Assembly: GCA_029055345.1 (NCBI GenBank)
Contig: JAIDDJ010000032.1
Location: 1-64,000 of the forward strand
DNA: 64,000 bases
Reading direction: 5' to 3'
DNA from: Muribaculaceae bacterium
GTDB taxonomy: Bacteria > Bacteroidota > Bacteroidia > Bacteroidales > Muribaculaceae
Shown in pieces: positions 1-64,000 of this stretch; position 1 is the stretch's first letter, and each line of letters starts with the position of its first letter. Position numbers and translations under genes: made by a program. Under the pieces are notes generated by a model. The model worked only from the letters and a program-made list of their open reading frames with translations. It did not search any database and was not told where the DNA came from.

Positions 1-30
1 GCCTAATTCCGGGGAAAGTAATTGTAACAT

Positions 31-72
31 AAAAAGAGGGCGCCTTCACTTTGTGAAAACGCGCCTCTTTTT
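31..72 (-). terminator. Terminator after rplQ, end of the ribosomal superoperon
   Basis: An inverted repeat pairs AAAAAGAGG plus GCGC at 31-43 with its complement at 61-72. Read on the minus strand it is a GC-rich hairpin followed by TTTTTATG, about 20 bases after the rplQ stop. The flanking A and T runs also let it work on the plus strand. Confidence 0.8.
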
Positions 73-92
73 ATTATAGATAAGCTTACGGC

Positions 93-599
93 TTATTCAG
101 CTGCGGGAGCCTCGGGAGCCTTTTCCTCGGCTTTAGGAGCCTCAGCTACGGGAGCTTCAACTGCAGGAGCGGCAGCTTTCTTGGAGCGAGAACGACGTGT
201 GCGGCTTGCTTTCTTCGGAGCGTTGTCTGCAAGAGCAGCCTCGTTGAAGTCGACGAACTCGATCATAGCCATTTCAGCGTTGTCGCCGAGACGGTGACCG
301 GTCTTGAGGATGCGGAGATAACCGCCAGGGCGGCTTGCAACCTTTTCAGCGATAACACCGAAAAGCTCCTTGATAGCCTCCTTGTTCTGGAGGTAGCTGA
401 ACACGATACGGCGGTTCTGTGTATCGTCCTTTTTAGAGCGAGTAATCAGCGGCTCGGCATATACGCGCAGCGCCTTTGCCTTGGCCACGGTGGTGAAGAT
501 TCTCTTATGCTGGATAAGAGATATCGCCAGGTTGGCCAGAAGGGCTTCGCGGTGGCCTTTCTTGCGGCTCAGGTGATTGAATTTCTTATTATGTCTCAT
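93..599 (-). CDS. rplQ: 50S ribosomal protein L17
   Basis: Large-subunit protein L17, 168 residues. Residues 1-115 or so are the L17 fold, opening [22 protein letters not shown] minus its last residues and containing the [19 protein letters not shown] block. The rest is a basic patch ([10 protein letters not shown]) followed by an Ala/Pro/Glu-rich tail. The tail makes it about 40 residues longer than E. coli L17 (127) and is probably disordered. It is the last gene of the superoperon, 8 bp after rpoA, and is followed by a hairpin terminator. The identity is secure; any role for the tail is unknown. Confidence 0.97.
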
Positions 600-607
600 T
601 GTGCGTT

Positions 608-1606
608 TTAGTCTTTGTCTAATTTATATTTAGAAATATCCATTCCAAAGGAGAGATTGAGCTTCTCGAGGAGCTCATCGAGTTCCGAAAGCGATTTCTT
701 TCCGAAGTTGCGGAATTTAAGGAGATCGTTCTTGTTGAACACGACGAGTTCACCAAGAGTCTCTACCTCGGCGCTCTTAAGGCAATTAAGGGCACGGACG
801 GAGAGGTCCATATCGGTGAGCTTGCTCTTGAGGAGCTGGCGCATATGAAGCACCTCCTCATCAAACTCCTCGGGAGCATCTGCCTGCGGAGTCTCAAGAG
901 TGATTTTCTCATCGCTGAACATTGCGAAGTGCTGCATCAGAATCGTTGCAGCCTCCTTAAGGGCTTCCTTCGGAAGAATCGAGCCGTCAGTGGTGACTTC
1001 GATGATAAGCTTTTCGTAGTCGGTCTTCTGCTCGACACGGAAATTCTCGACGAAATACTTCACATTCTTAATCGGAGTGTAGATAGAGTCGATAGCGATC
1101 GTGTCGGCCGAAGCACCGGCGAGCATCTCGCGATTCTCATCGGCGGGGACCCATCCGCGACCCTTGTTGATCGAGTATTCCATCTCAAACCCGTAGGCCG
1201 GATCGAGATGACAGATCACGAGGTCGGGGTTGAGCACCTCGAAGCCAGAGAGGACCTTTCCTAAGTCACCAGCCGTAAACACATCTGTGCCCTCGACTTT
1301 CACCTTTGCTGTCTCGGCGTTATGGTCTTCGGTTGTCTGCTTGAAGCGGATCTGCTTCAGATTGAGGATAATGTTGGTTACATCCTCTTTGACACCCGGA
1401 ATCGTGTCGAGCTCGTGAGCCACTCCGTTGATACGGATAGAGTTGATGGCAAAACCTCCGAGCGAAGAAAGAAGCACGCGGCGGAGTGCGTTGCCAAGCG
1501 TCAGGCCGTAACCGGGCTCGAGAGGGCGGAATTCGAACTTGCCGTACGAATTGACATCCTCAAGCATGATGACCTTGTCGGGTTTCTGAAATGCTAAAAT
1601 TGGCAT
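608..1606 (-). CDS. rpoA: DNA-directed RNA polymerase subunit alpha
   Basis: Alpha subunit, 332 residues. Two copies nucleate assembly of the core polymerase. The N-terminal dimerisation domain (about 1-230) carries the [18 protein letters not shown] signature near residue 35. A linker leads to the C-terminal DNA- and activator-binding domain (about 250-325), seen in [21 protein letters not shown] and the following [17 protein letters not shown]. The length is normal. It lies 17 bp after rpsD and 8 bp before rplQ, the standard alpha-operon order. Confidence 0.98.
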
Positions 1607-1623
1607 GGTTGTCTTAGTGTTTA

Positions 1624-2229
1624 TTATTTAGAATAGAGCTCGACGATAAGCTGCTCCTTGATGGTCTCGGGGATATCCTCGCGCTGGGGCAGGTGAAGGA
1701 ATTTTCCGCCCTTGATAGATTCGTCCCATTCGATCCATGGATATTTGCTGTGGTTGAAGCCTGCTACGCTGTCGGTGATGACTTCGAGCGACTTTGACTT
1801 CTCGCGCACGGTTACCACATCACCCGGCATCACGCGATAAGAAGGGATGTTGACGTTCTTACCGTTGACGTTGATGTGCTTGTGAAGCACGAGCTGGCGG
1901 GCAGCAGGGCGGCTGGGAGCGAGGCCCAGACGATATACCACGTTATCGAGACGGCTCTCGAGAAGCTGGAGGAGCACCTCACCGGTAATACCTTTGGTGC
2001 GGGCTGCCTTCTCGAAGAGGTTACGGAACTGGCGTTCGAGCACGCCGTAAGTATATTTAGCCTTCTGCTTTTCGCGGAGCTGAGTGCCATATTCGGAAGT
2101 TTTCTTCCGACGGTTCTGGCCGTGCTGGCCCGGGGGGAAGTTGCGGCGCGCGAAAATCTTGTCTTCGCCAAATATAGGTTCGCCGAACTTACGAGCGATT
2201 TTAGTTTTTGGTCCTGTGTATCTTGCCAT
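1624..2229 (-). CDS. rpsD: 30S ribosomal protein S4
   Basis: S4, 201 residues, a primary 16S rRNA binder that starts 30S body assembly. It opens [20 protein letters not shown], and the S4 RNA-binding domain lies around residues 90-155 ([17 protein letters not shown], then [14 protein letters not shown]). No cysteines are visible in the N-terminal segment, so this is the zinc-free form. A 147-bp gap separates it from rpsK; the gap contains a hairpin (2281-2310). S4 is an autoregulator in well-studied bacteria, so the gap is a reasonable candidate control site. Confidence 0.97.
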
Positions 2230-2280
2230 TATATTTTACATTTTGGGTCATGGTCTGTTCAGCCCCTTAGCGACAGCCGC

Positions 2281-2310
2281 GACCGTCGAGAGAAAGTGTA
2301 TGTGACGGTC
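2281..2310 (-). promoter_or_regulatory. Hairpin in the rpsK-rpsD gap, possible S4 control site
   Basis: GACCGTC at 2281-2287 and GACGGTC at 2304-2310 form a perfect 7-bp stem in the 147-bp space before rpsD. There is no T-run after it on the minus strand, so it is not an intrinsic terminator. Placement upstream of rpsD suggests S4 feedback, as in the B. subtilis rpsD leader; that is inference only. Confidence 0.35.
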
Positions 2311-2376
2311 ATTTCGCATTCAGGGATTAGAGGCCCGACTGATTTGGAATAAACAATCCTGAAGTGATGATACTTA

Positions 2377-2766
2377 TTAGACTCTTCTTCTCTTTGGAGG
2401 GCGGCAACCGTTGTGCGGGAGCGGAGTTACGTCAACGATTTCAGTAACTTCGATACCGGACTGATGCACGAAACGGATAGCGGCCTCACGGCCGTTGCCC
2501 GGGCCTTTCACATACGCCTTGACCTTGCGGAGGCCGAGGTCGTAAGCCACCTTGGCACAATCCTGAGCTGCCATCTGGGCAGCATAGGGTGTGTTCTTCT
2601 TGGAGCCTCTGAAGCCCATCTTGCCGGCCGATGACCAGGAAATAACCTGACCTTCCTCGTTGGCGAGACACACGATGATGTTGTTGAAAGAGCTATGCAC
2701 GTGAAGCTGGCCGCTTGCGCCAACCTTGACATTCCTCTTTTTTGCTGCGACTGTCTTTTTTGCCAT
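2377..2766 (-). CDS. rpsK: 30S ribosomal protein S11
   Basis: S11, 129 residues, a 30S platform protein contacting S7 and the 3' end of 16S rRNA. A lysine-rich N-terminus leads to [21 protein letters not shown], and the protein ends with the typical [18 protein letters not shown] tail. It is 14 bp after rpsM. The long gap after it to rpsD is unusual within this tightly packed operon. Confidence 0.97.
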
Positions 2767-2780
2767 ACTTTTTTATGTGA

Positions 2781-3161
2781 TTATTTAGTAGCTTTCTTCT
2801 TGTTGGCGACTGTTTTCTTACGGCCCTTACGTGTGCGGGCATTGTTCTTGGTGCTCTGACCGCGAACGGGCAGACCAAGACGATGACGAATGCCGCGGTA
2901 GCAGCCGATATCCATCAGACGCTTGATGTTGAGCTGAATTTCAGTGCGAAGGTCACCCTCCACCTTATGGTCGCGCTGGATCACCTCGCGCACGGCGGCT
3001 GCCTGCGAGTCGGTCCAGTCTTTTACTTTGATATCGCGGTCAACGCCTGCCTTGTCAAGTATCGATTTGGCTGCGCTCCGGCCGATTCCGAAGATATAGG
3101 TCAACGCTATCTCTCCTCTTTTATTTTGCGGCAAATCTACGCCGACAATTCTTACTGCCAT
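2781..3161 (-). CDS. rpsM: 30S ribosomal protein S13
   Basis: S13, 126 residues, in the 30S head, forming intersubunit bridges with 23S rRNA and L5. It begins [20 protein letters not shown] and has the [20 protein letters not shown] segment near residue 90, followed by a basic C-terminus reaching the P-site tRNA. It starts 36 bp after rpmJ. Confidence 0.97.
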
Positions 3162-3197
3162 ATTGCTTTTATGATATTTTTTGCAAAGGTAATAAAA

Positions 3198-3314
3198 TTA
3201 TCCTTGACGCTGTTTAAATTTTGGATTTTTCTTGTTGATTACGTATAATCTACCCTTCCGGCGTACGATTTTGCTGTCGGGAGTGCGTTTTTTTACAGAT
3301 GCTCTAACTTTCAT
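3198..3314 (-). CDS. rpmJ: 50S ribosomal protein L36, zinc-free form
   Basis: L36, 38 residues starting at the ATG complementary to 3312-3314 ([10 protein letters not shown]) and ending NPKFKQRQG. The open frame extends further upstream, but this start gives the exact family length and lies 13 bp after infA. The four zinc ligands of classical L36 (three Cys and a His) are absent: the protein has no cysteine or histidine. It is therefore the C-minus type. L36 helps stabilise 23S rRNA near the GTPase centre. Confidence 0.95.
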
Positions 3315-3327
3315 ATCGGGTTTTGTT

Positions 3328-3546
3328 TTATTTGTATCTGAATGAAATCCTACCCTTGCTGAGGTCATAGGGCGACATTTCCACCTTGACCTTGTCACCG
3401 GGAAGAATCTTTATATAGTGCATTCTCATCTTGCCCGAAATATGGGCTGTGATTTCGTGTCCGTTCTCAAGTTCTACCTTGAACATAGCGTTGGACAAAG
3501 CCTCGAGAATAACACCGTCTTGTTCGATTGCAGCTTGCTTGGCCAT
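3328..3546 (-). CDS. infA: Translation initiation factor IF-1
   Basis: IF-1, 72 residues, a single OB-fold that sits in the ribosomal A site during initiation. It begins [20 protein letters not shown] and has the [20 protein letters not shown] core and the C-terminal [12 protein letters not shown]. Length is exactly that of the family. It is 45 bp after map and 13 bp before rpmJ; the map-infA-rpmJ order is usual in Bacteroidales. Confidence 0.98.
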
Positions 3547-3591
3547 ATACTGTAGTTGAATCCTGGTTATTTATGCATTAGATCTGAATCA

Positions 3592-4368
3592 TCAAGCTAT
3601 TCCGAGAGCACTTTCGATATAGTCAAATGTGGTAAGAATCTCGGGCTCGTCATTATTGATGAGCAGCGTGTGCTCGTAGTGGGCCGATGGCTTATGGTCG
3701 CGGGTGCGACATTCCCATCCGTTCTGCGCGATGCGGATATTCCGGCTTCCGAGATTGATCATCGGCTCGATGCATATGAGCATTCCGTTCTGAAGCACCG
3801 GGCCCGTACCTCGGCGTCCGTAATTGGGCACCTCAGGGTCCTCATGCATCTCGCGCCCGATTCCGTGGCCGCACATTTCGCGGACCACACTGTAGCCGTT
3901 GCTTTCGCAGAAGCGTTGCACGGCATTCGAGATATCTCCAACACGGTTGCCTGCCACCGCCATTTCTATTCCTACATAAAGGGATTCGAAAGTGATGTCA
4001 AGCAGACGTTCCGTCTTAGGGTCAATCTCGCCGACAGCAAACGTATAGCAGCTGTCGCCGTGGAATCCGTTCAGTTCCACCACGCAATCCGTGCCTACGA
4101 TGTCGCCCTCCCTGAGTTCATAGTTCGACGGGAAGCCATGGACCACCGTATCGTTCACCTCTATACAGAGAGTGCCGGGGAACCCATGATATCCGAGGCA
4201 AGCGGGTTTACCCCCGTTGTCGAGGATAAACTCTCTTGCTATATCGTCGAGCTTCCGGGTGGTGACGCCGGGAGCTATCAGTCGTGCCACCTCGCCGAGC
4301 GTACGGCTGCAAAGATCACAGGCCGCGCGCGTCAGTTCGATTTCTTCGGGAGTCTTGATGTAGATCAT
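3592..4368 (-). CDS. map: Methionine aminopeptidase, type I
   Basis: Removes the initiator methionine from nascent proteins. 258 residues with the pita-bread M24 fold and no N-terminal zinc-finger extension (type Ia). Metal-ligand regions are visible: VGTDCVVELNGFHGDSCYTF (two Asp), CGHGIGREMHEDPEVPNYG (His) and MLICIEPMINLG (Glu), with the last Glu near the ECRTRDHKPSAHYEHTLL region. It lies 23 bp after secY, as in many r-protein operons. A long plus-strand open frame opposite it is a shadow. Confidence 0.97.
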   Translation of the reverse strand: MIYIKTPEEIELTRAACDLCSRTLGEVARLIAPGVTTRKLDDIAREFILDNGGKPACLGYHGFPGTLCIEVNDTVVHGFPSNYELREGDIVGTDCVVELNGFHGDSCYTFAVGEIDPKTERLLDITFESLYVGIEMAVAGNRVGDISNAVQRFCESNGYSVVREMCGHGIGREMHEDPEVPNYGRRGTGPVLQNGMLICIEPMINLGSRNIRIAQNGWECRTRDHKPSAHYEHTLLINNDEPEILTTFDYIESALGIA

Positions 4369-4391
4369 TTGCTCAATCAGCTATTCAGCGA

Positions 4392-5729
4392 TTAAAACGC
4401 ACTGTTACCCGATGTGCGCCCCTTGATGCGGCCATGCTTCATCAGACCGTCATACTTGTGCATGATAAGATGGCCCTCGATGATGCGGAGGGTATCGAGA
4501 ATCACACCTACAAGGATGAGCAGCGAAGTGCCGCCGAAGAAGGATGCGAAGTTGCGGTTAAGTCCACATATATGGGCGATTGCGGGCAGAATAGCCACGA
4601 TGCCGAGGAAGATGGAGCCCGGGAGCGTGATTCTTGACATGATTGAGTCAAGATAATCCACGGTCGGCTTGCCGGGCTTGATACCCGGGATAAAGCCGTT
4701 GTTACGCTTCATATCCTCTGCCATCTGGGCCGGACGCACCGTGATAGCCGTATAGAAATATGTGAACGCCACAATCATCAGGAAGTAAATCAGATTGTAC
4801 CAGAAGCCGTACATATCGGTCATCGCACCGAAGAATCCTGTCTGATTCTGGCTGAAACCGACAAGTGTCAAGGGGATGAACATGATAGCCTGGGCGAAGA
4901 TGATAGGCATAACGCCGGCAGCATTCACCTTCAGAGGGATGAACTGGCGTGCACCGCCATACTGCTTGTTGCCTACCACTTTCTTGGCATACTGCACGGG
5001 GACATTACGCGTACCCTGCACGAGAAGAACAGCTCCGGCGATTACGGCCAGGAGAATGATGATCTCCACGAGGAAGAGCACGAGGCCACCGCCTGCCGAG
5101 TTGAGCAGACGCCCTGTGAATTCCTGGATGAATGCCTCAGGCAGACGAGCGATGATACCGATAAGGATGATGAACGAAATACCGTTACCTACACCCTTCT
5201 GGTCGATACGCTCGCCGAGCCACATGATGAACATCGAACCGGCGGCGAGGACAATCGTCATGAACGCGATAGTCCAGAAACCCAATTCGACGTGTCCACC
5301 GGCGGCCTGCACCTGATATTTGAGATTCATCAGGTAAGCGGGACCCTGGAGCACAAGGATAAATACCGTGAGATAACGGGTGTATTGATTTATCTTCATA
5401 CGGCCGCTTTCGCCCTCACGCTGCATTTTCTGGAATGCAGGGAGCACCATGCCGAGAAGCTGTATCACGATAGAAGCCGTGATATAGGGCATGATACCCA
5501 AGGCGAATATGGAGGCCTGCGAGAACGCACCGCCCGAGAACATGTCGAGCAGCTGCATCAACCCGTCCGAAGTGAAATTCTTCAGCGCCATCAGCTCATC
5601 GGGGTTGATGCCCGGGAGCACTACATAGCAGCCGAAACGGTAGATGATCACAAGCAGAAGGGTGATACCGATACGTTTGCGAAGATCCTCGACGCTCCAG
5701 ATGTTTTTTATTGTTTTAGTAAATCCCAT
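4392..5729 (-). CDS. secY: Preprotein translocase subunit SecY
   Basis: Channel-forming subunit of the SecYEG translocon, 445 residues with about ten membrane segments. The N-terminal cytoplasmic helix precedes the first segment (IGITLLLVIIYRFGCYVVLP), and the plug region carries LLDMFSGGAFSQASIFALG. The cytoplasmic loop with PAQMAEDMKRNNGFIPGIKPG is the ribosome and SecA contact. The chain ends with HGRIKGRTSGNSAF. It lies 12 bp after rplO. The secreted and outer-membrane proteins elsewhere in the window depend on this channel. Confidence 0.98.
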   Translation of the reverse strand: MGFTKTIKNIWSVEDLRKRIGITLLLVIIYRFGCYVVLPGINPDELMALKNFTSDGLMQLLDMFSGGAFSQASIFALGIMPYITASIVIQLLGMVLPAFQKMQREGESGRMKINQYTRYLTVFILVLQGPAYLMNLKYQVQAAGGHVELGFWTIAFMTIVLAAGSMFIMWLGERIDQKGVGNGISFIILIGIIARLPEAFIQEFTGRLLNSAGGGLVLFLVEIIILLAVIAGAVLLVQGTRNVPVQYAKKVVGNKQYGGARQFIPLKVNAAGVMPIIFAQAIMFIPLTLVGFSQNQTGFFGAMTDMYGFWYNLIYFLMIVAFTYFYTAITVRPAQMAEDMKRNNGFIPGIKPGKPTVDYLDSIMSRITLPGSIFLGIVAILPAIAHICGLNRNFASFFGGTSLLILVGVILDTLRIIEGHLIMHKYDGLMKHGRIKGRTSGNSAF

Positions 5730-5741
5730 TTTATAAAATCG

Positions 5742-6185
5742 TTATTTTATGACAACGTTGCCACCGGCAGCCTTGATAGCCTCTTCGGCAGCCTTGGAGA
5801 AGGCGTTGGCTTCCACTTCAATGGCGTGGCTGAGAGTGCCGTTACCAAGGATCTTCACGAGCGCTTTCTTTGCCAGAAGGCCGGCGTTGCGCAAATCCTC
5901 GATTGTAATCTTTGTGGCACCGGCGGCTGCGAGAGCCTCGAGCGCGTCAAGATTGATGGCCTTGTATTCCACACGGTTGATGTTTTTGAAACCAAATTTA
6001 GGCACACGACGCTGGAGAGGCATCTGACCGCCTTCGAATCCTACCTTGTGCTTGTATCCGGAGCGGGACTTTGCTCCCTTGTGTCCGCGTGTCGAAGTGC
6101 CGCCGTAGCCTGAGCCCGTGCCGCGTCCGATTCTTTTGGTTTTCTTGTTGCTGCCTACGGCAGGCTGGAGATTATGTAGTTCCAT
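5742..6185 (-). CDS. rplO: 50S ribosomal protein L15
   Basis: L15, 147 residues, a late-assembly 50S protein. The long Gly/Arg/Lys-rich N-terminal extension (KKTKRIGRGTGSGYGGTSTR) threads into 23S rRNA, and the globular C-terminal domain includes VPKFGFKNINRVEYKAIN. It is 15 bp after rpmD and 12 bp before secY. Confidence 0.97.
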   Translation of the reverse strand: MELHNLQPAVGSNKKTKRIGRGTGSGYGGTSTRGHKGAKSRSGYKHKVGFEGGQMPLQRRVPKFGFKNINRVEYKAINLDALEALAAAGATKITIEDLRNAGLLAKKALVKILGNGTLSHAIEVEANAFSKAAEEAIKAAGGNVVIK

Positions 6186-6200
6186 TTTCGATGTGCTGAT

Positions 6201-6380
6201 TTAGAGTTTAGTCACTTTCACTAAATGGTGAACCCTCTTGACCATACCCATGATGTCGGGAGTGTCTTCCTTGATCACGCTATGGTTCATTTTATGAATG
6301 CCGAGCGCGTCGAGAGTTTCCTTCTGGACTTTAGGCGCGTTGATGCGGCTCTTTATCTGAGTGATTTGAATCTTTGCCAT
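6201..6380 (-). CDS. rpmD: 50S ribosomal protein L30
   Basis: A short gene found by reading the 203-bp space between rpsE and rplO. It starts at the ATG complementary to 6378-6380 and stops at 6201-6203, giving 59 residues. The protein begins MAKIQITQIKSRINAPKVQK and contains TLDALGIHKMNHSV and MGMVKRVHHLVKVTKL, which match the L30 family over its full length. It is 8 bp after rpsE and 15 bp before rplO, exactly where rpmD belongs. Confidence 0.96.
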   Translation of the reverse strand: MAKIQITQIKSRINAPKVQKETLDALGIHKMNHSVIKEDTPDIMGMVKRVHHLVKVTKL

Positions 6381-6388
6381 TTCGCAAA

Positions 6389-6907
6389 TTATTTGCCGTT
6401 AAACACTTTTTCGACGCTAACGCCACGGTTCTGTGCCACCTGTGCCGGAGAGCGGAGCTCATCGAGAGCGGCGATAGTAGCCTTCACGAGGTTGTGGGGG
6501 TTGGAAGAACCCTTAGACTTGGCGAGCACGTCGGTTACGCCGACACTTTCAAGCACGGCACGCATAGCGCCACCTGCCTTTACTCCGGTACCTTCGGAAG
6601 CCGGCTTGAGGAAGATTCTCGAGCCGCCGAACTTAGCGGATACTTCGTGAGGGATTGTTCCCTTGTGAACGGGCACCTTGATGAGGTTCTTCTTGGCACT
6701 CTCCACGCCCTTTGCGATGGCTGCAGTGACTTCATTGGCTTTACCGAGGCCCCATCCGATTATACCGTCGCCGTTGCCGACCACTACTATAGCGGCAAAG
6801 CTGAAGGCGCGGCCACCCTTGGTAACCTTGGTGACGCGGTTGATGGCTACGAGGCGGTCCTGCAGTTCAAGATCATTTGTGGTTTTTACCTTATTGTTCT
6901 TTCCCAT
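6389..6907 (-). CDS. rpsE: 30S ribosomal protein S5
   Basis: S5, 172 residues, a fidelity-related protein near the 30S mRNA entry site. The N-terminal double-stranded RNA-binding domain contains [20 protein letters not shown] and [20 protein letters not shown]. The C-terminal domain contains [20 protein letters not shown]. It lies 8 bp after rplR and 8 bp before rpmD. Confidence 0.97.
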
Positions 6908-6915
6908 GATTCCTA

Positions 6916-7257
6916 TTAAAATTTAAGACCACCCTTGCGGGCTGCGTCGGCCAATGATTTAACACGTCCGTGATAGAGGTAACCGTTACGGTCGAAAACA
7001 ACCTCGGTGATACCTTTTTCAGCGGCTTTTTTAGCGATTTGCTCGCCGACTTTAGCGGCGATTTCAGTCTTTGTACCTCCTTCGAGACCCTTTGAAGAGG
7101 CAGCAACCAGAGTGTTGCCTGCCAGGTCGTCGATCACCTGCACGTAGATACCCTTGTTGGAGCGGAACACGCTCATACGGGGACGCTCTGCGGTGCCGGA
7201 GATTTTCCCGCGGATGCGGGTCTTGATTTTATTTCTTCTTGCTATCTTGGATACCAT
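6916..7257 (-). CDS. rplR: 50S ribosomal protein L18
   Basis: L18, 113 residues, binds 5S rRNA together with L5. The basic N-terminus ([20 protein letters not shown]) precedes [20 protein letters not shown], and the chain ends [20 protein letters not shown] plus GGLKF. It is 13 bp after rplF. Confidence 0.97.
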
Positions 7258-7270
7258 AATTGTTTAAATT

Positions 7271-7825
7271 TTATTTGGCGTTAGCCGACTTACCTGATTT
7301 GCGACGTATAACCTCGCCAACAAACTTGATACCTTTACCCTTGTAAGGTTCGGGCTTGCGGAGCGAACGGATCTTGGCGCACACCTGGCCGAGGAGCTGC
7401 TTGTCGGAGCTCTCGAGGATGATGAGCGGATTCTTGTTACGTTCGGTCTTGGCCTCAACTTTCACCTCTTTGGGAAGCTTGATGAAGATAGCGTGTGAAT
7501 ATCCTAAAGCGAGTTCGAGCACCTGACCCGAAGAAGTGGCGCGATAGCCGACTCCGACGAGTTCCATCTCTTTCTTATAACCCTCGGAAACGCCTACCAC
7601 CATGTTGTGGATAAGGGCGCGGTAGAGACCATGCATGGCGCGGTTTTCGCGCTCGTCGTTCGGACGGGTCACGATGATGTGGCCATCTTCGATCTTTACC
7701 TCGATGTTGGGGTTGATTTCCTGGGAGAGTTCTCCCTTGGGACCTTTCACGGTCACTTTGTGGTCTTTTACCTGTACGGTTACGCCGGCAGGAATCGCAA
7801 TGGGTGATTTACCTATTCTTGACAT
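7271..7825 (-). CDS. rplF: 50S ribosomal protein L6
   Basis: L6, 184 residues, two duplicated domains near the GTPase centre. I place the start at the ATG complementary to 7823-7825 (MSRIGKSPIAIPAGV); an in-frame ATG 33 bp upstream lies just before the end of rpsH and gives a non-conserved extension. The C-terminal signature is RKPEPYKGKGIKFVGEVIRR. The gap to rpsH is 17 bp with this start. Confidence 0.96.
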   Translation of the reverse strand: MSRIGKSPIAIPAGVTVQVKDHKVTVKGPKGELSQEINPNIEVKIEDGHIIVTRPNDERENRAMHGLYRALIHNMVVGVSEGYKKEMELVGVGYRATSSGQVLELALGYSHAIFIKLPKEVKVEAKTERNKNPLIILESSDKQLLGQVCAKIRSLRKPEPYKGKGIKFVGEVIRRKSGKSANAK

Positions 7826-7842
7826 AATTCGTTCCTCCGTGA

Positions 7843-8241
7843 TTAATAAACGTAACACAATACTTCGCCGCCGATTTTACGCTCTTTAGCTTCCTTGTTG
7901 GTCATCACACCCTGAGAAGTGGAAAGGATTGCGATGCCGAGGCCATTGAGCACGCGGGGCATATCTTTATAACCGGTGTACTGGCGCAGACCCGGACGCG
8001 AGATGCGGTGAAGGTTCTTGATTGCGCTTGTCTTGTCGACCGGATCATACTTGAGGGCAATCTTGATGGTGCCCTTCGGGCCGTCATTTTCCACGAACTT
8101 ATAGTTCAGGATATAGCCCTGGTCGAAAAGGATCTTTGTGATCTCCCTTTTCATTTTTGACGTCGGAACCTCGACCACGCGGTGGCCTACCATTATGGCG
8201 TTCCGGAGTCTTGTCAGATAATCTGCAATTGGATCAGTCAT
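7843..8241 (-). CDS. rpsH: 30S ribosomal protein S8
   Basis: S8, 132 residues, a primary 16S rRNA binder and, in E. coli, the autoregulator of the spc operon. It begins MTDPIADYLTRLRNAIMVGH and ends with the typical GLGIAILSTSQGVMTNKEAK and GGEVLCYVY. It is preceded by a 129-bp gap holding two GC-rich hairpins, one of terminator form, so S8 or another factor may control entry into rpsH and the genes after it. Confidence 0.97.
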   Translation of the reverse strand: MTDPIADYLTRLRNAIMVGHRVVEVPTSKMKREITKILFDQGYILNYKFVENDGPKGTIKIALKYDPVDKTSAIKNLHRISRPGLRQYTGYKDMPRVLNGLGIAILSTSQGVMTNKEAKERKIGGEVLCYVY

Positions 8242-8313
8242 TGTTTTGTTTGATTAAATTGATTCAGACAAAAGCTGAACAATATTTAAAAACTCCTGTA
8301 ATCGGAAAAATTG

Positions 8314-8359
8314 CCCGGCGCGATATCCCACCGCCGGGGCTTCCCGGGAAGGGGAAGCC
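8314..8359 (-). terminator. Tandem hairpins with terminator form inside the spc operon (rpsN-rpsH gap)
   Basis: Read on the minus strand, GGCTTCCC (8359-8352) pairs with GGGAAGCC (8345-8338). Directly after it CCCGGCG (8338-8332) pairs with CGCCGGG (8320-8314). The second hairpin is followed by CAATTTTTCC, the layout of an intrinsic terminator. The two stems share one base, so they could compete. Genes continue downstream, so this is more likely an attenuator than an operon end. Confidence 0.6.
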
Positions 8360-8370
8360 GGAACGGATTG

Positions 8371-8673
8371 TTACCAGCTTGCCTTCTTTACACCCGGGAT
8401 AAGACCTGCGGAAGCCATCTCGCGGAATTGGATACGAGAGATTCCGAACTGGCGCATATAGCCTTTGGGACGGCCTGTGATCTCGCAGCGGTTGTGCAGC
8501 CGGACACGAGATGCGTTCTTCGGGAGCTTCTGGAGCTTAGTGAGCGCCTCGTAGTCGATATTGCCATCGGCATCGGCAAGAGCGGCCTTCTTGAGGGCTG
8601 CTTTTTTCTCGGCATATTTAGCCACCATGCGCTGGCGCTTCACCTCGCGGGCCTTCATTGATTCTTTAGCCAT
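8371..8673 (-). CDS. rpsN: 30S ribosomal protein S14, zinc-free form
   Basis: S14, 100 residues, in the 30S head. It begins [20 protein letters not shown] and carries the signature [20 protein letters not shown] with the C-terminal [17 protein letters not shown]. The CxxC pairs of the zinc-binding short form are missing; only one cysteine is seen. It is therefore the long C-minus type. It lies 5 bp after rplE. Confidence 0.96.
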
Positions 8674-8678
8674 ATTTC

Positions 8679-9227
8679 TTATTTTTCGTGTTTGAAGGGT
8701 AAACCGAATTTCTTAAGCAACGCGAATCCCTCTTCGTCAGTATTGGCAGAAGTCACGAAAGTGATGTTCATACCCTGCAGCTTGGGAACGTTGTCGATAT
8801 TGATTTCGGGGAAAATAATCTGTTCAGTGATACCGAGTGTGTAGTTGCCGCGTCCGTCGAGCTTAGAGTTGATACCCTTGAAGTCGCGGATACGGGGCAG
8901 AGCCACGCGGACGAGTCTCTCAAGGAACTCATACATTTTCTCACGGCGGAGAGTCACCATAGCGCCAATAGGCATTTTCTTACGGAGCTTGAAGTTGGAG
9001 ATGTCCTTCTTCGAGAGCGTGGGAACTGCCTTCTGGCCGGTGATAGCGGTGAGCTCGTTGATAGCTGTCTCGATAATTTTCTTATCCTGAGTAGCGCCGC
9101 CGAGACCCTGGTTGATTACGATTTTCTCCAGGCGGGGGACCTGCATGGGGGTCGTGTAGCTGAACTCCTTGGTGAGTTCGGGCACGATCTTCTCTTTATA
9201 CTGCTTGGAAAGTGTAGTCTCTGCCAT
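8679..9227 (-). CDS. rplE: 50S ribosomal protein L5
   Basis: L5, 182 residues, binds 5S rRNA and contacts S13 across the subunit interface. Recognisable parts are [20 protein letters not shown] near the N-terminus, [20 protein letters not shown], and the end [20 protein letters not shown]. Its start overlaps the rplX stop by one base, which suggests translational coupling. Confidence 0.97.
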
Positions 9228-9547
9228 TATTTAATCTCCTCTCCTGATTTTTTTGCGTAACGCACCAGCTTGCCATCCTCGTTGCGGCGACGGCCGATGC
9301 GGGTGGGCTTGCCAGTTTTGGGGTCCACCACATTAAGGTTAGAAATATGCACCGGAGCCTCAATCTTCACGATACCACCCTGGGGATACTTGGCATTCGG
9401 CTTAGTGCTTTTGGAGACGATGTTGATGCCCTCAACGATAGCGCGGCTCTTCTTGACCTGCACTTCGAGGACACGGCCCGTCTTACCCTTGTCGTTGCCG
9501 GCATTGACGAAGACGGTATCTCCCTTCTTGATATGCAATTTTGCCAT
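9227..9547 (-). CDS. rplX: 50S ribosomal protein L24
   Basis: L24, 106 residues, an early 50S assembly initiator. The N-terminal KOW motif is visible in [20 protein letters not shown], and the later [20 protein letters not shown] is typical. The end of the gene overlaps the rplE start by one base, and it starts 37 bp after rplN. Confidence 0.97.
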
Positions 9548-9584
9548 TTTTTCTAAATTTGTCTAAGACTGGTTAGTAATGAGA

Positions 9585-9950
9585 TTAGAGGACCTCGGGA
9601 GCGAGCGACACGATCTTCATGTTGGTGTTGCGGAGCTCGCGGGCCACCGGGCCGAAAATACGCGTGCCGCGGATTTCGCCGGCGTTGTTGAGGAGCACGC
9701 AAGCGTTGTCATCGAAGCGGATGTAGCTTCCGTCGGGACGACGGATCTCCTTCTTGGTGCGCACTACTACTGCCTTTGATACCGTACCCTTCTTCACGTC
9801 GGAAGAGGGAATCGTGCTTTTCACTGTCACGACGATAATATCGCCTACGCCTGCATAGCGGCGTCCGGTTCCGCCGAGAACGTGGATGCAGAGCACTTCC
9901 TTAGCTCCGGAATTGTCTGCCACTGTTAAACGTGATTCTGCCTGTATCAT
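9585..9950 (-). CDS. rplN: 50S ribosomal protein L14
   Basis: L14, 121 residues, at the subunit interface contacting 16S rRNA and L19. It begins [20 protein letters not shown] and contains the [20 protein letters not shown] signature near the C-terminus. Length is standard. It lies only 2 bp after rpsQ. Confidence 0.97.
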
Positions 9951-9952
9951 GA

Positions 9953-10216
9953 TTACTTAACTTTTTCGATGATTTCAACGAGTCTCCATCTCTTTGTCTT
10001 GCTCAACGGACGGGTCTCCATGAGGCGCACTGTATCACCGACCGAGCACTCGTTCTTCTCATCGTGCGCGTGATACTTCTTGGTCTTGTTGACAAATTTG
10101 CCGTAAATCGGGTGTTTCTCCTTCCATTTGATTTCCACCGTGATGGTCTTGTCGCACTTGTTGCTCGAAACGACCCCGATTCTCTCTTTTCTCAAATGTC
10201 TTTTCTGTTCTTCCAT
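9953..10216 (-). CDS. rpsQ: 30S ribosomal protein S17
   Basis: S17, 87 residues, an OB-fold primary 16S binder. It has [20 protein letters not shown] near the N-terminus and the [20 protein letters not shown] motif towards the end. It is 24 bp after rpmC and 2 bp before rplN. Confidence 0.97.
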
Positions 10217-10240
10217 TTTTCAGATAAGCTTTGGGGTTAA

Positions 10241-10456
10241 TTACTTGGAAGCAGCCTCCTTCTCGGCGGCGATTTCCTTCTGGCGCAACACAGTCTTCAG
10301 ACGGGCGATCTCACGGCGGTCCTTAGTGATTTTCGCCGGATTGTCCGAGGGAGATATCGCGTGCGCTACTTTCAATTCACGATAAGCCTTCTCTGCTGCC
10401 TCTATTCTGGCATGCAATTCCTGAATGCTTAATTCCTTGATTTCTTCCTTTTTCAT
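10241..10456 (-). CDS. rpmC: 50S ribosomal protein L29
   Basis: L29, 71 residues, a helical hairpin near the peptide exit tunnel that helps dock trigger factor and SRP. It begins MKKEEIKELSIQELHARIEA and carries DRREIARLKTVLRQKEIAAE. A 177-bp gap with structured DNA separates it from rplP, where many bacteria have overlapping genes. Confidence 0.95.
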   Translation of the reverse strand: MKKEEIKELSIQELHARIEAAEKAYRELKVAHAISPSDNPAKITKDRREIARLKTVLRQKEIAAEKEAASK

Positions 10457-10504
10457 TATTTATTTGGCTTGGTTGATTAGAATCTCATTGATTCATACAG
10501 CGTT

Positions 10505-10552
10505 AGGGCCATATGCGGCCCTATGCGGGAGGCCCGCTTGCGCAGGTCTCCC
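10505..10552 (-). promoter_or_regulatory. Two hairpins in the 177-bp rplP-rpmC gap
   Basis: On the minus strand the first hairpin (10552-10527) has the stem GGGAG/CTCCC extended by further pairs with one mismatch, and is closed by a GCAA tetraloop of the GNRA type. The second (10522-10505) pairs AGGGCC with GGCCCT. No T-run follows either, so an RNA control element or processing site is likelier than a terminator. The part of the gap next to rplP (about 10560-10633) is very AT-rich, and I find no TAnnTTTG promoter in it. Confidence 0.45.
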
Positions 10553-10633
10553 GATAGTTCAACCGATTTTTCCCTATTTTATTGTATAAATCAATAGAAA
10601 AATTTTAATCTTTCAATTAAAGTCCGACTTTCA

Positions 10634-11065
<432 letters not shown>

Positions 11066-11079
11066 ATTATTAGCTGTTT

Positions 11080-11811
11080 TTAACGGTTGTTATTCTTCTT
11101 ATTGCGGAAACCGCCCTTGCGACCGCCCTGCGGACGTCCGCCCGGCTCTTTCTGACCGGCCACGTAAGTCGGAGTCAGTTCCTTCTTGCCATATACTTCA
11201 CCGCGACAGATCCACACCTTGATTCCGATCACACCGACCTTGGTGTGAGCTTCGACAAGAGCGTAATCGATATCGGCACGAAGAGTATGGAGAGGTGTAC
11301 GGCCCTCCTTGAACATCTCGGAGCGAGCCATTTCGGCGCCGTTCAGACGGCCACTGACCTGCACCTTGATACCTTCGGCGCCCATGCGCATCGTAGAAGC
11401 GATGGCCATCTTCACTGCACGGCGGTAAGCTACCTTGTTCTCAATCTGACGGGCGATGTTTGTAGCCACGATCTCGGCATCCAGTTCCGGACGCTTGATT
11501 TCGTGAATATTAATCTGCACGTCCTTGTCGGTCACCTTCTTGAGTTCCTCCTTGAGGGCGTCGACATCCTTACCACCCTTACCGATAATCATACCGGGGC
11601 GGGCAGTGGCGATAGTTACGGTAGCCATCTTGAGAGTGCGCTCGATAATGATGCGCGACACGCTTGCCTTGGCAAGACGAGTGTGGAGATACTTACGGAT
11701 CTTGGAGTCCTCGAGCAGAGTCTCGCCGTATTTCTTTCCACCATACCAGTTGGAGTCCCAACCGCGGATCACACCGAGGCGGTTGCTGATTGGATTAACT
11801 TTCTGTCCCAT
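11080..11811 (-). CDS. rpsC: 30S ribosomal protein S3
   Basis: S3, 243 residues, at the mRNA entry channel with helicase-related function. The type II KH domain contains [20 protein letters not shown] near residue 75, and the C-terminal domain contains [20 protein letters not shown] and [18 protein letters not shown]. The tail is Gly/Arg/Asn-rich. It is 5 bp after rplV. Confidence 0.97.
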
Positions 11812-11816
11812 CTTGC

Positions 11817-12221
11817 TTAGTCGTTAGATTTATTGATTGAGTCCACGTAGATTGTGACATGGTTAGAGCGTTTGCGAATGCGGTAGCCGCGGCCCTGCGG
11901 GGCGGGGCGCATACGCTTGAGCATCGGAGCTGCGTCAACGTAAACGGTCTTCACGTAGAGCTCGCCCGATTCGGCCTTACGCTCGTTTTTCTGTTCCCAG
12001 TTGGCGATTGCCGAGCGGAGAAGTTTCTCCACTTTGCGGGAAGCCTCCTTATTGGAGAATTTGAGGATGCCGAGCGCCTTGAATGCTTCCTGGCCGCGAA
12101 TCATATCGACGACGAGACGCATTTTGCGGGGCGAAGAGGGCACATTACGCAAGTGTGCGAAATATTCGCTCTTGCGTGCCTCCTTCATGGCCTCGGCTGC
12201 GTTTCTTTTTCTTAAACCCAT
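11817..12221 (-). CDS. rplV: 50S ribosomal protein L22
   Basis: L22, 134 residues, whose beta-hairpin lines the exit tunnel. It shows [20 protein letters not shown] near residue 26 and the hairpin-end motif [20 protein letters not shown]. It lies 42 bp after rpsS and 5 bp before rpsC. Confidence 0.97.
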
Positions 12222-12263
12222 TGTATATTGTAGTGTTTAAATCGTGAATTAATATGAGGACGG

Positions 12264-12533
12264 TTATTTCTTCTTATTACCGGCGTGTCCGCGGAACGTA
12301 CGCGTGGGGGCGAACTCTCCGAGCTTGTGTCCGACCATATTTTCGGTCACGTAGACGGGGATGAACTTGTTGCCGTTATGGACAGCGAAGGTATGGCCGA
12401 CGAAGTCGGGCGAGATCATTGAAGCGCGGCTCCATGTCTTGATGACATTCTTTTTGCCGCTTTCCTCCATTGCTGCGACCTTCTTCTCGAGCTTTACGGA
12501 AATAAATGGTCCTTTTTTAAGCGAACGACTCAT
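12264..12533 (-). CDS. rpsS: 30S ribosomal protein S19
   Basis: S19, 89 residues, in the 30S head beside S13. It begins [20 protein letters not shown] and has the signature [20 protein letters not shown] near its end. Length and both ends are standard. It is 21 bp after rplB. Confidence 0.98.
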
Positions 12534-12554
12534 ATCTGTGTCTTGTTAATCAAA

Positions 12555-13382
12555 TTATTTTTTCCTTCTTTCAATGATATACTTCGAAGAGTGCTTCTTC
12601 GGCGAGCGGGTCTTCAGGCCCTTAGCGTAGAGGCCTGTGCGCGAACGGGGATGACCACCTGACTGACGGCCTTCACCACCACCCATCGGGTGGTCGACAG
12701 GGTTCATAACGACACCGCGGTTGTGAGGACGGCGACCGAGCCAACGGCTGCGACCGGCCTTACCGCTGCGTTCGAGGGCATGGTCGGAGTTGCCGACAAC
12801 GCCGATTGTAGCGCGGCAGGTGAGAAGCACCTTGCGAGTTTCTCCTGAAGGTAATTTGATAATCGCGTAATCACCTTCACGCGAGGTAAGCTGAGCGAAC
12901 GTACCGGCTGAGCGGGCCATGCTGGCTCCCTGACCGGGACGGAGCTCTATACAATGGATAAGCGTACCGACGGGAATCTTCGACAGAGGCAGGCAGTTGC
13001 CTACTTCGGGAGCTGCATCGGGGCCACTGAGCACTGTCTGGCCTACTTCAAGTCCGTTGGGAGCGATCATGTAAGCCTTTGAGCCATCTTTGTAATAAAG
13101 GAGGGCGATGCGTGCCGAGCGGTTCGGATCATACTCGATGGTCTTTACCGTTGCCGGCACATTGTCGTTGATTCTCTTGAAGTCGATGAGACGCAATTTT
13201 CTCTTATGGCCGCCGCCACGGTAGCGGGTCGAAAGATGACCCGAAGAGTTGCGGCCGCCGGTCGAACGCTTGCCGACTGTAAGAGACTTTTCTGGTGTGG
13301 TAGCAGTGATTTGACCTTTGAACACACCAATAACCTTGTGTCTTTGCCCGGGGGTGGTGGGCTTGAATTTTCTTACTGCCAT
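12555..13382 (-). CDS. rplB: 50S ribosomal protein L2
   Basis: L2, 275 residues, essential for peptidyl transferase activity and subunit joining. An N-terminal OB-fold (region of [20 protein letters not shown]) precedes the SH3-like barrel, and the C-terminal signature [20 protein letters not shown] includes the conserved His near the active centre. It is 5 bp after rplW. Confidence 0.98.
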
Positions 13383-13387
13383 TTCTT

Positions 13388-13678
13388 TTAGATGTTGCTG
13401 TAATAGTCAATCTTCTGTCCTTTTGCCACTGTTACGTAAGCCTTCTTGAAGGCGTCACGGCGACCGCGGATAAGTCCGCCCTTGGTATAGCGCTGTTTGC
13501 GCTTGCCGGCGTAGTTGGCAATATTCACTCTGTCGACACGCACGTTATAGAGCTTCTCGACAATGTCCTTGATCTGGAACTTATTGGCATTCGGAGATAC
13601 GGAGAAGGTATAGCAATTCTGCTTCTCGGCGTAGGCCGTAGCCTTTTCAGTTACGATCGGTTTGATTTGAATATCCAT
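13388..13678 (-). CDS. rplW: 50S ribosomal protein L23
   Basis: L23, 96 residues, at the tunnel exit where trigger factor and SRP dock. It begins [20 protein letters not shown] and contains [20 protein letters not shown], then [20 protein letters not shown]. It is 13 bp after rplD and 5 bp before rplB. Confidence 0.97.
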
Positions 13679-13691
13679 CTTTTATATCTCC

Positions 13692-14327
13692 TTATTTGAA
13701 ATCGTTAATGACGGCGACGCTGTCTTCAGTCAGAAGGATAGCGTCAGTATTGAGCACTGTGAAGGCGTTCAGGTCAATAGCCTGAGCCATCATCGCGTTG
13801 GGCACGTTGCGCACTGAAAGGAGCACGTTGTTGTCGGGAGCGGCGAAAACCACGAGAGTCTTCTTGTCCTCGACTTTGAAGTTCTTGGCGAGCTCCATGT
13901 AGGATTTAGTGCGGGGCTTATCGAACGTAAAGTTCTCTACAACGAAGATTTTTTTGTCGTTAAGACGCGAAGTGAGAGCTATCTTGCGAGCAAGGCTCTT
14001 CATTTTCTTGTTGAGCTTAGTGCGGTAATCGCGGGGTCTGGGACCGAACACGCGGCCACCATGATAAAGCACCGGCGAGTTGAGGTCACCGCGACGGGCA
14101 CCGCCGCCACCTTTCTGACGTCCGATTTTGCGCGTTGAATAAGACACTTCGCTGCGCTCCTTACTCTTGTGAGTGCCCTGACGCTGATTGCCAAGGTATT
14201 GCTTGATGTCGAGGTAAATAGTATGCTCCGCATTGCCTTCGCTCAGGTCGCGGGCGAACACCTCGTCGTTAAGGGTGACTTTACGTCCTGTATCCTCGCC
14301 TTTGATGTTGTAAACTGCTACTTCCAT
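13692..14327 (-). CDS. rplD: 50S ribosomal protein L4
   Basis: L4, 211 residues. Its extended loop reaches the tunnel constriction and is visible as [20 protein letters not shown], then [16 protein letters not shown]. In E. coli L4 also represses the S10 operon. Its ATG shares one base with the rplC stop, so translation is probably coupled. Confidence 0.97.
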
Positions 14328-14944
14328 TACTTCTCGACTATAACAATTGAACCTTTGGGTCCGGGCACCGAACCCTTAATCATTAACAGATTGTGCTCGG
14401 GGAGCACCTTTATCACCTGGAGATTCTGAACAGTGACACGCTCGTTGCCCATCTGGCCGGCCATACGGAGGCCTTTGAAAACTTTGGCGGGATACGAGCA
14501 GGCGCCGATTGAACCGGGGGCGCGAAGACGGTTGTGCTGACCGTGGGTTTTCTGGCCAACGCCGCCGAAGCCGTGACGCTTCACTACGCCCTGGAAACCT
14601 TTACCCTTCGATGTGCCGACAACGTCTACGAAGCCGCCCTCCTGAAAGAGGTCAACTGTAAGTGTGTCGCCAAGCGCGGGCTTGGTTTCGAATGTCTTGA
14701 ACTCGGCCAAGTGTCTCTGAGGTGCTACGCCTGCTTTCTTGAAGTGGCCGGCGAGGGGCTTCGTGGTGTGCTTTTCCTTAGCTTCCTGGAAGCCTACCTG
14801 CACAGCCTCGTAGCCGTCGGTCTCGACGGTCTTGATTTGCGTAACCACACAAGGACCTACTTCGATAACAGTGCACGGAATGTTTTTTCCGTCGGCACTG
14901 AAAACGGATGTCATTCCGATTTTCTTTCCTAATAATCCTGGCAT
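14327..14944 (-). CDS. rplC: 50S ribosomal protein L3
   Basis: L3, 205 residues, an early-assembling protein whose loop approaches the peptidyl transferase centre. It begins [20 protein letters not shown] and has the signature [18 protein letters not shown] and the loop [20 protein letters not shown]. It is 48 bp after rpsJ and overlaps rplD by one base. Confidence 0.97.
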
Positions 14945-14992
14945 TTCTTTAATTTATTTTTGTGGTTGTGATTTTAACTCGGTTGCGAACGC

Positions 14993-15298
14993 TTATACCT
15001 TAATGGAAACGTCCACGCCGGAGGGAAGTTCAAGCTTCATTAGTGCGTCTACTGTCTTTGCAGTGCTGCTGTAGATGTCGATAAGACGCTGGAATGAAGA
15101 AAGCTGGAACTGCTCGCGGCTCTTCTTGTTGACGAATGTCGAACGGTTCACCGTAAAGATACGCTTGTGTGTGGGCAGGGGTATGGGGCCCTTCACCACT
15201 GCGCCGGTGGATTTAACCGTCTTTACGATCTTCTCGGCCGACTTGTCGACGAGATTATGGTCGTAAGATTTGAGTTTGATTCTGATTTTTTGATTCAT
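14993..15298 (-). CDS. rpsJ: 30S ribosomal protein S10
   Basis: S10 (NusE), 101 residues, a 30S head protein that also joins antitermination complexes through NusB. It begins [20 protein letters not shown] and has [20 protein letters not shown] and the conserved end [11 protein letters not shown]. It is separated from fusA by 83 bp that contain a terminator-like hairpin, the usual str/S10 boundary. Confidence 0.97.
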
Positions 15299-15336
15299 AT
15301 AATTTGAGAGCTTAATTGACTTGGAAGCTTAAAACT

Positions 15337-15371
15337 CCGCGGTCCGGCGCCCCGAGGGGGCCGGACTGCGG
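15337..15371 (-). terminator. Terminator-like hairpin at the str/S10 boundary
   Basis: On the minus strand CCGC-GTCCGGC pairs with GCCGGAC-GCGG across 15371-15337, and the stem is followed by AGTTTTAAG. It lies 10 bp after the fusA stop. No TAnnTTTG promoter fits in the 38 bases left before rpsJ, so the S10 genes probably depend on read-through; the site may be an attenuator. Confidence 0.6.
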
Positions 15372-15381
15372 AAAATGTTAT

Positions 15382-17505
<2,124 letters not shown>

Positions 17506-17520
17506 TTTTGGTTATCAAAA

Positions 17521-17997
17521 TTAGAATCTGAAATGGGCGAATGCGCGGTTGGCCTCAGCCATACGGTGCATATCTTCCTTACGCTTGAATGCGCCGCCCT
17601 GATCGTTGAACGCATCGACAATTTCTGCAGCGAGTTTGTCGGCCATTGTCTTGCCGCCGCGTTTGCGGGCGTAATTGATAAGGTTCTTCATTGAGATTGA
17701 CTCCTTGCGGTCGGGACGAATCTCTGTCGGCACCTGGAAAGTGGCGCCACCGATACGGCGTGACTTTACCTCTACTGTCGGAGTGACGTTTTCGAGAGCT
17801 TTCTTCCAGATTTCGAGGCCCGTCTTCTCCTCATTCGGCATTTTGGCCTTCACGGTCTCCAATGCAGTGTAGAAGATGGTGTAAGCTGTGTTCTTCTTGC
17901 CATCATACATAAGATGGTTGACGAACTTTGTGACTTTTACGTCATGAAAAACGGGATCCGGAAGGATAACCCTTTTCTTAGGCTTAGCTTTTCTCAT
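17521..17997 (-). CDS. rpsG: 30S ribosomal protein S7
   Basis: S7, 158 residues from the ATG complementary to 17995-17997 ([16 protein letters not shown]). An in-frame ATG 48 bp upstream would add a non-conserved segment. Family marks are [20 protein letters not shown], the S7 signature around [20 protein letters not shown], and the end [13 protein letters not shown]. It organises the 30S head and, in E. coli, represses the str operon. The 146-bp gap before it could carry such control. Confidence 0.96.
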
Positions 17998-18143
17998 TTT
18001 AGAGCAAAATGTGTTTAAATGTTTTGATTTCGGCTGCTTTTGCAATCTTCAACAGCGCTCTCTTGCGCAGTTTACTCAACCATTAGCCATCCAATAATCA
18101 AAAACCTGTGTTGAATTTGATTGATTTGTAAGATGCAGCTATA
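17998..18143 (-). promoter_or_regulatory. Long rpsL-rpsG intercistronic space
   Basis: 146 bp between two genes of one operon. In E. coli the rpsL-rpsG space holds the S7 repressor site. Here I see the short pairing potential GCGC-(A/T)-GCGC around 18055-18075 but no terminator and no TAnnTTTG promoter. A regulatory role is inferred from position only. Confidence 0.3.
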
Positions 18144-18527
18144 TTATTTCTTGGCTGCTTTAGGACGCTTCGCACCATATTTGGAGCGGCGCTGCGTACG
18201 GCCCTGAACGCCGGCTGTATCAAGAGTACCGCGCACGATGTGATAACGCACACCGGGGAGGTCTTTGACACGACCGCCACGCACCATCACGATGGAGTGC
18301 TCCTGCAGATTGTGGCCTTCTCCGGGGATATAGCTGTTGACTTCCTTACCATTGGTGAGGCGCACACGCGCTACCTTACGCATTGCGGAGTTAGGCTTCT
18401 TGGGTGTGGTGGTATAAACACGCACGCACACACCGCGACGCTGCGGGCATGAATCCAGAGCGGGGCTCTTGCTCTTGTCTTTCAGAACGGTACGCCCTTT
18501 TCTTACTAATTGCTGAATTGTAGGCAT
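18144..18527 (-). CDS. rpsL: 30S ribosomal protein S12
   Basis: S12, 127 residues, a decoding-centre protein. It begins [20 protein letters not shown] and has the [20 protein letters not shown] loop, whose lysine is the residue changed in streptomycin-resistant mutants; here it is the ordinary lysine. The second loop reads [20 protein letters not shown]. It is the first gene of the superoperon, about 135 bases after the likely transcription start. Confidence 0.98.
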
Positions 18528-18668
18528 TCTTTGTCTGTGTTTATTTTTGTTTTAGTGTTCTCTATTTGATTTCGGAGATTGGAGATTCACGCATATAACG
18601 CACGCCAAACAACTGATTCGCAATTGTTTAGCCTGCGCTTTGAGCCTCACGGACTCCGAAAAGCGTTG

Positions 18669-18699
18669 CAAAGTTACAAAATATCAGCGACTTACGCAA
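18669..18699 (-). promoter_or_regulatory. Promoter of the ribosomal superoperon
   Basis: On the minus strand TTG (18699-18697), 20 bases, then TAACTTTG (18676-18669): the Bacteroidota -33/-7 pattern. Transcription would start near 18662 and leave a leader of about 135 bases before rpsL. The rest of the 350-bp space to 18877 holds this leader and the hairpin at 18826-18851. Confidence 0.75.
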
Positions 18700-18825
18700 G
18701 TATTTTAAGAATTTTTTATTATCCCCTCACCATCCCCACATGGCAGTATCACTATCCACCATGACTTTCTTTCGCTGGTCAGATTAAAATCCCTCGATAG
18801 TTCGCGCTGATACTTTATATAGCAA

Positions 18826-18851
18826 AGGGGCGCACCGGTCAGTGCGCCCCT
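18826..18851 (-). terminator. Terminator after the 1557-residue secreted protein
   Basis: AGGGGCGCAC at 18826-18835 and GTGCGCCCCT at 18842-18851 make a perfect 10-bp stem with a 6-base loop, 26 bp after the stop of the minus-strand gene. Only TTTGCTAT follows on the minus strand, so the T-run is weak. Confidence 0.6.
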
Positions 18852-18877
18852 CTTCATGAATATATTGGTTTCTATCG

Positions 18878-21800
18878 TTATTTCACGATTACCTTCTTGA
18901 CAAGTCTGTCAACCTTGACAACATATACTCCGTTGCTCACAGGAACTACCGTACGACTCTCGCCTGCGCCGCTGTATACTACAGCACCGTTTGCGTTGGA
19001 TACGATTACATTCTTGTCAGCTGCGTTGAGCACTACAAGGTTAGAGTTCTCTACGAATACCTTAACCTGACCTTCTGCCACACCGTCAACACCGTCATAG
19101 TTGTAAGTAACGACTGCCTCGTTAGAGAGAGCAGACTCACCACGTTCCTCATAAACGGCTGTTACGATATATGTGTACTGCTGGCCTTCGACTACGTTGG
19201 TGTCAACGAACTCTGTCTCCTCTACGAGGGCATCGTTGATCTTCACGCCGTCACGATATACATTGTAGCCCTTAAGCTCGAGGTTTGCACCTGAACCGTC
19301 ACCAGGAGTGAACGTAACGTCATCAATCATCAGCATGAAAGCATTCTGTCCGTACGAACGTATTGCAAAATAATTTGCACCTGCCGGCAGCTCATAAGTA
19401 TATTCTGTCCAAACGTTGGGAACAGGGAATACCTTAGAGTTTTCAACTGCTACAAAGTCTGAAATTTCCTTGTCGCCGAGTGAATAATACACCTCGATCT
19501 GCTCAGGATATTGTGAAGAATAGCTCTTGGCAAAGAAAGAGATAGTCTGCGGGCCTCCGTAGAGTGAGGGTGAGATAGCCCAGTCATCTGAGTTTGAACC
19601 TTCATAGTTGAACAGAGCGAAGAGATACTTCGAACCGCTGTGAGCTTGGTAGGTCTGATTGCCACTTGCCCAATCGATCACGTCGTTATCCCAAGTCCAG
19701 AACGAACCGGTGGTTTCACCGATTGTTATGCCGGGTATGGGGAGAGCTGCGCCTGATTGATCCTGGAAACCGCCTACTGCATCACCATCCTCGTCAACAA
19801 ATGTCCAGTCGCCATACTCACTCTGAACGCCATCAGCGTCTTCAAAGTCTTCTGTAATAGGAGCCGGGGCTGCATTAGCGGGGCTTTCAAGGTTGGGCTC
19901 ATTCCATGTGAGCTTGATTCCTTCACTCACAGAAGTTCCTTCGAGATCAGTAGGAGCAGGAAGCTTCGACAATATAGGACTTACTTCGATAGTACCAGTA
20001 GTATTGTCATCCGGAGCCTCGTCAGCTTCATATACCACTTTAGCGTAGTATTTGATAGTTTCCTGATTTACGGGCGACATTACTTGCTCGAACGATACTG
20101 TAGTCATAGCAGCTGATGCGAGTGCACTGCAGTTCTTGGTCTCAACGAGATCATCGTTTGCGTAAAGCTCAACTGAATAAGAAGCTACTTCTTTTGCACC
20201 TTCGTTGGAAACGCGAACGTCAACAGTATAAGAGTCACCACCCTTAACCTTTGCGGGAGCATTAATGCTTACTGCCTTAAGGTCATAGCTGAGAAGGTCT
20301 GCAACCTTGATATTGTCGATGAGATTATACTGGTAAGCCTTACATACGGCCTCGATACCTACCTGGATAGTCTTTCCGGCATATGCATTGAGATTTACAG
20401 TCACTTTGTACCATCCATCTTCACCTGCTTCACTTTCGTTAGTTCCGCCTGCAATTTCATAAACCGGCTTGGTGTCAAGACATGTCCATTCAGAACCCGG
20501 CGTAGAAAGATCCTTAACGTAAGCATTGATAATATTCAAGTTTGCGTCTGTACCATTCTGGATATTGTAAACATAGAATGTCAAGCCGGGAGTTGTGAGA
20601 TCTGCGATATCAACCATACCGGAGAAGAACATTGCACTGCTATTCAAAGTCGCGGTCTTAATTGATACAAAGCCATTGTCATCGTTGACACCATTAATTC
20701 CCTGGAATGAATTTTGGTTCGCGATGCTAACTTCGCCACCGCCAACACCTTCAAGTGAACCTTCGCCTGTTGCATCCATACCCCAGATATAGCTGAGTGA
20801 ACCATCTGCGAATGTTTCGTCGATGCTCTTATAAGCCTTACCGACAGGAATCATATCGCTGACAGTGCCAGTGGCAGTCATACCATCATAGGAAGGAATT
20901 ACGGCCACCTGAACGAACGCTTGCGTATCTGCTTCAACCGCCTGGTATGTATAAGAAGTGGCTTCGATATCATCAGCAATGGATAACCAATTACCACCGC
21001 TATATCTCTGAACTGAATATTTAACAGATCCTGCGGGATAAGTCTTACCGTTGATATCTGTGGTTACAGCCGGCCAAGATACGAGAACTTCACCAACAGT
21101 GGCTGTTCTTTCGATATCAACAGAAGTAATATCTTTAGGTTTCATGAATCCAACATATACGCTTTCCGAATGGGCTACAAGACCCTTACCCTCACTGTTG
21201 TAACATACGAGAGTATAGCTATAGTTGCCATTTTCGGTAACGTTGTCAGTGAAAGTAGCTGTGCCGCCTACTGCAGGATTCTCTACAGTCTTGATGAGGG
21301 TCTCACCATTGTAGATTTCCGCCTTAGTCAGACTTGAAAGGTCTGCACCACCCATTGTCTTAGAAGGATAGGTCACATTGAGAGTTGTGAACTTACCACC
21401 GTTTGGATCCGCAATTGCTTCAATCTCACCAAGACCGGGAGCTGCTGTGGATGTTCCTTCGCCGATTGAGAAGTCACTTACATAAAGATAGAATTTATCT
21501 TTAGCAGACATACCATGGAAACCGATATAATAATCGCCGGAGGTCTGAGGTAAAATCATATTTTCCACAGCGATTTTGCCGGATTCGCCGACCTTTACAG
21601 AAGTCGGGGGAAGCAACGTTTCGGTCATACCTGCTACAGTAGGCTGCTGTCCATATTTGATTTCGATAGTCTCCTCATAGGCAGTACCTGACCAAGTATA
21701 GCATGAGAAGCTGTAGGCCTTACCTGCTTCGAGCTTGATGGGCATAGTGATAGCCCAGTCGTCCATATCCTTTGAAGAGTTCCATGCAATGCGAAGATTA

Positions 21801-23551
21801 CCATTATATACAGACCATACCTTATTGTCTTCATTGCCGTCGATGATAGTCCAACCGCCGAGGCCGTCTGCTTCGAAGTTAGAAGTATAAGGAGGAATAA
21901 CACCCGAACCGATAGTTACAGCATTTGTGAGTGCCGGCTGGGAGCTTGCGCCATCGCAAACTGCAATAACCTGATACTGATATCTTACCATACCCACGGG
22001 CTCGGCAACTTCCTCACTCCATGAAGTGGTGGTAAGACCTTCTGCCTTAACATTGCCGTCCATATCCTTAACGGTATATGTAAGGTTGTCAAGATTAATA
22101 TAGCCACCATTTACAGAACCCGTAACAGCTGTCCAGCTCACGGTCATCGCTCCGTTTTCATATGCGAGAGTTGCAGTAGTAGCAGAGGGGGTGTCTGCAC
22201 CGATCCATTCGTTCTTGATATTTTTCTTCGGTCCGTCACCTACAGCATTGGATGCATAAACGGTGAAAGTATAAAGACCGGCTTCGGCAACAGTAACAGG
22301 AACTGAAACCTCTGCGCCATAAGCGGCGGTAGCCGTAGCATTGTCCTCGCCATTGACAAGAACATGGATAGTCACATTGCCCGAACCGTTAGAGCCATCG
22401 AAAAGGCCTGCGGGAGCAGTCAGGTTTACATTACCTGTCAGAGAAGCGCCAGTAAAATCAAGCTCAACGTTCTCACAAGCAGCTGGGGCACCATCAGCGG
22501 CAGCGGGAGCCGGTGCATACATACCCATGATTTCATCATTGTCTTTCAGCTGATAGAGCGGAGTAGCCGCGCCTGTGCTGAGATTGACTTCGTACATCCA
22601 GCCTGTTTCATCTGCCGGACAAACGTTCCAGAAGAAACGACCGGAGGCCTTATCGATGCAACCTGAGCTCAAGTACTCAGGAAGGACACCTGTATCACCA
22701 ACTTCAGTAACAGCACCCGTTGCCTTATCGATCTTGCAAAGAGCTGAAGAGGTTACAGTAAAGTTTCCTTCTGCATCCTGCTCGCCATCATAACTGATAC
22801 CCCAGAGTTGACCATCTTTGTCAAATGTGATTGTGTTCCAGTTGCGGTCGCAATTGCAAATCACAGAAGCTGTCGAAGATGCACCGTTGAAATTGATAGT
22901 CTTCAATTGAAGGCCATTGCCTTGGCCATTATAGCCAATACCATAAATAATACCGGTGGTTGGATCCTGAGCCATAGCATTGATGATGAAAGATAAATCT
23001 TCATCAGGAAGCCCAACCTGTGTAAATTCTCCGGCTTCAATGTCTACTTCGTAAAGGTCGATCGACATGATATAACCCCAGAATGAAGTGTAACCGGTGG
23101 CATAATAGATACCATCAACGTAAACTCCACCATTAGCCTGGAAACCTGTCACGATTGGCGTTGCAGAAGAATTGCCGTTAGTCGGGACAGAATAAAGGCC
23201 TAATAGTTCTGTTGACGCCACCGCATCGCTATAAGCCAAGATACCATTAAGTTCAGGCATGTTGCCGGCCTCCTTTGCAGGAGCATTCAGTGAGCGGTTT
23301 ATGCCCTTTACAGTCTTCTTGCTTGCGAAAACGCTTGAAGACTTACCTTCGAAAGAACGAGTCTTGCACTGGTTGAACATAGAACCTTTTGCTGCTTTGG
23401 CTGGAGCCTGAATAGCCTTTGCCGTCACAGCTGTCGTCTTGGCCTCACTCTTGGGAGCTGCGGCCCTCTTTGCTAATTGCGCCATCGATGGACTTGCTAC
23501 AGTCGCTGCGACAAGCACAACCGAAAAAATCCGTGATAGAAATTTTTTCAT
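18878..23551 (-). CDS. Large secreted multidomain protein with type IX sorting-like C-terminus
   Basis: 1557 residues. A signal peptide (MKKFLSRIFSVVLVAATVAS, then PSMAQ) is followed by a propeller-like region of short repeats to about residue 350. After this come several Ig/fibronectin III-type modules. Two choice-of-anchor J or cleaved-adhesin-like modules are visible: one near residue 555 (NFEADGLGGWTIIDG) and one near 1230 (ITEDFEDADG, later DDWAISPSLYGG). A CARDB-like module lies near 1100. The last 75 residues resemble a type IX secretion CTD, ending GVYVVKVDRLVKKVIVK. No catalytic motif is seen, so adhesion or glycan/protein binding on the cell surface is inferred. It lies after the M6 protease gene but is separated from it by a hairpin. 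Confidence 0.75.
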   Translation of the reverse strand: MKKFLSRIFSVVLVAATVASPSMAQLAKRAAAPKSEAKTTAVTAKAIQAPAKAAKGSMFNQCKTRSFEGKSSSVFASKKTVKGINRSLNAPAKEAGNMPELNGILAYSDAVASTELLGLYSVPTNGNSSATPIVTGFQANGGVYVDGIYYATGYTSFWGYIMSIDLYEVDIEAGEFTQVGLPDEDLSFIINAMAQDPTTGIIYGIGYNGQGNGLQLKTINFNGASSTASVICNCDRNWNTITFDKDGQLWGISYDGEQDAEGNFTVTSSALCKIDKATGAVTEVGDTGVLPEYLSSGCIDKASGRFFWNVCPADETGWMYEVNLSTGAATPLYQLKDNDEIMGMYAPAPAAADGAPAACENVELDFTGASLTGNVNLTAPAGLFDGSNGSGNVTIHVLVNGEDNATATAAYGAEVSVPVTVAEAGLYTFTVYASNAVGDGPKKNIKNEWIGADTPSATTATLAYENGAMTVSWTAVTGSVNGGYINLDNLTYTVKDMDGNVKAEGLTTTSWSEEVAEPVGMVRYQYQVIAVCDGASSQPALTNAVTIGSGVIPPYTSNFEADGLGGWTIIDGNEDNKVWSVYNGNLRIAWNSSKDMDDWAITMPIKLEAGKAYSFSCYTWSGTAYEETIEIKYGQQPTVAGMTETLLPPTSVKVGESGKIAVENMILPQTSGDYYIGFHGMSAKDKFYLYVSDFSIGEGTSTAAPGLGEIEAIADPNGGKFTTLNVTYPSKTMGGADLSSLTKAEIYNGETLIKTVENPAVGGTATFTDNVTENGNYSYTLVCYNSEGKGLVAHSESVYVGFMKPKDITSVDIERTATVGEVLVSWPAVTTDINGKTYPAGSVKYSVQRYSGGNWLSIADDIEATSYTYQAVEADTQAFVQVAVIPSYDGMTATGTVSDMIPVGKAYKSIDETFADGSLSYIWGMDATGEGSLEGVGGGEVSIANQNSFQGINGVNDDNGFVSIKTATLNSSAMFFSGMVDIADLTTPGLTFYVYNIQNGTDANLNIINAYVKDLSTPGSEWTCLDTKPVYEIAGGTNESEAGEDGWYKVTVNLNAYAGKTIQVGIEAVCKAYQYNLIDNIKVADLLSYDLKAVSINAPAKVKGGDSYTVDVRVSNEGAKEVASYSVELYANDDLVETKNCSALASAAMTTVSFEQVMSPVNQETIKYYAKVVYEADEAPDDNTTGTIEVSPILSKLPAPTDLEGTSVSEGIKLTWNEPNLESPANAAPAPITEDFEDADGVQSEYGDWTFVDEDGDAVGGFQDQSGAALPIPGITIGETTGSFWTWDNDVIDWASGNQTYQAHSGSKYLFALFNYEGSNSDDWAISPSLYGGPQTISFFAKSYSSQYPEQIEVYYSLGDKEISDFVAVENSKVFPVPNVWTEYTYELPAGANYFAIRSYGQNAFMLMIDDVTFTPGDGSGANLELKGYNVYRDGVKINDALVEETEFVDTNVVEGQQYTYIVTAVYEERGESALSNEAVVTYNYDGVDGVAEGQVKVFVENSNLVVLNAADKNVIVSNANGAVVYSGAGESRTVVPVSNGVYVVKVDRLVKKVIVK

Positions 23552-23633
23552 AATTATTTAATGGTTTCAAAAGGTTTGATCCTTTATTCGCCGGGTGAAA
23601 CCTTTTACCGGCGAGGATACTGAATAAAACGAT

Positions 23634-23669
23634 GGTCTGCGCGCAGCCACAAGGACACGCACGCAGACC
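23634..23669 (-). terminator. Terminator after the M6-type protease gene
   Basis: GGTCTGCG at 23634-23641 pairs with CGCAGACC at 23662-23669, with further pairing inside. It lies 9 bp after the protease stop and is followed on the minus strand by ATCGTTTTATT. It would reduce read-through into the next secreted-protein gene, for which I find no consensus promoter of its own in the 127-bp gap. Confidence 0.6.
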
Positions 23670-23678
23670 GTTTGATTA

Positions 23679-26600
23679 TTACTTCACGATAACTTTCCTC
23701 ACATATTTCTGTGCGGGAACGCTGATGATATAGAGTCCGGCACGAGGCAGCGTCACTTTATAATGACCGCGAGCCACGATGGAACCGGTATAATCCGACA
23801 CGATTATTTCATCGTCGGTTGAAGCCGTAACCACGAGATTGGCTACGTTTACTGCAAATGAACTTGAGGCCACTTGATCAACTCCGACTGCATTGGATGT
23901 CTTGACAACCATCATCTTCGAAGGACGTGAGAAGAGTTCGCCATCTGTTGCGCGCACCACATAACCGTAAGGCGTTGCAGAACGAAGGCCTGTGAATACA
24001 TATGATGTCGCGTTGCCGACAGAATAGTTGGTATATTCCTCAACCGGTGTAGACACATAATTCATGCCATGACCAACCACTACATCATCGAGGGCGAGAG
24101 CACCGCTGTTGCCGTTGCGTTCGAACTGAAGCATCACCTGATTTGTTCCTGCAGGCAATGAAGTGATTTCAGTGGTAGTGCCTCCCTCATCCTTGGTGAC
24201 GGGAACTTCCTCAACGAGTTGCTGACCATCGGGAGTTACTGCATACACCTTAATCATATCGCCGGTTGTTGTGGAATTACCACGCGACCAGAACTTAATC
24301 GAAGCGATGCCATCAGCATAGACCGGAGTCTTCAGCCACTGAGCATTTGAAAGACGGAGAGAAGGAACTTCCTTACCTGTGTAAGATGACATGCTATAAG
24401 TGTTACCGGCGTTTGAACTCCAGCCATTGACCATGGTCAAGCCATCGTCGAAACCATTCTCTTCATAGTTGGGTTCGCCCTCAATGAGTTCAAACAGGGA
24501 TATATCATATGCGGTAGCATTTTCAAGTTCTTGCCAGCGGGCCGTGAAACCATTGCTGTTGACCTCCATAGCCTCTTCAGCCACAACTGAAGAATATTCT
24601 ATAGTCAATTGGCCGGTAGATACAATTCCTTCCACGGGTTCTGACAAGGTCCAACCGCTCGACTGCTGAACTGTGTAACGGTAAATTACTGAAGCCGGAA
24701 GACCTGATAAAGTAGCGGAAGTGGCACTACCCATATTTAAGTTGCGATATCCGGGCAGATAGAATTTACCCTCGCTTTCAACAGCACCGCGCACAGACTC
24801 TCCATTAATGTCTGGATTATCCGACAGGAGATAGTAGACATTGAGGATTACGTCATTGCCTTCCTCCGGCGCAGTCCAATTGAGCGTAAAGCCATCTATC
24901 GTCACATCCGAAGGATTGAGTATCTCTACAGGATCAACAGTTTCCTCGGCGCCACCGAGAACCTTAAAGGTGATGAGACCGTTCTGCTCAGCTATATCGG
25001 TGATAGGATAGTTGATCGCAGTGCCGTTCCAGGTCTTCATGGCCGGATTGGTCGAAGACGTGAAAGAAGTCTTATGTGAAACTCCGGGGAATGCATCACC
25101 ATCACGCGAATATTCTGACTGAGTACCGTCGGCCTCCTCTATATCCACATATTGATGGGATGGAGTGTTGTTACATTTATTTGAACTCCAAACTGCATCA
25201 TTATAATCAACGTGCCAGATAAGCATACCATGGCCGGGGATATAGGTATCCCAACCCTCTTGCTGACGGTTTTCAACAAGGAAGAACTCGGTATCTTTGG
25301 GGGTGCGGATAACACCGCAAACATTTTCTGAAACGGGCTGCAGGGTTGCATTGATTGCACGGTCAATTTCACGAGGCTTAAGCCAACCAAGAGCATAGCG
25401 TTCGAAAGCGCCATAGTTCGGAGGCGTCATGCCTTCATTATTATAAGGACCATAGTCCATCGCCGACCACGCACCGGGTGTGAATGAGCTGGTATAGGAA
25501 GTGGCATAAAGGTCAGGAAGTCCCATCACATGGCTGAACTCGTGCACGAATGTCCCGACACCGTCGGGACGACCGCTCTCCCATTCGTTCGAACAGCCAT
25601 AGGTATACACGCGGACTCCATCGTATGTCACTTCATAATTACTGTAACCTGCAGAGGTCATATTCCAGGAATGGGGCCAGACGGTATTAGCGCTGCCGCC
25701 TGAAGCCTCGCCCATGCCGGCATAGAAGATAAAAACATTATCAACGAGGCCGTCATTATTGCGGTCATAATCCCTGAAGTCAACCGTACCATCGAGCTGG
25801 TCGCAGGCTTCCTTGACCATCGCTCCCGGATTCTGATCATTTCCATACCAGTCATTACCTCCGTAATAAGATTGATTATGAGCTAACTGGATAGGGCCAT
25901 ATACGTCAAATTCAGGGCGGAAATGATTGCCGGAATTCTCACGGAAGTATTGAGCTGCCGAGCCGGTACCACCATAATCATTGAATCCGTCTTCATTGAG
26001 CATCCGCGTGAAATAATCAATCGCCGACACTCCTCCCTGATAGTTTGTCTTAAACTTGACATCAGTGTATTCCACCAGGATTACGATAGCTTTTTGGTCG
26101 CCATAAGCGGGGAAACGCTCATCTGGGAAAAGACCGTAGCCGCGCTCGTATGGAGGGCCCTGATTGTCGTCAGCTGCGCTATATGCAGCCGGAGCTTTAG
26201 CCTGCCCGGACGAAGCTTGAGCCACGCTCAGACGGCGCGGCGATACAGCCGCACGGGCCGCAATACGCTGCTCAAGAGTTGATTTATCAACAGATGCAAG
26301 GAAAGCTTTGGCGGCAGCCGTACGGACTGCGGGAGCCACTGCCTTGATTCCGGAATTTATCGGATTACCGCTTCTGTCGAAATCACAATAATAGAAGAGG
26401 CCATCTTTTTCTACAAGGGGATAGCCATCTTCGGTGAAATACTGATGATAATATTCATCGCCGGCAAGGCGAACCGTAAGGGATTGCCCGTCGGAAGTCG
26501 GCACTGTCAGAAGACCCTGCTTCGCGGGCTTCGCTGAAAGTTGCAACCCGCAAGCAGCCGCAACCGTAATCAGACCGATGTGAAGGAAATTTCTTTTCAT
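23679..26600 (-). CDS. Secreted M6 family metalloprotease with type IX sorting-like C-terminus
   Basis: 973 residues. Signal peptide at 1-23 (MKRNFLHIGLITVAAACGLQ), a propeptide-like region to about 150, then an M6 (immune inhibitor A-type) zinc protease domain. The zinc motif is HEFSHVMGLPD at residues 353-363 (His353, Glu354, His357), just after a GVGTF lead. Following modules are Ig/fibronectin III-like, with a choice-of-anchor J-like segment around residues 690-870 (NGFDDGLTMVNGWSSN). The last 70 residues end GLYIISVPAQKYVRKVIVK, a type IX sorting-like tail. It probably degrades extracellular protein at the surface. Its own promoter is at 26755-26786. Confidence 0.85.
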   Translation of the reverse strand: MKRNFLHIGLITVAAACGLQLSAKPAKQGLLTVPTSDGQSLTVRLAGDEYYHQYFTEDGYPLVEKDGLFYYCDFDRSGNPINSGIKAVAPAVRTAAAKAFLASVDKSTLEQRIAARAAVSPRRLSVAQASSGQAKAPAAYSAADDNQGPPYERGYGLFPDERFPAYGDQKAIVILVEYTDVKFKTNYQGGVSAIDYFTRMLNEDGFNDYGGTGSAAQYFRENSGNHFRPEFDVYGPIQLAHNQSYYGGNDWYGNDQNPGAMVKEACDQLDGTVDFRDYDRNNDGLVDNVFIFYAGMGEASGGSANTVWPHSWNMTSAGYSNYEVTYDGVRVYTYGCSNEWESGRPDGVGTFVHEFSHVMGLPDLYATSYTSSFTPGAWSAMDYGPYNNEGMTPPNYGAFERYALGWLKPREIDRAINATLQPVSENVCGVIRTPKDTEFFLVENRQQEGWDTYIPGHGMLIWHVDYNDAVWSSNKCNNTPSHQYVDIEEADGTQSEYSRDGDAFPGVSHKTSFTSSTNPAMKTWNGTAINYPITDIAEQNGLITFKVLGGAEETVDPVEILNPSDVTIDGFTLNWTAPEEGNDVILNVYYLLSDNPDINGESVRGAVESEGKFYLPGYRNLNMGSATSATLSGLPASVIYRYTVQQSSGWTLSEPVEGIVSTGQLTIEYSSVVAEEAMEVNSNGFTARWQELENATAYDISLFELIEGEPNYEENGFDDGLTMVNGWSSNAGNTYSMSSYTGKEVPSLRLSNAQWLKTPVYADGIASIKFWSRGNSTTTGDMIKVYAVTPDGQQLVEEVPVTKDEGGTTTEITSLPAGTNQVMLQFERNGNSGALALDDVVVGHGMNYVSTPVEEYTNYSVGNATSYVFTGLRSATPYGYVVRATDGELFSRPSKMMVVKTSNAVGVDQVASSSFAVNVANLVVTASTDDEIIVSDYTGSIVARGHYKVTLPRAGLYIISVPAQKYVRKVIVK

Positions 26601-26754
26601 ACTGCAGTTTTATACGAATATTCGGATTTGTAACCTAATTTAAAAGTCTCTCGCATATTTGATGACTTATTTTTACAGAGAGAGCCTAAACAGAAATTGC
26701 CTCTCAAAGCGCAAAAAAGTCTGTTATTGTCTATATTTTTATTTTTTAGATTTG

Positions 26755-26786
26755 CAAAGATACTTATTTCCCGCCACTCAACCAAA
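26755..26786 (-). promoter_or_regulatory. Promoter of the M6 protease gene
   Basis: On the minus strand TTTG (26786-26783), 20 bases, TATCTTTG (26762-26755). The start would be near 26748, leaving a leader of about 150 bases. Confidence 0.7.
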
Positions 26787-27015
26787 TTTTATTGATAAAT
26801 TTTTATTTAATTCTGATTACATTTTGAAACTTTTACGATTTATTTTTTTACATTTTGCATATTTCTGTTATATTACATAATTAAAAATTTTTAAAAGAAA
26901 AGCATCACATTAACACTTATTTATCATTAAGCATGAAATTCTCGCGCAAAAAGGGAGAACATAATATTAATTTGTTATGAATTCTTAATAAATGACAAAA
27001 TGTCATTAACAAAAT

Positions 27016-27047
27016 ACCACAGGCCAATGCCGAAGCTCGCCTGTGGT
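27016..27047 (-). terminator. Terminator after the GlmU-like gene
   Basis: ACCACAGGC at 27016-27024 pairs with GCCTGTGGT at 27039-27047, a 9-bp stem with a 14-base loop. On the minus strand it is followed by ATTTTGTTAATG. It is about 85 bp after the stop of the gene at 27134. The rest of 26787-27015 is AT-rich with nothing recognised. Confidence 0.65.
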
Positions 27048-27058
27048 GACACTTTTCT

Positions 27059-27101
27059 TGGAATTGGAATTAGGAATTAGGAAATAGAAAATAGGAATTA
27101 G
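27059..27101. repeat. Short purine-rich direct repeats
   Basis: Imperfect tandem units of GGAATTA / GGAAATA / GAAAATA fill about 43 bp between the terminator at 27016-27047 and the end of the GlmU-like gene. Simple sequence, not a coding or mobile element. Confidence 0.6.
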
Positions 27102-27133
27102 TCTGAAGTATTGAGGGATGGGGCCGGGGGGCC

Positions 27134-28342
27134 TTAGTTTTGTTTTTTGAAACGGGACGACCAGTCATAGACCCATTCGAAGATATGCCGATCAAGATCA
27201 TTGAGCTCAAGACCGCGACGCCCCATCACCCGGGACGCTACCTGCATGAAGGTGTCGATTGTGATATCCGAATATCCGGCTTCCGGACTTCCGTTCTGAA
27301 AACTGGGTATAAACTGACGAGGGAACCCGCTGCCATGGATATTGACACCTACTCCGACAACTGTAGCGGTGTTGAACATACAGTTGATACCCGCCTTGGA
27401 ATGGTCGCCCATTATCAAGCCGCAGAATTGCAAATCTGTCCTCATGAACCTATGGGTGGCATAGTTCCATATCCGAATCTTGCTATAATCATTCTTGAGA
27501 TTGCTGGAATTGGTTCCGGCTCCGATATTGCACCATTCACCAAGGACCGCATTTCCGAGATAACCGTCATGTGCCTTATTGGTGTAACCGAATATCACGG
27601 TATTGTCTATTTCTCCGCCCACTTTACAGAACGGACCAAACGTGGAACCTCCATAAATTTTTGAACCCATACGGATTTTGGCATTGTCGCACAAGGCCAG
27701 CGGACCCCGAATGCAACTCCCCTCCATTACCTGAGCATTCTTTCCTATATATACCGGTCCCTCCTTTACATTAATGATACATCCCTCGACGGAGGCTCCC
27801 TTCTCTATAAACAGGGCCGAAGCCCCGGATTTCAGGGTTGCCGGACCAAGAATAACAACATCCTCTCCGGGACATTCCCCTTTACGTCCCCGCGTGACCC
27901 AAGCATAATCCCGCTCGATCTCTTCCGCATTAAGAAGGAAGATATCAAAAACGTAACGAATCCGCCGCGAATCATTCGCTGATTCTCGTCCGGCTTCCTC
28001 TGAAAGCTTTTTGAAAGCGGCCGGAGTGCCGCGGAACGCCCAAAGTCCGGAACTGTCGCGAAGCGCATCGCCGGGACCGAGATGAGCAGCCTCGAAAGCC
28101 GTGGTCTGGTCGGGCAACTTATTCCCGGCTATAAACAATGCTTCCTCATCCTCAGCGCAATCCAACGGATATTTTTCCCCGAGATAGTCAACGGTAAGAT
28201 AAGAATAATCGCCCGGAAGGAAATGCATCCATTTTTCGGCTATAGTGACTATGCCGATACGGAACGCCGCCACCGGACGGGTATATGATAATGGAAGCAG
28301 ATTCTCGTGCGATTCCCATGTATCGAATAAAACAACTTTCAT
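27134..28342 (-). CDS. GlmU-like UDP-GlcNAc diphosphorylase / glucosamine-1-phosphate N-acetyltransferase
   Basis: 402 residues. The N-terminal half (MKVVLFDTWESHENLLPLSY, then TRPVAAFRIG) is a diverged nucleotidyltransferase domain of the alternative GlmU type found in Bacteroidota. The C-terminal half (about 180-360) is a left-handed beta-helix of hexapeptide repeats (VYIGKNAQVMEGSCIRGPLA, later GAGTNSSNLKNDYSKI). Expected role is making UDP-GlcNAc for peptidoglycan and lipopolysaccharide in the cytoplasm. It stands alone on the minus strand, with a promoter at 28405-28435 and a terminator at 27016-27047. The exact substrate is inferred from family resemblance. Confidence 0.82.
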   Translation of the reverse strand: MKVVLFDTWESHENLLPLSYTRPVAAFRIGIVTIAEKWMHFLPGDYSYLTVDYLGEKYPLDCAEDEEALFIAGNKLPDQTTAFEAAHLGPGDALRDSSGLWAFRGTPAAFKKLSEEAGRESANDSRRIRYVFDIFLLNAEEIERDYAWVTRGRKGECPGEDVVILGPATLKSGASALFIEKGASVEGCIINVKEGPVYIGKNAQVMEGSCIRGPLALCDNAKIRMGSKIYGGSTFGPFCKVGGEIDNTVIFGYTNKAHDGYLGNAVLGEWCNIGAGTNSSNLKNDYSKIRIWNYATHRFMRTDLQFCGLIMGDHSKAGINCMFNTATVVGVGVNIHGSGFPRQFIPSFQNGSPEAGYSDITIDTFMQVASRVMGRRGLELNDLDRHIFEWVYDWSSRFKKQN

Positions 28343-28404
28343 ATCCTTGCCAATTTCAGAAGCCGGGCCTCCCCACTATGCGACTCCTCGATTATATTGG
28401 ATTA

Positions 28405-28435
28405 CAAAAATAATAATAATTTTCATATAACGCAA
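28405..28435 (-). promoter_or_regulatory. Promoter of the GlmU-like gene
   Basis: On the minus strand TTG (28435-28433), 20 bases, TATTTTTG (28412-28405). Transcription would begin near 28398, about 55 bases before the start codon. Confidence 0.6.
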
Positions 28436-28603
28436 GCATGGCCTCCAATTTCACAATCGGAGGCCATGCTGTGATTTTTTAGAAGTCGCCTGCTTTCACA
28501 AGCCGAACGGGTATCTTACTCAACCACTAACTTACAATTTATATCACTATTACTAAAAGATTTTGACTTGCCATCTTAATTGCCGGTTATACCGGCTTGA
28601 ATT
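28436..28603 (-). ncRNA. Candidate small RNA of about 165 nt
   Basis: A complete minus-strand promoter (TTG at 28639-28637, 19 bases, TAATTTTG at 28617-28610) lies far upstream of the GlmU-like gene, which has its own promoter. Its transcript would start near 28603 and run to a perfect 11-bp hairpin, GCATGGCCTCC with GGAGGCCATGC, at 28469-28436. A first small hairpin (GCCGG/CCGGC) lies near 28581-28600. No open frame of more than about a dozen codons is seen. The T-run beside the hairpin is on the plus-strand side, which weakens the termination argument. It could be a 6S-type RNA of the Bacteroidales-1 kind, but I could not confirm that. Confidence 0.35.
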
Positions 28604-28609
28604 CGACTA

Positions 28610-28639
28610 CAAAATTAATACCTTTTATTTTACCTGCAA
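28610..28639 (-). promoter_or_regulatory. Promoter of the candidate small RNA
   Basis: Minus-strand TTG (28639-28637), spacer of 19, TAATTTTG (28617-28610). No gene starts directly after it, which is why a small RNA is proposed. Confidence 0.5.
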
Positions 28640-28744
28640 TACAAAATCCAAATAATATTTTCAAAATATCCCAAATAGAACAATATTGTTCTAATTTGAC
28701 CAACAGGAATGCCAATTTCTTTTTCTTTTTCGGTCCTAAATTAT

Positions 28745-28752
28745 TAATTTTG
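28745..28752 (+). promoter_or_regulatory. -7 element before the aminopeptidase P gene
   Basis: TAATTTTG matches the Bacteroidota -7 consensus; the -33 region is only a T-rich stretch. The start codon at 28775 would be about 16 bases after the transcription start. Confidence 0.45.
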
Positions 28753-28774
28753 CATCAACCAAACAGAAAATTTC

Positions 28775-30568
28775 ATGAAAAAGAACTATGATTACCTTCA
28801 GTCACTCCGCAAGGTGATGAAGGATAAAGGCATTGATGCCTGCATAATCTCGGGCACAGACCCGCATCAGAGCGAACTCCCGCCTCATCATTGGCGCGGG
28901 CGCGAATGGCTTACAGGCTTTGAGTCGGAGAACGGCACCAACGGCACGGTGGTGGTGACGGCAGACGAGGCACTTTGTTGGACCGACTCCAGATATTTCA
29001 TCCAGGCCGAAGCGCAACTGAAAGATACCGGATTCAAAATGATGAAGGAAGATGGTCCGGAAGCCGTGGATCTGATCGACTGGGTGACCGAACACACCAA
29101 TTCGGGGCAGACCGTAGGCATTGACGGCATGACATTCTCTGTGGCTTACGCCCAGAGAATCCAGCAGGAGCTGAATGATAACGGCGTGAAACTTGACACG
29201 GATTTCACCCCCTTCGACATTATCTATCCCGACCGCCCCGAAAGACCGAAGAACAAGCTTTTCGTTCACGATGAAAAAATCGTGGGCCAGGATGTCGATT
29301 CAAAGATAGCAGACGTGCTGACACAAGTCAAGGAAGAGTTGGCAAATGCCATCCTGATTTCAGCCCTTGATGATGTGGCATGGACCACCAATCTGCGGGC
29401 AGCCGGCGACATCAACTTCTCTCCCATGTTCGTAGGGTTCCTCTATCTTGATGAGAAAGGCACTCGAGTTCTCTTTATAGATAAGGAGAAACTGACAAAG
29501 GAGGTAGAGGGCCATCTGGAGAAGTATCATATTACCGTGGAGCCATACGACAGCGTGAAGGATTTTGTGGCCGGACTGCCCAAAGAGACCCGTCTGCTGC
29601 TCGACCCCGAGAAGACTGCTCGCGGTATATACGACCATGTGGGTTGCACCCCGGTGTTCGGAGGCGACGGAGTGGCGAAGCTGAAAAGCATCAAGAATGC
29701 TACTATGATTGCCAATCTTGCAACGGCAATGGAGAAAGACGGAGTGGCACTCACACGCTTCTTCATGATGGTGGAAAAGGAATATCCGACCGGCAAACTG
29801 ACCGAAGTAGAGCTCGGCAAACGACTCCGCGCACTCCGTCTGGCCGACAAGACATGTGTCGACGAGAGCTTTTCACCTATACTGGGGTGGAACGAGCATG
29901 GCGCGATCGTGCATTATGAAGCTACTCCCGAGACAGACATTGCTATTGAAGGCGACGGACTCCTGCTTGTGGATTCCGGAGGCCAATATATATATGGAAC
30001 CACAGATATCACGCGCACAGTGGCACTCGGCACACCCACCGCAGAGCAACGTCACGATTTCACATTGGTGATGAAAGGACATATCGCGCTGTCGAATGCC
30101 GTCTATCCCGCAGGGACCACCGGGCACCAGCTTGACGTGCTCGCCCGTCAGTTCCTCTGGAAAGAGGGGAAGGCTTATTATCACGGCACCGGACACGGTG
30201 TGGGATATTTCATCAATTGCCATGAAGGACCACAGAACATACGCCTCAATATAAATCCCACCCCGCTCGAACCGGGTATGATAACAAGCAATGAGCCGGG
30301 ACTCTACCTTGAGGGCAGATATGGCATACGCTGTGAGAATCTCGTGGTGACGGAGAAATATGAGACTACCGAGTTCGGAGAATTCCTCCATTTTCATCCC
30401 ATGACACTCTTCCCCTTCGACCTTCGCCTTTTCGAAACTGAAATCATGAGTGAGGAGGAAATAAAGTGGGTCAATGATTATCATAAACTCGTGCGCGACC
30501 GCCTCACGCCACTCCTAAATGATGAGGAAGCAGCATGGCTCGCCGAAAAGACAAAAGAATTAAAATAA
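28775..30568 (+). CDS. Xaa-Pro aminopeptidase (M24B family)
   Basis: 597 residues, a three-domain aminopeptidase P of the long type. It releases N-terminal residues before proline and is probably cytoplasmic, since no signal peptide is seen. The creatinase-like N-terminal domains cover about 1-310. The C-terminal M24 catalytic domain shows all metal-ligand regions: LLVDSGGQYIYGTTDITRTV (two Asp), YYHGTGHGVGYFINCHEGPQ (His), ITSNEPGLYLEGRYGIRCEN (Glu), with the last Glu following in ENLVV. It is 10 bp before the carbonic anhydrase-like gene and likely shares a transcript with it. Confidence 0.93.
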   Translation: MKKNYDYLQSLRKVMKDKGIDACIISGTDPHQSELPPHHWRGREWLTGFESENGTNGTVVVTADEALCWTDSRYFIQAEAQLKDTGFKMMKEDGPEAVDLIDWVTEHTNSGQTVGIDGMTFSVAYAQRIQQELNDNGVKLDTDFTPFDIIYPDRPERPKNKLFVHDEKIVGQDVDSKIADVLTQVKEELANAILISALDDVAWTTNLRAAGDINFSPMFVGFLYLDEKGTRVLFIDKEKLTKEVEGHLEKYHITVEPYDSVKDFVAGLPKETRLLLDPEKTARGIYDHVGCTPVFGGDGVAKLKSIKNATMIANLATAMEKDGVALTRFFMMVEKEYPTGKLTEVELGKRLRALRLADKTCVDESFSPILGWNEHGAIVHYEATPETDIAIEGDGLLLVDSGGQYIYGTTDITRTVALGTPTAEQRHDFTLVMKGHIALSNAVYPAGTTGHQLDVLARQFLWKEGKAYYHGTGHGVGYFINCHEGPQNIRLNINPTPLEPGMITSNEPGLYLEGRYGIRCENLVVTEKYETTEFGEFLHFHPMTLFPFDLRLFETEIMSEEEIKWVNDYHKLVRDRLTPLLNDEEAAWLAEKTKELK

Positions 30569-30578
30569 GCAGACAGCA

Positions 30579-31094
30579 ATGATACTAAAATCTGTAAGAG
30601 GTTTCACCCCTAAAATCGGGCGCGACTGCTTCATCGCCGATAATGCGGCCATCATTGGGGATGTGACGATGGGAGATGAATGCAGCGTATGGTTCAGCAC
30701 CGTTCTGCGTGGAGATGTGAATAAAATCACAATCGGCGACCGCGTAAACATTCAGGACGGGTCCGTGCTCCACACATTATACCAGAAATCCACAATAGAG
30801 ATTGGCAATGATGTCTCGATAGGCCATAACGTTGTGATTCATGGCGCAAAAATCCGTGATTACGCACTAATCGGGATGGGAGCTGTAGTGATGGATGATG
30901 CGGAAGTGGGCGAAGGAGCATTGGTAGCCGCCGGCTCGGTGGTGCTCAGTCGCACGAAAATCGGTCCTCACGAGATGTGGGCAGGCGCACCGGCAAAGTT
31001 CGTCAAGATGGTCGAACCGGAAAAAGCCAAGGAGATGAATGAGAAAATCGCCCGCAATTACCTGATGTATTCCAAATGGTACACTGAAGAGTAA
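30579..31094 (+). CDS. Gamma-carbonic anhydrase family protein (YrdA-like)
   Basis: 171 residues folding as a left-handed beta-helix of hexapeptide repeats (VTMGDECSVWFSTVLRGDVN, later VSIGHNVVIHGAKI). Histidines equivalent to zinc ligands occur in LHTLYQKS and in GHNVVIHGA. Family members bind zinc or iron as trimers, but many show no clear carbonic anhydrase activity, so function is uncertain. It follows the aminopeptidase gene by 10 bp and is followed by a strong terminator. Confidence 0.88.
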   Translation: MILKSVRGFTPKIGRDCFIADNAAIIGDVTMGDECSVWFSTVLRGDVNKITIGDRVNIQDGSVLHTLYQKSTIEIGNDVSIGHNVVIHGAKIRDYALIGMGAVVMDDAEVGEGALVAAGSVVLSRTKIGPHEMWAGAPAKFVKMVEPEKAKEMNEKIARNYLMYSKWYTEE

Positions 31095-31147
31095 AGGCGC
31101 GCATTTATCCGCCGGTACGGACCTTTCGGGCAGGTCTGATAAAAATA

Positions 31148-31173
31148 CAGCTTCGGGGGAATCCCCGAAGCTG
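31148..31173 (+). terminator. Bidirectional terminator between convergent genes
   Basis: CAGCTTCGGGG and CCCCGAAGCTG pair in an 11-bp stem with a very short loop. On the plus strand CTTTTATTTTTT follows, running into the end of the convergent phosphatase gene; on the minus strand TATTTTTATC follows. It ends transcription from both sides. Confidence 0.85.
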
Positions 31174-31176
31174 CTT

Positions 31177-31923
31177 TTATTTTTTGGCTGCTTTTTTCTT
31201 AGCGAGCTTTATCATTTCTTTTTTTGCCTTGGCGAGCTTGCGCTGGAAATTCTTGTCGGCATGAAGTCGGGCCACAACAGCGGCTCCAACCAAACGGCCG
31301 GCATCGACATCACTTTGAAAATGCGCACCGCAAATCACGCGGCTCTGACCGAAGTCGTATCCACGCTTCATTATGGCATCCTGAGCATCAGGATTAATTT
31401 CAGACAGAACGAGCGCTGTGGCCCATCCGATGGAAGTGTGCCCCGACGGATAACTGCCATTTACCCGTAAGCCGGGCTCGTCATCAGGAGTTGCCGACGG
31501 CTCATTGAATACCATGAAGGGTCTCGGCCGCATATAATAATTTTTAGCAGCGCGTGTAGCCAGATCCCCTGCGTCCTCCTTCATATTGAGAATAAGGTCG
31601 CAGATTGCAGGGGCATTCTCCCGAGTGAGTTTGAAGCCGAAGGCATCACTGAAGGCACTGTCAAGCCAGCCGTCGGCGTAAGAAGCATCCGTAACGGCCT
31701 GCTGACCTCGCTCCGAGTCGCGCATTGACTTGCCCCAGTCGTATTGCTCCCGGTCATAGGCGAAATGAGCCGAAGCAGTATCAGGTGGCAATGACAGAAA
31801 CGCCCGGCTGTCGAGCACATCCCCGGCATTAAGAAAATATCGGTCGGGAGCCGTCAGATGATCAGCAAAAAGAGTGACCGGCAGGACACTCAGTAACAAA
31901 AAAAGCAACAGATGTTTGCGCAT
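31177..31923 (-). CDS. Class A non-specific acid phosphatase (PAP2 superfamily)
   Basis: 248 residues from the ATG complementary to 31921-31923. That start gives a clean signal peptide (MRKHLLLFLLLSVLPVTLFA); a start 93 bp upstream would bury it. The class A signature is complete: K-x6-RP in KNYYMRPRPF, PSGH in NGSYPSGHTSIGWATAL, and SR-x5-H-x3-D in QSRVICGAHFQSDVDAGR. It is likely a periplasmic phosphomonoesterase. The C-terminus is lysine-rich. It is convergent with the carbonic anhydrase-like gene. Confidence 0.9.
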   Translation of the reverse strand: MRKHLLLFLLLSVLPVTLFADHLTAPDRYFLNAGDVLDSRAFLSLPPDTASAHFAYDREQYDWGKSMRDSERGQQAVTDASYADGWLDSAFSDAFGFKLTRENAPAICDLILNMKEDAGDLATRAAKNYYMRPRPFMVFNEPSATPDDEPGLRVNGSYPSGHTSIGWATALVLSEINPDAQDAIMKRGYDFGQSRVICGAHFQSDVDAGRLVGAAVVARLHADKNFQRKLAKAKKEMIKLAKKKAAKK

Positions 31924-31969
31924 AAATGGAAGTTTTATGGTGAAAAAATAATTTTTTACAAGAAATATT

Positions 31970-31999
31970 TTGCCAATCGGCCAAGTTTGACTAATTTTG
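31970..31999 (+). promoter_or_regulatory. Promoter of rpsU
   Basis: TTG at 31970-31972 (within TTTTG), 19 bases, TAATTTTG at 31992-31999, a full match to the Bacteroidota pattern. The leader to rpsU at 32100 is about 95 bases and very A-rich just before the start. Confidence 0.75.
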
Positions 32000-32099
32000 C
32001 ACGCTGCAAGGCCCACATATATAACGCGCCTTACGCGAAAGTCATATCTGACTGGAGAAAAAACTAAAACAAACTAAAAAAATAAAATCAAAAAGAAAA

Positions 32100-32291
32100 A
32101 TGATCATCGTACAAGTAAAAGAGAACGAGAACATCGAGAAGGCTTTAAAGAAATTCAAGCGTAAATTCGAGAAAACCGGCATCGTGCGCGAGCTTCGTGC
32201 CCGTCAGGCATTCGAGAAGCCGTCGGTAACGAACCGCAAGAAAATGGTGAAGGCCATCTACGTTCAGAAGCTTCGTCAGGCTGAGCAGTAA
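32100..32291 (+). CDS. rpsU: 30S ribosomal protein S21
   Basis: S21, 63 residues. It begins MIIVQVKENENIEKALKKFK and continues RKFEKTGIVRELRARQAFEK, the family core, with a basic C-terminal helix. S21 aids base-pairing of 16S rRNA with mRNA; in Bacteroidota it matters for the handling of the anti-Shine-Dalgarno region. The upstream A-rich tract, rather than a GGAGG, fits the weak Shine-Dalgarno use of this phylum. Confidence 0.96.
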   Translation: MIIVQVKENENIEKALKKFKRKFEKTGIVRELRARQAFEKPSVTNRKKMVKAIYVQKLRQAEQ

Positions 32292-32366
32292 TCGGGGCTC
32301 TTTCACTTAGAAAATAAATCGTGGGAACGACACATCGGTGTGGCGGCTTAGGCAAGTCATACCGAT

Positions 32367-33287
32367 TTGTCGCGCATTAGAAAAATGGAAAGGATAAGAG
32401 AGTTCCTCAAATATCTCGAGTCGGAGGAACGCGCAAGCGTTCATACGGTAGAGGCTTACGGGCGCGACCTGCATCAATTTGCTGAATGGCTGAATGAATC
32501 GGATGTTCCCTGGGAAAATGTGCGTCCGGCAGATGTAAGGGAATGGATAGGGACACTTGCCGATGAAGGCATGACTCCCGCTACCTTACGTAGGAAAGCT
32601 CAGAGCCTGCGAGCTTTCTTCAGGTGGGGGCGGATTAGAGATATGTTCCAAAGTAATCCTGCGGCCGATACCCCACTCGTCAAGAAACGACGCCGACTCC
32701 CTGATTTTATAAAGGAAGGGGACATGGAAAATCTTTTGGAAGACACTCTTCCGGAAGATTTCAGCGCGGCCAGAACTCACGTCATCCTTACTCTATTATA
32801 TAGCCTGGGACTTCGCCAGGCGGAACTTTTAGGGCTGACCGATGCTGATATCCGGGCAGACGGGCTTGAGCTTCGAGTCACCGGAAAGCGCAACAAGCAG
32901 CGAGTTCTTCCGGTGCCTCCGCAACTAAAAGACATCATCCGTCAATGGCAAAAAAGGCGTGACGAGCACTTTCCGGATCTTCCCGCACCCCGCTCATTGA
33001 TAGCCGGGCCACATGGCGCGCTATCAAAAGAAATGCTGTATCAGATAGTCCGGCAAGGACTCGCCGGAGTCTCTACCGGGCGCAGAAGCCCCCACACATT
33101 GCGCCATTCATTCGCCACTGCCATGCTCAATCATGGCGCGGATATTGATGCCGTCAGAGAAATGCTTGGTCATGCTTCGCTGCAGACCACCCAGATCTAT
33201 ACCCATATCAGCTATAAGGAACTGATGGCGAACTATGCCGGCGCGCACCCACGGAGCCGGAAAAGGAAAGACAACCGGGAGCACTAA
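32367..33287 (+). CDS. xerC: Xer-type tyrosine recombinase
   Basis: 306 residues. The N-terminal SAM-like core-binding domain (about 1-95) precedes the catalytic domain. Catalytic residues are visible: Arg150 in SLGLRQAELLGL, His243 and Arg246 in SPHTLRHSFATAML, the GHASLQTTQIYTHIS block, and the nucleophile Tyr278. Length and motifs fit a chromosome-dimer-resolving XerC/XerD protein rather than a phage integrase, and its place between rpsU and hpf is, from memory, common in Bacteroidales. Whether it is XerC or XerD is not certain. Its stop codon abuts a repeat element. Confidence 0.85.
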   Translation: MSRIRKMERIREFLKYLESEERASVHTVEAYGRDLHQFAEWLNESDVPWENVRPADVREWIGTLADEGMTPATLRRKAQSLRAFFRWGRIRDMFQSNPAADTPLVKKRRRLPDFIKEGDMENLLEDTLPEDFSAARTHVILTLLYSLGLRQAELLGLTDADIRADGLELRVTGKRNKQRVLPVPPQLKDIIRQWQKRRDEHFPDLPAPRSLIAGPHGALSKEMLYQIVRQGLAGVSTGRRSPHTLRHSFATAMLNHGADIDAVREMLGHASLQTTQIYTHISYKELMANYAGAHPRSRKRKDNREH

Positions 33288-33620
33288 GACCTCATTCAAT
33301 AAAATATGTTAATGCCAGAGCGGCTATCTTCGAGCTAAAATATTCTTTTTCAGAAGGAGCAACCTTTGAGTTGTGACTGAGGAAAAAGGATATTTGAGCC
33401 GAAGAGAGCCGGACGGATGGTAACTTAAAAACATATGATTGAGGAATTTATTAAAATTATTAAAATTTAATGGTAATTAGAAATACCTTATTCTCGCAGC
33501 TGCACCCCGGCTATCACTTTTTGATTCAGTCACATAGCCCGCTATGCTCCTGAATCTGCAAAGCGATATCCGAGGCACATCTGCGACTCTGGCATTAACA
33601 GATTTTATTGAATGAGGTCT
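33287..33620. mobile_element. Non-coding composite hairpin element, full copy A (334 bp)
   Basis: Terminal inverted repeats of 34 bp (33287-33320 and 33587-33620) match at 33 of 34 positions. Each begins AGACCTCATTCAATAAAAT and ends GTTAATGCCAGAG. Inside are two long hairpins: a left arm at 33321-33411 (CGGCT-TCTTCG pairing with CGAAGA-AGCCG) and a right arm at 33494-33586 (TCGCAG with CTGCGA), joined by about 80 AT-rich bases. The apical parts hold GTCACA and GCTCC in opposite orientations. No open frame fits. The first base of the element is the last A of the xerC stop codon. Confidence 0.8.
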
Positions 33621-33733
33621 AAACTTGAAATACTCCTTCCCCACAAGGAGTAGTGACAAAGATAGAGAGGAGACGGAGCAAATAAAAGTGGATTTTTTTC
33701 GTTTAGAATTAACCGAGTTCCATATTTTTTTGT

Positions 33734-33741
33734 TACCTTTG
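33734..33741 (+). promoter_or_regulatory. -7 element before hpf
   Basis: TACCTTTG matches TAnnTTTG. No TTG is found at the ideal distance upstream. It lies about 90 bases before the hpf start, in the 211 bp between the repeat element and the gene. Confidence 0.45.
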
Positions 33742-33831
33742 TAAAGAGCCGATGTCAGGATATAAAGAGGACATATGAATATGTCGTGCATAAGCTCAGA
33801 CTTCACATACCAACACTTAAAACCGAAAACT

Positions 33832-34122
33832 ATGGAAACAAAGATCAAAGCAATTCATTTTGATGTCAGCGACCGTCTGACGGCCTTTATCAATAAGAAA
33901 TCAGAAAAGATGGCCAGGAGATTCGAAGCCATCACAGAGATAGAAGTGACACTTAAGGTAGTGAAGCCGGAGACGGCCATGAATAAGGAAGCCTCTGTCA
34001 AGATGATAGCCCCTCCGGCAGCCGAGCTTTTTGCATCCAAGACCGCGGACACTTTCGAAGAGGCCGTGGACCTATGCATGGATGCTCTTGAGCGCAAGCT
34101 TGAGAAGAACAAGAACACTTGA
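33832..34122 (+). CDS. hpf: Ribosome hibernation-promoting factor, short form
   Basis: 96 residues from the ATG at 33832 (METKIKAIHFDVSDRLTAFI); an in-frame ATG 57 bp upstream adds residues not typical of the family. The fold is the beta-alpha-beta HPF/YfiA domain, with ITEIEVTLKVVKPETAMNKE and FEEAVDLCMDALERKLEK. It binds the 30S decoding region in stationary phase. It lacks the C-terminal dimerisation domain of long HPF. It is followed 29 bp later by mltG. Confidence 0.92.
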   Translation: METKIKAIHFDVSDRLTAFINKKSEKMARRFEAITEIEVTLKVVKPETAMNKEASVKMIAPPAAELFASKTADTFEEAVDLCMDALERKLEKNKNT

Positions 34123-34151
34123 TAAACAGCGAATTAACATCTTAATAATTA

Positions 34152-35186
34152 ATGAACAAACAACCTCGTTCGCGAACCACAATGCTCATATTGCTCCTCG
34201 CGCTCACACTGAGCGCGGGGGCATTCCTTGTATGGCTATATCCGATGGTTATGGTAAAGTCAGAGCGGGAGGCCACAATTCGCATTCCGGCGAACGCCAC
34301 TCGCGAAATGGTAAAAGATAGTCTTGACCGTTACATGGGGCCTGACTTCGCCGGAAAAGTCATGCAGCTGGCCCGGCTCCGAAATGTCAAAATCGAAAAT
34401 CGACATGGGAGCTATGTCATTCCGGAAGGAAGCAACGCGCTGGCTGCGATGCGCAAACTGACTTCGGGAGCCCAAACCCCGGTGCGAATCACCGTGAACG
34501 GATTCAGAAGCCTTCCACTGCTTATCGAACGAATAAGCAGAAAAATGGAATTCCCGGCAGATTCCCTTGAGAATCTGCTTTCCGACCCGATTTACATGAG
34601 TCAATACGGCCTTACTCCCGAACAGGCCCTGGCCTTATTCATCGATGACACTTATGAGGTGTACTGGACATCCAGTGCACGCGAAACAGTAGACAAAATC
34701 GGCGAGACCTACCGATATTTCTGGAGCGACTCAAGGAAGCGGCAGGCTGAGGAACTGGGTCTGACACCCGCCGATGTAATGACTATAGCCTCCATAACCG
34801 ACGAGGAGACCAACGATGAGGCGGAAAAGGGGAAAATAGGCAGATTATACATCAACAGACTCCAGAACAATATGCGTCTGCAGGCAGATCCGACCGTAAG
34901 ATTCGCCATAGGTGATTTCACCATTCAGCGAATCACGAAAGCCGACCTGAAAGTTGAATCTCCCTATAACACCTATCTTCATCACGGGCTTCCACCGGGC
35001 CCGATACGCACCACGAGTTATGCCACGCTTAAAAAGATTCTTAGAAGCGAGCCTCACAGTTATCTATATATGTGTGCCAAAGAAGATTTTTCCGGCACTC
35101 ACAATTTCGCAAGCAGCTATGACGAGCATCTCCGGAACGCCGCCCGCTATCAGAATGCGCTTGACCAACGAGGAATAACCCGCTGA
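34152..35186 (+). CDS. mltG: Endolytic murein transglycosylase MltG
   Basis: 344 residues. One N-terminal membrane segment (MLILLLALTLSAGAFLVWLY) anchors a periplasmic YceG domain. The catalytic Glu lies in VMTIASITDEETNDEAEKGK, followed by the family blocks NNMRLQADPTVRFA, YNTYLHHGLPPGPI and DFSGTHNFASSYDEH. MltG cuts nascent glycan strands and so sets their length. It lies 29 bp after hpf and 5 bp before the DUF4421 gene, so it is probably cotranscribed. Confidence 0.94.
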   Translation: MNKQPRSRTTMLILLLALTLSAGAFLVWLYPMVMVKSEREATIRIPANATREMVKDSLDRYMGPDFAGKVMQLARLRNVKIENRHGSYVIPEGSNALAAMRKLTSGAQTPVRITVNGFRSLPLLIERISRKMEFPADSLENLLSDPIYMSQYGLTPEQALALFIDDTYEVYWTSSARETVDKIGETYRYFWSDSRKRQAEELGLTPADVMTIASITDEETNDEAEKGKIGRLYINRLQNNMRLQADPTVRFAIGDFTIQRITKADLKVESPYNTYLHHGLPPGPIRTTSYATLKKILRSEPHSYLYMCAKEDFSGTHNFASSYDEHLRNAARYQNALDQRGITR

Positions 35187-35191
35187 GTCAT

Positions 35192-36391
35192 ATGAGGCTG
35201 AAGGGATTAATATACGTCCTCATGGCGTTTATAAGTTTTCTGCACGCCAATGTAGGTCAGGGAACTTCAGTTGTTCCCTCCGACACAATAGCAGAATCAA
35301 AGAGAGGCGCCAAACCGGCCGATATGACAATGATAGCACGCGCCGATACTGTCACCGGCGACTCGGTGACCCTAAAAGAGGCCATTGAAAACACTTGGGA
35401 GACATTCAAGGAAACCAAGCGGATCGAGTTCAAGGATACCCTTATCAGATATCCTAAATTCATACGTTTCTGTCTCAATGTCTATAACTGGGTGGAGCGC
35501 AATTTCAATACTTACGACACCGAGTATGTGACAGGAACCGGTAAACACGGAAAGGTCAGGCTTGTTTCCGACAACTGGTCGGATATACATTCATTCAGAT
35601 TCAACAGAGGGTTCCCGCTCATTATGGCAAGCGACCCCTACTCCAACCTCGGTATACAGGCCAACTATTCTATCTTGAGCATAGGATTCTCAGTCGACAT
35701 GAACGCAGCGATAAGTGGAAAAAAATCCCAACATCATAAAACTAACTTCGGAATAACCATGGCCCGTTTATACCTTGAAGCTTATTACTGGCGGAACACC
35801 GGGCAAACAAAAATCCGGACCTTCGGCGATAAGGAGACGGGAATTATCGAAAATCTGGAATTTGACGGATTGAATTCAAAGTCACTTGGAATCGGAGGAT
35901 TCTATTACTTCAATTACAAGAAATACAGCCACGCGGCAGCCTACAACCTCTCTACTTACCAGAAAAAGAACGCCGGGTCATGGATAGCCGGGATTACCGG
36001 GCAATTATACGATTGTACGCTTGATTTCGATCAATTACCGGAAGAGGTTAAGGAAGAGACCAACTTCCCGTTCAGCTCTTACCATTTCGACTATAATGCC
36101 GTAAATCTAATAGGGGGATATGGATTCAACTGGGTGCTTGGCAAACATTGGCTCTTCAACGTCACCGCGCTTCCGGGACTCGGATTAAGTTTCTCATTCT
36201 CAGACGCCACCAACGGGCGTCATACCAATCTATCATTAGCCGGACGAATACTTAACTCCCTGACGTATTGCACCCGGCAGTTTTTCGTGACTGCAACATC
36301 CTTTTTTCACAGCAATTTTTACCTGCACAAAAGAATATCTTTTATGTCGGCCACGGAGAATTTCCAGGTTTCTACCGGAGTTAGATTCTAA
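35192..36391 (+). CDS. DUF4421 family outer-membrane protein
   Basis: 399 residues, with a signal peptide (MRLKGLIYVLMAFISFLHAN). After residue 120 it shows alternating beta strands typical of an outer-membrane barrel (FRFNRGFPLIMASDPYSNLG, GFSVDMNAA) and ends with FQVSTGVRF, where the final Phe fits a BAM signal. I recognise it as DUF4421-like; the function is unknown. It follows mltG by 5 bp and precedes ribD by 30 bp. Confidence 0.75.
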   Translation: MRLKGLIYVLMAFISFLHANVGQGTSVVPSDTIAESKRGAKPADMTMIARADTVTGDSVTLKEAIENTWETFKETKRIEFKDTLIRYPKFIRFCLNVYNWVERNFNTYDTEYVTGTGKHGKVRLVSDNWSDIHSFRFNRGFPLIMASDPYSNLGIQANYSILSIGFSVDMNAAISGKKSQHHKTNFGITMARLYLEAYYWRNTGQTKIRTFGDKETGIIENLEFDGLNSKSLGIGGFYYFNYKKYSHAAAYNLSTYQKKNAGSWIAGITGQLYDCTLDFDQLPEEVKEETNFPFSSYHFDYNAVNLIGGYGFNWVLGKHWLFNVTALPGLGLSFSFSDATNGRHTNLSLAGRILNSLTYCTRQFFVTATSFFHSNFYLHKRISFMSATENFQVSTGVRF

Positions 36392-36421
36392 GAGTTCATT
36401 GGAAATAACCGATTCGGGATT

Positions 36422-37360
36422 ATGGTAAGTTCAGACAAAAATATAAATACGCCGATGCCCACGAAGGACGAGAGATATATGCGCCGGGCTCTTGACCTTG
36501 CATCATCGGGGGCCGGACATGTATCGCCCAACCCGATGGTCGGTGCCGTAATAGTGGCTCCCGACGGACGCATTATCGGCGAAGGTTTTCACCGCCGCTA
36601 TGGAGAGGGACATGCCGAGGTAAACGCCATTGCTTCGGTTGCGGAAGAGGATATTCCTCTTCTCCGGGAATCGACCATATACGTAACCCTTGAGCCATGT
36701 TCGCATTACGGCAAGACACCTCCGTGCGCCAAATTGCTTTGTGATAAAGGAGTGAAGCGGTGCGTAATAGGCACAGGCGACCCTAATCCCAAAGTGGCCG
36801 GGAGGGGAATAAAGATGCTACGGGATGCCGGAATCGAAGTGACGGAGAATGTATTGAAAGAAGAATGCCTCGCAATAAACGAACGATTTTTCACAGCCCA
36901 GACCCAAAAGCGTCCCTGGATACTGCTAAAATGGGCTGAAAATTCGGATGGATCCACGAACGCTCCTGACGGCTCTCCAATCGCTATTTCCTCACCTGCT
37001 ACAAGAGCGTTGATGCATAGGGAAAGGTCGCTTTGCGATGCCATTATGGTCGGCACGGGCACGCTTCTCTCCGATAATCCATCACTCACCACCCGCCATT
37101 GGCCCGGGAAAAGCCCTATTCCGGTTATATTCAGTTCGGAGAGAATAGAAAATCCGGAAGTTAGAGCCAATTTGAAAATATTCAACCGTCGGCCAATCAT
37201 ACTGGATGCAGATATCCCCCTTGAAGAAAATATGAAAATCCTATTCGAGCATCATGGAATCACCTCATTGATGGTGGAAGGAGGGCCTACACTTATCAAG
37301 TCGTTCATTGACGCAGGGCTTTATGACAGGATTCGAACCGAACGAAATGAATCAATTTGA
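36422..37360 (+). CDS. ribD: Riboflavin biosynthesis protein RibD (deaminase/reductase), short C-terminus
   Basis: 312 residues. The N-terminal deaminase domain has the zinc ligands: HAEVNAI and PCSHYGKTPPCAK. The C-terminal reductase domain contains RPWILLKWAENSDGSTNAPD, IMVGTGTLLSDNPSLTTRHW and the GGPTLIKSFIDAGLYD motif. The two steps convert the first pyrimidine intermediate of riboflavin synthesis to the ribitylamino form. The chain stops soon after the last motif, about 40-50 residues earlier than E. coli or B. subtilis RibD. Reading past the stop gives only 11 codons before another, so it looks truncated rather than frameshifted. Confidence 0.88.
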   Translation: MVSSDKNINTPMPTKDERYMRRALDLASSGAGHVSPNPMVGAVIVAPDGRIIGEGFHRRYGEGHAEVNAIASVAEEDIPLLRESTIYVTLEPCSHYGKTPPCAKLLCDKGVKRCVIGTGDPNPKVAGRGIKMLRDAGIEVTENVLKEECLAINERFFTAQTQKRPWILLKWAENSDGSTNAPDGSPIAISSPATRALMHRERSLCDAIMVGTGTLLSDNPSLTTRHWPGKSPIPVIFSSERIENPEVRANLKIFNRRPIILDADIPLEENMKILFEHHGITSLMVEGGPTLIKSFIDAGLYDRIRTERNESI

Positions 37361-37530
37361 GCATTAGGGGCGAACCCGACTCAGACTCCGTTTTAATTAA
37401 GATTCCATAATTATATCTTCAAAGGGAACATAGAGCTATGTGGCGCCAACCGGCTACTTACTTTTTTACTTAAAATTCCTTAAAATTAAAAATCTGCAAC
37501 AAAATTAGTAAGAATATCGCCGAGAAATGC

Positions 37531-37538
37531 TAATTTTG
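37531..37538 (+). promoter_or_regulatory. -7 element before the DUF6242 gene
   Basis: TAATTTTG in the 254-bp space after ribD; the nearest -33-like TTAG is 22 bases upstream, longer than ideal. It would start a transcript about 70 bases before the chosen ATG. Nothing else is seen in this space. Confidence 0.45.
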
Positions 37539-37614
37539 TAAGTTGAAACTCTGCTTTGCAGTCTAAACATGGCGGCAAAGCCGTTTGAAGCATACTCTCA
37601 GTTTAAAGCAGAAT

Positions 37615-39144
37615 ATGCGTCAACTAACTGAACCAGAACATATTGAACACGTGAACAAACAAATTATCTTTTCACTTCTATGGGTGGCCTCGTTGCTTAG
37701 CCTCTGTATAACCTCAGGCTGTAACGGCCACTCCGACAGCGAGAAATTCATATATCCGGCCAACCTGACAATTACTGAATTCTCGCTGAGTGCCGACAGC
37801 AAAAATCCGGGGCTTGACTCAGCCTATTTTTCCATAGACCTTCAACATGGCGTAATCTTTAACGCAGATTCGCTCCGTAAAGGGACGAAGGTTGATAAAG
37901 TTGTTCCTCAGATCACATTCGGTAGCGCCGTTTCGGAAGCAATCATAGAAATGTCCGGGGGGACGACGCGGGAAGGAGAAGTGGATTTCCAAAAAAATCC
38001 CACTGACTCTATTGACTTCACCGGAGACGTGTTCCTACGCATAAAAGCCAATGATGGAGATATCTCGGCCCGCTACCGCATCAAGGTCAACGTGCACAAG
38101 GAGAATCCCGATACCCTGATCTGGAGAGAAGAGAGTTCCGCTGCTCCGGCAACCCGTTTTTCAGATCCGAAGGCAATGAAATGGGCGAAGAACCACAGCT
38201 CGATCATCGCCCTGATTGAGGAGAACGATGGCAGCTATTCCGCTTCGCAAATCCTTTCCATGACCACGATGGAAAAAAGCGTAAAGGCCATACAGCTTCC
38301 TTTCACGCCACGCGTGCGGACATTCAGTCTTACAGATGACCACGCCTGGGTGCTTGCCGAAGACGGGCATCTCTGGGAAGGTTCCTCCGACCTGAGCAAT
38401 TGGACAGATACAGGCGAGATCTGGGAAAGCATGATTGGCGCCTATGTATCTACGGTTGTCGGCATCCGGAATAACAATGGAATGAGATATTTCGCCCAGT
38501 TCCCCCTCAATGAACTAAATGTCAAAGAAATACCTTCAGATTTTCCCATTGACGGCATCACTAATCTGGTGACTCTTGCAAACAAATGGACCCAATCACC
38601 CGTGGCATTCTTCTCAGGAGGCATAAAAGCGGACGGAAGTCTGTCAAAGATAACTTGGGCATTCGATGGGGCAGAATGGATTCAGTTGTGCAAAGGAGGC
38701 ATTCCTGCATTGAGGGATGCTGAAATAGTGTCTTATTACCATTATCGGCCCTCGGCCGATTCCAAATCGATGGTTGAATACCCGGTATGGATGCTAATGG
38801 GGGGTGAAAACGAGAAGGGGGAAATCAACCGAATGGTATATGTGTCGTATGACAACGGCGTCAACTGGGGCCCCGGGGCAATCGGCATGCAACTTCCGGC
38901 GGATATGCCGTCGCTCAGAGATTTCGATGCTCTTGTGGGAGATGTCAGAATGGAGGGGAATCTGAGTGCCTCATGGACCGGCCAACCGCAGGGCTGGAAA
39001 GTAACCTACCGTGTTGAAGGGGACCTCGTAATATGGGATTGCCCCTGCATCTATGTGTTCGGGGGTTACAACAGCCATGGCGTCCTCAACCCGACACCAT
39101 GGCGCGGAGTCCTCAACCGACTGACTTTTATGCCAATACTTTAA
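37615..39144 (+). CDS. DUF6242-like lipoprotein with beta-propeller-like repeats
   Basis: 509 residues from the ATG at 37615; an ATG 30 bp upstream is also in frame. An N-terminal hydrophobic segment ends in a lipobox-like LCITSGC, with Cys near residue 37, so it is likely a lipoprotein. Residues 60-165 look like an Ig-type domain. The rest has sequential WxxG-type repeats (HAWVLAEDGHLWEGSSDLSN, WMLMGGENEKGE, FGGYNSHG) like a Kelch or BNR propeller. No enzyme motif is seen. It precedes the PorG-like gene by 10 bp. Confidence 0.65.
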   Translation: MRQLTEPEHIEHVNKQIIFSLLWVASLLSLCITSGCNGHSDSEKFIYPANLTITEFSLSADSKNPGLDSAYFSIDLQHGVIFNADSLRKGTKVDKVVPQITFGSAVSEAIIEMSGGTTREGEVDFQKNPTDSIDFTGDVFLRIKANDGDISARYRIKVNVHKENPDTLIWREESSAAPATRFSDPKAMKWAKNHSSIIALIEENDGSYSASQILSMTTMEKSVKAIQLPFTPRVRTFSLTDDHAWVLAEDGHLWEGSSDLSNWTDTGEIWESMIGAYVSTVVGIRNNNGMRYFAQFPLNELNVKEIPSDFPIDGITNLVTLANKWTQSPVAFFSGGIKADGSLSKITWAFDGAEWIQLCKGGIPALRDAEIVSYYHYRPSADSKSMVEYPVWMLMGGENEKGEINRMVYVSYDNGVNWGPGAIGMQLPADMPSLRDFDALVGDVRMEGNLSASWTGQPQGWKVTYRVEGDLVIWDCPCIYVFGGYNSHGVLNPTPWRGVLNRLTFMPIL

Positions 39145-39154
39145 AAAGATTTCG

Positions 39155-39844
39155 TTGAAGATATTAAGCAAAATAGCTCTCGGACTCATACTCTTCCTTA
39201 CTTACGTGAGCACACCGGCCAACGCTCAGGAAGATTACCGCTTTGATATAGGCGGGGGCCTTGGCATGACCGGCTATCTTGGCGATGCCAATTCGGCGAA
39301 CCTATTTCAGATGCCTGGATGGGATGCAGAGGTGCTGTTCAGATATATTCTAAATCCTCGAATCAACTTAAAGACCAACTTCTATGTAGGAAGTCTCCGC
39401 GGAGACTCGTCAAAAATGGATAACGTCTTCCCGGAGGGGCAAAATTTCAAGTTCTCCACCACATTTTACGAGCTCGGCGAACTGTTCGAATTCCATTTCT
39501 TCAATTACGGAATGGGAGAAAGCTACCGAAAGTTGAAGCGGTGGACGCCATATATCACGGCAGGCCTTGGCATAACGGCCTGGAGCGTGGATGGGACAGG
39601 AGGCGCGGCTTTCACAATTCCATTGGGAGTGGGATTCAAATACAAGCCGGCATTAAGGTGGAATCTTGGCTTTGAGTTCCTTATGAAAAAGACATTTTCC
39701 GACAAGCTTGATGGCCCACAGCTCGCCGATCCTTTAGGGATCAAGAGCGATTTCATGAAAAATACCGACTGGTATTCCACTGTAAGCTTTACTGTAAGCT
39801 ATGAATTCAGCAAGCGGTGTGCAGTTTGCCATTACAAAGATTGA
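39155..39844 (+). CDS. DUF6089 outer-membrane protein, PorG-like
   Basis: 229 residues from a TTG start at 39155, which gives a clean signal peptide (MKILSKIALGLILFLTYVST, then PANAQ). It then forms a small beta-barrel (YRFDIGGGLGMTGYLGDANS, GFKYKPALRWNLGFEFLMKK). The order here (this gene, uppS, bamA, two ompH) matches what I recall around porG of Porphyromonas gingivalis, whose product ties the PorK/PorN ring of the type IX system to the outer membrane. The PorG assignment rests on family and order and is not certain. It is 4 bp before uppS. Confidence 0.7.
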   Translation: MKILSKIALGLILFLTYVSTPANAQEDYRFDIGGGLGMTGYLGDANSANLFQMPGWDAEVLFRYILNPRINLKTNFYVGSLRGDSSKMDNVFPEGQNFKFSTTFYELGELFEFHFFNYGMGESYRKLKRWTPYITAGLGITAWSVDGTGGAAFTIPLGVGFKYKPALRWNLGFEFLMKKTFSDKLDGPQLADPLGIKSDFMKNTDWYSTVSFTVSYEFSKRCAVCHYKD

Positions 39845-39848
39845 AAAG

Positions 39849-40613
39849 ATGACAGAATCAGATAATATACCTAAAATCAACAAAGGGAGCGTTCCCCGCC
39901 ATGTTGCAATCATAATGGATGGCAACGGTCGTTGGGCACGCCAAAGGATGCAGGGACGCAGCGAAGGCCACGCCGAGGGCGTGAACAGCGTGCACAACAT
40001 CACGCAGGCCGCGTCTGACTGTGGCATTAAATATCTGACACTCTACGCCTTTTCTACAGAGAACTGGGCCCGTCCTGCTGAAGAAGTCGACACTCTTATG
40101 CATCTCATAGGCTGGGCTATCAGAAAGGAAACTCCAGAGCTGAAAGCTAATAACGTCCACATCAACCTTATAGGCGATATCAGCCGCCTGCCTGAGCAAG
40201 TTCAGGCTGACCTCCGGGCCGGATGTGAAGCCACTAAGGATTGTGATGGTCTTAATCTCAATCTCTGTCTCAGCTATTCGTCCCGCTGGGAACTTACGCG
40301 AGCTGTCAGGGAAATCGCCCGGCTCGCCGCCGAGGGAGCCCTCAATCCCGATGATATAAGCGAGTCTGCTTTCGAACAATACCTCTCCACTTCCCAATTT
40401 CCCGACCCGGACCTTCTAATCCGAACCGGGGGCGAACAACGGCTCAGCAATTTCCTGTTATGGCAGGCCGCTTATTCCGAACTGTATTTCACTCCAACCT
40501 TATGGCCCGACTTCTCTAAAGAGGAGTTCTTTGGAATCCTCGAGGACTTCAGTCATCGCGAACGCCGCTTCGGCAAGACCTCCGATCAAGTTAACGCACC
40601 TACGCAGATATGA
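39849..40613 (+). CDS. uppS: Isoprenyl transferase (undecaprenyl diphosphate synthase)
   Basis: 254 residues from the ATG at 39849, which lies just after the previous stop; an upstream ATG at 39801 would overlap that gene. The family motifs are intact: HVAIIMDGNGRWARQRM (catalytic Asp), GHAEGVNSV, LTLYAFSTENWARP, the region around LNLCLSYSSRWELTRAVRE, and DPDLLIRTGGEQRLSNFLLW followed by AYSEL. It makes the lipid carrier for peptidoglycan and surface glycans. Its end overlaps the bamA start by 4 bases. Confidence 0.96.
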   Translation: MTESDNIPKINKGSVPRHVAIIMDGNGRWARQRMQGRSEGHAEGVNSVHNITQAASDCGIKYLTLYAFSTENWARPAEEVDTLMHLIGWAIRKETPELKANNVHINLIGDISRLPEQVQADLRAGCEATKDCDGLNLNLCLSYSSRWELTRAVREIARLAAEGALNPDDISESAFEQYLSTSQFPDPDLLIRTGGEQRLSNFLLWQAAYSELYFTPTLWPDFSKEEFFGILEDFSHRERRFGKTSDQVNAPTQI

Positions 40614-43273
40614 AACATATAAGGATCTTACTCCTCATCTCCATCGCTCTCCTGTCAGCCACAAATTCCATAGCGCTCGACATAAAGCTAAATAATCCCG
40701 GCATACCGGCCGACACCATATTGGCTCCCGATGTGATATACTCACCGATACCCAAGTCGTATGAAATAGCCGGCATAAAAGTCACCGGTATTCCGGAAGC
40801 CGACGAATATCTGGTTATAGGCTTCTCCGGCCTTTCAATCGGTGACCGAATCGATATCCCGGGGTCTGCAATCACTGACGCCGTGAAGCGGTTCTGGCGC
40901 CAGGGTCTCTATTCAAAAGTTGAAATCAACGTAGAAAAGACTGTAGGAGACAAGGCCTGGCTTGAAATCGCACTGCAACGACAGCCCAGAATGTCGGAAA
41001 TGAGATTCGAAGGAGCAAAGGGAGGCGAGAAGAAAGACCTTACGGAGCGCCTGGGAATGGTCCCCGGCCAGCAACTTACTCCCAACATCATAGCTCAGGC
41101 AAAACGCATTATTGAAGATTATTATTCAAAGAAGGGATTCAAGAACGCCGAGGTCAAAATACTTCAGCAACCGGATCTCTCCAAGGAGAATCAAGTGATT
41201 CTCGATGTGGTCATAAACCGCAACAACAAGGTCAAAGTCCACAAGATATATATAGATGGGAATGAAGTGCTCTCTGACCGAAAGATCAAGCGCACGATGA
41301 AGAAAACCAACGAGGGTGGCGACCTGCTCAAAATCTTCAGCCAGAAGAAATTCGTAGAACGCGATTTTGAGGATGACCTTAACCGAATCATCGAGAAATA
41401 CAATGAGCTCGGATACAGGGATGCGAAAATCGTGCACGACTCGGTGGCCAAATTCAATGATAAATCCGTTGACGTATTCCTGACAGTCGATGAGGGAAAG
41501 AAGTATTACATCTCCGACATCTCCTGGGTCGGCAACACGGTTTACAGCACGGATGTACTCAACAACGTTCTGGGGATATACCCCGGCGACGTCTATAATC
41601 AGAAATATCTCAACAAGCGCACACAGGAGGATGACGATGCCGTTTCAAACCTATACCTTGACAACGGCTATCTGTTCTTCAATCTGGTGCCGATCGAGGA
41701 GAGAATCGATGGCGACAGCATCGCCCTTCAGATGCGTGTCATAGAAGGCCCTCAGGCAAAGGTGAACCGAGTGGTAATCAATGGTAACGACCAGCTTTAC
41801 GAGAAAGTGATCCGCCGGGAGCTACGCGTGCGTCCGGGAGAGCTTTTCTCAAAGAGCGACCTTATGCGTTCGGCTCGCGAAATCGCTGCCACCGGTCACT
41901 TCGACCCGGAAAACCTCGATATCCGTCCTGAACCGAACGAAAACGACGGAACAGTCGACATACTTTTCAACCTGACTTCTAAAGCCAACGATAAAATCCA
42001 GCTTTCATTCGGTTGGGGACAAACCGGTCTTACCGGACAGCTTCAGCTTTCTTTCTCCAATTTCTCGATAAAGAACCTTTTCAATCCGAACAGTTATAAG
42101 GGCATCATTCCGCGTGGCGACGGGCAGACATTCTCCATAGCCGCACAGACAAACGCACAATATTATCAGAGTTATCAGCTCTCTTTCTTTGACCCCTGGA
42201 TAGGAGGAAGCCGCCCCAACTCGCTTGCAGTGTCGCTCGACTTCAGCCGTTCGACCGGTATCAACTCCCAGTTCTATAATGACCAGTGGCAGAATGCTTA
42301 TCAGACGGCCCTGTATAATTCATACTCATATAACACCAACTATTCGAGTTACGCGCTACAGAACGCGTATGACCCGAACAAGGTGCTTCAACTCGCCGGC
42401 GCCACAGTAGGCTTCGGTACGCGCCTGAGCTGGCCCGACGACTATTTCCAGTTCCAGGCCACTCTCGGATACCGCTGGTATTATCTGCGCGACTGGGATT
42501 ATCTGTATTATATGCGTAACGGAACATCGAACTCACTTACCCTCGGCCTTACGCTTTCGCGAACGAGCATCGACAATCCTATTTATACTCGGCGCGGCTC
42601 ACAATTCTCCATCGACCTGACAATGACGCCACCGGCTAACCTTTTCGGGAGCAAGGACTGGAAGAAACTTTCAGAGCAGGCTTCATACAGCAATCCGGAT
42701 TCCGAATCTCGCGAGGCAGCCCGCACCTCTCTCTATAAATGGATAGAATATTGGAAACTCAGATGGAAGAGCAAGACGTTCACTCCGCTCACCGACCCCG
42801 ATGGCAAATGGACACTCGTGCTCATGACGCGCGCTGACTTCGGTCTGCTCGGAAGCTGGAATAAATATATCAAAACGCCGTTCGAGACATTCTATTTCGG
42901 AGGCGACGGAATGACCGGCTCATATACTTATGCCACGGAGACAATCTCCATGCGAGGATATGAAAACGGACAGTTCACCCCCAGTGGCTACGAGGGTTAC
43001 GCCTATGGTAAATTCACTCTTGAGCTTCACTTCCCGTTCCTTCTGCAACCTTCCACAACTATCTATGCAATTGCCTTCGCTGAGGCCGGCAACTGCTGGA
43101 CGAGTGTCGGGGACTTCTCTCCCTTCAATCTCAAGAGAAGCGCCGGCGTGGGTGCCCGCGTGTATCTGTCTATCCTCGGATTCCTCGGAATCGACTGGGC
43201 ATATGGCTTCGATAAGGTGTGGGGACGCCGGGGTGGAAGCCAGATTCACTTCGTGCTCGGTCAGGAATTCTAA
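40610..43273 (+). CDS. bamA: Outer-membrane protein assembly factor BamA
   Basis: 887 residues. Signal peptide (MKHIRILLLISIALLSATNS), five POTRA domains over about 45-440 (IAGIKVTGIPEADEYLVIGF in the first), then a 16-strand barrel ending in HFVLGQEF with terminal Phe. The barrel's VRGF-like motif is visible as ISMRGYENGQFTP. BamA inserts outer-membrane proteins, including the barrels encoded nearby. It overlaps uppS by 4 bases and is followed by two periplasmic chaperones. Confidence 0.96.
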   Translation: MKHIRILLLISIALLSATNSIALDIKLNNPGIPADTILAPDVIYSPIPKSYEIAGIKVTGIPEADEYLVIGFSGLSIGDRIDIPGSAITDAVKRFWRQGLYSKVEINVEKTVGDKAWLEIALQRQPRMSEMRFEGAKGGEKKDLTERLGMVPGQQLTPNIIAQAKRIIEDYYSKKGFKNAEVKILQQPDLSKENQVILDVVINRNNKVKVHKIYIDGNEVLSDRKIKRTMKKTNEGGDLLKIFSQKKFVERDFEDDLNRIIEKYNELGYRDAKIVHDSVAKFNDKSVDVFLTVDEGKKYYISDISWVGNTVYSTDVLNNVLGIYPGDVYNQKYLNKRTQEDDDAVSNLYLDNGYLFFNLVPIEERIDGDSIALQMRVIEGPQAKVNRVVINGNDQLYEKVIRRELRVRPGELFSKSDLMRSAREIAATGHFDPENLDIRPEPNENDGTVDILFNLTSKANDKIQLSFGWGQTGLTGQLQLSFSNFSIKNLFNPNSYKGIIPRGDGQTFSIAAQTNAQYYQSYQLSFFDPWIGGSRPNSLAVSLDFSRSTGINSQFYNDQWQNAYQTALYNSYSYNTNYSSYALQNAYDPNKVLQLAGATVGFGTRLSWPDDYFQFQATLGYRWYYLRDWDYLYYMRNGTSNSLTLGLTLSRTSIDNPIYTRRGSQFSIDLTMTPPANLFGSKDWKKLSEQASYSNPDSESREAARTSLYKWIEYWKLRWKSKTFTPLTDPDGKWTLVLMTRADFGLLGSWNKYIKTPFETFYFGGDGMTGSYTYATETISMRGYENGQFTPSGYEGYAYGKFTLELHFPFLLQPSTTIYAIAFAEAGNCWTSVGDFSPFNLKRSAGVGARVYLSILGFLGIDWAYGFDKVWGRRGGSQIHFVLGQEF

Positions 43274-43396
43274 CCGAATTATATTGCTTGACACGATTTT
43301 AACGTTTATTGATACATAACATATAAACTTCGGGTGAATTAATATGTCATAATGAAAAATCATCAAATGACATAAATAACCTCAAAAACACGACCT

Positions 43397-43912
43397 ATGA
43401 AAAAATATCTTATCGCTCTGATTGCAATAATCGGTCTGGGCTTTACAGCGGGAGCGCAAAAATTCGCGCTTGTCGATATGGAATATATCCTTCGCAATGT
43501 GCCGGCTTACGAGATGGCCAACGAACAGCTCAATCAGGTAAGTCTCCGCTGGGAAAAGGAAGTCAACGAGCTCTCGAAAGAGGCAGAGACTATGTTCAAG
43601 AATTACCAGTCGGACAAAGTGTTCCTGACCGATGAACAGCAGAAAAAGCGTGAGTCCGAGATCGTTGCTAAGGAAAAGGAAGTGACCGACATGCGTTATA
43701 AATATTTCGGCCCGGAGGGAGAACTCTACAAGAAGCGCCAGTCGCTCATGAAGCCGATTCAGGAAGACGTTTATAATGCCGTCAAGGCAGTGGCCGAAGA
43801 GAAAGGATATCAGACGATATTCGACCGCGCATCCTCGCAGAGCATCGTGTTCGCCTCTCCGAGAATCGATGTCAGCAATGAGGTACTCGCCAAATTGGGA
43901 TATTCAAAGTGA
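43397..43912 (+). CDS. OmpH/Skp family periplasmic chaperone, first copy
   Basis: 171 residues. Signal peptide (MKKYLIALIAIIGLGFTAGA), then the Skp layout: a short strand (KFALVDMEYILRNVPAYEMA), two long charged coiled-coil helices (about 45-125) and a final strand (SSQSIVFASPRIDVSNEVLA). Skp-like trimers hold unfolded outer-membrane proteins for BamA. It is 123 bp after bamA and 28 bp before a second copy. Confidence 0.9.
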   Translation: MKKYLIALIAIIGLGFTAGAQKFALVDMEYILRNVPAYEMANEQLNQVSLRWEKEVNELSKEAETMFKNYQSDKVFLTDEQQKKRESEIVAKEKEVTDMRYKYFGPEGELYKKRQSLMKPIQEDVYNAVKAVAEEKGYQTIFDRASSQSIVFASPRIDVSNEVLAKLGYSK

Positions 43913-43940
43913 CAACAATAAATAAAACTTTCAAATAAAA

Positions 43941-44453
43941 ATGATTAAGAAAATTCTTTTGGCGGTAGCAATTATGCTGCCCATGTTCGGCGCTTCGGCG
44001 CAGTCCACATTGAAAATCGGATTAGTGGATACTCAGGCTTTGGTGCAGGCACATCCCGACACTCAGGAAGCTCAGAAAAAACTTCAGGAGGCTTCCAAAA
44101 AATACGAGGATGAATATACACGTCTCGGCGCTGAAATGAAACGCATGTATGACGAACTGGCTAATATGAAGGATGACGAACTCCCGGCTATCAAGGAACG
44201 CAAGACCCGTGAATTCCAGGATTATCAGCTCAAGGTTCAGAATTTCGAGCAGAGCGCTCAGCAGGACCTTCAGCGCATGCAGGCCGAGCTCCTCAGCCCC
44301 ATTTTCCAGAAAATCAAGGATGCCGTGGAATCCGTCGGCAAAGAAGGCGGTTTCTCTCTGGTGCAGGATTACAATCCTCAGCAGACACTTTTCTTCACTT
44401 CGCCCGTGGAAGATGTTACCACTCTTGTCAAATCCAAACTTGGCATCAAATAA
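43941..44453 (+). CDS. OmpH/Skp family periplasmic chaperone, second copy
   Basis: 170 residues. Signal peptide (MIKKILLAVAIMLPMFGASA), then KIGLVDTQALVQAHPDTQEA and charged coiled-coil helices, ending with TLFFTSPVEDVTTLVKSKLG. It resembles the preceding copy in layout but is clearly diverged, so the pair is an old tandem duplication. A terminator follows. Confidence 0.9.
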   Translation: MIKKILLAVAIMLPMFGASAQSTLKIGLVDTQALVQAHPDTQEAQKKLQEASKKYEDEYTRLGAEMKRMYDELANMKDDELPAIKERKTREFQDYQLKVQNFEQSAQQDLQRMQAELLSPIFQKIKDAVESVGKEGGFSLVQDYNPQQTLFFTSPVEDVTTLVKSKLGIK

Positions 44454-44491
44454 AACAGCTATTATTAGTTGACGTACCACAGTTAAAAATA

Positions 44492-44525
44492 AGCCGGTTT
44501 CCGCATGGAATCCGGCTATTTTTTT
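44492..44525 (+). terminator. Terminator after the second OmpH gene
   Basis: AGCCGG at 44492 and CCGGCT at 44512-44517, with TTCC/GGAA inside, make a near-perfect hairpin followed by ATTTTTTT. It closes the DUF6242-to-ompH transcript. Confidence 0.85.
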
Positions 44526-44526
44526 G

Positions 44527-44534
44527 TAATTTTG
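44527..44534 (+). promoter_or_regulatory. -7 element before murI
   Basis: TAATTTTG directly after the terminator T-run; no clear TTG at -33. It could start a murI transcript near 44541. Confidence 0.4.
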
Positions 44535-44600
44535 CATAAGCTATGGCATTCCCGGTAGCGGACCGATGAATTTCCGGGCAGGTTCCATGCTTTATATAAG

Positions 44601-45482
44601 ATGACACCTTCAAAGATGAGCATGAAAGCAGACAAATGTGAGAAATCCGGAAATAAATACACACCGGGGCCGATAGGTATCTTCGATTCCGGCTACGGGG
44701 GCCTCACCATCCTTGATGGCATTCGGAGGGCTCTTCCCGAGTATGATTATCTTTATTTAGGTGATAACGCACGTGCTCCCTACGGCACACGCAGCTTCGA
44801 TATCGTGTTCGATTTCACGCGTCAGGCCGTAGAGGAACTTTTCAGTCGGGGCTGCCATCTCGTAATCCTGGCCTGCAATACAGCATCGGCAAAGGCTCTA
44901 CGGAGCATTCAGCAACAGGTACTTCCAACACTATATCCGGAAAGACGTGTGTTGGGCGTGATTCGCCCCACGGTGGAAAAGGTTGGCGAAATAAGTCGCA
45001 GCGGCCATCTTGGTCTCCTGGCGACACCGGGCACCGTGCGCAGTCATTCCTATATGCTTGAGATAGCCAAACTCCATCCTGACATGCAACTCACAGAAAC
45101 GGAATGCCCGATGTGGGTGCCACTTATTGAGACCGGAGAGGCCATGGGGCCCGGCGCTGATTATTTCGTAAAAAAATATATAGACCGGACTATGGCAGCC
45201 GATCCTCAGATTGACACGCTTCTTCTCGGCTGCACCCACTACCCTATCCTGCTCCCTAAAATCAAGGCTTACGCACCGGAGGGTGTGAAAGTTCTCGCGC
45301 AGGGAGACATTGTCGGACGCAGCCTTGCCGATTACTTGCGGCGCCACCCTGAAATGGAGGCAAAATGCACAAAAGGGGGTGTCACATCTTATTTCACCAC
45401 CGAAAACGCGGATATATTCAATCGACTCGCCTCACTTTTCACCGGCGATGATGTGGCAGCCTCCCGCATCACTCTCAGTTAG
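44601..45482 (+). CDS. murI: Glutamate racemase
   Basis: 293 residues; converts L- to D-glutamate for peptidoglycan. The two catalytic cysteines sit in VILACNTASAKALRSIQ and DTLLLGCTHYPILLPKIK. The N-terminal PIGIFDSGYGGLTILDGI and YLYLGDNARAPYGTRSF are diagnostic. The start is uncertain, because ATGs at 44601, 44616 and 44622 are all possible; about 20 residues precede the conserved region. The TPR gene follows after 18 bp. Confidence 0.96.
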   Translation: MTPSKMSMKADKCEKSGNKYTPGPIGIFDSGYGGLTILDGIRRALPEYDYLYLGDNARAPYGTRSFDIVFDFTRQAVEELFSRGCHLVILACNTASAKALRSIQQQVLPTLYPERRVLGVIRPTVEKVGEISRSGHLGLLATPGTVRSHSYMLEIAKLHPDMQLTETECPMWVPLIETGEAMGPGADYFVKKYIDRTMAADPQIDTLLLGCTHYPILLPKIKAYAPEGVKVLAQGDIVGRSLADYLRRHPEMEAKCTKGGVTSYFTTENADIFNRLASLFTGDDVAASRITLS

Positions 45483-45500
45483 ATACCACAAAACGCTGTT

Positions 45501-45770
45501 ATGGACTATACAGAATTAAGAAATAAGTTAAAGGGATTGGACTATGATAATGCCGTGATCGAAATAACCGAATATATCACTGCACACCCCGATGATGACC
45601 GGGCATATACGCTTCGCGGGATGAAATATTGGGGGGCCGGACAAAGAAGCCTCGCCATCGGAGATTATCTGGCGGCAGTCAGAATCAATCCTGACAGCAC
45701 CGCTGCCGAGGCTCTCAAGGCTGCCAATGAAATTCTTGATTACAGAAATAAGGACCTCTATAATCCCTGA
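45501..45770 (+). CDS. Small tetratricopeptide-type protein
   Basis: 89 residues. Two TPR-like helix pairs can be seen: DYDNAVIEITEYITAHPDDD and AGQRSLAIGDYLAAVRINPD. There is no signal peptide and no other domain. It probably mediates protein contacts, but the partner is unknown. It starts 18 bp after murI and is likely cotranscribed. Confidence 0.7.
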   Translation: MDYTELRNKLKGLDYDNAVIEITEYITAHPDDDRAYTLRGMKYWGAGQRSLAIGDYLAAVRINPDSTAAEALKAANEILDYRNKDLYNP

Positions 45771-45819
45771 CCCACGAGGCCACAAGCCAATTAGTGCTCA
45801 GCCCCCTTCCCATAAAAAA

Positions 45820-46212
45820 TTAATGCTCACCGAAAAGAAGGCGGACGCTTTCGGGGATTTTCCTGCCTGACTTCACGGACTCAGAAGGTATATGCCGCGC
45901 CCGTGAAGGCTGCATGATTGGCCGCGTAAGGGAAGCAGCCGGACGCGCAGACTCCGCGTAAAGCATAAAGGGCCGCGAAAATGACCATCCTCGAGTAATG
46001 TTGCGGACATAAAGAGTGGCAAGGCCGGCCACACCTCGGGTATGGTATCGCAATTCGCCATAGACTTCGCAGAGATCCTTGACATCGGTAAGCACGAAGT
46101 CTGCTATAACGCGGCGACCCGCCTGAATGCGCACAAGCTGCACATGGATCCGGTCACCATAACTGATGGAGCGTCCCGGATCACTTATCGATATTGTTCT
46201 TAAGGTTTTCAT
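45820..46212 (-). CDS. Hypothetical protein, 130 residues
   Basis: I do not recognise a family. Start chosen at the ATG complementary to 46210-46212 (MKTLRTISISDPGRSISYGD); an in-frame ATG 48 bp upstream is also possible. The first 90 residues alternate short beta-type segments (IHVQLVRIQAGRRVIADFVL, VAGLATLYVRNITRGW). The C-terminus is Arg/Ser/Pro-rich. There is no signal peptide or membrane segment. It lies convergent with the TPR gene and divergent from a leucine tRNA. It could be a real small cytoplasmic protein, but coding evidence is modest. Confidence 0.55.
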   Translation of the reverse strand: MKTLRTISISDPGRSISYGDRIHVQLVRIQAGRRVIADFVLTDVKDLCEVYGELRYHTRGVAGLATLYVRNITRGWSFSRPFMLYAESARPAASLTRPIMQPSRARHIPSESVKSGRKIPESVRLLFGEH

Positions 46213-46331
46213 AGTGCAAATGTAGGGCGCATCACTGCATATGATTTGCACTCGTTGCAAAAAATATGTGAATAAATGTAAAATATTGTTGGAAAGACCA
46301 GGTAGGAGGCGATAAATCCGGCAATAATGAT

Positions 46332-46339
46332 TAACTTTG
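46332..46339 (+). promoter_or_regulatory. -7 element before tRNA-Leu(UAA)
   Basis: TAACTTTG about 55 bases before the tRNA; no TTG at the ideal -33 distance. Confidence 0.5.
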
Positions 46340-46393
46340 CGCAGCGAACAGGCCCAGCTGCGGCAGCCGCCGGGGAAAGGGGCTTTGAAGGCT

Positions 46394-46477
46394 GCAGAAA
46401 TGGTGGAATGGTAGACACGAGGGACTTAAAATCCCTTGCCCGATGAGGGCGTGTGGGTTCGAGTCCCACTTTCTGTA
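46394..46477 (+). tRNA. tRNA-Leu (anticodon UAA)
   Basis: 84 nt. Acceptor arms GCAGAAA (46394-46400) and TTTCTGT (46470-46476) pair with one G-T wobble; the discriminator is A. The anticodon stem AGGGA/TCCCT holds the loop CTTAAAA, giving UAA. A long variable arm and the TTCGA T-loop (GGTTCGAGTCC) are present, as in all class II leucine tRNAs. CCA is not encoded. Confidence 0.96.
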
Positions 46478-46489
46478 CAAACACAATCT

Positions 46490-46522
46490 GCGTCCCCGGG
46501 CCCGAAAAGGTCGCGGGGACGC
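46490..46522 (+). terminator. Terminator after tRNA-Leu(UAA)
   Basis: GCGTCCCC at 46490-46497 pairs with GGGGACGC at 46515-46522, followed by TTTATAATT. It ends the tRNA transcript 13 bases after the mature end. Confidence 0.75.
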
Positions 46523-46551
46523 TTTATAATTGACATCCACATCCAACCGAC

Positions 46552-47928
46552 ATGCCATCCGCACAGAATCTTGAACTCACCCAGAAAATAGGGATGCGGC
46601 TCACTCAGCAGCAGCTAAGACTCGTGCGTCTTTTGGAAATGAACACTCCGGAACTGGAAGAGGCTGTGGAACGCGAGCTCGAAGATAACCCGGCACTCGG
46701 AATAAAGGAAGAGACCACCGATGAAGATATTAGGAGGTACCCGCTCTATGCCGTCAGCAAAGAGAGTCGGCGCGATGAACCTCAATTTACACCTGTCGAT
46801 GATTCGGAGTCACTCTATGACAGGCTTCTGACCGAGCTTTCAGAAAAAAAACTGAGTGTGCGCATCGAGACAGCTGCCAGATTCATAATCGGCAGTCTCG
46901 ACAGCAACGGATATCTGAACCGAAGTCTGCGCGAGATCGTCGATGATCTCGCTTTCGGTCCCGGCGTGGAGGTGACAGAAGAAGAAGCCCGCGAAGCTCT
47001 CAGAGCCGTGCAAAGTCTTGATCCTCCCGGTATTGCCGCCACCGACCTACGCGACTGTCTCAGATTGCAACTTGAGAGAATGCCTAAAAGCGTCCCACGC
47101 GACAACGCCTTGAGAATCATCAATGAAGCTTACGATGCCTTTACTATGAAACACCGCCACAGAATCGTAAGCATATTGCATATTTCTTCTGAGGATATCT
47201 CGGAAGCCCTCGGTCTTATTCTGACCCTCAACCCTAAGCCCGGAGCTGCACTTGGCAATGACCCGGTCCGAGGTGCAAACGTAATCATACCAGACTTTAC
47301 AATTTCCGAGGAAGACGGGACTTTAAGAATCGCACTCAACAACAGTATCCCGGAGCTGAGAATAGAAGAGAGCTTTGAAACGGCCGTTAAAAATCTCAGG
47401 CCTGCAACTCGCGGCCGACTCCGGAAGGGATCGGAATTCATTGTCAGCCGATATAATGACGCGCGCGATTTCATACGCATACTCCGACAGAGACAGGAAA
47501 CAATGATGAGAGTGATGACGGCAATCGCAAAAATTCAGGAGGAATATCTGCACACTGAAGATGTGTATCTGCTGAAACCAATGAAAATTAAGGATGTGGC
47601 AGAACTGACAGAACTCGACATGTCGGTAATTTCTCGGGTGACGTCTAATAAATATGTGGCATTGCCCTGGGGAATATTCCCGCTTCGGTTTTTCTTCAGT
47701 GACTCAAAAAGCGAGGACAGGGAGGGGACTGAGGCCACGACCAACCGCAAACTGGAAGCCCGCATCTCATCTCTGGTAGAGGCTGAAGACAAATTGCATC
47801 CCCTGTCGGACCAGAAAATCATGGAAGCAATGATTCAGGAGGGTTTCGATCTGTCAAGACGAACCGTCGCCAAATATCGGGACAAACTCGGAATCCCCGT
47901 GGCCCGGCTGCGTAAGGAAATGAAATAA
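46552..47928 (+). CDS. rpoN: RNA polymerase sigma-54 factor
   Basis: 458 residues. Region I is the Gln/Leu-rich N-terminus (LTQKIGMRLTQQQLRLVRLL). An acidic region II follows (about 50-90), then the core-binding domain (about 90-280) and the DNA-binding domain with a helix-turn-helix (KIKDVAELTELDMSVISRVT). The RpoN box near the end reads LSRRTVAKYRDKLGIPVARL. It directs transcription from -24/-12 promoters through enhancer-binding ATPases; no such activator gene is in the window. The protein behind it starts 20 bp later. Confidence 0.95.
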   Translation: MPSAQNLELTQKIGMRLTQQQLRLVRLLEMNTPELEEAVERELEDNPALGIKEETTDEDIRRYPLYAVSKESRRDEPQFTPVDDSESLYDRLLTELSEKKLSVRIETAARFIIGSLDSNGYLNRSLREIVDDLAFGPGVEVTEEEAREALRAVQSLDPPGIAATDLRDCLRLQLERMPKSVPRDNALRIINEAYDAFTMKHRHRIVSILHISSEDISEALGLILTLNPKPGAALGNDPVRGANVIIPDFTISEEDGTLRIALNNSIPELRIEESFETAVKNLRPATRGRLRKGSEFIVSRYNDARDFIRILRQRQETMMRVMTAIAKIQEEYLHTEDVYLLKPMKIKDVAELTELDMSVISRVTSNKYVALPWGIFPLRFFFSDSKSEDREGTEATTNRKLEARISSLVEAEDKLHPLSDQKIMEAMIQEGFDLSRRTVAKYRDKLGIPVARLRKEMK

Positions 47929-47948
47929 CAAATTATTGACACTATAAA

Positions 47949-49217
47949 ATGAGAAAAATGAGATATATAAAAACTATGATGCTGGCCTTGACGGCACTGG
48001 TACTGCCGGCTCAGTCTCTTCTTGCAGTGACCGATAAGGAAATGGAGGAGGCCCGCACCTATACGGCCAAATCTTATTTACGCTACGTAAACAACGGTTC
48101 GGGATATCTTGACGAAGTCAACGTGAAGACAATGTCGGAACTCAATTCCAAGCTAAAGGCCAAGGAGAAGGAGAATATCGCGGCGTTCAATGCTGTTAAG
48201 GTGCCTCAGGACTATGCCGCATGGGATAAAAAACAACTTGTGGAGTATTGGGCGGCCACGTTCTTTACATCGCCCGGTCTGGACCCTAATGGGAAGGGGG
48301 CGCGTCAACGTGTACGCAAATATATAGAAGAGATGACCGTCGCATCTCCTAAATCAGCTGCAGCTCAACCGGCAGAGACACCTGCCGAACCGGAAGCGCC
48401 CCGGAATGCCCCGACTGCCGAGACCGGCATTCCGGAAGATGGTCAACTTGCACCGGATGATGTGACACCGCAGGATCAGGCCGATATCCTTGCGGACCAA
48501 AAGGATATAGAAAAAGCTGCGGAGGAGAGCCGCGAAGACCGTCCCGAAGAGCAGAATCGCACATGGGTCTATGTGCTTGTGCTCGCCATTCTGATAGGTG
48601 TGGTGATATGGCTTGTGATATATGCCGCCAACCTTATGAAACGTCAGCCCGATGGAAGACGGGACGATGATGACGAGCCCTCAACTTCAGAAAATGAACT
48701 CCGCGAACAAACCCGTAAAGCTATTGCCGCAAAGAATCAGGAGCTCGAACAGATGCGCCGTGCCCTTGAAGAGGCCGAAAGACGAGCTGCAGCTCTGGCT
48801 GCCGAACTGGAGGCTGAGAGACGTGCGCACCGACACATTGAGCCGGAGCCAAAGCCTGAACCAAAACCCGAACCAAAACCGGTCCCGAAGCAACAGCTAC
48901 TCAAAGTGATTTACCTCGGAAGAGCCAATAAGAGAGGAATTTTTGTGCGTGCCGACCGACGCATCACCGAAGGAAGCACAATCTACCGTCTTGACACTAA
49001 TGACGGGCTCGTGGGAACGTTCCATGTGGTGGACGAACCAGAGGTAGTGGATCTTGCACTGACTGATCCAGCAGAATTCCTTGCTAACGGCTGCGCCGGT
49101 GAAGACCTCCTCGACACAGCGGGAGTGACCCGGATCACAACCCAAAGTGCCGGCACAGCAATTTTCGAGAACGGATATTGGAAAGTGCTTCGCAAATCCC
49201 GAATCCGCTACGAGTAA
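47949..49217 (+). CDS. Unrecognised membrane protein with coiled coil and PEPKP repeats
   Basis: 422 residues, family not recognised. An N-terminal signal or anchor segment (MRYIKTMMLALTALVLPAQS) is followed by a helical region to about 130 and a Pro/Ala/Glu-rich linker. One membrane segment lies near 206-228 (WVYVLVLAILIGVVIWLVIY). After it come an acidic patch (RRDDDDEP), a long coiled coil (about 243-295) and Pro-Glu-Pro-Lys repeats. A compact C-terminal domain (about 315-422) begins LLKVIYLGRANKRGIFVRAD. The layout suggests an envelope-spanning structural protein. It follows rpoN by 20 bp and may be cotranscribed. Confidence 0.7.
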   Translation: MRKMRYIKTMMLALTALVLPAQSLLAVTDKEMEEARTYTAKSYLRYVNNGSGYLDEVNVKTMSELNSKLKAKEKENIAAFNAVKVPQDYAAWDKKQLVEYWAATFFTSPGLDPNGKGARQRVRKYIEEMTVASPKSAAAQPAETPAEPEAPRNAPTAETGIPEDGQLAPDDVTPQDQADILADQKDIEKAAEESREDRPEEQNRTWVYVLVLAILIGVVIWLVIYAANLMKRQPDGRRDDDDEPSTSENELREQTRKAIAAKNQELEQMRRALEEAERRAAALAAELEAERRAHRHIEPEPKPEPKPEPKPVPKQQLLKVIYLGRANKRGIFVRADRRITEGSTIYRLDTNDGLVGTFHVVDEPEVVDLALTDPAEFLANGCAGEDLLDTAGVTRITTQSAGTAIFENGYWKVLRKSRIRYE

Positions 49218-49266
49218 ACCCCGATTTTAAGGGGAATATTCCGGCCGGGATTTAGAGAAAAGGCTT

Positions 49267-49601
49267 AGACTCCATCCAATAAAAAATGTTAAATGCAGGG
49301 CGGGCTCTTTTTGAGCTAAAATCTTGAATCTCTGAGGGAGCAGCCTTCGAGCTGTGACCGAAGAGATTCGAGATTTAAGCCAAAAAGAGGCCGGACGCAG
49401 GTAACTTTATTTTATTAGTACGAGCCATTATATTTAAATTGATTAAAATTAAAGTTTTTAAATTACTCCATTCATCGCATCTCAGGGGCATATATCGCCT
49501 TTTGCCTCAGTCACATAGCACGCTATGCTCCTTCGTCTGCAAGACGATATATGCTCCCTGAGATGCGACCCTGCATTAATATTTTTTATTGGATTGAGTC
49601 T
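49267..49601. mobile_element. Non-coding composite hairpin element, full copy B (335 bp)
   Basis: Terminal inverted repeats at 49267-49300 and 49569-49601 share AGACTC, ATCCAATAAAAAAT and TGCAGGG. The left arm (49302-49392) pairs CTCTTTTTG with CAAAAAGAG; the right arm (49475-49568) has a perfect 13-bp base, TCGCATCTCAGGG with CCCTGAGATGCGA. The layout and length equal copy A. Stem positions differ by compensatory changes (for example C-G in A against T-A in B). No open frame fits. It lies between the membrane protein and tRNA-Leu(CAA). Confidence 0.8.
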
Positions 49602-49674
49602 TAGAACGCGTTCCTAAACCGGAGTCGAGAATCAGGGATGAGTTGACTTAAACAGGCCGGAAAATACATTTTGA

Positions 49675-49706
49675 TTTGGAAAATAGATGAAAAGATATTA
49701 ACTTTG
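49675..49706 (+). promoter_or_regulatory. Promoter of tRNA-Leu(CAA)
   Basis: TTTG at 49675-49678, 20 bases, TAACTTTG at 49699-49706, a full Bacteroidota match ending 10 bases before the mature tRNA. Confidence 0.8.
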
Positions 49707-49716
49707 CAATGCAAAG

Positions 49717-49798
49717 GCCCTGATGGCGGAATCGGTAGACGCGCTGGTCTCAAACACCAGTGGAGCAATCCGTGCCGGTTCGACCCCGGCTCAGGGTA
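49717..49798 (+). tRNA. tRNA-Leu (anticodon CAA)
   Basis: 82 nt. GCCCTGA (49717-49723) pairs with TCAGGGT (49791-49797); discriminator A. The anticodon stem CTGGT/ACCAG encloses CTCAAAC, giving CAA. The variable arm is long and the T-arm holds GGTTCGACCCC. CCA is not encoded. Confidence 0.96.
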
Positions 49799-49801
49799 CG
49801 A

Positions 49802-49840
49802 ACACGGGGAGTGAAGCAATTTTATCTCCCCGTGTTTTTA
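49802..49840 (+). terminator. Terminator after tRNA-Leu(CAA)
   Basis: ACACGGGGA at 49802-49810 pairs with TCCCCGTGT at 49827-49835, followed by TTTTATTATAA. A strong intrinsic terminator separating the tRNA from the glycosyltransferase gene. Confidence 0.85.
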
Positions 49841-49919
49841 TTATAATAAGCGGGATAATTCTTTCGTTAACAATTTAGAACTAACCATCGGGCAAACTTC
49901 AGTCGCGCTTTCTCGAGCC

Positions 49920-51038
49920 ATGAACAAACAAAAAAAGAAAGTGATGCTTATAGGCTCCGGTACCATGAGCCTTTATCAACACCGGAAGGAACTGATTAGC
50001 CAGCTCATCTCGCATGATCTGGAAGTATCAGTGATAGCTCCTGACGGCGACGAGGCCTCTCTAATCCAGGATCTTGGATGCAATTACATCCAAATCAACA
50101 TGGAAACACGAGGCACTAATCCCTTTGCCGATATGAAACTGCTCAGCAGCATTGTTGCGACTATCCGCCGCGTAAAGCCGGATCTTGTGCTGACTTTTTA
50201 TACGAAGACAAATATTTATGGTGGTATAGCTTGCCGGATTACGTCGACACCATATATAGTCAATATAACCGGACTTGGATCCGCCATGGTTAGCGGCGGC
50301 CTTAAACAGAAATTGGTCTCTACCTTATACAAGGCCGCGGTAAAAGATGCCAACCTTGTATATTTCCAAAACAAATCTAACCGTAATTATTTCCGGGACA
50401 ATCATTTCGGCATCAATGCCTTCCAGATGCTTCCGGGTTCAGGAGTGGCCTTGGACAGACATAGACTGCTCCCCTATCCGGCTGACAACTCGAAAATAAA
50501 ATTCGTTTTCATCGGCAGGGTTATCGCTCAGAAAGGGATCGGCGAATTTATTGAAGCTGCGAAAAGCATAATCAGAAGATATCCTGAAACTGAATTCCAC
50601 ATTGTAGGGCCTGTCGAAGGGATAGCCGGTCCAATTGTTGAATCAATAAAGACAAATCCTCATTTCGTGGTCCACGGAAAGGTGATAGACGTGCGCCCTA
50701 TTCTTAAAGAAATGCATTGCACCGTGTTCCCCTCATATTATCCGGAAGGGATGGCCAACGTCCTGTTGGAAAGTGCGGCTGCCGGTCGACCGATAATTAC
50801 GACCGACTGCCCCGGGTGTGTTGAGACTGTGGAAGATGGCGTTACAGGCTTTATAGTGAAACCTCGCGATAGCAAAAGTGTGGCCGATGCCATGGAAAGG
50901 TTTATAGCATTACATCCGGCTGAAAAAGAGAATATGGGGCTCAAAGGCCGTATGAAAATGGAGCGCGAATTTGACCGTCAGATCGTGATTGATGCCTATC
51001 TCACCCAGATCAATTCTATCTTAAGCTCACTCCACTAA
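49920..51038 (+). CDS. Glycosyltransferase family 4
   Basis: 372 residues with the GT-B fold. The N-terminal acceptor domain begins VMLIGSGTMSLYQHRKELIS, and the C-terminal nucleotide-sugar domain contains FVFIGRVIAQKGIGEFIEAA and the E-x7-E region FPSYYPEGMANVLLESAAAG. It resembles enzymes that extend undecaprenyl-linked repeat units (PglA-type). The acceptor and donor sugars cannot be told. No membrane segment; it probably acts at the inner face of the membrane. Its stop codon coincides with the start of a repeat end (51038). Confidence 0.88.
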   Translation: MNKQKKKVMLIGSGTMSLYQHRKELISQLISHDLEVSVIAPDGDEASLIQDLGCNYIQINMETRGTNPFADMKLLSSIVATIRRVKPDLVLTFYTKTNIYGGIACRITSTPYIVNITGLGSAMVSGGLKQKLVSTLYKAAVKDANLVYFQNKSNRNYFRDNHFGINAFQMLPGSGVALDRHRLLPYPADNSKIKFVFIGRVIAQKGIGEFIEAAKSIIRRYPETEFHIVGPVEGIAGPIVESIKTNPHFVVHGKVIDVRPILKEMHCTVFPSYYPEGMANVLLESAAAGRPIITTDCPGCVETVEDGVTGFIVKPRDSKSVADAMERFIALHPAEKENMGLKGRMKMEREFDRQIVIDAYLTQINSILSSLH

Positions 51039-51060
51039 GGCTCCATCCACTAAAGCGCCG
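51038..51060. repeat. Solo end of the hairpin repeat family
   Basis: AGGCTCCATCCACT at 51038 is identical to the end of the solo arm at 62759. Its first base is the last A of the preceding stop codon, as for copy A at xerC. Only about 15-20 bp remain. Confidence 0.45.
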
Positions 51061-51071
51061 ATAACTGCGTT

Positions 51072-51965
51072 CTAATGACTGAAGAATACCTTCAGGCGCC
51101 GACGCCATCCTTGACGCCGCGGACATTGCGGAAGCAGCAACGATCTTGAGGCCAATGTGGCAAGGTAGATTAAATTTAGAAACTGTCTGTATAGCCAATT
51201 GAAATTAAGTTGATAATACACCCTCCTACCTGCTTCGGAGCGCTCCACACGAGACAGACTTATACTCTCGCCCTTTTCAAAGCTGCCTCCTTCCAGATGC
51301 TGAATGCGGGCTTCTGGTACAGAAAAAATCTTCCCTCCGGCTTTTCGGATTCTGGAACAAAGGTCTGTTTCCTCGTAATACATAAAGAAATGCGGATCAA
51401 ACCCTCCTACCTTCTCAACAACATCTCGACGGAGCATTAGATCGGCCCCGGTGATATAGCCGACCTCAAAAGGCCTTCCGGAATTATTAAAAATCCGATT
51501 CGATCCATATTTACGCTTCTCAGGTTTAAGGTTTAAAAACTCATTTATTTCCCACTTAAATCCGGGAAGTTGACGTCTGAAACTGAGTGTCGGTTGCATA
51601 TCGGTATTAAACAGATTACCGCCGCAGGCGGAAACCTCGGGGTGCTCATCCATAAAACGGACCAATATGCCAATAGCATTATTGAGGAGGATTGTGTCAG
51701 GATTCAGGCAAAAAAGATATCTTCCTCGTGCCACTTCAAATCCAGCGTTATTAGCCCTGCCGAAGCCTACGTTCTCATCAAGACAAACCACTTTGACTTC
51801 CGGATCCGTAGCGTACAGTTCTTTCAATTCCGGTTCAGATGCATTGTCGACTATAATAAGTTCATATGAAAATCCGGAACTGTACTTATGTACGGATTCA
51901 ACACAATCACGAACTTGACATGAAGTATGATAATTAACTATTATAATAGAAACATCAACATTCAT
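51072..51965 (-). CDS. Glycosyltransferase family 2, rhamnosyltransferase-like
   Basis: 297 residues from the ATG complementary to 51963-51965 (MNVDVSIIIVNYHTSCQVRD); a start 24 bp upstream is possible. The GT-A fold shows LIIVDNASEPELKELY, the donor-binding YLFCLNPDTILLNNAIG, and the acceptor-side VGGFDPHFFMYYEETDLCSR typical of WbbL-like enzymes. A C-terminal region (about 255-297) is hydrophobic to basic. It follows the flippase gene by 41 bp, so they are probably one operon. The sugar is not known. Confidence 0.87.
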   Translation of the reverse strand: MNVDVSIIIVNYHTSCQVRDCVESVHKYSSGFSYELIIVDNASEPELKELYATDPEVKVVCLDENVGFGRANNAGFEVARGRYLFCLNPDTILLNNAIGILVRFMDEHPEVSACGGNLFNTDMQPTLSFRRQLPGFKWEINEFLNLKPEKRKYGSNRIFNNSGRPFEVGYITGADLMLRRDVVEKVGGFDPHFFMYYEETDLCSRIRKAGGKIFSVPEARIQHLEGGSFEKGESISLSRVERSEAGRRVYYQLNFNWLYRQFLNLIYLATLASRSLLLPQCPRRQGWRRRLKVFFSH

Positions 51966-52006
51966 ATAGAATAAAGACTTACTGAACACGTTAATACAAT
52001 ATCGGG

Positions 52007-53365
52007 TTACTTATTCCAGATTCCTCGCGCGGTTCCATTAATTAATTTCCTTACTTGAATAATACCAAACCAAGAATTGAAAATCAAAAATGTAATGAGC
52101 GCAACACTCAGCAGCCCGACTACTCCATAATGACTGCACACAATTATTCCTATTGGAAGATAAAAAAGAACACAAAGACCCGTCATAATTGTTTGGAGCT
52201 TGATTTTACCAAATCCGAAAAGAATATTTGACCAAAGCAAAGACCAAATATAGAATAATTGGAACAAACAGACCAGAATCGTAATAATCATTGGAATCTG
52301 GACTTTATCACCAATCCATAATTTGTATACCCAGGGAGATACCAAAACCATTCCAATTCCACCTAATACTATCAATCCTGTGATTTTGACAAGACGTCTC
52401 GTTGTTGCTTTCATCCATAAATAATCGCCATTTACACGAGCCTCCGCATAAGCGCTCCAGAAAGGCGTAATTAATATATTAAATGCCATCGTCAGCACAA
52501 ACATATACTTATACGCAATATTGTAAACTGTGACTTCATCAGGACCCACAAAATGTGAGATAATGATATTGGTGGTCTGATAATAGGCAATATTGATGAT
52601 CTGGATGAAAAAGAATATAAAGCCCATTGACATTACACCGCGAACTAATCTGAACCTTACATATTTCCAAGATGGCCTGTAATCTTTAAGAATAGTCTGA
52701 AAGCACCAGATATTTGTAATAAAGTATATGACCGTAGACGTACATGTAACAGCGAGGGCAAGCCATATAAGTGAACCTTTCGTCGTATGTATCAAAATTA
52801 AAATCACACAATTTATTGCAATCTGAATGACTGTATCAAAACTGGAAGCCAAAGCCGGTTTCTGCACTGCAAGCAATAACACTTTTCCAAGACTGAAAAC
52901 AAATTGCCCAGCAAAGTTAGTCAATGCAATCTCGATAGTCCATGCCAAAACCGGAGCAAGGGAAGGATCTGTATTGAGAAGCTTTGTCCAATCCACAGAG
53001 AATGCAGCAATCGAACCTATTGACCATACAAATAATATTATAATACCGATCAATACATAAGACGTACTGACATAGATACGCGCTAATTTATTCTTTCCAC
53101 GCTCCTTAGCCTCAATAAATTTATTTCGTAATCCATTTCCAATCCCAAGATCAAAGAAACTTAACCACGAAACCATTGAGAATATTGTCAGCCATATTCC
53201 ATATTCATATTTTGAAAGATAATCTATAGTGAGCGGAACAACTATAAGAGAACATAAAATGCTTATGGTTTTCAATCCACTCATTGCCAAGATATTCTTA
53301 AGAGCACGCGAGGAGCGCTGACTTCCTTTGTTAAGAAATGCGTTGATCTTAGAATATGGATTCAT
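52007..53365 (-). CDS. Wzx-type polysaccharide flippase
   Basis: 452 residues, about twelve membrane segments in the MVF/polysaccharide transport superfamily. It begins with a short cytoplasmic stretch and TISILCSLIVVPLTIDYLSK, then YEYGIWLTIFSMVSWLSFFD and DLGIGNGLRNKFIEAKERGK, a typical Wzx segment. It would move undecaprenyl-linked repeat units across the inner membrane. The gene is visibly AT-richer than the core genes around it. It heads a two-gene minus-strand operon with the GT2 gene. Confidence 0.85.
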   Translation of the reverse strand: MNPYSKINAFLNKGSQRSSRALKNILAMSGLKTISILCSLIVVPLTIDYLSKYEYGIWLTIFSMVSWLSFFDLGIGNGLRNKFIEAKERGKNKLARIYVSTSYVLIGIIILFVWSIGSIAAFSVDWTKLLNTDPSLAPVLAWTIEIALTNFAGQFVFSLGKVLLLAVQKPALASSFDTVIQIAINCVILILIHTTKGSLIWLALAVTCTSTVIYFITNIWCFQTILKDYRPSWKYVRFRLVRGVMSMGFIFFFIQIINIAYYQTTNIIISHFVGPDEVTVYNIAYKYMFVLTMAFNILITPFWSAYAEARVNGDYLWMKATTRRLVKITGLIVLGGIGMVLVSPWVYKLWIGDKVQIPMIITILVCLFQLFYIWSLLWSNILFGFGKIKLQTIMTGLCVLFYLPIGIIVCSHYGVVGLLSVALITFLIFNSWFGIIQVRKLINGTARGIWNK

Positions 53366-53414
53366 ATGGTTTCAAATAACCCGTCAAATAAAAGAATGAC
53401 CATGTTTTATGCCG

Positions 53415-53444
53415 CAAAGTTACAAATTATTAAGGAATAATCAA
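53415..53444 (-). promoter_or_regulatory. Promoter of the flippase-GT2 operon
   Basis: Minus-strand TTG (53444-53442), 19 bases, TAACTTTG (53422-53415). The leader is about 43 bases. Confidence 0.75.
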
Positions 53445-53483
53445 GAATATGAAAATAAAATAGGAATAAACTGCCATAAATTT

Positions 53484-53514
53484 TAGCATAAGTTCTCAAA
53501 AAAAAGTAAATTTG
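53484..53514 (+). promoter_or_regulatory. Promoter of the MATE transporter gene
   Basis: TAAATTTG at 53507-53514 fits the -7 consensus; TTAG at 53483-53486 with a 20-base spacer is an imperfect -33. The start codon at 53549 follows about 28 bases after the likely start. It lies back to back with the flippase promoter. Confidence 0.45.
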
Positions 53515-53548
53515 TAAATTAAAAATTTATTGGTGCAAGTCTGAATTC

Positions 53549-54967
53549 ATGAAAGAAAATAAAGAAGAAATTGCATCTCCCGACAGGCTAAAGGAGCTTG
53601 GGGAAGCTCCGATCGGCAAGATACTTTTTAAGTATAGCCTACCGGCAGTTGTCGGCACAGTAGTAAGTGCCGTATATAATATCATTGACTCCATTGTGAT
53701 TGGTCATGCAATAGATGACCCCAATGTAGTGGCGGGGATGGCTATCACGTTCCCGGTAATGAATATTGTGACTGCGCTTGGAATGTTGGTAGGAGCCGGA
53801 GCAGCTACGAGAGTATCAATAGTGATGGGGCAGAACGATAAGCGAGTGGCAGAAATAATATTGGGGAATTGTGTCCAGCTTACAATTCTATTCGGCCTGC
53901 TCTATGTTACCGGTTTTATATTTTTCCTTAATCCGCTTCTGAAGGCATTTGGCGCCACCGACAATTCTTTACCCTATGCCCACGAATTTCTTATGTGGGT
54001 CCTTCCGGGGATGGTGCTGATGAACCTTACTTTCTCTTACAATAATGTGATGCGCGCCTCCGGGTATCCCGGCAAGGCCATGTATACCAACATCATAGGA
54101 GCAATCTTAAACTCGATTCTGGCACCAATATTTCTTTTCGTGTTCCATTGGGGAATCCGTGGGGCTGCTATCGCAACGGATATATCGATGCTTGTTACTG
54201 CCACTTGGGTAATGAGCCATTTCTTCAATACGAAAAATACTCTGCATTTCGCAAAAGGGACATTGAAAATCAATTGGCCGTTAGTACGCGGAGTTCTATA
54301 CATCGGTATGGCTCCTTTCCTGATTAATGTAGCCGGTTCGGGAGTGAATGCCATCATCAATAACACACTTGTGGATTATGGAGGCGACAATGCAGTAGCA
54401 GCGGTGGTGGTGTTCAACCGATATGTCACAATATTCGTGTTCATAATAATCGGTATCTGTCAGGGGATGCAACCGATTGTCGGTTATAACTACGGTTCGG
54501 GACGTTACGGAAGACTATTCCGTACATTCTGGACCGCAGCCATTTCGGCAGTAATAATCTCAACGCTCGGAGCACTCGGGGGAATTTTTAACCCTCGGCC
54601 CATCGCCTCAATGTTCATGACAGATCCGACTCAAATAGAATGTGCGATAAACTGCCTGAAGATTGCGCTCCTTTCCTTCTGGATGGTCGGATTCCAGATT
54701 GTTACCACTAATTTCTTCCAGTCATTAGGATTAGCCGGGCGGGCAGTCTTCCTCTCTCTTACCCGTCAGGTGATTTTTATGATTCCCTTGCTTTTCATTC
54801 TCCCCCCATTCATGGGGCTTGATGGAGTGTGGAGCGCTTTTCCCATAAGTGATACTGTAGCCACTGTCGTGGCCGCAATTCTTCTTGTCACTCAGATGAA
54901 AGCGATTAAGAATAAAGCAAAAGAAAAACCATTGGAAACACCTCTTCAAATTGAGAAAGATCTTTAG
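53549..54967 (+). CDS. MATE family efflux transporter
   Basis: 472 residues, twelve membrane segments in two six-helix halves. The first half opens LFKYSLPAVVGTVVSAVYNI and includes DSIVIGHAIDDPNVVAGMAI; the second half includes GICQGMQPIVGYNYGSGRYG, a MATE-typical motif. Family members export cationic drugs or metabolites using Na+ or H+ gradients. The lysine-rich tail is cytoplasmic. It is 66 bp before the VioA-like gene; a role in glycan export cannot be excluded but has no direct support. Confidence 0.9.
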   Translation: MKENKEEIASPDRLKELGEAPIGKILFKYSLPAVVGTVVSAVYNIIDSIVIGHAIDDPNVVAGMAITFPVMNIVTALGMLVGAGAATRVSIVMGQNDKRVAEIILGNCVQLTILFGLLYVTGFIFFLNPLLKAFGATDNSLPYAHEFLMWVLPGMVLMNLTFSYNNVMRASGYPGKAMYTNIIGAILNSILAPIFLFVFHWGIRGAAIATDISMLVTATWVMSHFFNTKNTLHFAKGTLKINWPLVRGVLYIGMAPFLINVAGSGVNAIINNTLVDYGGDNAVAAVVVFNRYVTIFVFIIIGICQGMQPIVGYNYGSGRYGRLFRTFWTAAISAVIISTLGALGGIFNPRPIASMFMTDPTQIECAINCLKIALLSFWMVGFQIVTTNFFQSLGLAGRAVFLSLTRQVIFMIPLLFILPPFMGLDGVWSAFPISDTVATVVAAILLVTQMKAIKNKAKEKPLETPLQIEKDL

Positions 54968-55033
54968 ACTTTGAATCCATTGGATCTTTCAAAATGTATT
55001 CGAATATTTAGACGATAATTAAGAACATAAAAT

Positions 55034-56143
55034 ATGAGCCATCAACAAATAACGGTTACCTCACCCTTACTTCCTCCAATCGAAGAGTTCATGGAAAGCG
55101 TTAAGGATATCTGGAATCGTAAATGGATTACTAACAACGGTTACTATCATCAGAAATTAGAGAAACTCCTTTGTGAATATTTGGGGGTGGAATATATAAG
55201 TCTGTTTACAAACGGCACGCTGCCGTTAATCACCGCCTTGCAGGCTTTGCGCATAACGGGAGAAGTCATAACTACTCCTTACAGCTTCGTGGCAACGACT
55301 CATTCATTATGGTGGAACGGAATCAAACCGGTTTTTGTCGATATAGAAGCATCCACAGGAAATCTGGATCCTCAAAAGATTGAAGGCGCAATCACCCCTC
55401 GAACCACTGCTATTATGCCCGTTCACGTATATGGTAATCCCTGCGATGTTGAAGCAATACAAAATATTGCCGATAAATACGGACTGAAAGTAATATATGA
55501 TGCAGCCCACGCTTTCGGCGTGAAAATTGACGGCGAATCGGTTCTAAAATGGGGTGATATGTCAACCCTATCGTTCCATGCCACAAAGACTTACAATACA
55601 ATAGAAGGTGGAGCTCTCATTTGTAAAGATGCTAAAACAAAGCAAAGAATTGATTACCTGAAAAATTTTGGATTCGCGGGTGAAACCGAGGTTGTCGCTC
55701 CCGGCATTAATTCTAAAATGGACGAGATCAGGGCTGCCTATGGTATCCTTAACCTAAAAAATATTGACGCCTCGATTCTTGCTCGCAAACGCGTTGCTGA
55801 CACATACCGCAGAGAGCTATCTGACATTAAGGGCCTGAGAATACTTCCGGAACAAAAAAATGTTACATATAATTATTCGTATTTCCCTATCTTTATTGAT
55901 AAAGAGAAGTATGGTATAAGCAGAGATAATTTATATTATAAAATGAAGGAGCAGAATATTCTTGGCAGAAGATACTTCTATCCTTTGATATCTGCATTCT
56001 CCACGTACAGGGGACTTCCCTCCGCCACGCCGACCAACCTTCCGGTCGCTACAAAGATGGCTGACGAAGTCATTTGTCTCCCCCTGCATCATGACCTTTC
56101 TGACAATGATGTGTATCGCATAATTGAGATTCTGAAAAAATGA
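55034..56143 (+). CDS. DegT/DnrJ/EryC1 family sugar aminotransferase, VioA-like
   Basis: 369 residues, PLP-dependent. It opens with the VioA-type block SPLLPPIEEFMESVKDIWNR, and has SLFTNGTLPLITALQALRIT and VITTPYSFVATTHSLWWNGI. The PLP phosphate and ring contacts are in VIYDAAHAFGV, and Lys185 in SFHATKTYNT is the aldimine lysine. Closest in my memory is dTDP-4-amino-4,6-dideoxy-D-glucose transaminase, which aminates a dTDP-4-keto-6-deoxyhexose. The start of the next gene overlaps its end by 4 bases, and that gene is VioB-like, which supports this assignment. Other amino-sugar products remain possible. Confidence 0.85.
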   Translation: MSHQQITVTSPLLPPIEEFMESVKDIWNRKWITNNGYYHQKLEKLLCEYLGVEYISLFTNGTLPLITALQALRITGEVITTPYSFVATTHSLWWNGIKPVFVDIEASTGNLDPQKIEGAITPRTTAIMPVHVYGNPCDVEAIQNIADKYGLKVIYDAAHAFGVKIDGESVLKWGDMSTLSFHATKTYNTIEGGALICKDAKTKQRIDYLKNFGFAGETEVVAPGINSKMDEIRAAYGILNLKNIDASILARKRVADTYRRELSDIKGLRILPEQKNVTYNYSYFPIFIDKEKYGISRDNLYYKMKEQNILGRRYFYPLISAFSTYRGLPSATPTNLPVATKMADEVICLPLHHDLSDNDVYRIIEILKK

Positions 56144-56676
56144 ATTCTTTTTATTCTCAGAGCGAGTTGGAGATTTTAGGCTTCCAATCTGTTGGCAATA
56201 ACGTAAAAATAAGTCGCAAAGCCAGCTTCTATGATATCACGAGAATTCGTATCGGACATAATGTCCGCATTGATGATTTCTGTATTCTTTCGGGCCAAAT
56301 AACGCTGGGAGATAATATCCATATATCGGCCTACAGCGCACTATATGGTGCAAAAGGAATTGAGATTCATGATTATTCCGGGCTGTCACCGCGTTCAACG
56401 ATATTCAGCGCCATGGATGATTTTTCGGGCGAGTATCTGATTGGACCTATTCATTCGCCGGAAACCATCAACGTTACAGGTGGAAAGGTTGTAATTGAAC
56501 GATACTGCCAAATTGGGGCCGGATCAATTATTTTTCCGAATTTAAAAATTGGAGAAGGGAGTGTCGTGGGATCGATGAGTTTGGTCAATAAATCTTTAGA
56601 GCCGTGGGGAATATTTGCCGGGATTCCGGTACGGCTGCTTAAGGAAAGAAAAAAAAACCTTCTAAAATTCATTTGA
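56140..56676 (+). CDS. LbetaH acyltransferase, VioB-like
   Basis: 178 residues of left-handed beta-helix (GHNVRIDDFCILSGQITLGD, ISAYSALYGAKGIEIHDYSG, IGAGSIIFPNLKIGEGSVVG). Opening residues NSFYSQSELEILGFQSVGNN and the FSAMDDFSGEYLIGP segment resemble VioB, which acetylates dTDP-4-amino-4,6-dideoxyglucose. Together with the preceding aminotransferase it would yield dTDP-4-acetamido-4,6-dideoxyglucose for a surface glycan. It overlaps the aminotransferase by 4 bases. Acceptor identity is inferred from the pair. Confidence 0.82.
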   Translation: MNSFYSQSELEILGFQSVGNNVKISRKASFYDITRIRIGHNVRIDDFCILSGQITLGDNIHISAYSALYGAKGIEIHDYSGLSPRSTIFSAMDDFSGEYLIGPIHSPETINVTGGKVVIERYCQIGAGSIIFPNLKIGEGSVVGSMSLVNKSLEPWGIFAGIPVRLLKERKKNLLKFI

Positions 56677-56678
56677 TT

Positions 56679-57671
56679 ATGAGTCGTTCGATTGAAACTG
56701 ACAGCAGCTCGGAATCATTCACATATGCCCCGGTTCTAATACCGACTCTATGCAGATATAACCATCTTAAAGCATGCCTTGACTCGTTAGGAGCCTGTAC
56801 AGGAGCAGAGAAGACCCATGTTTATGTGGCATTAGATTACCCGGCAAAAGAGTCTCATATTGAAGGCTGGGAAAAGTGCAAGGAATACCTGACCAGACTT
56901 GAGGACAATCATCCATTCAAGGAATTGACCGTGATCAGAAGAGACCGAAACCTCGGGCTTGGATTTAATGGTAATCATTGGGATCTCGTCAGGCTTGTTT
57001 TAAAGACATACGATAGATTCATATTTTCTGAAGATGACAACTTATTTGCCCCTGCTTTTCTGCAATTCATCAATAAAGGACTCGAATTGTTCAAAAATGA
57101 TCCGACTATAGTCGGGATAAATGGCTATCGACATTTTTACAATTTACAATTTGAAGATAATTCCTATTTTCTGCAAAATATTGACTTTTCAGCTTGGGGA
57201 TTCGGTATGTGGAAAGATCGTTTCAAGATGATTGAGAACCAAATTGGCGCAGCATATCTAAGAAAAAAAGCCCTGAATCCTATTACCTGGATTCGTATTG
57301 GCGGAAATGGTTTTAATCGACTCAAGCAGTTCTTACACGGGCTTTATACCGGTATGTCGCTTACAGATAATGCCATCAGTATAAATATGGGTATCAACTC
57401 CCTCAATGTTGTTATGCCAATAGTTTCAATGGTCAGGAATATGGGCTGGGATAACTCCGGGGAGCATTGCAATGATGATAATGGGAATATTGCGCAAATG
57501 CACACCAACCAGATCATCTCAAACGACAAGGATTTTGAATTCTGCGGTAACGGCAAGGCCTACTATAAAGAAAACCATGACACCTATGTCCGCGAATCTT
57601 ACGGAAAAATAAGTTTCAGCGAATTTCTCAAGCAATCGACATCAAAGATATTTAAAAAAATTTTTAAATGA
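56679..57671 (+). CDS. Glycosyltransferase, GNT-I/GT-A-like
   Basis: 330 residues from the ATG at 56679 (MSRSIETDSSSES); a TTG at 56673 overlapping the previous stop is the alternative. The GT-A-like core has YAPVLIPTLCRYNHLKACLD, an arginine-rich RRDRNLGLGFNGNHWD, and the metal-binding region FIFSEDDNLFAPAFLQFINK, with an acidic EDD in place of DxD. ENIDFSAWGFGMWKDRF-type residues follow near 170. Probably adds a sugar to the same glycan as the VioA/VioB product. It ends the plus-strand operon; a solo repeat end lies 77 bp after it. Confidence 0.75.
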   Translation: MSRSIETDSSSESFTYAPVLIPTLCRYNHLKACLDSLGACTGAEKTHVYVALDYPAKESHIEGWEKCKEYLTRLEDNHPFKELTVIRRDRNLGLGFNGNHWDLVRLVLKTYDRFIFSEDDNLFAPAFLQFINKGLELFKNDPTIVGINGYRHFYNLQFEDNSYFLQNIDFSAWGFGMWKDRFKMIENQIGAAYLRKKALNPITWIRIGGNGFNRLKQFLHGLYTGMSLTDNAISINMGINSLNVVMPIVSMVRNMGWDNSGEHCNDDNGNIAQMHTNQIISNDKDFEFCGNGKAYYKENHDTYVRESYGKISFSEFLKQSTSKIFKKIFK

Positions 57672-57747
57672 CAATATAAGTCAAGAGACAGGATGCTCCA
57701 TTAATCTAAACGAAAGCATCATGTCTCTATATAATAAGTCGGGTCTT

Positions 57748-57779
57748 AGACCTATCCTACAAAAATGTTAATGCCTGGG
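57748..57779. repeat. Solo end of the hairpin repeat family
   Basis: AGACCTATCCTACAAAAATG, then TTAATGCCTGGG, resembles the terminal repeat of copies A and B, but no partner end is found before the mrp gene. The following 90 bp contain a weak GATATGCTCCT match to the apical motif, so this may be a decayed copy in the 198-bp gap between convergent genes. Confidence 0.5.
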
Positions 57780-57869
57780 CTGTAGATATGCTCCTGATTA
57801 GGCCTTGCAGAGTGAGGGAGAATAACGGACTATTCGACTGAACCAGAAAGCCGAAGATGGGGGGGCTTA

Positions 57870-58994
57870 TTAACGCTGCATTTCAACTTTATGAGTTGCA
57901 GGCAGTTCCCGGTTACGTCGTTCTACAGCTTCAACCACATTCTCAGCCAGAGTGGCAAATGCCCTTGCCTCAGCATTTGCGGCCGCCGAATCGTTTTCAA
58001 GGATCACGGCAACGGGGCGACCATCGTCCGCATGAGCACGGATGTCCATGACTAAGGGAATCTGCGCAAGGAGGGGAACGCCCGACTGTTCGGCCAGTCT
58101 AACAGCTCCGCCCTCACCGAAAATATAATATTTTTCATCTGGATGCTGAGCCGGGGTGAACCAGGCCATATTCTCGACTATTCCCAATACCGGGACATTG
58201 ACTTTAGTGTCAGTAAACATCGCAAGTCCTTTACGGGCATCAGCGAGGGCAACTTCCTGCGGCGTACTTACTACTATAACACCTGTTATAGGAAGAGTCT
58301 GCACAAGCGTCAGATGTATGTCGCTGGTTCCCGGAGGCATATCTATAAGGAAATAATCCAGTTCGCCCCACCACGCATCGGAAATAAGCTGCTTCAAAGC
58401 ATTGCTCGCCATGCCACCCCGCCAGAGCACCGGCTTCTCCTTATCAACGAGGAACCCGATCGAAAGCATTTTCACACCATATTTTTCTATGGGCTCGATC
58501 CAATCCCGTCCATCCTTATTGATCATATAAATCTGCTCATCTTCCACACCGAACATTTTAGGCATGGATGGGCCGAAGATATCAGCATCGAGCAACCCGA
58601 CTTTATATCCTTTTGCTGCCAATGCGACTGCGAGATTAGCCGATACTGTTGATTTCCCTACTCCTCCCTTTCCGCTTGAGATTCCGATGATATTTTTTAC
58701 ACCGGGGAGAAGTTCCGGCTTTTTATCCGGAAGTGGCTTCCTGAATTTCGCTGCAATGTTACCTTTGATTTCAACTTCAGGCGAAATTTTTGAATTAATC
58801 GCAGCCTCTGCAGAACGTATCACGCTTTTGATGAAGGGATCAGTCGGCTTGTCGAAAATAAGGGAGAACGAGACTTTATTGCCGTCAATACGGATATCAT
58901 CTTCAATCATTTCATTCTCGGCGAGGCTCTTGCCATTGCCCGGATAGCGCACTCCGCTTAGTGCGTCAAGTATAAGATTTGGATAGAGAGTCAT
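57870..58994 (-). CDS. mrp: Mrp/NBP35-type iron-sulfur carrier ATPase
   Basis: 374 residues. An N-terminal MIP18-like (DUF59) domain (about 1-90) precedes the ParA-like ATPase. The deviant Walker A is IGISSGKGGVGKSTVSANLA near residue 105, followed by VGLLDADIFGPSMPKMFG and YFLIDMPPGTSDIHLTLVQT. The CxxC pair that binds Fe-S clusters in many Mrp proteins is absent: after VENMAWFTPAQHP there is no cysteine. I recall the same in other Bacteroidota. Its ATG overlaps the trmB stop by 4 bases. Confidence 0.9.
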   Translation of the reverse strand: MTLYPNLILDALSGVRYPGNGKSLAENEMIEDDIRIDGNKVSFSLIFDKPTDPFIKSVIRSAEAAINSKISPEVEIKGNIAAKFRKPLPDKKPELLPGVKNIIGISSGKGGVGKSTVSANLAVALAAKGYKVGLLDADIFGPSMPKMFGVEDEQIYMINKDGRDWIEPIEKYGVKMLSIGFLVDKEKPVLWRGGMASNALKQLISDAWWGELDYFLIDMPPGTSDIHLTLVQTLPITGVIVVSTPQEVALADARKGLAMFTDTKVNVPVLGIVENMAWFTPAQHPDEKYYIFGEGGAVRLAEQSGVPLLAQIPLVMDIRAHADDGRPVAVILENDSAAANAEARAFATLAENVVEAVERRNRELPATHKVEMQR

Positions 58995-59758
58995 GATTCT
59001 ACGGTATTGAATTCAGGTGAAATATTTGGTCTTGGTATTGCGCGATAATCATCGCGTTCGATATCATCTTCGCGGGGCTCAAGCAATTCTCCCTCGGCAG
59101 GAAGCTGAAATGATATCAGTTTGATTTTCTTTCCGCGTGACAGCCATTGCTGTTCATAATAGGTCTTGATGGATGAAATCCGGTCGACCTGACCTGATGC
59201 ATACAGGTCATCGGTCTTGACAATCAACGGCAGGTGATTAAGTTCAACGAGTCTTCGGGTGTATTCATATAAAAAGGGTGAATCCGTCTTGAGATTTATT
59301 ATGCCTCCCGACTTCAGAATTTTTCTGTATAAATTCAGAAAACGCGTTGAGGTCAGGCGCTTACGAGCCTTTTTCATCTGTGGGTCAGGGAAAGTGATCC
59401 AAATGCGGTCTACTTCTCCGGGAGCGAAAAAATGGTCGATATTCTCAATCTCGCATCGTAGGAACTTTGCATTGTCAATTTTATCACGTTCAACTTCAGA
59501 AGCACCTGCCCACATTCGTGCGCCCTTGATATCTACGCCTATATGATTCCCGTTTTTATCAGCTTTGGCAAGTCCTACGGTATATTCACCTCTGCCGCAA
59601 CCCAGTTCCAGAACAATGGGATTGGGCCTGTTGAAAACTTCAGAATTCCATTTGCCGGAGAAAGGGAATCCCTCACGAAGCAACTCCTCGCGAGGATATT
59701 GAAGGACACATTCGTATTCCCTCATATCAGCAAATTTCTTTAACTTATTCTTTCCCAT
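58991..59758 (-). CDS. trmB: tRNA (guanine-N7)-methyltransferase
   Basis: 255 residues from the ATG complementary to 59756-59758 (MGKNKLKKFADMREYECVLQ). A start 57 bp upstream would overlap the GT2 gene. The SAM-binding motif is IVLELGCGRGEYTVGLAK, followed by GVDIKGARMW and the TrmB motif RIWITFPDPQMKKARKRLTS. The enzyme methylates G46 in the tRNA variable loop. The 4-base overlap with mrp and the 10-bp gap after the GT2 gene indicate one transcript. Confidence 0.95.
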   Translation of the reverse strand: MGKNKLKKFADMREYECVLQYPREELLREGFPFSGKWNSEVFNRPNPIVLELGCGRGEYTVGLAKADKNGNHIGVDIKGARMWAGASEVERDKIDNAKFLRCEIENIDHFFAPGEVDRIWITFPDPQMKKARKRLTSTRFLNLYRKILKSGGIINLKTDSPFLYEYTRRLVELNHLPLIVKTDDLYASGQVDRISSIKTYYEQQWLSRGKKIKLISFQLPAEGELLEPREDDIERDDYRAIPRPNISPEFNTVES

Positions 59759-59768
59759 AAAATATCTG

Positions 59769-60947
59769 TTAACGTTGCCAAGTAAAGTTTTTCTTACGGG
59801 TATATCTGTGATCATACCTGAACAACAAATCAGCCAGAGGGCGCCATAACCAGAATGGCCATACAGCCCACCATAATCTTATAGCCTCGAATCTCTGCGC
59901 AAGACGTCGATAAAAGATAATTTCCACCAGCCAGAAACACAGAATTATTAAGCCCCCAAGAATCACAGATAAAAGATTGGGCAATCCTATTAAGGCAGCA
60001 GCTATTGATGAGCCGGGCACCAACCACTGCATCAGCATTTGAATGGAAGATCTCACAAAAGGCGCTTTCGGCAACCAACGTGAAGTAAAACTATAACGCT
60101 CTTTCTGGATAGTCCATATCCGGTTGCCGGATTCATCCCATTGCGTTTCGATAATACTTTCCGGACTGACTACCACAGAGGTATTCGAAGGTGTGGAAAT
60201 CTCATGTATGAACAGATCATCGTCACCATAATGAAGGTTGATCGTCTTTGCAAACCCTTTATGCTTGAAAAAGACTTCTCTGCGGAATGCAAGATTGAAA
60301 CCATCGCCTCGGTAGGGCTTGTAATCGGCTGCATATCCTATCCATAATGCATCCGTAAGAAGAGCATCAAACTGCCGATACCACTTGCCGATACCATGTA
60401 GGTTGGCGAAGTTTATCCGTGAATAACCCAATGACACATCTATGTGACGTCCCCGTTCGCCACAAAACGGAGCCAGCAATTGACTCAGCCATTGCTCCGA
60501 TGAGATCCAGATATTCGCCACCGTCGTCACGAGAACTTCACCTTTGGCGGCCTTTGCCCCTATAGTGATGGCAAGTTTGCGACGGCTCAGATTATGAGAA
60601 CCGGGCTGAACAAACGTCACATATACATTTGAATACATAGACCCATATTTCTCATTCAACATTTCCGAATACTCGGAAGCTGCATCACAGACCACTATGA
60701 CTTCAAAGTCAGGATAATCCTGACGCGAAATCTGTTCAAGCGTTGCATCAAGAACTTCTTCTTCACTTTGACAATATATCAGCACAGAGGCCTTTGGATG
60801 GTACTCCTCCGGCCGGGCAACCGGGATATCTCTGAAAACAGCTGCGCGCCGATAAGCGTTAAGCCCATAACCTATGGAGACAAGCAGTGAGATAAACGAG
60901 GTCAAAAGGAGTAATAATTCCGGAAAACTCAGACTAAGATCTATCAT
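59769..60947 (-). CDS. Membrane-bound glycosyltransferase family 2
   Basis: 392 residues. An N-terminal membrane segment (LLLLTSFISLLVSIGYGLNA) precedes a GT-A domain with ASVLIYCQSEEEVLDATLEQ and DYPDFEVIVVCDAASEYSEM, and acidic GDDDLFIHEIS near residue 235. Two or three membrane segments follow near 300-375 (LIGLPNLLSVILGGLIILCF). The layout resembles processive or lipid-linked GT2 enzymes. The acceptor is not known. It is the first gene of an operon with trmB and mrp and starts from the promoter at 61000-61029. Confidence 0.85.
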   Translation of the reverse strand: MIDLSLSFPELLLLLTSFISLLVSIGYGLNAYRRAAVFRDIPVARPEEYHPKASVLIYCQSEEEVLDATLEQISRQDYPDFEVIVVCDAASEYSEMLNEKYGSMYSNVYVTFVQPGSHNLSRRKLAITIGAKAAKGEVLVTTVANIWISSEQWLSQLLAPFCGERGRHIDVSLGYSRINFANLHGIGKWYRQFDALLTDALWIGYAADYKPYRGDGFNLAFRREVFFKHKGFAKTINLHYGDDDLFIHEISTPSNTSVVVSPESIIETQWDESGNRIWTIQKERYSFTSRWLPKAPFVRSSIQMLMQWLVPGSSIAAALIGLPNLLSVILGGLIILCFWLVEIIFYRRLAQRFEAIRLWWAVWPFWLWRPLADLLFRYDHRYTRKKNFTWQR

Positions 60948-60999
60948 ATATAATAGCTATACCTGTTTCCCGATTAAATCTAAAGTCGGGATTAGAACG

Positions 61000-61029
61000 C
61001 AAAATTACGAAAAAAAGCTGAAATTTCAA
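61000..61029 (-). promoter_or_regulatory. Promoter of the GT2-trmB-mrp operon
   Basis: Minus-strand TTG (61029-61027), 19 bases, TAATTTTG (61007-61000). The leader is about 45 bases. A miniature repeat copy begins only 13 bp further upstream. Confidence 0.75.
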
Positions 61030-61041
61030 TATTAACCGCTA

Positions 61042-61121
61042 AGACCCCATCCAATAAAAAAATAAAAAAAGTTAATGCCGTAAGCTATGATCCCTGCATT
61101 AACTTTTTTATGGGGAGGTCT
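61042..61121. mobile_element. Miniature 80-bp copy of the hairpin repeat family
   Basis: Both ends of the family are present (AGACC with CATCCAATAAAAAA and GTTAATGC on the left; the reverse on the right, GCATTAAC then ATGGGGAGGTCT) with only about 20 bp between them. Both hairpin arms have been lost. The ends can pair into one long hairpin. It lies between divergent genes, just upstream of the promoter of the GT2-trmB-mrp operon. Confidence 0.75.
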
Positions 61122-61172
61122 AATAAGGTACTCCCTTTTATACGTTAACATATTAAAACCTTATACATCCTT

Positions 61173-62690
61173 ATGAATTTTACCCCCGTTGCGCGACTAT
61201 TTATGCAGAAACAAGCTCGGCGTACCGACTGCTGGGCTACTTATTCCGAATTAATTCAGAGAAAACAGCTTGAGAAGCTTATAACGCGTGCGCTACATAC
61301 CGATTTCGGTCGCCGTCATGGATATCAGGATATTTCAAATGATAAAGATATCTATTCTTCCTTTTATAGGGAAGTGCCGACGGTTGTATATGAAGACATA
61401 CGTGAAGATGTGATGAGGATGATAAATGGTGAGCGCGATGTATTATGGCCCGGTTTCTGTAGGGATTTCGCCCAATCTTCCGGAACATCGGGGGGGCGCT
61501 CAAAATATATTCCGATAACTCGGGAAAGTCTTGAAAAATGCCATTATAAGGGAGCCTCCGACTGCGTGGCGCATTACCTAAGACAAATACCTGATTCACG
61601 AATCTTCTCGGGCAAAGCTTTTGTGCTCGGCGGCTCTTTCGCCACAGATTTGCATCCCACCGTTCGCGGAGTCCGAATAGGCGATCTGAGCGCCACTCTC
61701 ATCAACAAAATAAATCCACTCGCCAATCTGTTCAGAGTCCCTGATAAGACCACCGCTTTAATGCCGGATTGGGAAGAGAAACTCCCAGCTCTTGTAAAGG
61801 CATCCATGAATCAGAATATTACCAATATATCGGGGGTCCCGTCCTGGTTCCTAACCGTAATAAAGGAAGTTCTCAAGGCGCGCGGTGCAAAGAAAATCAG
61901 CGACGTCTGGACTAATCTTGAAGTATTCTTCCACGGAGGCATTTCATTCGAGCCCTATAGGGAAATCTATCACGAACTGACGGATAGTTCGAAGATGCAT
62001 TTTATGGAAACATATAACGCTTCTGAAGGCTTCTTTGCAGTGCAAAATAATCTTGACGACACATCGATGCTCTTGATAATCGACAATGATGTATTCTATG
62101 AGTTCATCGATATTTTTGATGAGACCGAACGCCCGTTACCGATATGGGAAATTAAACCGGGACATACATATGAGTTGCTAATCACCTCCAGCAATGGTTT
62201 ATGGCGATATCGGATAGGAGACACTGTAAGGATTGAATCAATAAATCCTGTAAAAATCCGCATCGCCGGCAGAACAAAGACATTCATTAACGCATTTGGT
62301 GAAGAATTGATGGAAGACAATGCAGAGCGGGCAATGGCAGAAGCTTGCAGGCTTACGGGCGCTGAAATAAAAAATTATACCGGTGCGCCTATATTCGCTA
62401 CCGGTAATAAACGGGGCAAGCATCAATGGCTTATGGAATGGGCCAAAGAGCCCGACGATTTGAATTTATTCGCAACAGCCCTTGACAATGAGTTACGCAA
62501 ACTCAATTCTGATTACGACGCCAAACGGGCACACACAATTTTTCTGGATCCGCCAGAGATTATAACTTTACCATCAGGGACTTTCGACAAATGGCTTAAA
62601 ACTGTCGGAAGCGGAAAACTTGGCGGCCAGCGAAAAATCCCGAGGCTTTCCAACGACCGCCACATTGCCGATGCCATTCTCAAGCTCTGA
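61173..62690 (+). CDS. GH3 family acyl-adenylating/amide synthetase-like protein
   Basis: 505 residues over the full length of the GH3 family, best known from plant auxin-amino acid conjugation. The phosphate-binding loop is SSGTSGGRS at residues 102-109, followed by KYIPITRESLEKCHYKGA. The middle has LEVFFHGGISFEPYREIYHE and METYNASEGFFAVQNN (equivalent to the adenylation YxxSE motif), then LWRYRIGDTVRIESINPVKI and AGRTKTFINAFGEELMED in the hinge and C-terminal domain. It probably joins a carboxylic acid to an amine through an acyl-AMP; substrates in bacteria are unknown. No consensus promoter is seen in the short upstream space. Confidence 0.88.
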   Translation: MNFTPVARLFMQKQARRTDCWATYSELIQRKQLEKLITRALHTDFGRRHGYQDISNDKDIYSSFYREVPTVVYEDIREDVMRMINGERDVLWPGFCRDFAQSSGTSGGRSKYIPITRESLEKCHYKGASDCVAHYLRQIPDSRIFSGKAFVLGGSFATDLHPTVRGVRIGDLSATLINKINPLANLFRVPDKTTALMPDWEEKLPALVKASMNQNITNISGVPSWFLTVIKEVLKARGAKKISDVWTNLEVFFHGGISFEPYREIYHELTDSSKMHFMETYNASEGFFAVQNNLDDTSMLLIIDNDVFYEFIDIFDETERPLPIWEIKPGHTYELLITSSNGLWRYRIGDTVRIESINPVKIRIAGRTKTFINAFGEELMEDNAERAMAEACRLTGAEIKNYTGAPIFATGNKRGKHQWLMEWAKEPDDLNLFATALDNELRKLNSDYDAKRAHTIFLDPPEIITLPSGTFDKWLKTVGSGKLGGQRKIPRLSNDRHIADAILKL

Positions 62691-62758
62691 CTCGGAATTG
62701 CACGATATAGATAAGACTATAATGGATAATCCGATGGTTTCATCCACGAAAATTTCTA

Positions 62759-62861
62759 AGGCTCCATCCACTGAAATTTCTTAATGCCAGGGTCGCAGAT
62801 GCGCCTCGGATTTCGCTTTCAGATGCTGTCACATAGCTCGCTACGTGACTGTATCAATTTA
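62759..62861. repeat. Solo arm of the hairpin repeat family
   Basis: Starts AGGCTCCATCCACTGAAAT, then TTAATGCCAGGG, and continues GTCGCAGATG, GCCTCGGAT and TCGCTTT, matching the right arm of copy A read in reverse. It reaches GTCACATAGCTCGCTACGTGAC, a perfect apical palindrome without its last bases, and stops 5 bp before the end of the next gene. It occupies most of the space between two convergent genes. Confidence 0.7.
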
Positions 62862-62865
62862 TCTG

Positions 62866-64000
62866 TTATCTGAGTTTGACAATCTTTACCGTCTGCCCGG
62901 CCTTGACTTTTATTACCAGAATATCGGATGAGGGCAGATTATTTACAGTTATCATTTCCGAGGAGGGCGTATTCTCATACAAACATGTTCCATCCATAGA
63001 ATAAATTCCCATGAAATCGATGTCGGTCGAAGCCGAGACATAAATGGTCGGGCCATCTCTGTTGACAATAATTTCCACATCTGAAGAATCCGACATTATA
63101 TCCACTCCGGTTTCGTACTGACCGATTTTAAAAAGGCTCCAGACGGGATGGGCTTTCCATGCCGGCTCACTGCCTTTTGCCACATTAAGCTCTATTTCAT
63201 AGGTTCCGGTGTCCGTAAGCAGTCCTGAGAATGCTTCCTCATCAACTTCCGGAACATTTGATTTCAATCTGCAAGCATCAACAAGCTTTAGCCCTTTCAG
63301 ATTCCTGAATGCATTCTTGTTGATTATGCGGACTTCAGGGCCAAGTGTAATAGTATCTATATTAGGATTGTTAGCATAAGCAGCCTCGCCGATACGGGAG
63401 GACCGAATCACAACCTGGCTTTTACCTATATTCTGGGCAAGAGCCAATTTCGGCAATTCTGACATAAATGCCGGCAGACTCTCCAATCCCTTATCGTTAA
63501 AGAAAGCTCCAACACCCAGATTAATGGCTCCCGCTTCTGAAAATGTCACCGAAGAAAGTTCCGGCATATCGGCAAATGCATATTCCCCTATTGAAGAAAT
63601 ATTGGAAAGATTCAGGCTTTTCAAAGCCGTCTTTCTAAAAGCATAATCATCTACAGTCTTAACAGAAGAGGGAATTTTTTCGGAATATATCACACACCCA
63701 TCGAACATCCCGACCGGTATATAGGTGACCGGGAATTCGAACCTTACCGCTTTTAACTTGCGGCAATCCTTAAACATTCCGATACCAAGCTGAGCTTCAG
63801 ATGATAAGGATGCGTTAGCCAATTCCGGACAAGATGCAAAAGCATAATTCCCTATTTTATTTACCGTTGGAGGGACATTGACAGACCGGAGGCCTGACGA
63901 TGAAAAAGTTCCTTCCCCGATTATTTTCACATTCTTGGGAAACATCACATTCTTGACTGCCGAACCCGCGAGCATATAAGCCGGCAACTCTCCTTCCGCA
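62866..64000 (-). CDS. BspA-like leucine-rich repeat protein, partial at the window edge
   Basis: The frame is open to the edge, so the N-terminus lies outside; 378 residues are visible. It is made of BspA/LRR_5 repeats of about 23 residues (NVKIIGEGTFSSSGLRSVNV, VNKIGNYAFASCPELANASL, SSIGEYAFADMPELSSVTFS). Then comes a linker, and the last 75 residues resemble a type IX sorting domain (FMGIYSMDGTCLYENTPSSE, ending VKAGQTVKIVKLR). It is probably a surface protein with adhesive function. It converges on the GH3 gene. Confidence 0.85.
   Translation of the reverse strand, partial: AEGELPAYMLAGSAVKNVMFPKNVKIIGEGTFSSSGLRSVNVPPTVNKIGNYAFASCPELANASLSSEAQLGIGMFKDCRKLKAVRFEFPVTYIPVGMFDGCVIYSEKIPSSVKTVDDYAFRKTALKSLNLSNISSIGEYAFADMPELSSVTFSEAGAINLGVGAFFNDKGLESLPAFMSELPKLALAQNIGKSQVVIRSSRIGEAAYANNPNIDTITLGPEVRIINKNAFRNLKGLKLVDACRLKSNVPEVDEEAFSGLLTDTGTYEIELNVAKGSEPAWKAHPVWSLFKIGQYETGVDIMSDSSDVEIIVNRDGPTIYVSASTDIDFMGIYSMDGTCLYENTPSSEMITVNNLPSSDILVIKVKAGQTVKIVKLR

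Follow-up and report, generated by a model that had tools for sequence, protein, structure and literature searches.

Two MITEs with covarying, GA-tipped hairpin arms in a Muribaculaceae genome and their likely IS5-family ancestry

Two miniature elements and their copies

The window, i.e. the whole 64,000-nucleotide stretch of Muribaculaceae DNA analysed here, contains two short related elements, A and B, in which the same parts follow one another in the same order: terminal inverted repeat (TIR), left hairpin arm, spacer, right hairpin arm, and TIR. Their features are listed below, together with the matches to our arm model, R1.

33288..33619, + strand: copy A, a 332-bp MITE between TAA triplets at 33285-33287 and 33620-33622
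33287..33320, + strand: left TIR of A as found, 1 base of the target duplication included
33321..33411, + strand: left hairpin arm of A (R1 match 33340-33393)
33494..33586, - strand: right hairpin arm of A (R1 match 33514-33566)
33587..33620, - strand: right TIR of A as found, 1 base of the target duplication included
49268..49600, + strand: copy B, a 333-bp MITE between TTA triplets at 49265-49267 and 49601-49603
49268..49300, + strand: left TIR of B
49301..49393, + strand: left hairpin arm of B (R1 match 49321-49374)
49475..49568, - strand: right hairpin arm of B, its tip readable on the - strand (R1 match 49495-49547)
49569..49600, - strand: right TIR of B

An earlier note on this DNA had given B the layout of A, which we also find, and a length of 335 bp; the ends used there take in target-duplication sequence, the exact element being 49268-49600 (333 bp). 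The TIRs are complementary over 34 nt (97%) in A and over 29 nt (90%) in B. No ORF of at least 90 aa lies wholly inside A or B, which are thus MITEs without a transposase gene of their own; a 123-aa ORF on the minus strand (33477-33848) overlaps the right end of A.

On its left side, A abuts a tyrosine recombinase gene (32367-33287, Phage_integrase), the stop codon of which is the TAA duplication at 33285-33287. Just inside the left arm lie GGTAACTTT in B (49400-49408) and GGTAACTTA in A (33419-33427), representing a type of box that also occurs within many arms of other elements and that we take to resemble the Bacteroidetes -7 promoter box, pointing inward. The covariance models of Rfam 15 identify an S4-Bacteroidia leader in the window, which, like the relatives of the source genome, points to class Bacteroidia; at gathering scores, they give no match on A or B. 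Applied to five loci at E up to 1, they matched no arm and gave a single weak match elsewhere in these loci.

The source assembly (2.03 Mb in 78 contigs, 83% complete) holds 12 copies of A over 320 bp (94-100% identical) and four full copies of B (88-100% identical), with many fragments besides. Identical TAA or TTA triplets (TWA, a target duplication of 3 bp) flank 13 of the 16 full copies; at L002, L009, and L032, the two flanks do not match, TTA preceding the element and TAA following it. At least 23 of the 156 contig ends of this genome fall within A- or B-type elements; the repeats therefore break the assembly, and the real copy number is higher. B-like DNA was found in 23 of the 61 genomes searched (the source genome included), all of one genus. 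Two relatives lack an insertion at the position of B, the flanks being 31 bp apart in G001 (440 bp in the window) and about 80 bp apart in G008 (about 497 bp in the window), which shows past insertion and nothing beyond that. A plasmid collection yielded no match to B, and a phage collection none to A.

Pairing, tip, and strandedness of the arms

Both arms of an element form long hairpins that read from the nearest end towards its middle. Folded as RNA, B reaches -152.9 kcal/mol (z -16.2) and A -142.1 kcal/mol (z -13.6), with 0 of 100 shuffles as good in either case. The two elements are identical at 240 of 329 aligned bases. The base pairs on which the earlier note relied are as it described them (in A, C-G at 33331-33401 and 33328-33404 and G-C at 33499-33581; in B, T-A at 49312-49382, 49309-49385, and 49480-49563). 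Over the pairs of B's predicted fold, the double changes kept between A and B number nine in the left arm, six in the right arm, and five in the TIRs, and the pairs of B absent in A number two, eight, and three, respectively; with eight broken pairs against two, the right arm is compensated less well than the left. Because the TIRs compensate too, double changes taken alone do not establish that a strand folds, and the claim that paired changes alone prove maintained hairpins falls. The paired changes in the TIRs are attributed to the fact that both ends must suit the transposase.

The recurrent tip of the arms consists of a GA/GA mismatch, 2 bp, a further GA/GA, and a G.T-closed stem with a 4-nt loop. 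Arms were collected with the pattern GGAGC-12 nt-GTGACYG, and positions fixed by the search pattern were not counted as evidence. The tip pattern has 43 matches in the source genome as opposed to one for a reversed control. Among the matches listed, 181 distinct sequences make up the arm set, which falls into 85 clusters at less than 80% identity and includes at least three chance matches; L197, L222, and L347 were left out as such, so that 34 of 37 arms and 82 of 85 clusters were used.

A multi-copy covariation check on divergent arms (34 arms, <74% identity) was strongly positive. The covariation score is 0.710, compared with 0.201 after shuffling and 0.12-0.18 with slid partners; doubly changed cells number 211 (74.5 shuffled), and 84.8% of cells are paired (56.8% shuffled). 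Simply counting the pairs that show a double change at all gives 16, which is unremarkable next to 15.1 after shuffling. At free positions of the inner stem, three pairs are Watson-Crick in 80-84 of the 85 clusters (37-38 expected from the columns) and a fourth in 80 (63 expected); the next outer pair is Watson-Crick in 66 (24 expected). In an alignment of 14 whole elements from the genus, moreover, 39 of 90 consensus pairs show a double change that preserves the pairing. With covariation strong across divergent arms and whole elements alike, the earlier view that the hairpins are maintained is borne out: as judged from the alignments, paired mutations are shown to have kept the arms of the 332/333-bp repeat in shape.

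Of the 21 genus clusters, in which the pattern leaves the positions of the outer GA/GA free, 16 have it intact; the count over all 85 clusters was not used because the strict pattern fixes those positions. A third GA/GA occurs further out in about 33 of the 85 clusters. The closing pair, where free, is G.T in 55 of 67 cases, G-C in six, A-T in four, and G.G in two. Eighteen arms were located by way of the transposase, with a model that favours GA/GA; 17 of these have an intact inner GA/GA and 13 an intact outer one, and in one of them, L173, the closing pairs have changed to G-C and T-A. No inner GA/GA is left in the right arms of L065, L066, L086, and L087.

The mismatches of the outer stems (82 clusters, outside every pattern-fixed position, in an alignment that treats all mismatches alike) are distributed unevenly. 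Written for the inward-reading strand, 2192 pairs are Watson-Crick, 304 G.A, and 9 T.C, the remainder being 129 G.T, 38 A.C, 81 A.A/G.G, and 11 T.T/C.C; beyond the third GA position, G.A still stands at 219 and T.C at 9. The TIRs, serving as control (62 of 79 elements tried), have 33 G.A, 18 T.C, 45 G.T, and 20 A.C. The arms stand apart from this control by their G.A excess (p 4e-11). The excess of G.T over A.C (129:38) does not differ significantly from that of the TIRs (45:20; p 0.24) and, since the control has such an excess too, is not relied on for strandedness. Purine-purine mismatches on one strand mean that one strand folds, as RNA or as single-stranded DNA (ssDNA). At the level of these alignments, the arm fold is shown to be selected on one strand, that reading inward from each end. 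The earlier proposal of RNA or a cruciform thus reduces to the folding of a single strand, be it RNA or ssDNA, a strand-symmetric cruciform being disfavoured (G.A 304 vs T.C 9).

Relatives, spread, and comparison with known systems

On contig C50 of the source genome, a broken transposase whose pieces match DUF4096 and DDE_Tnp_1 lies between the two arms of an element with related TIRs. Relatives of this transposase (E 1e-6) occur at 25 loci in 17 of 111 genomes of the genus, the source genome included. By the arm model, both arms flank the transposase at 8 of the 25 loci, a single arm is present at two (L176 and L195, each cut by a contig end), and 12 further loci have no arm; L180 was scored as armless, its arm-model match falling outside the inverted repeats of its IS, and the cut loci L189 and L193 count as neither armed nor armless. 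On the transposase tree, in which several rows are short or on long branches, the presence of arms requires two changes, compared with 8.1 after shuffling. L175 is armless within the armed group, having kept the base of the right arm and lost the tip. Two proteins of armed elements exceed the cut-off of NCBIfam NF033580; the armless relatives are IS5 elements too, with good TIRs. Sequence comparison of these relatives shows A and B to be, in all likelihood, MITEs derived from an IS5-family IS. No IS5 transposase was found at E 1e-6 in the 122 strict-pattern loci among the matches listed, for which a positive control was run.

In public genomes, the strict tip pattern occurs in at least 120 stretches. 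Among the matches listed, 108 of 120 titles bear names taken as Bacteroidales (Muribaculaceae, Prevotella, Prevotellamassilia, Barnesiella, Paramuribaculum, and others), five read only ‘uncultured bacterium’, and seven name other phyla (L233, L242, L284, L298, L304, L336, and L337). The carriers include Prevotellamassilia timonensis and Paramuribaculum intestinale, which are available in culture. In L233, L242, L298, and L337, the paired tip lies inside larger inverted repeats, and their labels possibly reflect mislabelled bins. L304 and L336 belong to a Bacillota-labelled MAG (NALB_7861_17) with the same arms at two places, possibly a mislabelled bin as well. The strict pattern is absent from 295 other Bacteroidota genomes (all but two outside the order), which is weak evidence of absence given the insensitivity of the pattern (six matches in the source genome vs 43 for the looser one). 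A second strict tip faces the first within 2 kb at 6 of the 122 strict-pattern loci among the matches listed. Two viral contigs contain the strict pattern: L346 has an arm, and L347, being stemless, is a chance match.

A and B share with IS5-derived MITEs their TIRs, a short target duplication, the lack of an own transposase gene, and transposase-bearing relatives of the IS5 family, and differ in their long paired arms with a recurrent GA tip, present also in transposase-bearing elements. BrickBuilt of Porphyromonas gingivalis is likewise a Bacteroidales MITE with IS5-like TIRs and predicted stem loops; it has 23-nt direct repeats and 4-bp duplications, and GA-tipped arms are not described in the part of the source available to us (PMC4596501). 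REP/REPIN elements with RAYT transposases resemble A and B in their recurring hairpins, which stand on a GGAG-like foot and are often arranged as inverted pairs; A and B differ in having TIRs and target duplications. A search of literature titles, with most subscription journals outside its scope, returned nothing on GA-tipped arms in IS5 elements of Bacteroidales.

Likeness also extends to ERIC, the core of which we found in 5373 of 5426 Escherichia coli genomes. In the predicted fold of one ERIC (L360), the inner tip is that of the arms, and the same strand folds better (-47.4 vs -33.4 kcal/mol). Common to both are GGAGC-stem-GTGACTG, the GA/GA mismatch, the G.T closing pair, four variable paired positions, and the 4-nt loop; moreover, ERIC (or IRU) is small and transposon-like, with inverted ends. 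Unlike A and B, ERIC is a 127-bp enterobacterial element with one hairpin, for which the available parts of the sources name no transposase-bearing relative (PMC2229807, PMC10969869). It also has TA at its ends, TIRs unlike those of A and B, and C-G pairs where the arms have the outer GA/GA. Arm model R1, built without ERIC, does not match it with default filters; with filters off, ERIC ranks first in its 844-base locus at 13.8 bits over 25 of 54 model positions (E 0.002, E-values of R1 being rough). Membership of A and B in ERIC was rejected, as length and ends differ and the match extends to only 25 of the 54 positions. By sequence, the inner tip of the arms resembles that of ERIC, and a shared tip rather than membership is what we claim; such a tip may have arisen by convergence.

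Possible roles of the arms

MITEs are usually seen as deletion remnants. Our preferred reading, to which we assign as a whole a probability of about 0.5, is that A and B are non-autonomous IS5-family MITEs, moved in trans, with arms that form a one-strand fold acting as RNA. They would descend from ISs in which these two arms enclose an IS5-type transposase, the middle part having been lost, and would be moved in trans through their TIRs, with the 3-bp TWA duplication. The arms would be selected as the fold of the strand reading inward from each end, and a transcript entering from either flank would make a GA-tipped hairpin first. The purine-rich tip could be a docking or processing site for a ribonuclease, a ribosome, or an RNA polymerase factor, and could alter what becomes of read-through RNA, in the manner reported for ERIC, which, according to the available parts of the sources, destabilises upstream mRNA via RNase E depending on orientation (PMC2229807, PMC10969869). 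By this analogy, we infer that the arms may act as RNA in transcripts entering from either flank.

A role in host mRNA predicts a clear orientation bias. Among 61 one-armed elements (69 arms examined, three of them inside ORFs), the upstream gene shares the direction of the folding strand in 28 cases and opposes it in 31; for the downstream gene, the figures are 37 shared and 20 opposed (p 0.03; two tests were made). The lack of bias upstream and its weakness downstream count against the RNA proposal, as does the persistence of the arms in transposase-less MITEs, which fits a DNA role too. The shortness of the ERIC match, obtained with filters off, and the loss of the inner GA/GA from four right arms weigh against it as well. 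The persistence in MITEs and the unbiased upstream genes make room for a function of the arms as DNA in transposition. The arms would then be folded ssDNA hairpins in replication or transposition, with the GA tip recognised by the transposase or a host factor, and we regard this as less probable than not, albeit a serious contender. It agrees with the strand bias of the mismatches and with arms that read inward at both ends, like end signals, and that follow a transposase lineage; yet the armless relatives are also IS5 elements with good TIRs, and the TIR of a one-armed MITE (L269) resembles that of an armless IS (L183). Very stable tandem GA in DNA obeys a pyrimidine-GA-purine rule, which the neighbours of GA/GA in the arms break, pair -4/25 being A-T in 27 of the 85 clusters. 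ERIC, furthermore, acts as RNA, according to the available part of PMC2229807.

That the arms are inherited relics of a structured ancestor, their fold being under no present selection, is unlikely. Copies of A are 94-100% identical, and much of the pairing within a subfamily is therefore simply inherited, but the 34 arms below 74% identity pair in 84.8% of cells (56.8% shuffled). It is more unlikely still that inverted-repeat gene conversion or strand-symmetric selection for a cruciform keeps the arm halves complementary: paired changes would be produced in this way, and the TIRs show them as well, but GA/GA mismatches would be erased rather than kept at the outer position in 16 of 21 genus clusters, and the two strands would be treated alike, at odds with 304 G.A and 9 T.C in the outer stems. 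Scarcely credible is the idea that the tips are of the REP kind and owe their mobility to a Y1 (RAYT) transposase, despite the short hairpin with its GGAG foot, the many copies, and the inverted pairs, given that the source genome has no Y1_Tnp match (E 0.001; 83% complete), that the motif is absent beside the Y1 gene in 12 of 12 genus loci, and that TIRs, duplications, and IS5 relatives account for mobility.

Beyond the preferred reading of arms acting as RNA, we consider, at somewhat long odds, that the GA-tipped hairpin might be a portable module common to ERIC and to IS5-type MITEs and ISs of gut Bacteroidales, plus a few Verrucomicrobia-, Proteobacteria-, and Bdellovibrionales-labelled contigs; one conserved cellular factor would recognise it, and the armed IS5 elements would be its transposase-bearing carriers. 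Such a module, if real, would provide a plausible parent class for ERIC and a common mechanism. The arms are a structured module that has been kept, with its bias to one strand, through repeated transposition, next to TIRs of more than one type and in elements that have a transposase as well as in those that lack one. Two old questions become testable, namely what keeps the hairpins of bacterial MITEs and where ERIC came from.

Several minor observations concern other mobile DNA of this genome and genus. The source genome has no PF13586 transposase. Many genomes of the genus contain frames of 300-400 aa with weak partial matches to Y1_Tnp (profile positions about 40-120). At L152:261-960, an A-type end lies within an element of the other TIR type, which looks nested or hybrid. 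A second type of MITE is present in the source genome at L219:1430-1805, with AGAGCGCGTCCC as its TIR and a tip stem of CATACC/GGTATG. This tip stem occurs five times among the tip-pattern matches of the genome, and an IS of the genus (L185, in G095) has a TIR similar to AGAGCGCGTCCC.
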